From a virus: DNA of 29,216 nucleotides. The notes under the pieces were generated by a model that searched no databases, was not told the origin of the DNA, and saw only the letters and a list, made by a program, of their open reading frames with translations. The position numbers and the translations under genes are program-made. The stretch spans positions 1 through 29,216 of the IMG/VR virus record IMGVR_UViG_3300017757_000089; one strand, given 5' to 3'. Of this stretch, positions 1-29,216 are shown one piece after another (positions within the stretch are counted from its first letter, which is position 1; the number at the start of each line of letters is the position of its first letter).

Positions 1-1
1 A

Positions 2-412
2 ATGAACCAAAACGTAGAGACAAAAAATACAGAAAATACCCTGTCAAGTATGATGCAAAATGTTTTAAGAAACATGCAATCGTATTCCGTTGATGAAGAG
101 TCGGGTAAATTGAGTTCGTCTTTGTTGGGAGACGTAATGTCTACAGCTGTTCCTGGATTAGGATTAGCAGGAACAATAGGAAGAAGACCTCTTGCTAAAT
201 TAATCCCTTCTTTAGCTAAAAAGATTGGTGGTAAACAATCAGACTGGAAAAAAGCTGGATTCAGCAGAGAAATTTTAGACGAGTTTGGTAGAGACCAATC
301 ATTCTTTTATAATAGTGTTAGACTTATAGAACAAGGACTTCCTCAGTCAGACCAAAGATACTTATTAGCTAAAAAAGCTTACGATTTTTATTATAACAAG
401 ATAAAAAAATAA
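2..412 (+). CDS. Hypothetical protein, end of a rightward block
   Basis: I do not recognise this 136-residue protein. It starts at an ATG on the second base of the window, so the true start could lie further upstream. The N-terminal third is polar and rich in Asn, Ser and Gln. Residues 45-75 are Gly/Leu/Ala/Lys-rich and could be an amphipathic or membrane-interacting stretch, and the C-terminus is basic with many Tyr and Lys. It ends in TAA at 410-412, directly against the stop of the leftward helicase gene, so two convergent transcription units meet here with no spacer. By position it is probably the last gene of a late rightward operon, such as a virion or lysis accessory protein, but nothing in the sequence proves that. 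Confidence 0.7.
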   Translation: MNQNVETKNTENTLSSMMQNVLRNMQSYSVDEESGKLSSSLLGDVMSTAVPGLGLAGTIGRRPLAKLIPSLAKKIGGKQSDWKKAGFSREILDEFGRDQSFFYNSVRLIEQGLPQSDQRYLLAKKAYDFYYNKIKK

Positions 413-1723
413 TTAGAATGGAACGTCTGGCATCTGCTTCGCAACACTTGCTTCTGCTTCTTCCACAGTATCAAACAACGTACAACAATCTGGTGAGAAC
501 CCAACCGTTGCTTTCCCAGTTGACCCATATCTATTTTTAGCCACAACAATATCTAATCCATACTTTCCGTTCTTTGCATTCTCAAAGTTTACAGTCCAAG
601 GATAATGTGTAAATGCTACAATCTCTGCATCTTGTTCTAAATTACCAGACTCAGCAAGGTCACTAAGTTTAGGAATTCTTTCTGTCCTATACTCTATATT
701 ACGATTAAGTTGTGAAACCAAAATAACTGAAAGTTGTTCTGATTTACATAACCATTTATATCTTCTTGATGTATCACCTATTTTAAGTCTTAAATCTCTC
801 ATGTCATTGGTAGGATATTCTATAAGACCGATATGGTCGTCAATAACCACGTCTGGTTTTATACGTCTTATCTCTCTAAAAGTTCCCTCTAAATTACGTA
901 TGTTGTCAAACATAAATAGTTTGTCAGTATACTTTTCTTTAATAGTATTTAAACTTTTTTCAATTTCTGATTTACTAGTGACAGCATTATGTCTTAACAT
1001 ATGATACGTAATACCTTCTGATTCCATAGCAATAAACTTTTTCATCATTTCAGTATTAGGCATTTCTCTATTGAACATAACAACCTTCTTGCCAGACAAC
1101 ACGAGATTTCTAGCTATGTTGGCAACTGTGGTAGTCTTAGCATTCCCAGGTCGTCCAGCAAAAATGGTTATTTCCCCTTTAGTCATTCCAGATATAATAT
1201 TATCTATAGGAGCAAAACCAGTAGTGGTTAAATTCCTTTTTGAAAACAAAGAATCTTTTGTCATAGATAATAATGTGTCTAAATCAAATCTTTGACCAGG
1301 CTCTAAGTTTAGCATATTGCTTGTTGTGTCATGAACATCTACAAGTAAAGAGCTTATATCATTATTATCATCAGATGCCTTATTTACTATTTCATAAGAC
1401 TGTTTAACAAGTTTTCTTCTTAGCCAGTCTGAGTGTATTTGTTTTGAGTAAGACTCTAAGTGTGCAGTTGTAGGAATTTCTGTTAACCCACTTAGGTAGT
1501 ATGTAATTCCTTTTATCTTGGTAGATATATTTACAATATCAGTTGGTATATTTTCTGACTTAAGCTCTAAAATAGCTTCCCAAATCTTTTTGTTTTTATC
1601 AATATAAAAAGCGTCGCTTTCTAATATATATTCTTTTGCTACATCAAAACACTTATCGTCTTTCAATATACAACCTAATACTGCTTTTTCAGCTTCGTCG
1701 CTAAATATTCCTAATCCTTGCAT
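413..1723 (-). CDS. dnaB: Replicative DNA helicase, DnaB family
   Basis: This 436-residue protein should unwind DNA at the phage replication fork as a hexamer. The N-terminal domain (about 1-110) matches the DnaB primase-interacting domain, opening with a form of the usual 'EAEKAVLGCIL' start. The RecA-like motor follows, with a P-loop GRPGNAKT at residues 190-197, a Walker B-like VVIDDHIGLI, and the DnaB H4 region 'VSQLNRNIEYR...LSDLAESGNLEQDAE'. The P-loop has Ala where DnaB normally has Gly before the Lys. The last residues, DVPF, resemble an SSB-type acidic tip. It is the last gene of the leftward block. Its start overlaps the upstream gene by 13 bases, with AGGAG about ten bases before the ATG. 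No helicase loader or separate primase is visible in the window. Confidence 0.93.
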   Translation of the reverse strand: MQGLGIFSDEAEKAVLGCILKDDKCFDVAKEYILESDAFYIDKNKKIWEAILELKSENIPTDIVNISTKIKGITYYLSGLTEIPTTAHLESYSKQIHSDWLRRKLVKQSYEIVNKASDDNNDISSLLVDVHDTTSNMLNLEPGQRFDLDTLLSMTKDSLFSKRNLTTTGFAPIDNIISGMTKGEITIFAGRPGNAKTTTVANIARNLVLSGKKVVMFNREMPNTEMMKKFIAMESEGITYHMLRHNAVTSKSEIEKSLNTIKEKYTDKLFMFDNIRNLEGTFREIRRIKPDVVIDDHIGLIEYPTNDMRDLRLKIGDTSRRYKWLCKSEQLSVILVSQLNRNIEYRTERIPKLSDLAESGNLEQDAEIVAFTHYPWTVNFENAKNGKYGLDIVVAKNRYGSTGKATVGFSPDCCTLFDTVEEAEASVAKQMPDVPF

Positions 1724-2070
1724 TTATGACACACTCCTTTCACCATTGGTATTGTTTTGTATACAGACTGGTCTAAATATCCAGGCTCAAATTTATTATT
1801 GTCTTGCATTTCTATAGCCCAGGCTTTTTTACACAATGGACATCTAGTGGGTACTCTAACCATAGAAACATTCTCGTGGCTAGGCTTTGCTCTTTGAGCA
1901 GAAAAATATGGATTCCTTTTTCCTTTTACGTACAAGTCTATTATATCTTTATCAAACCAATCCTCATAATTTTCAGGGTCTGTTTGCTTTAGATAACTAT
2001 AGTAAGTCATAAACTCTGCTTTTTCGCGTTCCCATTCATCTGTAGTCTTATAATTAAAGACACTTCTCAT
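1711..2070 (-). CDS. Small zinc-binding protein, function unknown
   Basis: This 119-residue protein has two CxxC pairs, C77/C80 and C114/C117, which would form one zinc ribbon at the C-terminus. The N-terminal 70 residues are helical and rich in Glu, Tyr and Asp. I do not recognise the family. The start has a good ribosome site (AGGGAG, about six bases before ATG). The 3' end overlaps the DnaB start by 13 bases, so the two are probably translationally coupled. Its position between a resolvase and the replicative helicase suggests a replication accessory role such as helicase loading or DNA binding, but that is inference from context only. Confidence 0.8.
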   Translation of the reverse strand: MRSVFNYKTTDEWEREKAEFMTYYSYLKQTDPENYEDWFDKDIIDLYVKGKRNPYFSAQRAKPSHENVSMVRVPTRCPLCKKAWAIEMQDNNKFEPGYLDQSVYKTIPMVKGVCHKCKD

Positions 2071-2094
2071 ATTAATCTCCCTATTTAAATGTGA

Positions 2095-2433
2095 TTAGTT
2101 GAGTTGGAAAGTCTGTTGGATTAACTCCAACAAGTCTTTATATCGAATAGTAGCGTATATTTCTCCTCTATCTTGTTTGATAAGAGTGATATCGCAATCG
2201 TCTGGTGGTAAAAGATAACTTGCTATAGACTTTCTAACTTTACATTGAACCTTCATTGTTCTTGAAGTGTCCTTGTCTAATAGATAGTCGATAATTAAAT
2301 CAACCTCTGGAGACATACCTATACTTCTGCCGTCGCTACCCCAAGCTCTTTTTGAATTAAAGCCGTGTTGCTCAGCAATGTCTACGCATTCTCTTTCGAA
2401 TCTGTTACCTTTTGCTTTTGATTTACTTGCCAT
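2095..2433 (-). CDS. Hjc-like Holliday junction resolvase (PD-(D/E)xK nuclease)
   Basis: The 112-residue protein has the layout of archaeal and phage Hjc-type resolvases: GNRFERE near the N-terminus (catalytic Glu about 13), a central VDLII with Asp45, and QCK at residues 63-65 giving the Q-x-K of motif III. The length is normal for single-domain resolvases. It would cut branched recombination or replication intermediates before packaging. No ribosome site precedes the ATG. Instead a promoter-like TTGACT/TATATT pair ends six bases upstream, so the mRNA may be leaderless and start at this codon. It would be the first gene of a short leftward unit (resolvase, zinc protein, helicase). It could also be a general nuclease of the same fold. 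Confidence 0.8.
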   Translation of the reverse strand: MASKSKAKGNRFERECVDIAEQHGFNSKRAWGSDGRSIGMSPEVDLIIDYLLDKDTSRTMKVQCKVRKSIASYLLPPDDCDITLIKQDRGEIYATIRYKDLLELIQQTFQLN

Positions 2434-2468
2434 ATAAAAATATACTTATTTATTCTTTCTTCAGTCAA
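2433..2468 (-). promoter_or_regulatory. Promoter-like site placing transcription start on the resolvase ATG
   Basis: On the minus strand TTGACT (2468-2463) is followed after exactly 18 bases by TATATT (2444-2439). A start site six bases further on is the A of the ATG at 2433. The -35 box overlaps the stop codon of the upstream nuclease. Spacing and both hexamers match the site at 5866-5842, which supports a real shared promoter type. Confidence 0.65.
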
Positions 2469-2866
2469 CTCAAATGTTTTAGTTTATCTATATCAAATCT
2501 TTCTGCTGTTCTTCTAACAAAATCGTCAAACACCATAAAAGTGTCTTTCCATTCCCTATTGTAATAAACTTTAGTGACAACAGTGTTTGCCAAGACTATG
2601 GGTTGCTCAGGGCTTGTGCTATGTGTGGCTATAACACCAAGAGATATTTTCCTTGTCGCTTTCCAGTTGTCAACAATTCTTTCTATTACTAGTCTTTGTC
2701 CAACAGGAAACGGTGCGTCGTCTTTTTTACAATCTCCTATTAACAAGAATTGATTACTAACTTCAAAGCAAAAGTCTATATCTGTAGGCGATACAAGCCC
2801 ATTTTGCAATCCATCAAATATTATAGGTTGTGTGAACCTATCTTTATATTTTATCGGTCTTTTCAA
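2465..2866 (-). CDS. PD-(D/E)xK-like nuclease of the phage 'PTDID' type
   Basis: This 133-residue protein contains SPTDIDFCFEV at about residues 26-36 and LLIGDCKK at 41-48, followed by PVGQRL. This fits a PD-(D/E)xK active site (Asp-x-Asp, then Asp-x-Lys) and a phage family I recall with PTDID and GQ motifs. It probably acts on phage or host DNA. Start choice: a TTG codon at 2866, because AAAGGA lies about six bases upstream and no ATG is well placed. It lies directly before the Hjc-like resolvase, so two different small nucleases sit side by side. Family membership is inferred from motifs only. Confidence 0.7.
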   Translation of the reverse strand: MKRPIKYKDRFTQPIIFDGLQNGLVSPTDIDFCFEVSNQFLLIGDCKKDDAPFPVGQRLVIERIVDNWKATRKISLGVIATHSTSPEQPIVLANTVVTKVYYNREWKDTFMVFDDFVRRTAERFDIDKLKHLS

Positions 2867-2949
2867 ATTTTTTCCTTTCGAGAATACCCCTCTAAGCGTT
2901 TATAATTACACTTTCGACATAACTGTCGACTAATATGTGTTTCGTCCAT
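2863..2949 (-). CDS. Possible 28-residue ORF with a CxxC motif
   Basis: Starting at ATG 2949, the frame codes a short basic peptide with CRKC, ending in TGA that overlaps the TTG start of the nuclease gene (TTGA-type overlap). The open frame extends upstream to a TAA at 2968-2970 and adds another Cys, but no start codon is there. No strong ribosome site is seen. The overlap with the next start is the main support. It may equally be spacer. Confidence 0.3.
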   Translation of the reverse strand: MDETHISRQLCRKCNYKRLEGYSRKEKI

Positions 2950-2973
2950 AGAAGGGCAACCTCGTACTTAATT

Positions 2974-3207
2974 TTAGTTTAAAGCTCTTTTTTTAGGAAA
3001 AACAACATTATTCGTGCAGTCTAGCCAAAAAAACGACAAATCTATGCTGTCATTGACAATACTTATGTTGTATCCTTCGTTAATCATCTTTAATACTACT
3101 TTTTTTGTGAAAGAAGGAAAAGCTCTATATCTTACAAAGCATTCGTTAGTTGACGTTATGCCCGTTTTTTCTATCTTTTCCCTTATCTTCGTTTCTTTTA
3201 ATGTCAT
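2974..3207 (-). CDS. Hypothetical protein
   Basis: I do not recognise this 77-residue protein. It is basic at both ends, with a central segment alternating hydrophobic residues and a single Cys in the last third. No membrane helix or known motif is clear. The start at 3207 has a strong ribosome site on the minus strand (AGGGAG, about six bases upstream), located inside the 3' end of the upstream gene, which it overlaps by 62 bases in another frame. The strong ribosome site is why I keep both overlapping genes. It belongs to the leftward recombination-replication operon. Confidence 0.65.
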   Translation of the reverse strand: MTLKETKIREKIEKTGITSTNECFVRYRAFPSFTKKVVLKMINEGYNISIVNDSIDLSFFWLDCTNNVVFPKKRALN

Positions 3208-3397
3208 CTGATATCTCCCTATATCTTAATCTTAATATGTGGACGAGGTATTTCTCTTCTCGCCCACTTATTGTTTCTATGTCCTTAAATCCAATGTGAC
3301 TAAATCTCTTCGTAACAAGAACTTCTGTCGTTCCCTCTTTATATCCCATAAGGTCTTGAAAAGATTTCATAATGGAATTCCATTTACTAATATCCAT
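3146..3397 (-). CDS. Hypothetical protein with charged C-terminus
   Basis: This 83-residue protein has an N-terminal predicted helical part and a very polar, Lys/Asp/Arg-rich C-terminus beginning near residue 55. I recognise no family. Its ATG overlaps the stop of the preceding gene as TAATG, which implies re-initiation by the same ribosome. The last 62 bases overlap the start of the next gene in another frame, and they include that gene's ribosome site. Its place just after the SSB-like gene suggests a replication or recombination accessory role, which is inference only. Confidence 0.65.
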   Translation of the reverse strand: MDISKWNSIMKSFQDLMGYKEGTTEVLVTKRFSHIGFKDIETISGREEKYLVHILRLRYREISDDIKRNEDKGKDRKNGHNVN

Positions 3398-3630
3398 TAT
3401 TCACAGTTGTCGCAGTATCCTGGACCAAGAGTCTTCTTAGCTGCGTCAAGTATATCATCAGCCTCTACTGTAGCTTGCTCCTCTTTTTCCATAAACTGAT
3501 TTTGAAATTGAGCTTTCACAGATGTGCGGACATTAGAACAAATATCGTCTTCGCCTTCACATCTGTGTTTCTCTATCATTTCAATCAAAGACATAAATTG
3601 CTCTTCGTCTAATCTGATATTATATTTCAT
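3397..3630 (-). CDS. Hypothetical acidic protein with a C-terminal CxxC
   Basis: The 77-residue acidic protein is helical by composition (many Glu, Gln, Ala) and ends in GYCDNCE. The single CxxC could bind zinc as a dimer or be redox active. A second Cys pair lies at about 24 and 31, so an intramolecular zinc site is also possible. The ATG overlaps the stop of the SSB-like gene (TAATG), and the stop overlaps the next ATG the same way. It therefore sits in the middle of a coupled chain. No family is recognised. Confidence 0.7.
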   Translation of the reverse strand: MKYNIRLDEEQFMSLIEMIEKHRCEGEDDICSNVRTSVKAQFQNQFMEKEEQATVEADDILDAAKKTLGPGYCDNCE

Positions 3631-4190
3631 TAGAAAGGCAACTCGTCTTGAGCTACTGGTTTATCAACTTTTCTATTAGATTTAAAAACGTTGATAGCGG
3701 TAGGCGTTACTCTTTCTTCTCCTGACTGGTCAGTCCACTTGTCGTGAACTACCTTGATAGTTACTGGATTGCCTGCTATATCAGATTCCATAACCATAGG
3801 TAACAAATATCTACCTTGGTCATCTTTCTTCATATCAAATCCACAAGCTTCTGCGAATATCATATACCCTTTATTGTTTCCTTGATTGTCTTCAAGCTTA
3901 GGGTGCTTTGCTTTGTCAGGAGTCTTAAATCTAAAGTACCCTTTAGACTTGACTTCTCTACCTTTTAAGTCAGCATGTCTACTATCATCTAACTTATAGG
4001 TAGCTTCAAAGATGTCGCTTAGATATTGATTCCTAACTACGATATCTTTTTTAATAACCAATTTACTAACTACAGCTTCATATGAACCTTCTTCGATAGT
4101 AGCATATTTTTTACCACTAGTATCTTCTGAAGGATTATAATAGGCTACATTATTATCTATGTCGTTTAAGACGTCTGATACATTGCTCAT
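3630..4190 (-). CDS. Probable single-stranded DNA-binding protein (SSB-like, DUF669-like)
   Basis: The 186-residue protein ends in QDELPF, the acidic-plus-Pro-Phe tail used by bacterial SSBs to recruit partner proteins. The body (about 28-170) has alternating beta-type segments (EGSYEAVVSKLVIK, VVRNQYLSDIFEATYKL, KGYFRFKT), consistent with an OB-fold phage protein like those I remember under DUF669. It would coat single-stranded DNA during replication and recombination. A strong ribosome site (AAGGGAG) precedes the ATG, which overlaps the stop of the annealing-protein gene by one base. The pairing with an annealing protein and an exonuclease is typical of phage recombination operons. The fold assignment is by pattern, not by alignment. 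Confidence 0.65.
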   Translation of the reverse strand: MSNVSDVLNDIDNNVAYYNPSEDTSGKKYATIEEGSYEAVVSKLVIKKDIVVRNQYLSDIFEATYKLDDSRHADLKGREVKSKGYFRFKTPDKAKHPKLEDNQGNNKGYMIFAEACGFDMKKDDQGRYLLPMVMESDIAGNPVTIKVVHDKWTDQSGEERVTPTAINVFKSNRKVDKPVAQDELPF

Positions 4191-4807
4191 TATTTACTCC
4201 CTTTTAATTTAGACAACAACTTTTCGTAGTTGTCTTTATTTATCTTACCAGACTGAAGCGCTTTATACACTTTGTCTGCTTCGTCTTTTTCTAGTTCTGC
4301 AATAGAATCCATTACTGAATTATATTGAGACTCGTCAAGACTTTTATCTATGTACTGCTTACGATATACATCGTCTGCTACATTACATAGTCTGTTTACT
4401 GCAACTTTAAACGCATCTGAGTTAGCAGCTTTTAGGTCATTACCTAAGTCTACATACCCTGAGCCATTTCTAGATACTGCTATTCTATGTGCTGCAACTG
4501 AGTCAAAACTACGAGGAACACCTTCGTCAATAACTTTAAGACGTCCGTGAACTACAATAGCTTTGTCTCCAAGGGTCTCGTACTTAATTACTTCCCAAGA
4601 CCATATAGGATAATGTTGGTTTAGACGCCAACGCATATATCCTTCATCTACATAATCAAAACCATTTCTACTTTTAACTACGTCGCTTGGAGTAGGTTCT
4701 TCTGAAACCTTTTGATGTTTAGATACTATCAAGTCGTATTGCATTGCTTCGTCGTGCAATGATTCTATATCAGATTGATACATATCTAATTCAGCCATTT
4801 TACCCAT
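4190..4807 (-). CDS. Rad52/Sak-like single-strand annealing protein
   Basis: The 205-residue protein has the features of the Rad52-like phage annealing family: a central beta region with YMRWRLNQHYPIWSWEVI (about 57-74), then a Gly-rich GNGSGY-like turn and the helix GNDLKAANSDAFKVAVNRL (122-140), which parallels the Rad52/Sak segment where Lys-Ala-Ala-x-Asp-Ala-x-Lys is conserved. It would anneal complementary strands or make joint molecules. The C-terminal 50 residues are charged and helical. The start at 4807 is supported by GGGAG five bases upstream. It overlaps the exonuclease gene by eight bases, so exonuclease and annealing protein are co-translated, as in lambda-type Exo/Beta pairs. 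Confidence 0.65.
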   Translation of the reverse strand: MGKMAELDMYQSDIESLHDEAMQYDLIVSKHQKVSEEPTPSDVVKSRNGFDYVDEGYMRWRLNQHYPIWSWEVIKYETLGDKAIVVHGRLKVIDEGVPRSFDSVAAHRIAVSRNGSGYVDLGNDLKAANSDAFKVAVNRLCNVADDVYRKQYIDKSLDESQYNSVMDSIAELEKDEADKVYKALQSGKINKDNYEKLLSKLKGSK

Positions 4808-5681
4808 TTATACTCCCGTTGTTGTAAGGACATAGATTTCTGACATCGCAATATGCTTGACATTTTCTACCGCCCCAGGTTTGTTCTTTACTGCATTTTT
4901 GTGGTAAGTTTCCTGTTTCCAGAGCTTTTACAAGCTCATCTCTAGCAGATAGAAACTTATTCTCTAGTACTTCATCATCGTACTTTGGTATTTCAATCAG
5001 GTAAATATGTTTGTCTAGACCTCTATCTCTAGATACAGCTAGACCTCCGTCTCTTAAAGTAACCTGAATATACATATGTTCTACGTCGTATCCAGCTTTA
5101 TTCAAAAGATATCTATACCAATTTACCTGCCAGCCCCAGTCTCCATAGTCTGCTAAACCTTCGTCGCGATACCATTGTTTTACCATCTTAGGAGAACCTT
5201 TTTTTCCCCACTTACCGCTCATTTTGTATTTAGCACCAGACGGGTCTGGTATTAGTTTGTATGTCATCCCTAGTAGTTGAGCACATTTATAAGAACCAGT
5301 ATTCTTATAGTCTAATAACATCTTAGTCTCCTTGTCATACAAGTCGGCTATTCCAGTTATGTCAAACTCTTCTAACTTTTCTTCTAATAAATGTCTATCG
5401 TCTTCGTGTTGTTCTAAGGCAGCGTGATGCATTGTTCCTGCTAGAGAAAATGCTCTATCTTGAGGGTCTATATAATAATCTTTAGTCCTCTTAAGATAAG
5501 ATTCACAAGCTCCGTTTAGAAGTTCCGTTGTTGACGGCTTTCTATTAGGGTCTCTTTCTTTCGACATTTCAATTAAAGTAGGTAGTGACATACCCATTTT
5601 AACAATATCGACATTGCCCTTGTTTACTTCTTCAAATGTTACTTTATCTCCATCTGGGTAAACGAAACCAATCGCGGGCAT
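4800..5681 (-). CDS. RecB/Cas4-like exonuclease with probable Fe-S cluster
   Basis: This 293-residue protein has PD-(D/E)xK exonuclease motifs in order: GTMHH (His85), TGIADLYD (Asp113), LLDYK (Asp124, Lys126) and QVNWYRYLL (Gln185, Tyr189). One early Cys (C59) plus C274, C278 and C284 at the C-terminus follow the Cas4/AddB pattern that holds a 4Fe-4S cluster; C263 is an extra candidate. It likely resects DNA ends to give the single strands used by the annealing protein encoded next. I chose the ATG at 5681 because AAGGAG lies seven bases before it. An in-frame ATG at 5699 has no such site. The gene overlaps the upstream DNA-binding protein by 38 bases. Confidence 0.82.
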   Translation of the reverse strand: MPAIGFVYPDGDKVTFEEVNKGNVDIVKMGMSLPTLIEMSKERDPNRKPSTTELLNGACESYLKRTKDYYIDPQDRAFSLAGTMHHAALEQHEDDRHLLEEKLEEFDITGIADLYDKETKMLLDYKNTGSYKCAQLLGMTYKLIPDPSGAKYKMSGKWGKKGSPKMVKQWYRDEGLADYGDWGWQVNWYRYLLNKAGYDVEHMYIQVTLRDGGLAVSRDRGLDKHIYLIEIPKYDDEVLENKFLSARDELVKALETGNLPQKCSKEQTWGGRKCQAYCDVRNLCPYNNGSING

Positions 5682-5835
5682 TATTTGTCTCCTTGTCATT
5701 TACGTAGTCTGTCATCAAACTATGTAATTTATCTTTAATTGACATACCTTCTTTCGTCGTTTTTGACTTAAACTTTATCCAAAGTTTTTTGTCTACAACA
5801 AAAGAGGTTTGATATCTATCTTTAGTATTTATCAT
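5644..5835 (-). CDS. Ribbon-helix-helix DNA-binding protein
   Basis: The 63-residue protein opens with a beta-strand-like 'YQTSFVVDKKLWIKFK' followed by 'EGMSIKDKLHSLMTDYVN', the usual strand-helix-helix pattern of CopG/Arc-type dimeric regulators. It would bind DNA as a dimer and may control its own operon, which carries the exonuclease, annealing protein and SSB. I start it at ATG 5835. This codon lacks a ribosome site but lies seven bases after a TTGACT/TATATT promoter-like pair, so the mRNA may be leaderless. An alternative TTG start at 5898 would add 21 hydrophobic residues and place the promoter inside the gene, so I consider it less likely. Confidence 0.7.
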   Translation of the reverse strand: MINTKDRYQTSFVVDKKLWIKFKSKTTKEGMSIKDKLHSLMTDYVNDKETNNARDWFRLPRWR

Positions 5836-5871
5836 ACACAGAATATAGTTAAATAGTTTTACCTTAGTCAA
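5835..5871 (-). promoter_or_regulatory. Promoter-like site directly before the RHH gene
   Basis: On the minus strand TTGACT (5871-5866), an 18-base spacer, then TATATT (5847-5842). The base seven positions past the box is the A of ATG 5835, predicting a leaderless transcript. It lies in the only clear gap (5836-5887) of this part of the operon and has the same hexamers and spacer as the site at 2468-2439. Confidence 0.65.
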
Positions 5872-5887
5872 ATAAAACTTTAAAACT

Positions 5888-6100
5888 TTATAATCCAAGT
5901 TTTGTAAGTGATTTATCTACATCTTGCTTGAAATCATCAGGCAAACTATCAAAATAATAATGAAGTATATCAAAAGCTTCTTTATATTTTCTAAAATTGC
6001 TTTTTGCTCTTGCGTGGTCTTCTTCTAATTTCTCTAGATAAAGAAGTAGTTTGTCTAATTCTTTATCCACTCTTTTAAACTTCTCGTAACCTTTGCCCAT
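5888..6100 (-). CDS. Small helical, coiled-coil-like protein
   Basis: This 70-residue protein is almost entirely charged and helical (many Lys, Glu, Leu and Asp in heptad-like spacing from about 8 to 45). It could form a short coiled coil. No family is recognised. The ATG at 6100 has GGAGAG about seven bases upstream, and the start overlaps the preceding gene by 26 bases in another frame. The stop at 5888 is followed by the promoter gap before the RHH gene, so this is probably the end of one leftward transcription unit or read-through into the next. Confidence 0.7.
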   Translation of the reverse strand: MGKGYEKFKRVDKELDKLLLYLEKLEEDHARAKSNFRKYKEAFDILHYYFDSLPDDFKQDVDKSLTKLGL

Positions 6101-6281
6101 GATTCTCTCCAGTGTTGTTGTTAACTATTTCACTTGTCCAGCCTGCACCTATTTTGTATTCAGTTTCTATTCTATAGCCTAGTTCGTCTAGTTCTGCAGT
6201 AAGTTCAAGTATCATTTTATTAATTGCTATAGCTCTTTCAGACCTATATTTATTTAAGTCTCTTATTTCGTTTTTGTCCAT
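6075..6281 (-). CDS. Hypothetical small protein
   Basis: The 68-residue protein has a helical N-terminal half (Asn/Arg-rich start, then 'INKMILELTAELDELGYRIE') and a C-terminal part with Gly, Asn and Arg. I do not recognise it. AGGAGG is placed about six bases before the ATG, one of the strongest ribosome sites here, so it is probably made in quantity. It overlaps the 58-residue gene upstream by 19 bases and the next gene by 26. Confidence 0.7.
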   Translation of the reverse strand: MDKNEIRDLNKYRSERAIAINKMILELTAELDELGYRIETEYKIGAGWTSEIVNNNTGENHGQRLREV

Positions 6282-6439
6282 TCGCCCTCCTTTAGCACAT
6301 AGTGCCCTAGGCTGTTATTAACTACTTCTAAGTCTTGCACTAGTCGTTTTATTTTATCATTGAATATAATATTATTCTTATTCAAATGACCTTCGTGTCT
6401 TATAGACCACGCTTTGTCTATCTTTATTTCTTTACTCAT
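6263..6439 (-). CDS. Hypothetical 58-residue protein
   Basis: This small gene is complete from ATG 6439 to TAA 6263. GGAGG lies five bases before the ATG, its start overlaps the upstream stop as ATGA, and its end overlaps the next gene, whose own ribosome site lies inside it. The protein is basic, starts MSKEIKIDKAW and has a central helical segment with Lys, Arg, Val and Glu. No family is recognised. The strong ribosome site and the same ATGA linkage used by its neighbours make it a convincing gene despite the short length. Confidence 0.65.
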   Translation of the reverse strand: MSKEIKIDKAWSIRHEGHLNKNNIIFNDKIKRLVQDLEVVNNSLGHYVLKEGEWTKTK

Positions 6440-6756
6440 TCTTCCTCCAATTCAAAGTCTGACCAGTCTCTACATTCGCTACATATAGCAACGCCTATGT
6501 CTCCGTCTTCTACTAATTCTGTTATAGCACTACCGCCACAACAAGTAGACATCCAAACTTTATCGTCTCTATCTATCATTTCCATAATACCTTCTTCGTG
6601 TTCAATCATTGTTTCCTCGCATTGTTCACATTCTTTAACATTAATACTTGGCTCGTCGCCCTCATGTCTATTGCCACACTTACAAACAACCGTTGGCTCC
6701 CATAGACCTTTAGACGACTCGCTCTTTTCAGTTGATATGAATCCAAGATAACTCAT
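6436..6756 (-). CDS. Double zinc-ribbon protein
   Basis: The acidic 106-residue protein has eight cysteines in two clusters, C25/C27 with C43/C46 and C72/C73 with C92/C95, so two small zinc knuckles or one larger pair are likely. The second cluster, 'MSTCCGGSA...ICSECRDWSDF', looks like small phage zinc-ribbon proteins that I cannot name. The strongly acidic C-terminus argues against direct DNA binding and suggests a protein partner. It starts and ends in four-base ATGA overlaps with its neighbours. No separate ribosome site is visible before the ATG, so coupling to the upstream gene is likely. Confidence 0.75.
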   Translation of the reverse strand: MSYLGFISTEKSESSKGLWEPTVVCKCGNRHEGDEPSINVKECEQCEETMIEHEEGIMEMIDRDDKVWMSTCCGGSAITELVEDGDIGVAICSECRDWSDFELEEE

Positions 6757-6971
6757 CTTTGGTCATTCATATAATCTCTTTGCTTGCTATTCCATTCGTC
6801 ATAACGCATATCATTGTCGTTCTCAAACTCTTTAATAGCATTACCAAACTCATTGTAAGCAAAGTCTACATCCCATACATCTAGCCCAGTCTCTTCGTCA
6901 TGAGTAATCGGAACATATACCTTGATAAAAGCAGGGTCTTTATGTATTGATGTTTCTTTTTTACCTCTCAT
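6753..6971 (-). CDS. Hypothetical acidic protein
   Basis: The 72-residue protein starts at ATG 6971, chosen because GGGAG lies five bases upstream. An upstream in-frame start would extend it by 21 residues but lies inside the preceding small gene and has no ribosome site. The sequence has 'AFIKVYVPITHDEETGLDVWDVDFAYNEFGNAIKEFEND', with alternating beta-like and acidic segments. I do not recognise a family. Both ends overlap neighbours as ATGA, so it belongs to a tightly coupled run of small leftward genes. Confidence 0.65.
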   Translation of the reverse strand: MRGKKETSIHKDPAFIKVYVPITHDEETGLDVWDVDFAYNEFGNAIKEFENDNDMRYDEWNSKQRDYMNDQR

Positions 6972-7114
6972 TTTATCTCCCATTGTTGTATTGCAGGCAG
7001 CGTCGCCAGACCAATAAACGTATTTGCTACACACGAAGGCATCGGATTGGATACCGACGCTAGTCCTGTTTCTAGCATTAATTGTTTACTATGACTGCCT
7101 GCAATTTTGTTCAT
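6968..7114 (-). CDS. Hypothetical 48-residue protein
   Basis: From ATG 7114 to TGA 6968 the minus strand codes a small protein beginning MNKIAGSHSK, with a hydrophobic C-terminal half ('CVANTFIGLATLPAI'). A purine-rich GTGGAGTGG lies upstream of the ATG, somewhat far (about 9-12 bases). The stop overlaps the next ATG as ATGA, like the neighbouring genes. The same frame stays open to 7306, but that extension runs through the terminator at 7221-7264 and is not credible. It would be the first gene of the unit after the terminator. Confidence 0.45.
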   Translation of the reverse strand: MNKIAGSHSKQLMLETGLASVSNPMPSCVANTFIGLATLPAIQQWEIK

Positions 7115-7220
7115 ATATATTTCCACTCCACAAGTTATAAAAAATAATCTACAATTCCAAGAACTTTGTTGTCTGCTATCGAGCTTTTTGTCGAGCTTTT
7201 GTAAAAATTTCATAAATAAA

Positions 7221-7264
7221 ATCAAAAAAACCAAGCGACGCCCGACATAAAATTGTCGGACGCC
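7221..7264 (-). terminator. Rho-independent terminator after the amidoligase gene
   Basis: On the minus strand an 11-pair stem (arms 7264-7254 and 7247-7237, loop of six) is followed by a T-rich run (CTTGGTTTTTTTGATTTT). Two of the pairs are G-T on the minus strand but would be mismatches (A-C) in a plus-strand RNA, which fixes the direction. It lies 14 bases after the amidoligase stop and separates it from the next leftward unit. Confidence 0.8.
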
Positions 7265-7277
7265 ATCTTGATTGTCT

Positions 7278-9032
7278 TTACAACATATAGTCACGTAATA
7301 AATCATAGTCTACTTGTTGTTTTGCACCATGCTCACTTATAAAGTCATCTCGTCTGTCGTCATTGACTAACAAGAATGTATCTTTGAATATGTCTTTATA
7401 TTCAAACCTACAAGTGTTTTTGTCAAACTCTACAATCGTATCTACAGAACCAAATACGTCATTGTAGAATTTTGTCGCAACGTGTTCTTCCATAGACAAT
7501 CTCAATTGCTCAGTTCTACCTTTGTAAAAATCCTGAGTTTCTTTGTCTATTTCAAACACGTCAAAGATATTCTCTATCGACATTACAGACCTATCAATTC
7601 TATTTCTTAAATAGTAAACCATAGGCTTTAATAGATAAGGTCTATCTTTTTTAGGTAAACCAAGATATCGTCGTAATACCTCAGATTTTTTCCTATACTC
7701 ATATACGTCAGTAGACTGACCTACGTCGGAACTATGTGAAAAACTATCACCATGGTACCTAGTTGACAACTTTGCAAGTTTTGTCTTTATCGACGGAGGC
7801 ATTGTCAAAGACTGATACATCGACGATGAACCAAAATCGTAGTCATTCGTCATTTGTTCAGTTATCTCAAAAGACTTGTCAACGACTTGCGTCCAAAACT
7901 TCGTCCAATGTTTGATTTTCTCTTTTTGCAACGTACCTGAATGATAACGTATTTCCAGACCTTGATTGGCTTGAAAGTGGCTATGCCAATTCAGTCCAAC
8001 GTATCTTTTGTCGTTATACTTATCGTTTGTATAACCACCATTGTCGTAGAAGAAGTCTATAAATTCATCTCTACTACTGACATATTGAAAATCGTAGACT
8101 GGTTGTGTAACAGGTCTAGACCAACGTTGATGTCCACTACCATAGTATCTAGACTTAGGCAACCACGTATAAATATGTGGCTCCATTAGTTTAGTAAATA
8201 GTGTTAAGACACAACAATGTATCCAGTCGTAGTCTTGGACATCTATATGTAAGTGAAGTCCAGTCTTGAAAGAAGCATATGCATTCCATTCTTGTTCTAG
8301 ACGTTTACACATAAAGTCTGCATCTTCAATTACCTTATCTCCACGACGTGGACGCATTACAAGTTCTGCGCCATATCTATGTGCTGAACTTGTAACACTA
8401 CCATCAGACACAACAGAACTTTTACCTAAACGATAAAAATCGTCTTGGTTATCTGTGTTTCTTGTTTTTCCAAGTGCGAAGTTAAGGTCGTCTTGGACGT
8501 CTCCTAAACTCTCGTCATACCTGAAGTTAGTCTCCAGTTCTAGTCCAACGTATCTTTTTGACTCTATCATATAGAATGTGTCGTTACGATAATAGTCTGA
8601 CTCAGGATTTACGAATGTAGTTCTTGTTTTGACGAATGAATTTGAATAGACTTCCCACTCGGGGTAGCTATTTGATTCATGTTCTTCGTAACAATAATCA
8701 CATAGGTAATCTCCATATCTGTCTGACCATACCATATCGTCCCTGTGACATTCAGTGCCACATTCGGGACATTCCTGACAAATATCGTTATGACAAGACA
8801 TACATCTGAGGTCGCCATTGAAATCGTACGTATCATCACTATGTAAAGTCGTACTACACTCATAACATTCTGTGTAGTTTTCGTCATAACAATCATGACA
8901 TACAAGTTCTGACGTGTCGTTTTCAGTAAAGTCTGATACGGAATTAGTTTCGACGCTACAATCTACACAACAATACATTTCATTGTTTAGTTCTTCTTGT
9001 ACTTCTTGACTTAATCCGTCGCTACTATTCAT
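7278..9032 (-). CDS. Amidoligase (PF12224-like, COOH-NH2 ligase) with three N-terminal zinc ribbons
   Basis: This 584-residue protein has a Cys-rich N-terminus with three CxxC pairs of pairs (C22/C25-C45/C48, C56/C59-C77/C80, C88/C91-C111/C114), probably three zinc ribbons or LIM-like modules. The rest matches the glutamine-synthetase/GCS-fold amidoligase family: VGLELET (162-168), SDGSV (209-213), GAELVMRP (221-228), TGLHLHID (257-264) and, later, GLEIRYHSGTLQ. These provide the acidic metal and ATP ligands. It should join a carboxylate to an amine using ATP, making an amide on a small molecule, peptide or protein. The gene starts eight bases inside the glutamine amidotransferase gene and is followed by a terminator. 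The paired amidotransferase would supply ammonia or process the product. The substrate is unknown. Confidence 0.85.
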   Translation of the reverse strand: MNSSDGLSQEVQEELNNEMYCCVDCSVETNSVSDFTENDTSELVCHDCYDENYTECYECSTTLHSDDTYDFNGDLRCMSCHNDICQECPECGTECHRDDMVWSDRYGDYLCDYCYEEHESNSYPEWEVYSNSFVKTRTTFVNPESDYYRNDTFYMIESKRYVGLELETNFRYDESLGDVQDDLNFALGKTRNTDNQDDFYRLGKSSVVSDGSVTSSAHRYGAELVMRPRRGDKVIEDADFMCKRLEQEWNAYASFKTGLHLHIDVQDYDWIHCCVLTLFTKLMEPHIYTWLPKSRYYGSGHQRWSRPVTQPVYDFQYVSSRDEFIDFFYDNGGYTNDKYNDKRYVGLNWHSHFQANQGLEIRYHSGTLQKEKIKHWTKFWTQVVDKSFEITEQMTNDYDFGSSSMYQSLTMPPSIKTKLAKLSTRYHGDSFSHSSDVGQSTDVYEYRKKSEVLRRYLGLPKKDRPYLLKPMVYYLRNRIDRSVMSIENIFDVFEIDKETQDFYKGRTEQLRLSMEEHVATKFYNDVFGSVDTIVEFDKNTCRFEYKDIFKDTFLLVNDDRRDDFISEHGAKQQVDYDLLRDYML

Positions 9033-10077
9033 TGTAGACCTCTACTCTTTCAAAAGAATCCAGTCCATACTTGTCTTCAAACATCTGTTCTTCACTATAT
9101 ACATTTTCAGTATTAGGACAGACGTAATACCAAGTATCGTCAGAATCGTCAAAAAACCAAGACTGAGGACTTGTCTGAAAGATATTAGCTAACTCAGTTG
9201 CTTCGTCGCTAAGCCAAGCTTTTGACCAATCGCTTTCATCGTCATCATCATATCCAAGCTCTACTTCTTGTGCATAGTCTAAGCTAGACTTATACGTTCC
9301 ATAAGTGCTTGTCGGATAACGATTGACATTCCATTGATATGTTCTTGACTGATACTCGAACAATGTCTTTTCTACATTAGTCTTTAAATCGTCAAACTTC
9401 GACGTATCAAAAGCATATAATGTATTTTTGTTAAGACTATAAACGTCTGCTTTTATATTATGCATCGCTAAAGCATCGTCAATAAATGACGATTCGCTTG
9501 CATAGAACAACGTTTTAAGTTCAGGAATGTATGCAACGTGTAAAGGACGATTCGTCTCTCTACACAAATACAATACCATTGGATTTTTCTTAACGAAGGA
9601 TAACGCAAAGTCGCTGTCAAAATCTTTGACTGCATCTTGTATGTTATCGTTGCTATCTATTGACTTAAAGATAAGCTGTGAGTCTACTGGACATTGTTTG
9701 TCTAGTTTACTTTGCATTTCTTTAATATTGTAAACGCAACCATTGTGAGCTCCGACGACGTCGCCGACTCTAAATGGGTGTGCGTTCGATTTGACTATTG
9801 CTCCTTCTGTCGCAAATCGTGTATGTCCAAGCAATATATATGACTGGTCAATTAATGACTTGACTGCATTATTATATTCTTTGGAGTCTACGAATTTGCC
9901 AGACGGCAATAGTGATTTATATACTCTAGTGCTAGTCCCGACCTTAGCAATACCAGACGAATGAGACCCTCTAGTCTCACTATCTGTTGCTATTTCACGC
10001 AACACCTTTTTGACAATTTTATGTTGTCTCTTAGTGTACGGCGTCGGCGACTTTGCTATTCCATATATACCACACAT
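9025..10077 (-). CDS. Class II glutamine amidotransferase (Ntn hydrolase)
   Basis: The 350-residue protein begins MCGIYGIA, so after Met removal Cys2 is the N-terminal nucleophile of class II amidotransferases. Other family marks are RGSHSSG (36-42), GHTRFATEG (84-92), AHNGCVYN (110-117) and the VDS near 131-133, corresponding to the glutamine site. It would hydrolyse glutamine or a gamma-glutamyl amide. After about residue 240 comes an acidic, Tyr/Trp-rich tail with no recognised synthetase domain. A stand-alone glutaminase domain next to an amidoligase strongly suggests that the two act together. AAGGAG precedes the ATG. The gene overlaps the amidoligase start by eight bases, so the two proteins are made together. 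Confidence 0.87.
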   Translation of the reverse strand: MCGIYGIAKSPTPYTKRQHKIVKKVLREIATDSETRGSHSSGIAKVGTSTRVYKSLLPSGKFVDSKEYNNAVKSLIDQSYILLGHTRFATEGAIVKSNAHPFRVGDVVGAHNGCVYNIKEMQSKLDKQCPVDSQLIFKSIDSNDNIQDAVKDFDSDFALSFVKKNPMVLYLCRETNRPLHVAYIPELKTLFYASESSFIDDALAMHNIKADVYSLNKNTLYAFDTSKFDDLKTNVEKTLFEYQSRTYQWNVNRYPTSTYGTYKSSLDYAQEVELGYDDDDESDWSKAWLSDEATELANIFQTSPQSWFFDDSDDTWYYVCPNTENVYSEEQMFEDKYGLDSFERVEVYNE

Positions 10078-10080
10078 AGT

Positions 10081-10221
10081 CTAATCTCCTTTGTTTTTGT
10101 TTAAAATCCCTATATCCTGTATAGGCGAAGTATGCGACGAATACATATCGGTGCGAAAGGAATAACACCCAGACAAATCGACTATTTGTCCATACTGATT
10201 ACGACTCGTCGCTATAATCAT
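10081..10221 (-). CDS. Hypothetical 46-residue protein
   Basis: The frame from ATG 10221 to TAG 10081 starts MIIATSRNQYGQ and is rich in Ser, Gln, Ile and Asp. Its ATG overlaps the stop of the upstream gene as ATGA, and its final codons contain the AAGGAG ribosome site of the amidotransferase gene. That tight fit on both sides is the main reason to accept it. No family or motif is recognised, and its own ribosome site is weak, so translation probably depends on coupling. Confidence 0.5.
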   Translation of the reverse strand: MIIATSRNQYGQIVDLSGCYSFRTDMYSSHTSPIQDIGILNKNKGD

Positions 10222-10433
10222 TGTGTGCCTACTACTGTAAGCCAAAATTTTTCTCTTGTTGATAGTCGCTTTGCTTGATTGCGACTATAGGTATAACGTA
10301 TGTTGTCCATACCAATAAAATTATCATATTTTCTTTTAACAAACCATAGGCGTCGCTTGTAAGCAAGACGTTTTTGTTGTTGTCTTGTTAGCTTACGTGG
10401 ACGCCCGTTCTTATCTGGTTTAAGGTATATCAT
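10218..10433 (-). CDS. Small highly basic protein
   Basis: The 71-residue protein carries many Arg and Lys residues ('RPRKLTRQQQKRLAYKRRLWFVKRKY' region, residues 11-36) with aromatic residues between them. A nucleic acid-binding role is likely, but no family is recognised. Its ATG follows the stop of the coiled-coil gene directly (TAAATG), and its stop overlaps the next ATG. It is part of the leftward operon leading to the amidotransferase and amidoligase. Confidence 0.65.
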   Translation of the reverse strand: MIYLKPDKNGRPRKLTRQQQKRLAYKRRLWFVKRKYDNFIGMDNIRYTYSRNQAKRLSTREKFWLTVVGTQ

Positions 10434-10655
10434 TTATATGATTGCCTTTGTAATCTCATAGTTCTCACGTCTGACGTCTTCTAAGTCTTGACGTAGTTTT
10501 GCGATGTCTTGAACTACTTTGTTTTTCTTATCTTGTACGACTTCATTTTCTGAATAGAAATTGAAAATCGCCGACTGCAATTCCTTAATTTGTCTATCAA
10601 TACCTGATAACATTTGCAAATTGCGTCTATGCGTTTTTATCTTGTCTTCTATCAT
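10434..10655 (-). CDS. Small coiled-coil protein
   Basis: The 73-residue protein is a near-continuous amphipathic helix with Leu, Ile and Val at heptad-like spacing ('MLSGIDRQIKELQSAI', then 'KLRQDLEDVRREN'), so it probably forms a coiled-coil dimer. AAGGA lies upstream of ATG 10655. It overlaps the 46-residue Cys-containing gene by 29 bases at its start, and its stop abuts the next ATG. Function unknown. Confidence 0.65.
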   Translation of the reverse strand: MIEDKIKTHRRNLQMLSGIDRQIKELQSAIFNFYSENEVVQDKKNKVVQDIAKLRQDLEDVRRENYEITKAII

Positions 10656-10767
10656 TTTTCTTTTCCTTTTTATCTACCGAATTAGGTATAGTCTTGCGTC
10701 CATCTATACCACGTCCGTCCATTCCTGGGAATGGTCTTGTTTTACTAGTATTGCAATTATTACACAT
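10627..10767 (-). CDS. Small MCxxC protein
   Basis: The 46-residue frame from ATG 10767 to TAG 10627 begins MCNNCNTSKTRPFPGMDG and ends in a Lys/Asp/Arg-rich tail. The MCxxC start resembles small metal-binding or redox peptides. With only one CxxC, zinc would have to be shared in a dimer. A purine-rich GGAAAGAGAG precedes the ATG at a slightly long distance. The reading frame has a non-random composition with repeated Asp-Gly turns, which supports real coding. Confidence 0.45.
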   Translation of the reverse strand: MCNNCNTSKTRPFPGMDGRGIDGRKTIPNSVDKKEKKNDRRQDKNA

Positions 10768-10860
10768 TGCGTCTGCTCTCTTTCCTAGACACTATTAGTC
10801 TAGCTTTCTTATTTACAAAAAATATAAAAAATCTGTTATCGTCTATAAACATACTATCGT

Positions 10861-11277
10861 CTATAACCTGCCTGGCGTCCAGACTCTACGTGCTTGACGA
10901 TATGCCTTGCGTAGTGTCTTTAATGCGTCTTGTATGTTGGTTGCGTCAAGTGTAATACGTCTGTCACTTATCTCGTAAGTGTCCATAATATTGGACTCGA
11001 CACGTAGATATGTATTGTCTTTTAGTTGTTGCTGTGCGAACACAGAGATAAAGACTATTGCATTATTGAATGTCAAGTCTGTTACTACGTCTGTGTCTCC
11101 ATTAAGACTAGTATCTATTACGTCGTGATACTCTATTGTCAAGTCTACTTTACTATTACTACCCATAACGACATAAAATGTCAATCCGTCGATTGGTGCA
11201 GGTACGTCAACCTCTCTAGTCCAACGTTGCTTACAACAAGGACAAGGCTCACTAATTGTCTGTTTTACTGTTTTCAT
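10861..11277 (-). CDS. Hypothetical protein with N-terminal CxCC
   Basis: The 138-residue protein starts with a Cys cluster (C12, C14, C15, in 'EPCPCCKQRW') resembling half of a zinc ribbon, followed by 'TREVDVPAPIDGL' and a beta-rich middle ('VDLTIEYHDVI', 'VVTDLTFNNAIVFISVF'). The C-terminal 40 residues are helical and basic. No family is recognised. AAAGGAAATAAT precedes the ATG. It is the first gene of the long leftward block, so its promoter should lie in 11278-11560. The nearest promoter-like site there is TTGACC at about 11506-11501 with an AT-rich -10 region. Confidence 0.65.
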   Translation of the reverse strand: MKTVKQTISEPCPCCKQRWTREVDVPAPIDGLTFYVVMGSNSKVDLTIEYHDVIDTSLNGDTDVVTDLTFNNAIVFISVFAQQQLKDNTYLRVESNIMDTYEISDRRITLDATNIQDALKTLRKAYRQARRVWTPGRL

Positions 11278-11406
11278 ATTATTTCCTTTCTCCCGACGCT
11301 ACGCCTGAAATCGTCGCTGGCTTGGTTGCTATCGGGTTTTTTCTCATGCCCAAACTTACAAAATTTTAGCGACAATACCTAGAACTCAATTGTCCAGCAT
11401 AGTCTA

Positions 11407-11482
11407 TATTGTCGGGGGAACTGAGCTAGACTTAATTTAGTCTAGCTCTAGAGTTAGAGTCTAGCTCTGATTTTTTATAAAA
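11407..11482 (+). repeat. Hairpin element A, copy upstream of the 120-residue gene
   Basis: Core TATTGTCGGGGG (11407-11418) is followed by a perfect 10-pair inverted repeat, GAGCTAGACT (11423-11432) and AGTCTAGCTC (11439-11448), then a second weaker stem and TGATTTTTTATA. A related element with the same order lies 600 bases downstream. At the one stem position that differs, both arms have changed together, so the pairing is kept. It could act in RNA as a terminator-like or processing structure, or in DNA. Confidence 0.7.
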
Positions 11483-11536
11483 AAAAATTATCGTCGTTCG
11501 GTCAAGAAGAAATCTTGATAAATATGCGAATATTCC

Positions 11537-11571
11537 TTGACTCTAATGTTTAAAATCGTCAATTTATGGGT
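11537..11571 (+). promoter_or_regulatory. Promoter-like site for the 120-residue gene
   Basis: TTGACT (11537-11542) is followed after 17 bases by CAATTT (11560-11565), similar to the TAATTT at 13150. The expected start, seven bases later, is the A of ATG 11572. There is no ribosome site before that codon. The -10 match is weaker than at 2433 and 5835. Confidence 0.5.
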
Positions 11572-11934
11572 ATGAGTAACAAGTTAAAAACAGATGCTTT
11601 TGCCAAACTCTTAGCTAAGACAGGTTTGACACAAGAACAATTAAAAGCTATGGACATAGAAGTTCTTGAAGCATCATCTAACGAAGGGCGTATCCTTGAG
11701 AACGCGTCCAAGGTTTTAGCATCTCAAGACGATAAAGCGGTTCAAAAAGATATGAATCGTTTAGTCGAAATCGTAAACAATAAGGACGTGTTAAACGTTA
11801 CAGAAGGGAACGAATTAATACGTAATTACAAAGACAACTTTGTATATTCCAAAAAGAAAACAATTGATGGCGAAAAAAAAGACGTTGATTGTTATCCAAG
11901 ACTCAGTTTTAAAATTGAGTCTATCGAAGTATAA
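11572..11934 (+). CDS. Hypothetical protein, single rightward gene in the control region
   Basis: I do not recognise this 120-residue, helical, Lys/Glu/Asn-rich protein. The first part ('TDAFAKLLAKTGLTQEQLKAMDIEVLEA') has a helix-turn-helix-like look, but no clear DNA-recognition helix is visible. The C-terminus 'YPRLSFKIESIEV' looks like a beta strand. I use ATG 11572 rather than the in-frame ATG 11566, because the promoter geometry puts the transcript start at 11572. It is the only rightward gene between two leftward units and is enclosed by two related hairpin elements, so it behaves like an independently expressed moron. An early regulator or host-takeover role is possible, but not shown. 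Confidence 0.65.
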   Translation: MSNKLKTDAFAKLLAKTGLTQEQLKAMDIEVLEASSNEGRILENASKVLASQDDKAVQKDMNRLVEIVNNKDVLNVTEGNELIRNYKDNFVYSKKKTIDGEKKDVDCYPRLSFKIESIEV

Positions 11935-11942
11935 ACAAAAAT

Positions 11943-11996
11943 CCCCGAGTTTAGTCGGCTCGGGGTATTCTCTAGGGGCTAGGAATCTAGCCCCTA
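11943..11996. terminator. Two strong hairpins after the rightward gene
   Basis: The first hairpin has CCCCGAG (11943-11949) and CTCGGGG (11959-11965); on the minus strand it is followed by ATTTTTG. The second is a perfect 10-pair stem, TAGGGGCTAG (11973-11982) and CTAGCCCCTA (11987-11996), with a GAAT loop. They begin nine bases after the stop of the rightward gene and could end transcription from either side. The plus-strand T-run is weak. Confidence 0.55.
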
Positions 11997-12006
11997 AAAT
12001 CTAGGA

Positions 12007-12073
12007 TATCGTCGGGGGTTAGAGCTTGACTGAGGGACGATAGTCAAGCTCTAGAGCTGTTGATTTTTTTATA
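12007..12073 (+). repeat. Hairpin element B, downstream copy
   Basis: Core TATCGTCGGGGG (12007-12018) is followed by a perfect 12-pair stem, arms 12020-12031 and 12042-12053 with a ten-base loop, then CTAGAG and TGATTTTTTTATA. It is related to element A in order and sequence. The stem position A-T in A is T-A in B, keeping the pair. The two cores are exactly 600 bases apart and enclose one gene. Confidence 0.7.
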
Positions 12074-12079
12074 TATACC

Positions 12080-12114
12080 AAAAAAAGAAAGCCCCAGGTT
12101 TTTATACCCAAGGC
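12080..12114 (-). terminator. Rho-independent terminator of the small leftward cassette
   Basis: On the minus strand GCCTTGGG (12114-12107) pairs with CCTGGGGC (12098-12091) across an eight-base AT loop and is followed by TTTCTTTTTTT. Three pairs are G-T on this strand and would be A-C in plus-strand RNA, so the direction is leftward. It lies nine bases after the stop of the 51-residue gene. Confidence 0.75.
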
Positions 12115-12122
12115 ATCTTTGT

Positions 12123-12278
12123 TTATGATTTGTAAGAATCTGGACAATCCTCAGATGAACAATTACATTTGTATCCATCTTCGTAGCCTTCTATATAACT
12201 CGTAGCCTTTGTATATTCTATTGTCATACCAAGTGCCCAAACAGTCATAACCACTGCATACATTATTAATATTCCCAT
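12123..12278 (-). CDS. Small membrane protein with Cys-rich C-terminus
   Basis: The 51-residue frame runs from ATG 12278 to TAA 12123 with AAAGGA eight bases before the ATG. Residues 2-21 are hydrophobic (ILIMYAVVMTVWALGMTI) and should form one membrane helix. The remainder is polar with C38, C40 and C45 near the end. No family is recognised. Small single-helix phage proteins in early regions often act on the host envelope, but nothing specific can be claimed here. It is the second gene of a leftward cassette, downstream of a very stable hairpin and followed by a terminator. Confidence 0.65.
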   Translation of the reverse strand: MGILIMYAVVMTVWALGMTIEYTKATSYIEGYEDGYKCNCSSEDCPDSYKS

Positions 12279-12301
12279 TTTTAGTTTCCTTTCGGTTGTG
12301 A

Positions 12302-12317
12302 CGGGGCCGAAGCCCCG
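12302..12317 (-). promoter_or_regulatory. Very stable GC hairpin with UUCG loop between two cassette genes
   Basis: On the minus strand CGGGGC, TTCG, GCCCCG forms a six-pair stem closed by C(UUCG)G, the most stable tetraloop. It lies in the 48-base gap between the 78-residue gene and the 51-residue gene, with no T-run after it. It probably stabilises the upstream mRNA end or tunes read-through rather than acting as a full terminator. Confidence 0.6.
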
Positions 12318-12326
12318 CCGTTGTTG

Positions 12327-12563
12327 TTACTCTCTATCTTCATCTTTCCAGTCTATCATATCGCTAATGTCTTCGCATTGTTCAAGGTTGAAGCCCGCCC
12401 ATTTCAAGAACTTGGTTCTATCAAATCTTGGGTTGTCATCCTCAAAGTATTGTATTAACATAGCCGCGAAAGCAGTAGCCGAACCAATCATTCTAATACC
12501 ATCCGCTTTGTCAGTGAACGGGTGAAAACAGTCAGCTATTGCTTCATAGTCTTTCTTAGTCAT
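12327..12563 (-). CDS. Conserved phage hypothetical protein (MTKKDYxAIA type)
   Basis: This 78-residue protein resembles a widespread small phage family, which I recall but cannot name, starting MTKKDYEAIAD and containing a C-terminal NPRFDRTKFLKWAG motif. The function is unknown in that family. I use ATG 12563, which has AAAGGA seven bases upstream and fits the family start. An in-frame ATG at 12599 would add 12 residues and coincides with the expected transcript start of the promoter just upstream, so a leaderless longer form is possible. It is the first gene of a two-gene leftward cassette. Confidence 0.7.
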   Translation of the reverse strand: MTKKDYEAIADCFHPFTDKADGIRMIGSATAFAAMLIQYFEDDNPRFDRTKFLKWAGFNLEQCEDISDMIDWKDEDRE

Positions 12564-12598
12564 TGTATATCCTTTCATTTTATTAGTTATTATTAACA

Positions 12599-12633
12599 TA
12601 ACACAAAGTACATACTCTATAAATTAAAGTCAA
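12599..12633 (-). promoter_or_regulatory. Promoter-like site for the leftward two-gene cassette
   Basis: On the minus strand TTGACT (12633-12628), 17 bases, then TACTTT (12610-12605). The expected start falls on the ATG at 12599, 36 bases before the likely real start codon with its ribosome site. It shares the -35 box with the other sites; the -10 box is less similar. Confidence 0.5.
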
Positions 12634-12986
12634 GGATTATTTAAAAAATAATTAAAAAAGTTGTCGTCTAATTAATTAAAAAAATCAACATATATAACCA
12701 AAAACCAAATTTTCAACCAAATCTAGAATTTTCAATCTGGAAAAAGACCCGCCGCCACTTATGAAACAAAAGCCACACACAAAATCCTGCTATTTTTCAA
12801 CAAGGGTTGGAATTTTGGGATAAAACTGGTGAGGTGATAAAAAACGACGACTAGAATAATTTTGGAAAAAATTTTTCGATTAGACCCTCTCTAGAACACC
12901 GAGCATTATTTAAGATATAGATTTAATATTCTTAATTATTCTTTAAGCACGAACATTAGTGTTTTTTTTCGTCCTTCGGACTGTTA

Positions 12987-13016
12987 AAGTTATAGTGTTT
13001 GCCTTGTTTGAGTCAA
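12987..13016 (-). promoter_or_regulatory. Orphan leftward promoter-like site
   Basis: TTGACT (13016-13011), an 18-base spacer, then TAACTT (12992-12987) on the minus strand. No open reading frame follows for several hundred bases, and the small hairpin GTCCGAAGGAC begins almost at the expected start. It may drive a small RNA or a long leader of the leftward cassette. Confidence 0.4.
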
Positions 13017-13125
13017 TATATTTCTTTCATCTTGTTAATATTTTTTAGATTTCTAGCAAAATCAAGAGCATTAGAGTCTAGAACATTGAGTTATTGACGT
13101 GTCGTGCGGTTTTTTAAAAAAATAT

Positions 13126-13155
13126 TTGACTTGTGTAGCAGTTTATAGTTAATTT
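13126..13155 (+). promoter_or_regulatory. Promoter-like site for the rightward block
   Basis: TTGACT (13126-13131), 18 bases, then TAATTT (13150-13155). The transcript would start near 13162, leaving a short leader with TGGGAG before ATG 13186. It uses the same -35 box and spacing as the leftward sites and is placed at the head of the long rightward operon. Confidence 0.6.
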
Positions 13156-13185
13156 GCATACACAATTAATTACTATGGGAGTATT

Positions 13186-13506
13186 ATGAGTAAAAAAGAA
13201 ACAAAAAAAGCAATGGAACTGACTATTGGAGGTCACCATTACAAGATAGTAGAATTACCACTTACGCATGAAGATGCAAGTAAAGAACTATATGGAAGAC
13301 ATATGGTAAAAGACAATATCATACTTATCAACAATGAAATACACGAATCAAGAAAGCAAGAAACGCTAGTACACGAGGTATTACACGCTATATTCTATAA
13401 TTATGGACTAGAACACAAAGAAGGCTTAATTGACGCTATATCAAACGGATTATTTCAACTAGGAGTAGGAGAGTATCTATGGAAGACATCAAAAAAGCAA
13501 TCTTAA
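13186..13506 (+). CDS. ImmA/IrrE-like or related zinc metallopeptidase
   Basis: The 106-residue protein contains HEVLH at residues 63-67 in a helix (ETLVHEVLHAIFYNYGL), the zinc-binding HExxH motif. Acidic residues downstream (Glu76 or Glu79) may give the third ligand. The arrangement resembles short phage proteins of the ImmA/IrrE-like peptidase group. It may cleave a host or phage regulator, but the substrate is unknown and a structural role is possible. GGGAG lies four bases before ATG 13186. It is the first gene of the rightward operon and overlaps the next by 28 bases. Confidence 0.75.
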   Translation: MSKKETKKAMELTIGGHHYKIVELPLTHEDASKELYGRHMVKDNIILINNEIHESRKQETLVHEVLHAIFYNYGLEHKEGLIDAISNGLFQLGVGEYLWKTSKKQS

Positions 13507-13664
13507 AGGCAAAAGAACAGGGTAATACTGCATTAGTGCAACGATTACAGCAAGAACTAGATGAATTAGAAAAAATACGTCAAAACCTTAATTGGGATAA
13601 ACTAATACGTGAATTAGAAGATGTCAAAGATACGGAGGATTTTCCAGATGAATCAGAAAACTAG
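13479..13664 (+). CDS. Small coiled-coil protein
   Basis: The 61-residue protein is charged and helical from residue 2 to about 50 (AILKAKEQGNTALVQRLQQE and onward) and ends in an acidic tail. It probably forms a coiled coil. AGGAG lies seven bases before the ATG, inside the end of the metallopeptidase gene. Its end overlaps the next gene by 17 bases. No family is recognised. Confidence 0.7.
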   Translation: MEDIKKAILKAKEQGNTALVQRLQQELDELEKIRQNLNWDKLIRELEDVKDTEDFPDESEN

Positions 13665-14007
13665 TACAAAAGAAGATATAGTATCGTATATAAAAGATAA
13701 CTATCCTTCAACCGAAAAAGAATTTCAGACTCTTTTAAATGAAATGTACTTAACATTTTGTAAGAAACAGTTTGATTATGGTCCTGGCAATATTGCTATG
13801 GGTACCACGTTGAAAAACGAAAAAGAAGTCAATACAGCCTTATTTGGTATAATTGTAAGGCTTAATGATAAGATAAACAGACTAATCAATTTGTCAACAA
13901 ACCATAATATGAAAGCAAAAAACGAACCAATAGAAGATGCTTTCTTAGATATTTCAGTTTATGCAGTAATGGCATTGATAGTTAAACAAAACAAATGGGG
14001 CAAGTAA
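13648..14007 (+). CDS. DUF1599/Nmad1-like protein, possible MazG-type nucleotide hydrolase
   Basis: The 119-residue all-helical protein has the pattern I associate with DUF1599 (nucleotide modification associated domain 1): 'KKQFDYGPGNIAMG' (about 40-53), 'RLNDKINRLINL' (about 71-82) and 'IEDAFLDISVYAVMAL' near the end, where the Glu and Asp residues would bind metal and a nucleotide. Such proteins are relatives of MazG and dUTPase-type pyrophosphohydrolases and often occur with phage base modification. I chose ATG 13648, with GGAGG upstream, over the in-frame ATG 13621. No base-modifying enzyme is visible next to it, so its substrate is open. Confidence 0.6.
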   Translation: MNQKTSTKEDIVSYIKDNYPSTEKEFQTLLNEMYLTFCKKQFDYGPGNIAMGTTLKNEKEVNTALFGIIVRLNDKINRLINLSTNHNMKAKNEPIEDAFLDISVYAVMALIVKQNKWGK

Positions 14008-14732
14008 TGGCTGTAAGATGGACAGACGATGAAATAAGAATATTGGACCAGTACGGGAGAAGTGCTAAGTCTGCATTCGTACTGTATCAAGAAATACGTA
14101 TTGCTGGATATAATAGAACATATAAAGCAGTATCTAGAAAAATAGAATCCTTGGGATTAAGGAAGCCTACTAGATATACAACTGGACACGAAATGACAAT
14201 AGGATATTTAGACATTGAATCTACTGGATTTAGTGCTAATATCGATGTTATGTTATCTTGGTGTATTAAAGGTAGAGGTAATAAGAAAGTAGCAGGAGCT
14301 AAGATTACAAGACAAGAGCTTATGTCTGAAAAACAAGATGCTCGTATTGTAGAGCTTCTAGTAGAAGAAATGAATAAATACGATGTAATATTTACATACT
14401 ACGGAACTAGATTTGATATTCCGTTTATTAGAACACGTGCATTGTATCATAAAACATTCTTCCCGCTATATAGGCAAAAATCACACAAAGACCTATATTA
14501 TGTGGTAAAATCTAAATTAAAACTACATCGCTCGTCATTAATGGCAGCTACAGAGTTTTTTGGTATTGCTGGTAAAACCAGAGTAAAACCAGAAATGTGG
14601 CAAAAAGCACGTTGGGGCGATGAGAAAGCTATGAAATATGTTTATGACCATAACGTAGCAGATGTAGTAATATTAGAAAAACTGCATAGAAAACTAGAAG
14701 AATATGCACCACCAATGGTTAGACCACTGTAA
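14007..14732 (+). CDS. DEDD-family 3'-5' exonuclease (RNase H-like, YprB type) with N-terminal HTH-like domain
   Basis: The 241-residue protein has an N-terminal Myb/HTH-like segment (RWTDDEIRILDQYGRS to about residue 55). A ribonuclease H-like exonuclease follows, with LDIES (Asp69, Glu71), YYGTRFDIPFI (Asp137) and YDHNVADV (His215, Asp219). These four acidic residues fit the DEDD two-metal site. It may degrade or proofread DNA. A DNA polymerase is not encoded nearby, so it is probably a free-standing nuclease that could be targeted by the HTH. I start it at ATG 14007 in a TAATG overlap with the previous gene; ATG 13995 is an alternative. Confidence 0.78.
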   Translation: MAVRWTDDEIRILDQYGRSAKSAFVLYQEIRIAGYNRTYKAVSRKIESLGLRKPTRYTTGHEMTIGYLDIESTGFSANIDVMLSWCIKGRGNKKVAGAKITRQELMSEKQDARIVELLVEEMNKYDVIFTYYGTRFDIPFIRTRALYHKTFFPLYRQKSHKDLYYVVKSKLKLHRSSLMAATEFFGIAGKTRVKPEMWQKARWGDEKAMKYVYDHNVADVVILEKLHRKLEEYAPPMVRPL

Positions 14733-14744
14733 TTAGGAGGAAGA

Positions 14745-14978
14745 ATGGCTAATAAAGAAGAACAACTAGTAATAATGAGCGAAGGTAAAGAGATTAAGTT
14801 CTATATGTCTGACTTGTCAGATGAAGCTAAAGCTCAGTATTCAAGAGCAAATGAACTTGCTTCAAAGCTAATGAGATTAGACAGAGAAGCAAATGAGGTA
14901 AGATTCCTTGCTAATAACTATGTTAGATTTGTTATTGACGAACTTGAAAAAGACGTTGACGATAACGAGGAAAAATAG
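14745..14978 (+). CDS. Small helical phage protein (DUF6447-like)
   Basis: The 77-residue protein has a short N-terminal beta-like part and then 'LSDEAKAQYSRANELASKL' and a long charged helix ending in an acidic tail. The pattern is like small proteins of cyanophage-type viruses that I recall as DUF6447. The function of that family is unknown. AGGAGG is found eight bases before the ATG, a strong ribosome site. It lies directly before the terminase genes. Confidence 0.65.
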   Translation: MANKEEQLVIMSEGKEIKFYMSDLSDEAKAQYSRANELASKLMRLDREANEVRFLANNYVRFVIDELEKDVDDNEEK

Positions 14979-14985
14979 TTAAGTT

Positions 14986-15747
14986 ATGAGAGAACGTATT
15001 GTAAAAGGCGTTACTCATTATTTGTATGATGACGTCAATGAGTTTCGAGAGCATCACGAAGGTGTTGCTTTGGTTACAGATTGGCGTCACTCAAATAAGG
15101 GAGACTGGATACAAACTGACGATGGTCAAGTATGTCAAGTATTATTTCTTGGAATACTTAAAAAGAAAGACAGAAAAAAAGAAACATCGTTTATAAGAAG
15201 TATAATGGGTTCTTATGTTTGTAATCCCTCTGTTATGATAGAAGGTGATATGAAAACAAATATGCATACATTTTCTACAGCAGGAGAATCTCCTTCTGTT
15301 AGGAAGAAAAACAGAAAACATGCTACAGATAAAGAGTTTTTATTTGGAAAGTATGTTGCAAAAGGAGACGATGTGGTTGAAGCTTATATGAAAGCGTTTC
15401 CTAGTAAAAACGAAAATTATGCTAAATCACAAGCAAAATTATTATTAAAAACAGACAGGGTGAAAAACTTGATTAGAGAAGAAATAGACAAATACTTGAA
15501 TGAAGCGGAGATTACTCCCAATTATCTGTTAGAAGAGATGAGAGATATTATAGATAAAGGAGGCTCTTCGGATAGAGATAAGATTACAGCAATAACAACA
15601 TTAATGAAGATATCTGGAATGATGGACACGGAAAAGACTACAGAGTCTTTAACGTTATTCCAAGGCTTTACAAAGGAGCAATTAAATGCAATTCAAGGGT
15701 CCCAACACAAAAAACTGGCGGAAGTTAAAAAAGATAACGAAAAATAA
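14986..15747 (+). CDS. Terminase small subunit, with N-terminal extension
   Basis: The 253-residue protein has a helical region from about residue 110 to 215 that fits the terminase small subunit family: 'KEFLFGKYVAKGDDVVEAYMKAFP' followed by 'SQAKLLLKTDRVKNLI' and 'LEEMRDIIDKGGSSDRDKITAITTLMKISGMM'. It recognises packaging sites and loads the large subunit. The first 100 residues are a separate unrecognised domain with no counterpart in the shortest family members. A weak site (AGTTATG context) precedes ATG 14986. The 3' end overlaps the zinc protein by 62 bases. The large subunit follows after two small genes. Confidence 0.7.
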   Translation: MRERIVKGVTHYLYDDVNEFREHHEGVALVTDWRHSNKGDWIQTDDGQVCQVLFLGILKKKDRKKETSFIRSIMGSYVCNPSVMIEGDMKTNMHTFSTAGESPSVRKKNRKHATDKEFLFGKYVAKGDDVVEAYMKAFPSKNENYAKSQAKLLLKTDRVKNLIREEIDKYLNEAEITPNYLLEEMRDIIDKGGSSDRDKITAITTLMKISGMMDTEKTTESLTLFQGFTKEQLNAIQGSQHKKLAEVKKDNEK

Positions 15748-15913
15748 TCGTTGTTATATATGTCATCATCGTCTTAGTAAAACAGCTGTATTTTTATACA
15801 GCAAAAGAAAAGAAGATACAACTCATATAAAATGCTTTAATTGCTTAACAGTATATAACACATCTTTTGGAATAACAGATGTAGGTATACCAGAACAGGT
15901 AGGCAATGCATGA
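15686..15913 (+). CDS. Small zinc-ribbon protein
   Basis: The 75-residue protein has C23/C26 (CYIC) and C50/C53 (CFNC), a single zinc ribbon, after a basic N-terminus. AAGGAG lies seven bases before ATG 15686, inside the small terminase gene, so the 62-base overlap is probably real. The stop overlaps the next ATG as ATGA. No family is recognised. Zinc ribbons beside terminase genes may help packaging or transcription, but that is inference. Confidence 0.65.
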   Translation: MQFKGPNTKNWRKLKKITKNNRCYICHHRLSKTAVFLYSKRKEDTTHIKCFNCLTVYNTSFGITDVGIPEQVGNA

Positions 15914-16317
15914 GGCTAGCAGTATATGGAACATTAAGAAGAGGTTTTGAAGAGACTGGTAAAGTAGAAGGCTTTAGTCTTGTTTTTCCTGGACATAAAA
16001 ATTTTCCAGCTTTAATTAAGAACAAAAATGGAAAAGGAGCTGTAGTAGAAGTGTTCGAAGCTACAGAAGAAGATTTGAATATGTATGATACTTACGAGTC
16101 TACAGAAAACGGTCTTTATATAAGAACAACAGCTAACATAGTACTAGATGATACAAAAGAAAAAGAAAAATGCTGGATATATGTAGCTGGACCTTTGTTA
16201 TGGCAAAGTTCTAGTATGTTTACAGAGGTACCAGATGGAGATTGGCTTTCACCTAAAACGTTAACAATGATGGACAGAGTCTATGAAAAAGAATACCAAG
16301 AATCCAGAGAATTTTAA
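15910..16317 (+). CDS. AIG2-like gamma-glutamyl cyclotransferase
   Basis: The 135-residue protein has VYGTLRRG at 5-12, the phosphate/carboxylate-binding loop of this family, then 'GAVVEVFEATEEDLNMYDTYE' with Glu63 as the likely catalytic acid, and 'GLYIRTTANIV...CWIYVAGP' closing the barrel. It would release 5-oxoproline from a gamma-glutamyl amine or peptide. The length is normal for the family. It is coupled to the zinc-ribbon gene by ATGA and overlaps the large terminase by 35 bases. As I recall the Pfam notes, amidoligase genes of the type at 7278-9032 are found with glutamine amidotransferases or AIG2 proteins, so this may be the third part of the same pathway. Confidence 0.82.
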   Translation: MRLAVYGTLRRGFEETGKVEGFSLVFPGHKNFPALIKNKNGKGAVVEVFEATEEDLNMYDTYESTENGLYIRTTANIVLDDTKEKEKCWIYVAGPLLWQSSSMFTEVPDGDWLSPKTLTMMDRVYEKEYQESREF

Positions 16318-17869
16318 TATAATACCACCAGACCTTTCTCAGAAAGAAAAGGCTTTAGAGTTGGCAAAAAAAGACATAGTTACTTTTGGTCAAATGTTTT
16401 TACCAGAAGATTTTATGAAATCAACTCCTGCTCCATATCAATATCAGTTAAGTGATATACTTCTAGGAGATGAGAAGCGTATATGTATAATACTTCCCAG
16501 AGGTCATGCAAAATCTACTTTAGCAAAAACAGCTTTATTACATCAACTATATTTCTCTCCTCCAGAAAAGAAACAATTTATCGCCTGGGTTTCAGAAGAA
16601 CAATCTCAAGCTATTGACCATATTAAATACATACAAAATCATATAGACGTAAACCCTGCATTACAATATTACTTTGGAGACTTAAAAGGAAGTAAATGGA
16701 CTGAAAAAGAATTTACCACAGCTAGAGGAGATAGAATTATAGCTAAAGGTACTAGTCAAAGATTGCGTGGTCGTTCACAGTTAGGTCTTAGATATACTAA
16801 TATTATCCTTGACGACTTTGAATCAGAGTTAAATACTAAAACACCAGATAGAAGAAGAGAGATAAAAGAATGGGTAATGTCTACAGTAGAACCCGCATTA
16901 GAAAACTCCAAAGAAAACGAAGGTTCAATATGGCTTATTGGTACAATAGTCCATTATGACTCTTTTCTTCAAGGCGTATATGATGGATGGCTAGATGCTG
17001 AAAAAGAAAAAAGAAAGTCTGCTTGGCAAGTACTATACAAAAAAGCTATAGTAGACGACACTCCTTTATGGCCTAGTTATTTTACAAAACAAAAACTTAT
17101 AGATATAAAAAGAAGGTTCACAGAAATGGGACTTGTACATAAGTTTGCTCAAGAATATCTAAATGAAGCTAGAGATTTAGAAAGCGCGAAGTTTCATATT
17201 GACAGAATAAATTATTATAAAGGAAATCTTGTAGAGAGAAATGGATTTAATTATATGATGGTTGACGAGTCTGCTATTCCAGTAAATGTATACATGGGAG
17301 TTGACTTAGCTTATGAAGCTAATGCAAGAAGTGACTATCAGGTTATAATGGTAATTGCCATTGATAGTGATAGAAATATATATGTAGTTGATTATTATAG
17401 AGAACATTCTCCTTTGTATGATATGCCTAAAAAAATTGTAGACATGGCAAAAGAGTTTCATCCAGTAAGAAGAGTAAATGTAGAAAAAGTTGGTGCGCAG
17501 GGACTGGTAAAAGATTATGTTAATCAACTGGTTGGAAAAGAAAGAAAGCTTGCTCCAGGATTGTCTCAAGGAGTAAGACCTCCTGCTGGTATAAAAAAAG
17601 AAGATAGGTTAGAAGCGTTACTTTGTCCTATAGTTAACAGAAGAAAATTGTTTATAAAAAAAGAACATGCTAACTTAGTCGACGAAATGTTTGAGTTTCC
17701 AAAAGGTAGAAATGACGACTTGTTAGACGGTCTTTGGTATGCTGTCACTACAGCAAAGCCTCCAAAAAGTTCTGCAATCGACGCAGGAAAGCTAGAAGAC
17801 AGAATAGAAAAAATACAAGGAAGTAAAGCAAAACAAGTCATAAACTGGGTTACTGGACAGAAAATATAA
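16283..17869 (+). CDS. terL: Terminase large subunit (packaging ATPase-nuclease)
   Basis: The 528-residue protein has a Walker A LPRGHAKST (71-79), Walker B IILDDFE (174-180) and a C-terminal RNase H-like nuclease with GVDLAYE (Asp341) and NDDLLDGLWYA near residue 480. It cuts concatemers and pumps DNA into the head. The start has no strong ribosome site and lies 35 bases inside the AIG2 gene, so translation is probably coupled. The gene is followed by a 64-base gap that holds a promoter-like site for the portal. Confidence 0.93.
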   Translation: MKKNTKNPENFNIIPPDLSQKEKALELAKKDIVTFGQMFLPEDFMKSTPAPYQYQLSDILLGDEKRICIILPRGHAKSTLAKTALLHQLYFSPPEKKQFIAWVSEEQSQAIDHIKYIQNHIDVNPALQYYFGDLKGSKWTEKEFTTARGDRIIAKGTSQRLRGRSQLGLRYTNIILDDFESELNTKTPDRRREIKEWVMSTVEPALENSKENEGSIWLIGTIVHYDSFLQGVYDGWLDAEKEKRKSAWQVLYKKAIVDDTPLWPSYFTKQKLIDIKRRFTEMGLVHKFAQEYLNEARDLESAKFHIDRINYYKGNLVERNGFNYMMVDESAIPVNVYMGVDLAYEANARSDYQVIMVIAIDSDRNIYVVDYYREHSPLYDMPKKIVDMAKEFHPVRRVNVEKVGAQGLVKDYVNQLVGKERKLAPGLSQGVRPPAGIKKEDRLEALLCPIVNRRKLFIKKEHANLVDEMFEFPKGRNDDLLDGLWYAVTTAKPPKSSAIDAGKLEDRIEKIQGSKAKQVINWVTGQKI

Positions 17870-17877
17870 TTTTTGTC

Positions 17878-17907
17878 TTGACTTTAGTAGCTAAAATTGT
17901 TTATTTT
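17878..17907 (+). promoter_or_regulatory. Promoter-like site before the portal gene
   Basis: TTGACT (17878-17883), 18 bases, then TATTTT (17902-17907). The transcript would begin near 17914 and carry a 20-base leader with GGGAG before ATG 17934. It has the same -35 box and spacer as the other sites and would give structural genes extra transcription. Confidence 0.6.
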
Positions 17908-17933
17908 TAGATTAAAAATTAAACTGGGAGTTT

Positions 17934-19937
17934 ATGGCTAATTACGACGAAAACAAATCAAAACCTCAAATTACAAAAGAATTGTTTAGAAGGTGGAGAG
18001 ACGCGCGACAACAATGGGACGCCGAAGCAAGAAATGCGGTAGATTTTACTTTAGGAAATCACTATACAAAAGATGAATCAAATGCTCTACAATCCGTAGG
18101 TCAAGCTGATTTTGTTATAGATAGAGTTTATGCTGCGGTAGATAAATTAAAATCATTGCTTACAGCAAGACCAGCAAAGTTTTCTGTTATTGCAAGAGAA
18201 GATTCTGACAATAAACTATCTAATATATGGAGAACAATACTTGAATATATATGGGATATCTCCAATGGAGATAGTACTTTCAAACAAGTTGTTCACGATT
18301 ATGCTGTTACTGGCTTAGGATATATGTATGTATATGTAGACCCTGAAGCGGACTATGGAAGAGGAGAAGTTAAGTATACGCACGTGGACCCTTTTAGGGT
18401 GTATGTAGACCCTGCGTCAAGAGATAGATTTTTTACAGACGCATCTGGTATTATATTATCTACCTTTTTAACCAGGCAGCAAGTTTTAGACCTATATCCT
18501 GAAATGAAAGAGTTTATTGATGATATAGAAGTAGGAAACAATTCTTTGTACGGAGAAGATTACCCTACATCTAATTTAAAAAATAGTAATAATGTACTAA
18601 CTCCCGCAGAAGCGCAAAATTTAGATTACAATGTAAATCAAAAATATCAAATACTTGATAGATTTTACAAAGTAAAAGTTCCGTACTATAGGTTATTTAA
18701 CACTATAGATGGAAGCGAAAAGATTATAGACCCTGAAATTTATAGCATTCTAATAGAACAGCCAGAAACTTTAGAAACCCTTGAATCTGGAGCTCTAGAA
18801 ATAGAAGAGATTATGCAAACAAGAATTGCTCAATGCAGTAGCATTGGAGATACTTTACTTTATGAGCGTATTCTAAACACTGATATATATCCAATTGTTC
18901 CATTTACGAACATTTGGACTAATACTCCCTATCCCAAATCAGATGTGAACAAGGTTAAAGATTCCCAAAGACTTTTAAATAAGTTATTTTCTCTAACCTT
19001 GTCACACGCTCAATCTGCAGCTGGATTAAAACTTTTAATTCCAGAGGGTAGTGTTGATAGCGTTAGTCAGTTAGAAAAAGATTGGGCTAATCCAAATGCG
19101 GTTATTGAATATAACCCAGAGTTTGGTGAGCCACATTACCCGCAACCAGCTCCTTTAACTAGTGAGTTTTATTATTTAATTGATAGGGTGGAAAAATATA
19201 TAGATTTAAACTTTGGTATTCCAGAGTTATTACAAGGATTTAAAGACTCAGCTCCAGAATCAGTAAGAGGTACAATGCTTTTATCTGAAATGGGAGAATC
19301 TAGAGGTAAATCAAAATTAAGAGATATTGAAGCAAGTTTATCAAAAGTTGGTCAAGTAGTTTATAACTTAGCAAAAGACCATTATAAATTTGCAAAAACA
19401 TTTAGAATTGTACAACCGAATAACGATATTACTGAGTTTTCAGTTAATATGAGATTGTATGATGATAAATCGAATGAAATAACGACTTTACAGAATGATA
19501 TTCAGTTAGGTCAGCATGATATTCGAATTATATCAGGTTCAACTTTGCCAAGCAATAAGGTATCAGAATACAATATGTACCTTGATGCTTATAAGTTAGG
19601 TCTGGTAGATGACGTTGAGGTTTTGAAGAAAAGCGAAATCTTTGACAAAGAAGGTGTCCTTCAAAGAAAAGGTCGTATGGCACAAATGCAACAGTATATT
19701 ACACAGCTTGAAAATCAAGTAAAGAAACTAAGTGGCGATTTACAAACATCTGAACGTGAGCAGGTTTCTGCTAGAAAACGTACAGAAGTCGAGAAGTTCA
19801 AATCTGGTTTAAACGAGATTAGTACTAACGCCAAAGTTAAAGAAAAAGAAAAGGTAATGCAACTGGGTAACATTATTAACCAAATGAGCGATTCTATGGA
19901 GGAAGAAAACAATAACAACCCTGGTTCAGAGCAATAA
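17934..19937 (+). CDS. Portal protein (P22-type)
   Basis: The 667-residue protein matches the P22-like portal family in length and pattern: an N-terminal helical part with 'RWRDARQQWDAEARNAVDF', then 'VGQADFVIDRVYAAVDKLKSLLTARPAKF', a central 'YVDPFRVYVDPASRD' type segment, and a long helical C-terminus with coiled-coil character ('MQQYITQLENQVKKLSGDLQ', acidic end). It forms the dodecameric channel at one capsid vertex. GGGAG precedes the start. It is followed by the scaffold and capsid genes, the usual order. This portal type is most common in podoviruses with short tails, which fits the connector genes downstream. Confidence 0.88.
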   Translation: MANYDENKSKPQITKELFRRWRDARQQWDAEARNAVDFTLGNHYTKDESNALQSVGQADFVIDRVYAAVDKLKSLLTARPAKFSVIAREDSDNKLSNIWRTILEYIWDISNGDSTFKQVVHDYAVTGLGYMYVYVDPEADYGRGEVKYTHVDPFRVYVDPASRDRFFTDASGIILSTFLTRQQVLDLYPEMKEFIDDIEVGNNSLYGEDYPTSNLKNSNNVLTPAEAQNLDYNVNQKYQILDRFYKVKVPYYRLFNTIDGSEKIIDPEIYSILIEQPETLETLESGALEIEEIMQTRIAQCSSIGDTLLYERILNTDIYPIVPFTNIWTNTPYPKSDVNKVKDSQRLLNKLFSLTLSHAQSAAGLKLLIPEGSVDSVSQLEKDWANPNAVIEYNPEFGEPHYPQPAPLTSEFYYLIDRVEKYIDLNFGIPELLQGFKDSAPESVRGTMLLSEMGESRGKSKLRDIEASLSKVGQVVYNLAKDHYKFAKTFRIVQPNNDITEFSVNMRLYDDKSNEITTLQNDIQLGQHDIRIISGSTLPSNKVSEYNMYLDAYKLGLVDDVEVLKKSEIFDKEGVLQRKGRMAQMQQYITQLENQVKKLSGDLQTSEREQVSARKRTEVEKFKSGLNEISTNAKVKEKEKVMQLGNIINQMSDSMEEENNNNPGSEQ

Positions 19938-19961
19938 GCTAAATCAGGAGAGGAGAAAAAA

Positions 19962-20723
19962 ATGGCAAAAGAAGAACAACAACAGGTTGAAAAGCAAGAC
20001 CCAATTGTAGACTCTGTGGTGGAACCAACAGTTTCATTGCAAGAAGAAGCCGTAGAAGAAGGTGTGGAAGCATCTGAATCTGTAGATTGGGAACAAGAAG
20101 CTAAAAAGTTTCAATCAATGTACGACAAGAAAACAGTAGAGCATGAGCATCTTGCAAGAGAGTCGCAAGACTTACTTGCATTAAAAGATACTTTAAACTC
20201 TAGACCTGAACTTGTAGACGTAATTGAAAAAAGTCTTGCTGGAGAATCAGTTGAGGGCAAAAATGCTGCGGGAAGTACAACCCCAGATAACTTTGACCCT
20301 TGGGATGCCTACTACAAGCCAGAATCTGAATCTTACAAATTTAGAGTAAGTAATGAGAAAAAGCTTGTACATGAGACAGTAGATAACGAATTGGCTAGAC
20401 TTAAGCAAGATATGGCATTCAATAATTTAAAAACAGAATTAGTAAGTAAACACAATTTAGGACAAGAAGATGCAGAGAAGTTTTTACAATTTGCAACAAC
20501 TCCTAAAGCTAACTTACCTATTGAAACCTTAATTAAAGTGTGGAAAGAAGGTTCAGGAAAATCTCCTAAAAAGAGTGAAAACCTGGAAGCGGTGAAAAAA
20601 ACTAAATCAATTCCTAAACCAGCTGGAGTACTTCAAGGCGGCGAACAGCCACAAGCCTCAGAAGGAGACCAGGTTTGGGATAGAATTATGAATACCAGTC
20701 GCGGCGGAAGATTAGTCAAGTAA
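19962..20723 (+). CDS. Scaffolding protein
   Basis: The 253-residue protein is acidic, Gln/Glu-rich and low-complexity at the N-terminus, helical in the middle ('KKFQSMYDKKTVEHEHLARE') and ends with a basic GGRLVK tail. Location between portal and capsid genes, acidity and a basic C-terminus that could touch the capsid fit an assembly scaffold. AGGAG lies before the ATG. A protease role is less likely since no catalytic motif is visible. Confidence 0.75.
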   Translation: MAKEEQQQVEKQDPIVDSVVEPTVSLQEEAVEEGVEASESVDWEQEAKKFQSMYDKKTVEHEHLARESQDLLALKDTLNSRPELVDVIEKSLAGESVEGKNAAGSTTPDNFDPWDAYYKPESESYKFRVSNEKKLVHETVDNELARLKQDMAFNNLKTELVSKHNLGQEDAEKFLQFATTPKANLPIETLIKVWKEGSGKSPKKSENLEAVKKTKSIPKPAGVLQGGEQPQASEGDQVWDRIMNTSRGGRLVK

Positions 20724-20740
20724 CAATTTAGGAGACTAAA

Positions 20741-22111
20741 ATGGCTATAAATGAAGGAACATTAAAAGCTTCCAACATTACAGCAGCTGCTAGCTCGGCT
20801 GGTTACGGACAAGCCCCTGACCAGAGAAAACTATATGATTTCTCTGATAGGGTTGCTGAACTAACACCAGAAGAGTCACCGTTTTTTACCTACCTAAGTA
20901 ATGTTTCTAAAGTAGCAACAGATGATAATCAGTTCCGTTTTCTTGAAAACAGAACTCAAATCAACTACACTGCAAGAACATTTAACTTAGCGGCGGCAGT
21001 AAACGGCGGCAGTGCAGTAACGGCAGGAAGTGTTTATGACTTTACAGTTGATGATGGCGCAGGTGCAGCAATTAAATTCCTTACCAAAGGAATGGTTTTT
21101 GCAGTATCAGTGCTTGACACAGCAGCAGGTTACTCTCAAGCGTTAGTAAGAGTTGAATCAGCTCCATTAGCAGCTTCAGCAGCTACTACCTTCCAAGGTA
21201 GAGTTGTAGAGCTTTCTGATGTAACTACTTCTGGATATAATGTAATTTCTGACAACGATGCTTGCCAAATTATTGGTACATCATTTGAAGAAGGAACAGC
21301 ATCTCCAGATACATTTAGTGATACATTAGATGATGGATTCGGTTTTACACAAATCTTTAAAACAGCTTGTGAATTAACTAATACAGCAATAGCAACACGT
21401 CATCGTGGCTATGCTAACGAGTTCGATAGAATTTGGGCTCAAAAACTACGTGAACATAAAATTGACATTGAAAGAGCTATGCTTTTCGGTCAAAAAGCTC
21501 GCGTAAATGGCGTTCAGTATACTGAAGGTCTAGTAGGAAACATTCTAAAGAATGTTACTCCAGTAACAGACGATTCTGCATTATCTTATTCTTCAGGAAA
21601 AGGATATTACAGAAGCTGTACAACTGCTGAGTTAACATACGATAGATTGCTATCAGACTTGGAAGTTATATTTGACCCAGCAAGAGGCGGAGCAAGCGAA
21701 AAGCTTTTTATGGCTTCTTTACCAGTAATCTCATTCTTTAACAAGATGGGCGACGGTGCATTCATTGATGCTTCTGTTGGACATGCAAATGGTCCTTACA
21801 GAGTTAATATGGATAATGTAGAAGGAGCATTCGGACACAAGTTAATGGAAATTAACACTGTGCATGGAAGCTTATTTCTAGTAAAACAACCTCTATTTAG
21901 AGGTATTGCTAGTGGAATGATGATGATGGCTGACATGAGTCAGTTAGCATACAGACCATTAGTTGGTAACGGTATTAATCGTGACACTCAAATCATGACA
22001 AATGTACAAAGTGCAGATGAAGATTTAAGAAAAGACATGATTCTAACTGAAGCTGGTCTAGAAATTACATTACCTGAATCTCACGCTCTATTTAACGTGG
22101 AGGGATTATAA
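20741..22111 (+). CDS. Major capsid protein
   Basis: The 456-residue protein follows the scaffold gene and starts with an N-arm and 'FSDRVAELTPEESPFFTYLSNVSKV', a Pro/Phe pattern seen in some HK97-fold capsid proteins, possibly of the SU10/DUF5309 group. Residues 88-190 are Ala/Gly/Thr-rich with beta-type segments and may be an inserted surface domain. The C-terminal half has 'ERAMLFGQKARVNG' and 'GMMMMADMSQLAYRPLVGNG', typical of the P and A domains. AGGAG lies upstream of the ATG. Family is a pattern call; function follows mainly from gene order. Confidence 0.82.
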   Translation: MAINEGTLKASNITAAASSAGYGQAPDQRKLYDFSDRVAELTPEESPFFTYLSNVSKVATDDNQFRFLENRTQINYTARTFNLAAAVNGGSAVTAGSVYDFTVDDGAGAAIKFLTKGMVFAVSVLDTAAGYSQALVRVESAPLAASAATTFQGRVVELSDVTTSGYNVISDNDACQIIGTSFEEGTASPDTFSDTLDDGFGFTQIFKTACELTNTAIATRHRGYANEFDRIWAQKLREHKIDIERAMLFGQKARVNGVQYTEGLVGNILKNVTPVTDDSALSYSSGKGYYRSCTTAELTYDRLLSDLEVIFDPARGGASEKLFMASLPVISFFNKMGDGAFIDASVGHANGPYRVNMDNVEGAFGHKLMEINTVHGSLFLVKQPLFRGIASGMMMMADMSQLAYRPLVGNGINRDTQIMTNVQSADEDLRKDMILTEAGLEITLPESHALFNVEGL

Positions 22112-22112
22112 A

Positions 22113-22574
22113 ATGGGTAAAGCTAATTACATTAATAATAACAGTGGTGTTGCTAATCATTTAGTAAAGGTACTTAAAGTTGTTGAAGACATTGCGTTGG
22201 AAGCAAAACATAGTGGCTCTTTAGTATTGGTAAACCCAACTGCAACTACAGAAATTGACCTTCCTGCTCTATCATCGATAGAACCAGGTTGGAATGTTAA
22301 AATTGTATTAACTGAGGACACAGACGGTAGCGATACTGGTATGGACCAAAAAGTTAATATTGATTTTGGTTCTGGTAACGACATCGTAGGTCAAACTTAC
22401 GCTGTTGATGGAGATGCAGGAGACATAGCTGTGAACAACGATGATTTCATCGCATGTTCTGCAGCCGCTACACCTGGAGATAGATTTGATATCTTTAGTG
22501 ACGGCTCAAGATGGTATGTAAACGGATTCGTTGCTGATGCAAGTGAATGTCCGTTCGCTACAGCAGCTGGTTAA
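22113..22574 (+). CDS. Probable head decoration protein
   Basis: The 153-residue acidic protein starts two bases after the capsid gene. It is rich in beta-forming residues ('SLVLVNPTATTEIDLPALSS', 'NVKIVLTEDTDG', 'DGSRWYVNGFV') and resembles short beta-barrel decoration or tail-tip domains. The SDGSRWYVNGF end is also common in fibre domains. Its position directly after the capsid gene favours capsid stabilisation. No ribosome site other than AGGGAT is seen, so it may be coupled to the capsid gene and made at a similar level. Confidence 0.6.
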   Translation: MGKANYINNNSGVANHLVKVLKVVEDIALEAKHSGSLVLVNPTATTEIDLPALSSIEPGWNVKIVLTEDTDGSDTGMDQKVNIDFGSGNDIVGQTYAVDGDAGDIAVNNDDFIACSAAATPGDRFDIFSDGSRWYVNGFVADASECPFATAAG

Positions 22575-22588
22575 TAGTAATAACCATA

Positions 22589-22646
22589 ACCCTTAATAGG
22601 GTAGCAGTATTGGAACTGTGGGACTATTCAATAAAAGAGTAGTCCC
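22589..22646 (+). terminator. Two hairpins between decoration and holin-like genes
   Basis: ACCCT-TAAT-AGGGT (22589-22602) and a nine-pair stem (22620-22628 with 22638-22646, one G-T pair, nine-base loop) lie in the 93-base gap. There is no T-run, so they are more likely attenuating or mRNA-end-protecting structures after the highly expressed capsid genes than a full terminator. Confidence 0.5.
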
Positions 22647-22667
22647 GAAATCCAAAAAGGAAAAAAT

Positions 22668-22883
22668 ATGTTAGAATTATTTAAAGATAAAAATGAATAC
22701 AACGAAAAGAACATCATCGGGTTTTTATCGTTTGCACTTATGTGTGTTTTTGGTATGGTAGATTTAACGATGGGTATTATTGGAATTGAGTTACTAGTAA
22801 ATGACTATATTTACAATTCATTTGTTTGGGTAACATTAGGTAGCTTTGGTATATCTGGAGCAGAAAAAGTTTATAAAAAATAA
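22668..22883 (+). CDS. Two-helix membrane protein, possible holin
   Basis: The 71-residue protein has a charged N-terminus and two hydrophobic segments, about residues 16-41 and 47-63, joined by a short polar turn, and ends with a Lys-rich tail. Small size and two membrane helices fit class II holins, which time lysis by opening the inner membrane. The motif 'FGISGAEKVY' near the end recalls holin-like proteins in other phage head regions. No endolysin gene is visible in the window. AAAAAGG precedes the ATG. Other small membrane roles are possible. Confidence 0.6.
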   Translation: MLELFKDKNEYNEKNIIGFLSFALMCVFGMVDLTMGIIGIELLVNDYIYNSFVWVTLGSFGISGAEKVYKK

Positions 22884-22895
22884 TAGGAGAATAAA

Positions 22896-23093
22896 ATGGC
22901 AGCATATAATACAATTACAAAAGTAATTATTAATGACATTAGTCCAGCAGCTAGTGATGTATCAGGTTCTTTAGCAAAAGAAATCAATGATTACATTCAA
23001 ACTTTAGATAGCACTAACAATGCTATTGTTGATATACAAGCAGTAAAGCTTGATAGAAGTAGAGTTGCATATATAGTAGTTTCAACTGGATAA
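22896..23093 (+). CDS. Hypothetical small protein
   Basis: The 65-residue protein is neutral to acidic with a helical middle ('SLAKEINDYIQTLDSTNNA') and beta-like ends ('VAYIVVSTG'). No family is recognised. AGGAG lies seven bases before the ATG. It sits between the holin-like gene and a small zinc protein in the structural gene region, so it may be a minor virion protein. Confidence 0.65.
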   Translation: MAAYNTITKVIINDISPAASDVSGSLAKEINDYIQTLDSTNNAIVDIQAVKLDRSRVAYIVVSTG

Positions 23094-23096
23094 TAG

Positions 23097-23342
23097 ATGA
23101 ATTGTCAACATTGCGATAAGCCAAATCCAGAAGGAATGTTTAATTGCCCTTCTTGTGGTCAAAGAGCGGCAGCACCTAGATGGAATACTAACTTTGTTGT
23201 TAGGGAAAACAATCCCTATGCAACAGCTATTAGAAAAGACCAAATGGAAATAAGAACACTGTCTCATGAAGAAGGTGTTAAGAAGCTTCAAGAAGGAGCA
23301 GCTAAAACATCTATGAAGGGGCCAAAACAAAGGATACTATAA
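23097..23342 (+). CDS. Small zinc-ribbon protein
   Basis: The 81-residue protein has an N-terminal zinc ribbon, C3/C6 and C17/C20 ('NCQHC', 'CPSC'), followed by a basic, helical tail. It resembles short zinc-ribbon proteins of unknown role. It starts three bases after the preceding stop and overlaps the next ATG as TAATG. It is the first of a series of small basic genes. Confidence 0.65.
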   Translation: MNCQHCDKPNPEGMFNCPSCGQRAAAPRWNTNFVVRENNPYATAIRKDQMEIRTLSHEEGVKKLQEGAAKTSMKGPKQRIL

Positions 23343-23422
23343 TGAAGATGAAAAAAATAGTAAAGAAAAAGAAAAAAGTAGTAAAGAAGAAAGCTAAGAA
23401 ATCTAAAGGTATGAGATACTAA
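23342..23422 (+). CDS. Tiny Lys-rich peptide
   Basis: The 26-residue frame encodes MKMKKIVKKKKKVVKKKAKK followed by SKGMRY; more than half the residues are Lys. TAATG overlaps on both sides link it to its neighbours. It resembles a polycation that could neutralise DNA in the head, or the tail of a condensing protein. It could be read as noise, but it fits exactly into the coupled chain and has the same composition as the genes after it. Confidence 0.55.
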   Translation: MKMKKIVKKKKKVVKKKAKKSKGMRY

Positions 23423-23571
23423 TGAAGATTAAAGCTCCAAAAGGGTATCATTTTATGAAAAAAGGTAAGAAAACATCTTTAATGAAAAACCCTGTAGGTG
23501 GATATAAAAAACACAAAGGTTCTTCTTTGACTATGAACTTACCTGTGGTAAAAACACATAGAGGTAAATAA
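23422..23571 (+). CDS. Small basic protein
   Basis: The 49-residue protein starts MKIKAPKGYHFMKKGKKTSL and has repeated Lys, Gly and His plus 'SSLTMNLPVVKTHRGK'. It is strongly positive with no clear hydrophobic core, and no family is recognised. TAATG overlaps at both ends place it in the middle of the basic gene cluster. A DNA- or RNA-binding virion role is an inference. Confidence 0.6.
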   Translation: MKIKAPKGYHFMKKGKKTSLMKNPVGGYKKHKGSSLTMNLPVVKTHRGK

Positions 23572-23735
23572 TGGCTAAGAAAAAAAGTAATGGCGGTAGA
23601 CCAACTCCATCTAACCCTTCTTTGTACAGTAGAGTAAAAGCAGCGGCTAAAAAGAAGTTTGCTGTTTATCCTTCTGCTTATGCTAATTCTTGGTTGGTAA
23701 GAGAGTACAAAAAGCGTGGCGGTAAGTATAACTAA
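23571..23735 (+). CDS. Basic protein, DUF5872-like
   Basis: The 54-residue protein has the pattern 'NPSLYSRVKAAAKKKFAVYP', then 'SAYANSWLVREYKKRGGKY', matching a short family I recall as DUF5872 from marine phages and other viruses. The function is unknown. The basic residues and the conserved Tyr/Trp pattern suggest a compact nucleic acid-binding fold. The gene overlaps both neighbours as TAATG. Confidence 0.7.
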   Translation: MAKKKSNGGRPTPSNPSLYSRVKAAAKKKFAVYPSAYANSWLVREYKKRGGKYN

Positions 23736-24007
23736 TGGCTTACAGAGGCGGGTTAAAAAAGTGGTTTAGTGAGAACTGGGTTGATATCGGTTCTAAGAAA
23801 AAAGGCGGAGGTCACAAAAAGTGTGGACGTAAAAAAGCTAAGGGAAGTAAAAGAAAATACCCTAAGTGTGTTCCTGCTGCTAAAGCTGCTAGAATGAGCG
23901 CCTCACAGAAAAAGAGCGCAGTAAGAAGAAAGAGAGCAAAGAAACAAGGAGTTGGCGGTAAACCAACCAATGTAAGAACTTTTGCTAGAAGAAAGAAGAA
24001 GAAATGA
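23735..24007 (+). CDS. Basic protein, DUF6321-like
   Basis: The 90-residue protein begins with 'GGLKKWFSENWVDIG', followed by 'KKCGRKKAKGSKRKYPKCVP' and 'ARMSASQKKSAVRRKRAK...GGKPTNVRTFA'. This matches a short family I recall as DUF6321, also seen in marine and algal viruses. Lys and Arg make up about a third of the protein, and two Cys flank a basic loop. It is likely packed with or bound to nucleic acid. TAATG overlap at the start, ATGA overlap at the end. Confidence 0.75.
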   Translation: MAYRGGLKKWFSENWVDIGSKKKGGGHKKCGRKKAKGSKRKYPKCVPAAKAARMSASQKKSAVRRKRAKKQGVGGKPTNVRTFARRKKKK

Positions 24008-24147
24008 GAAGACCAGCATTTGGAACGCAAGTTAGAAGAACTAACGGGAAGAAAAAAACTAGACAAGGTATGAGTAAAAATACTAAGATGGGAAATAAGA
24101 TGAGTACAAAAAATTATATAAAACCATATAGAGGACAAGGTAGATAA
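24004..24147 (+). CDS. Small Arg/Lys-rich protein
   Basis: The 47-residue protein starts MRRPAFGTQVRRTNGKKKTR and continues with Lys, Gly, Met and Asn. Both ends overlap the neighbours (ATGA, TAATG). It is the last of five consecutive basic genes and leads into the large connector gene. No family is recognised. The composition is that of a nucleic acid-binding protein. Confidence 0.55.
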   Translation: MRRPAFGTQVRRTNGKKKTRQGMSKNTKMGNKMSTKNYIKPYRGQGR

Positions 24148-25391
24148 TGGCTGAAACATTTAAAAATCAAGTAGACGCATTAACAGGTTTTGGAAGCACT
24201 GAAGATGATGCTTTATCTGACTGGCTAACAGCGGGTGCTCGTGCTGTTTTAAATATACTTCCATTTAACAAACTAGAAAGAATAGCAACAAATACATCTT
24301 TTACAAACTCTGTTGATGTAGAGGGAAAGAAAATTATATCAGTGGTAAGAAGAGATAATAATCATTCTAGCAAGGCTTTTATGCCCTGCAGAAAGCTTAG
24401 TTCGGCTTTAATGGGAAGAGTTAGCGATTCAAGTTATATGGAAGCTGCATCAGAAAGCGACCCAGCGTATATTATCCAAGGAGATGTTTTAAATACATAT
24501 CCTGGTAGTAATCAATCAAATGATAGTAGAGTTGTTAGTATAGATACTTCAATTACTGTAGCTCATGGAGATGGAGTAAGTGGTATATCTAACTTTCCTG
24601 ACGAAGCAGAACACGCAGTTGTATTATACGCTAGTAGAAATGCTTTACAAAGATTGATGAACAATATGAATGCTATAGGGGCTTTAACTGTAAGCGTAAG
24701 TGCTCCAGGTGCACCTAGTTTAGCTACAGTAAGCTATAGCAACGCAACAAATGCAGATGCAAGTGCTACTGCAGTAGGAGCTATAACAGTTGCTACCGTA
24801 GCAAAATCAGATATTTCTGGAGATGTTCCTACTTATTCAAAGCCAACACAAACTTTTGACATAAGTCAGTTTGAAACATTTTTAGAAACAGATGAAGATA
24901 CAGAGCTAGCACAGATTCAACTTGGAAGAGTAAATCATGAACTTGGAGAATATCAAGCAGATATACAAAACGAGCTCAATGAATTTAATAAAGAAAATGC
25001 TAGATATCAAGCGAACGTACAAGCTGAAACCCAAAAACATAATTCTGATTTACAAAAAGCAATAACACAAGCACAGCTAGATGCAGCAGATGCCCAACAA
25101 GAAGCACAGCAAGCAACGCAGGTTGATTTAGCTAATAAAGCTGCTGACCAAGTATTAGCATTGCAAAATTCAGCACAAACTATGGCAGCTGCAATTCAAA
25201 ACAATGATGATTTATTACAAAAATTTAATGCAGAACTAGGAAAATATTCTGCTCAAGTAAATGATGAAGTTCAAGAGTATAGTGCAAACCTACAAAAAGA
25301 CACTGCAAAATATCAGTGGTATGGACAGCAATATCAAATGGTTGAAGCAAGATATAAAGAAGAAATACAGACTCTTCAAGGAGCATTATAA
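24147..25391 (+). CDS. Virion structural protein with long coiled coil
   Basis: The 414-residue protein has an N-terminal domain (about 1-160) resembling phage head-tail connector or adaptor proteins ('DALSDWLTAGARAVLNILP' helical start) and an Ala/Val-rich linker. From about residue 245 to the end, Gln/Ala/Glu-rich helices with heptad-like spacing ('YQADIQNELNEFNKENARYQ' and onward) form a long coiled coil. It may be a neck or internal core protein that enters the host cell. Neighbours are connector-like proteins and the fibre. The start is coupled to the previous gene by TAATG. Confidence 0.7.
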   Translation: MAETFKNQVDALTGFGSTEDDALSDWLTAGARAVLNILPFNKLERIATNTSFTNSVDVEGKKIISVVRRDNNHSSKAFMPCRKLSSALMGRVSDSSYMEAASESDPAYIIQGDVLNTYPGSNQSNDSRVVSIDTSITVAHGDGVSGISNFPDEAEHAVVLYASRNALQRLMNNMNAIGALTVSVSAPGAPSLATVSYSNATNADASATAVGAITVATVAKSDISGDVPTYSKPTQTFDISQFETFLETDEDTELAQIQLGRVNHELGEYQADIQNELNEFNKENARYQANVQAETQKHNSDLQKAITQAQLDAADAQQEAQQATQVDLANKAADQVLALQNSAQTMAAAIQNNDDLLQKFNAELGKYSAQVNDEVQEYSANLQKDTAKYQWYGQQYQMVEARYKEEIQTLQGAL

Positions 25392-25606
25392 TGCCTTCCT
25401 TAGGAGTAACAACTACTTGGACAGAAAATACATTTCAGCAAAGCACTAGCACAGCTTGGTCAGAAGACGGTCAACAACCTTCTACTTCTTGGACTGAACA
25501 AGCAATAGCGCCAAGCACAGATTTTAGAGAAATTATAACAGATTATGATAATTATGAAGATGGCAACCCAAGTTGGGATTTAATGAATATAGAATGGGAG
25601 AAATAA
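25391..25606 (+). CDS. Small acidic Ser/Thr/Trp-repeat protein
   Basis: The 71-residue protein has three spaced Trp motifs, W10-T-E, W23-S-E and W34-T-E, each followed by a Ser/Thr/Gln-rich stretch. The second half is acidic and ends in 'WDLMNIEWEK'. It is not a recognised family. The regular Trp spacing (13 and 11 residues) is unusual for such a short protein and may form a repeat that clips onto a partner. It overlaps the previous gene by one base. A minor structural part of the neck or tail is the best guess from position. Confidence 0.6.
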   Translation: MPSLGVTTTWTENTFQQSTSTAWSEDGQQPSTSWTEQAIAPSTDFREIITDYDNYEDGNPSWDLMNIEWEK

Positions 25607-25607
25607 A

Positions 25608-25913
25608 ATGGCTGCAATAGAATTTACAGGAAAAGAAATATATAGTAGAGTACAACAGGCAGTTCCTGGGGTTTCAGAAAACTATGTATTAAGCCTGATT
25701 AACGAAGCATTAATAGATATGGGTAAGTATACAACAAAAATAGAGTATGCAAAAACAGGATTAACTCACGACCAACTTTGGTACGGTCTTAATGACGATA
25801 GAGATATAACTGTTAATAAAGTTTTTAGATGTAGTATTTTAAACTCTGACGGAGAGTACATTAAGATACCAAGATTATTAAATCAAGATATTAAAGTAAC
25901 GGAGACAACATAA
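25608..25913 (+). CDS. Head-tail connector protein
   Basis: The 101-residue protein has an N-terminal helical domain ('TGKEIYSRVQQAVPGVSENY', then 'VLSLINEALIDMGKYT') and a beta-type second half with 'LTHDQLWYGLNDDRDITVNK'. This resembles the small gp4/gp6-type connectors of podoviruses that sit under the portal. It lies two bases after the previous stop and overlaps the next ATG. Family placement is by pattern only. Confidence 0.65.
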   Translation: MAAIEFTGKEIYSRVQQAVPGVSENYVLSLINEALIDMGKYTTKIEYAKTGLTHDQLWYGLNDDRDITVNKVFRCSILNSDGEYIKIPRLLNQDIKVTETT

Positions 25914-26362
25914 TGGCAGCAATAGATAGCGCTTTTAAAGACCCTGCTGATACATTTGTATGGTGGATAGAAGGAGATAAGGTAGCTATAGCAACTACTG
26001 AAGGAGATGGAAGTACTGCAAACACAGCAGAAGGAAGGCTAAAACCTGTACAGCTGGGTTCTGGAAATACAATAACTTACGGATTATTAATCTCCTATTA
26101 TTCTGAGCCAGACAAGCTTACATCTATTACTGGAACAATAGATATTGATAATACATTACAACCAGCATTAATTGATTATGTAAAAGGAAAAGCATTGATG
26201 GACCAGGCTTCTAGCGCAACAGAGCCTGCTATAGCACAAATAAGAATGGCTTCAGCTCAACAATGTTTGGTTAACTATAAGGAAGCTGTTAGAAGATTTG
26301 GTATGAAGAAAAATGATAAAACTGGCGGTACAAGAGCTGTTCTACCAGCGGATATGAGGTAA
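25913..26362 (+). CDS. Head-tail adaptor / tail component
   Basis: The 149-residue protein has a beta-rich first half ('TFVWWIEGDKVAIATTE', 'TYGLLISYYSEPDKL') and a helical C-terminus ('LIDYVKGKALMDQA', 'QQCLVNYKEAVRRFG'). Such small proteins between the connector and the fibre genes usually join head and tail. The name is a context call. The start overlaps the connector gene by one base, and only one base separates its stop from the fibre gene. Confidence 0.6.
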   Translation: MAAIDSAFKDPADTFVWWIEGDKVAIATTEGDGSTANTAEGRLKPVQLGSGNTITYGLLISYYSEPDKLTSITGTIDIDNTLQPALIDYVKGKALMDQASSATEPAIAQIRMASAQQCLVNYKEAVRRFGMKKNDKTGGTRAVLPADMR

Positions 26363-26363
26363 T

Positions 26364-29216
26364 ATGGCAACGCTTACAGGACAAAGAATAAAAGACAGTT
26401 ATAAGGATTTATTACAGGTATCTAATAGTAATTCTGGAATTGATGGAACATTAAGAACTATCTCAGACGGAGAAGCTACAGAGAGTGTGCTACAAATTAG
26501 TAGTTCTGCTGTTAACATATCCTCAGCAGGTGCGCTTGAGTATGCTGGTGTTTCTATCACTTCTACGGGCGATGAACTTAATATCCTTGATGGTGTCACA
26601 TCTAATGCAACAGAATTAAATATATTAGATGGCGTAACAGCTACGACTGCAGAACTAAACATTCTTGACGGTGTTACAGCAAGCGCTGCAGACATTAATC
26701 TTATAGATGGTATAACAAACGGAACAGTAATAGCAAGTAAAGCTATTATAACAGATTCAAACAAAGACATTACTGGCGGTAGAAACATAACTATTAGCGG
26801 AGAATTAGACGCAGCAACATTAGATATTAGTGGAGATGCGGACATAGATGGAACATTAGAAGCTGATGCGATTACAGTAAATGGAACTGCTTTAAATACA
26901 GTTATTGCAGGAGTTACAGTAGCAAATGCAACATTAGCTGCAACTACAACAGTATCAGATAGCACAGCAAACACAAACTTTCCAGTTGTATTTCATGACG
27001 AATCAAATGCACTATTAGACGATACAGGTGCTTTACGATATAATCCAAGCACAGGAACGTTATTAGTTCCTAATCTTTCTGTTGCTGGTACTACAACAAC
27101 TGTGGACACAGTAACTATGGAAGCAGCAAATGCTATTATATTTGAAGGTGCTACAGCAGATGCACACGAAACTACTTTATCTATTGTTGACCCAACAGGA
27201 GATAGAACAATTAATTTACCAAATGTATCTGGTACTATACCAGTATTAGCAGCTGCTTCAACAACACAAATCTCTGCAACACCAGAAGAACTAAATGTTT
27301 TAGATGCAGTAACTGCAGGTACGGTTACTGGAAGTTTGGGAGTAGTAGTTGATAGCAATAAAGATATTGGCACATTTAGAAACATAACACTATCAGGAGA
27401 ATTAGATGCAGGTAGTTTAGATATTTCAGGAGACGCCGACATTGATGGTACTTTGGAAGCAGATGCTATTACTGTAAACGGAACTACTTTATCAGAGCTT
27501 ATATCAGATACCGCAGGAGCTATGATGTCAAGCAATACTGAAAGTGGTATTACTGTTACCTATCAAGATGCAGATAACACAATAGATTTTGCTGTTGACG
27601 CAGCGCAGACAGGAATTACTTCTTTATTAGCAACAGATATTAAGATTGGAGAAGATAATGAAACAAAAATAGATTTTGAAACTGCTAATGAAATACATTA
27701 TTATTTAAATAACCAACAACTATTATCTATGGCTAATGCTAGCTCAGGCAATCTTGAACTAACTTTAGGAGTAGCAGATAAAAACTTTACTATCAAAGGA
27801 ACCGACGGAGCAAGCGCTATTACACCTTTTGATATTGATATGGCAGCAGTTGGTAAGATTACCTTTAATGGAGCATATAGTTTCCCAACATCAGATGGTT
27901 CTTCAGGACAATTTTTGAAAACAGATGGTAGCGGTACATTAACATTTGATACACCGCCTACTGCGGCTATAACAGCTGTAAATAATGCTACTGCAAATGA
28001 ATTGGTAACAATAGGTTCTACTACAACAGAATTAGATGCAGAAGCCAATCTTACTTTTGATGGAACAGATTTAAAACTACTTGGCGATAATTTGGAAATG
28101 AGATGGGGCGATAGTGAAGATTTTAAAATTTATGTTGATACAGTTACTGCCTATCTTAAAAATGCAACTCAAGATGGAGATATAAGACTTCAAGTTAATG
28201 ATAATGGTAGTAATATAACTGCTATTAAAATTGATGGAAGTGAAGTAGGAGAAGTTGGACTTCCTAATGATAATCAAAAATTAACGATTGGCGATGGCGA
28301 TGATTTGGCTTTATTCCACGATGGAACAGACACTAAAATAGAGAACAGTACTGGCGATTTAATTATTCAAAATGATGCTACAGATAAAGATGTAATATTA
28401 AAATCAGACGATGGTTCAGATGGTATGACTGCCTACCTAACATTAGATGGTAGTGTAGGAAGAACAGAGTTTAATAAAAATATAAAACTAGCAGATGATA
28501 TTGTAATACAACTTGGAACACACCTTGATTTAAAACTATATCACGATGGCTCTAATAGTTATATAGAACAAAATGGAACTGGAGATTTAATTATTCAGCA
28601 AGGAACAACAGATAAAGACATCATACTTAAATCAGATGATGGAAGCGGTGGAGAAACTACTTACCTAACCTTAGATGGTAGCACAACAAATTTATTATTA
28701 TCTCCACCAGGTAATGTCTTAATAGGTGGAACAAGTGCATCAGGACACACTTACAATTTGGAAGTATTGAATGATAATGTTTATGTTCAAGGACCTGATG
28801 GTTGGAATGGTGCTGGAGATTTAGCTATTGTAGCATTAGGTAGTTCAGCAGTAAATGAAAACTTTGGGTGTGGTTATAAGTATGGAACTGGACTAATATT
28901 ATCTACTTATAAATCAGGTGGTAATGGTACTTTTGGTAGTAGTAGTTATGATGCTTTGACAATATTAGATACTTCAGGTAATGTAGGTATAGGAACTACA
29001 TCACCTACTGCTAAATTAGTTATTGATGGTGGTGGAGATGCTGATGCTGATGCTGGAGATGCTTCTGAATATTCATTGTTAATTAATCAAGACAACAATG
29101 ATAAAGGTATAGCATTTGGATTTAATGGTGCTGATAATAAAATTGGTGCAGCTATTATTGCTAAAGGAAGTGGATATAATTCTAATAATAAAACAGATTT
29201 ACAATTTTATGTAAAA
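26364..29216 (+). CDS. Tail fibre protein, partial (cut by window end)
   Basis: The open frame runs from ATG 26364 to the last base (951 codons) with no stop, so the protein is larger. It is Asp/Gly/Thr/Ser-rich and repetitive: LNILDGVT-type repeats near residues 70-118, two long repeat pairs, and 'GNVGIGTTSPTAKLVIDGG' toward the end, a common motif of fibres in marine phages. It would recognise the host surface as a trimer. The N-terminal part 'MATLTGQRIKDSYKDLLQVS' is the likely particle-binding segment, as in T7-like fibres. The receptor-binding tip is outside the window. Confidence 0.85.
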   Translation, partial: MATLTGQRIKDSYKDLLQVSNSNSGIDGTLRTISDGEATESVLQISSSAVNISSAGALEYAGVSITSTGDELNILDGVTSNATELNILDGVTATTAELNILDGVTASAADINLIDGITNGTVIASKAIITDSNKDITGGRNITISGELDAATLDISGDADIDGTLEADAITVNGTALNTVIAGVTVANATLAATTTVSDSTANTNFPVVFHDESNALLDDTGALRYNPSTGTLLVPNLSVAGTTTTVDTVTMEAANAIIFEGATADAHETTLSIVDPTGDRTINLPNVSGTIPVLAAASTTQISATPEELNVLDAVTAGTVTGSLGVVVDSNKDIGTFRNITLSGELDAGSLDISGDADIDGTLEADAITVNGTTLSELISDTAGAMMSSNTESGITVTYQDADNTIDFAVDAAQTGITSLLATDIKIGEDNETKIDFETANEIHYYLNNQQLLSMANASSGNLELTLGVADKNFTIKGTDGASAITPFDIDMAAVGKITFNGAYSFPTSDGSSGQFLKTDGSGTLTFDTPPTAAITAVNNATANELVTIGSTTTELDAEANLTFDGTDLKLLGDNLEMRWGDSEDFKIYVDTVTAYLKNATQDGDIRLQVNDNGSNITAIKIDGSEVGEVGLPNDNQKLTIGDGDDLALFHDGTDTKIENSTGDLIIQNDATDKDVILKSDDGSDGMTAYLTLDGSVGRTEFNKNIKLADDIVIQLGTHLDLKLYHDGSNSYIEQNGTGDLIIQQGTTDKDIILKSDDGSGGETTYLTLDGSTTNLLLSPPGNVLIGGTSASGHTYNLEVLNDNVYVQGPDGWNGAGDLAIVALGSSAVNENFGCGYKYGTGLILSTYKSGGNGTFGSSSYDALTILDTSGNVGIGTTSPTAKLVIDGGGDADADAGDASEYSLLINQDNNDKGIAFGFNGADNKIGAAIIAKGSGYNSNNKTDLQFYVK
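26574..26716 (+). repeat. LNILDGVT short repeat in the fibre
   Basis: Four copies of an ELNILDGVT-like unit (the fourth reads INLIDGIT) occur every 12-13 residues, and a fifth, weaker copy (LNVLDAVT) is at about 27290. The DNA copies differ in many third positions, so these are old protein repeats rather than recent tandem DNA copies. They probably make a shaft of the fibre. Confidence 0.75.
26754..26909 (+). repeat. Fibre long repeat unit 1, first copy
   Basis: This 52-residue unit starts DSNKDITGGRNITISGELDA and ends in VNGTALNTVI. It matches the block at 27351-27506 in about 40 of 52 positions by eye, both exactly 156 bases long. This indicates an internal duplication of the fibre shaft. 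Confidence 0.7.
27351..27506 (+). repeat. Fibre long repeat unit 1, second copy
   Basis: This copy starts DSNKDIGTFRNITLSGELDA and shares SGDADIDGTLEADAITVNGT with the block at 26754-26909. The two are 597 bases apart, a likely site for recombination that would lengthen or shorten the fibre. Confidence 0.7.
28302..28454 (+). repeat. Fibre long repeat unit 2, first copy
   Basis: This 51-residue block, 'DLALFHDGTDTKIENSTGDL' and onward to 'LTLDGS', matches the block at 28527-28682 in most positions. It includes the HDG and ILKSDDGS motifs typical of trimeric fibre repeats. Confidence 0.7.
28527..28682 (+). repeat. Fibre long repeat unit 2, second copy
   Basis: This 52-residue block, 'DLKLYHDGSNSYIEQNGTGD' and onward, repeats the preceding block with one extra residue. 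The 72-base spacer between the two also codes shaft-like sequence. Confidence 0.7.

Follow-up and report, generated by a model that had tools for sequence, protein, structure and literature searches.

A reduced and rearranged amidoligase cassette of the phiEco32/RIO-1 type in a lineage of phages

The closest described systems to the locus considered here are the amide-bond cassettes of phages such as phiEco32, in which gp77 is a cyclotransferase of the GGACT family, gp80 an ATP-grasp protein (judged by its annotation as an S6 glutaminyl transferase and its similarity to annotated ATP-grasp proteins), gp83 a class II glutamine amidotransferase (GATase II), gp84 an amidoligase of Pfam family PF12224 and gp86 a ligase of family PF14395. 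Salmonella phage pSal-SNUABM-01 (Grimontviridae) also has PF12224, GATase II and GGACT proteins, with ATP-grasp and PF14395 proteins in addition. All three families have been published in the cassettes of UFV-P2 (PMC3890496) and PSA-HP1 (PMC5498523), and the RIO-1/PSA-HP1, UFV-P2/LUZ24-like and PA11 cassettes, built from the same enzyme families, comprise up to seven genes, including an ATP-grasp protein and a second ligase, are not divided over two operons, and have been suggested to alter peptidoglycan (PMC5498523, PMC3890496). In Arthrobacter cluster AL a cyclotransferase adjoins the amidoligase (PMC5513430). The marine OM43 phages MEP401 and MEP402 have PF12224 and PF13522 proteins, described as auxiliary genes in the part of the paper drawn on here, which reports no cyclotransferase such as the present locus has (PMC10580990). 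As presented in two papers, which credit Iyer et al. 2009 and Hardies et al. 2013, modification of peptidoglycan has been proposed for cassettes of the phiEco32/RIO-1 type (PMC5498523, PMC10580990).

Among 50,697 phage records, homologues number 185 for the phiEco32 cyclotransferase, 301 for the phiEco32 ligase and 335 for the amidotransferase of the present locus. By host name the counts, in that order, are 93, 92 and 92 for Escherichia, 11, 11 and 11 for Aeromonas, 8, 8 and 8 for Proteus, 7, 7 and 7 for Salmonella and 6, 6 and 6 for Cronobacter. Given the known cassettes and these near-equal numbers, the trio in one phage is both known and common. A preliminary description of the locus had held that such ligases occur with one or the other partner, so that finding all three was noteworthy; this has to be abandoned, as phiEco32, pSal-SNUABM-01, UFV-P2 and PSA-HP1 carry all three and more. 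To our knowledge, biochemical proof is lacking for any of the larger phage cassettes.

The locus lies in a viral record, IMGVR_UViG_3300017757_000089, whose 29,216 bases were analysed whole and are called the window. Replication and recombination genes run leftward and packaging and virion genes rightward, and tRNA genes are absent from the window. The open reading frames of the three enzymes (Table 1) have the coordinates that the preliminary description gave them, and PHROGs assignments (amidoligase, GlmS-like amidotransferase and gamma-glutamyl cyclotransferase) agree with those from Pfam. The portal protein of the lineage is P22-like. The phage collection held no cultured relative, the best TerL match being about 26% identical and the portal finding no match, and no relative from which a host could be assigned came up when ligase and TerL were run against 84,980 bacterial and archaeal genomes. 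Judged by phage type and the literature rather than by sample data, the lineage is probably marine.

Table 1. Coordinates of the enzyme genes, ligase domains and terminase genes in the window
Feature	Position	Strand	Remarks
Amidoligase	7278..9032	-	PF12224, 584 aa: LIM-like zinc array ~22-114, GS-fold core ~159-382 (likely fold), variable helical C-terminal region ~400-584
Ligase LIM-like zinc array	8691..8969	-	Six CxxC pairs; fastest-diverging part of ligase
Ligase catalytic core	7887..8558	-	Invariant motifs; fold match to YbdK and glutamine synthetase, best E 3.8e-3
Class II glutamine amidotransferase (Ntn glutaminase)	9025..10077	-	350 aa, Cys2 nucleophile
Gamma-glutamyl cyclotransferase (AIG2/GGACT)	15910..16317	+	135 aa, between TerS side and TerL
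Terminase large subunit (TerL)	16283..17869	+	phrog_38 E 1.5e-77; overlapped by cyclotransferase gene
Terminase small subunit (TerS)	14986..15747	+	Terminase_2 27.5 bits; other flank of cyclotransferase

Several other genes in the lineage deserve mention in their own right. Downstream of the ligase, at 6436-6756 (-), lies a small Cys-rich protein (CxC, CxxC, CC, CxxC) without a Pfam or PHROG match, whose cluster occurs in 31 of 33 loci and may merge several families. At 13186-13506 (+) there is a small putative metallopeptidase of the M78/IrrE type (22.9 bits against a cut-off of 22), which recurs wherever loci of the lineage extend that far. A very long repetitive open reading frame at 26364-29216 (+), with repeated ELNILDGVT motifs, runs off the end of the window and is probably a tail fibre. 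In two related genomes, G001 and G004, the Pfam lists include a DnaB helicase and no DNA polymerase family, which suggests that the host polymerase is used, or else an unrecognised one.

The ligase matches PF12224 (Amidoligase_2) with 60.2 bits against a cut-off of 22, over residues 159-382 and positions 2-243 of the 245 in the profile. Each of the 16 records that matched PF12224 did so exactly once. An alignment of 24 sequences shows the following to be invariant or nearly so: G163-x-E165-x-E167-x-N169, D210/S212, G221-x-E223, PRRGD at 228-232, G258-x-H260-x-H262-x-D264, E284-P285, KRYxGxNxHxHF at 342-353 and G358-x-E360-x-R362. The ExE, DxS, HxH and ExR motifs among them are presumably the active-site residues of a core like that of glutamine synthetase. 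Across loci the ligase is 34-89% identical with its reading frames intact, so the frame is not a chance one. A structure model built with 24 sequences (pLDDT 79) matched 44 viral proteins at E <= 1e-3, of which the named ones are mostly amidoligases and one is called a LIM-domain protein. Its fourteen best PDB matches, all weak (E 3.8e-3 to 4e-2), are to YbdK, a predicted glutathione synthase alike (GCS2) and glutamine synthetases. As the best of these E-values is no lower, a glutamine-synthetase fold for the modelled core is likely, not proved. Searching by sequence for a solved structure of a PF12224 relative returned none, the only matches being weak ones to McsA, LIM and GATA zinc fingers. 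From its family, the ligase is predicted to form amide bonds at the expense of ATP.

In front of this core the ligase carries cysteines at C22/25, C45/48, C56/59, C77/80, C88/91 and C111/114, again invariant or nearly so in 24 sequences. The preliminary description spoke of a zinc ribbon. A Cys-rich N-terminal stretch is indeed present; its six CxxC pairs are of a LIM-like type instead. The Pfam LIM profile recognises three stretches in the ligase of one relative, L066, with 25.2 bits (cut-off 22.9), and scores weakly, at 14.9 bits, in the ligase of the window; LIM folds also appear among the PDB matches of the model. The stretch had no match in the 50,697 named phage records, and the N-terminus of the pSal-SNUABM-01 ligase, in contrast to that of the window, is without the Cys array. 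When compared with relatives L006-L008, the zinc part has a dN of about 0.57 and the core one of 0.18. The usual partners of LIM domains are proteins, and for this reason a macromolecular target appears plausible for the ligase.

The amidotransferase begins with MCGIYG and matches GATase_6 with 50.6 bits (cut-off 27). Invariant in 22 sequences are Cys2, R36-G37, H85-T86-R87, H111-N112-G113, D132 and a CPVDS motif, and the structure model matches the glutaminase domain of GlmS (E 2.9e-13), as well as PurF and asparagine synthetase (AsnB). The protein thus has the N-terminal cysteine, the Ntn fold and the glutamine-site residues of the class II enzymes. It is without a synthase domain, in place of which come a low-confidence linker and a C-terminal extension of about 110 aa. 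An overlap of its gene with that of the ligase, 8 nt long in the window, recurs at 4-32 nt in each of the 38 loci measured, and translational coupling may be surmised from it.

The cyclotransferase matches GGACT (PF06094) with 55.9 bits (cut-off 22.8) and keeps YGTLRRG at 6-12 and E63, both conserved in relatives; E63 aligns with E82 of the solved GGACT, which we take to be the catalytic glutamate. The gene lies about 6 kb from the ligase on the opposite strand and overlaps TerL by 35 nt in the window and by 26-77 nt in all 86 loci measured. With all three proteins scoring above the curated Pfam cut-offs and retaining their catalytic residues, the preliminary description was right in naming an amidoligase with its key motifs, an overlapping class II amidotransferase with an N-terminal Cys and an AIG2-type cyclotransferase beside the terminase.

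Searches with ligase and TerL gathered 136 loci, all from one lineage and with some contigs entering more than once; wherever a locus covers the relevant region, the three genes are there. Of the loci holding both terminase subunits, 128 of 128 have the cyclotransferase. All 70 loci that extend 9 kb or more upstream of TerL have the amidotransferase and the ligase, as have all 32 in which both flanking genes are present. In 78 of 78 loci the ligase lies antisense to TerL, and hence to the cyclotransferase, in line with the division noted at the outset, with the ligase and amidotransferase leftward and the cyclotransferase among packaging genes. With co-occurrence universal in the loci checked, and the PF12224 match carrying its residues intact, neither independent carriage of the genes nor a degenerate ligase was seen. 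Within a single lineage such co-retention marks the three genes as core, from which one pathway does not follow; it could be the plain inheritance of core genes.

The rates of evolution differ between the genes. Against close relatives, dN/dS is 0.21-0.45 for ligase and amidotransferase, 0.07-0.15 for the cyclotransferase, 0.04-0.11 for packaging genes and 0.04-0.05 for TerL, figures that are limited by saturation and small gene size. By these values the ligase pair looks host-facing and the cyclotransferase housekeeping-like. Compared with relatives L003-L005, dS is 0.06-0.22 in the amidotransferase-ligase block and 0.89-0.98 in TerL, and a small gene at 10861-11277 likewise has a synonymous divergence far below that of TerL. 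So low a dS across 7278-11277, set against TerL, is a sign of block exchange, and suggests that the amidotransferase-ligase block was recently exchanged between related phages.

Neither the ATP-grasp nor the PF14395 ligase of the larger cassettes was found in 7,456 open reading frames of the lineage, searched with profiles and with single queries from four phages; the set includes five genomes of 46-57 kb whose completeness is not established, and as positive controls the queries recover one another with E-values of 1e-33 or better. A Pfam scan of two of those 46-57 kb genomes also found neither. On this ground the cassette is regarded as reduced.

The reading preferred here, with a probability of about 0.5, is that the ligase and glutaminase of this reduced cassette use ATP to amidate a carboxyl group of some host-linked target, be it a peptide, a protein or part of the cell wall, the cyclotransferase being separate or acting downstream. 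Coupled translation across the gene overlap would allow glutaminase and ligase to be made together. Cys2 of the glutaminase would take ammonia off glutamine, and the ligase, with its probable glutamine-synthetase fold, would activate the carboxylate with ATP and then add the ammonia, though it could use another amine. The target, a peptide, protein or cell-wall precursor, would be recognised by the fast-evolving LIM-like zinc domain. Produced along with the packaging genes, the cyclotransferase would convert gamma-glutamyl-amine bonds to 5-oxoproline, either in recycling or in a separate later step; given its opposite strand and different constraint, it may have nothing to do with what the ligase makes. 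A stricter version, in which a minimal, two-timed system has an early LIM-guided pair tag some rapidly changing target, a host protein or the cell wall, and a late cyclotransferase remove or recycle that tag, is decidedly improbable. Also considered was a short peptide, encoded next to the pair, as the substrate; it was set aside, as no neighbouring family with a fixed C-terminal residue occurs in all loci.

How the cyclotransferase relates to the pair bears on the three-part pathway of the preliminary description, of which the enzymes and their co-conservation are supported and the single pathway is not, the cyclotransferase being encoded in the packaging operon, on the opposite strand, and under stronger constraint. 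Its antisense placement relative to the ligase, its constant overlap with TerL and a dN/dS near that of packaging genes and below that of the pair would all fit a gene independent of the ligase, engaged in gamma-glutamyl recycling or linked to morphogenesis; this is a real, if doubtful, possibility, for the trio recurs in unrelated phages with the cyclotransferase about 1-8 kb from the ligase, which argues for a shared function. It is rather unlikely that the cassette alters side-chain peptides of host peptidoglycan and so blocks superinfection, as proposed for the phiEco32/RIO-1-type cassettes. The same three families do occur together in the phages for which that was proposed, and MurT/GatD sets a precedent for glutaminase-dependent amidation of peptidoglycan glutamate (PMC3267633), in which glutamine-derived ammonia and ATP amidate a carboxylate as in the pair proposed here. 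Yet searches of the lineage turned up neither the ATP-grasp nor the PF14395 ligase of those cassettes, and the LIM-like domain points to a protein as partner. A GGACT-type cyclotransferase, moreover, requires a free alpha-amino group on glutamate, which intact stem peptides do not offer. MurT/GatD has another ligase fold and a class I amidotransferase, and as a system is not homologous to the pair. We know of no experimental proof of a peptidoglycan role in any phage.

A resemblance of the ligase fold to YbdK and glutamine synthetase, along with the label of auxiliary genes given in the part of the OM43 phage report drawn on above to an amidoligase and GATase (PMC10580990), would suit a pair whose product is a small gamma-glutamyl amide metabolite, or whose effect is on host nitrogen metabolism, with the cyclotransferase degrading the product. 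Such a role is improbable for so large a ligase, in which the LIM-like and variable C-terminal regions would be superfluous for a free metabolite and the zinc part diverges fastest. Hypermodification of phage DNA or shielding of virion proteins has very little probability: the gene at 13621-14007 (+) has a sub-threshold match to DUF1599 (nucleotide modification associated domain 1; 23.4 bits, cut-off 25), and no other known base-modification enzyme was listed when two large related genomes were scanned with Pfam. As that match is the sole hint of it, DNA hypermodification was rejected as a candidate.

The lineage has a reduced and rearranged cassette of the phiEco32/RIO-1 type, its cyclotransferase moved into the packaging operon. 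One ligase, one glutaminase and one cyclotransferase, kept without exception in the loci checked, point to a minimal working core, and with so small a set, function could be probed in vitro with just two or three proteins. As in phiEco32, all three families are present with the GATase beside the PF12224 ligase. In phiEco32 the cyclotransferase shares strand and block with a ligase that is 367 aa long, compared with 584 aa in the window, and clustering in one block, a trait of the phiEco32/RIO-1 type, is not seen here, where the cyclotransferase is antisense to and separate from the pair. The lineage differs from the known cassettes in four ways: its reduction, the relocation of the cyclotransferase, the LIM-like array, and a fast-evolving ligase beside a cyclotransferase that evolves almost as slowly as the packaging genes.
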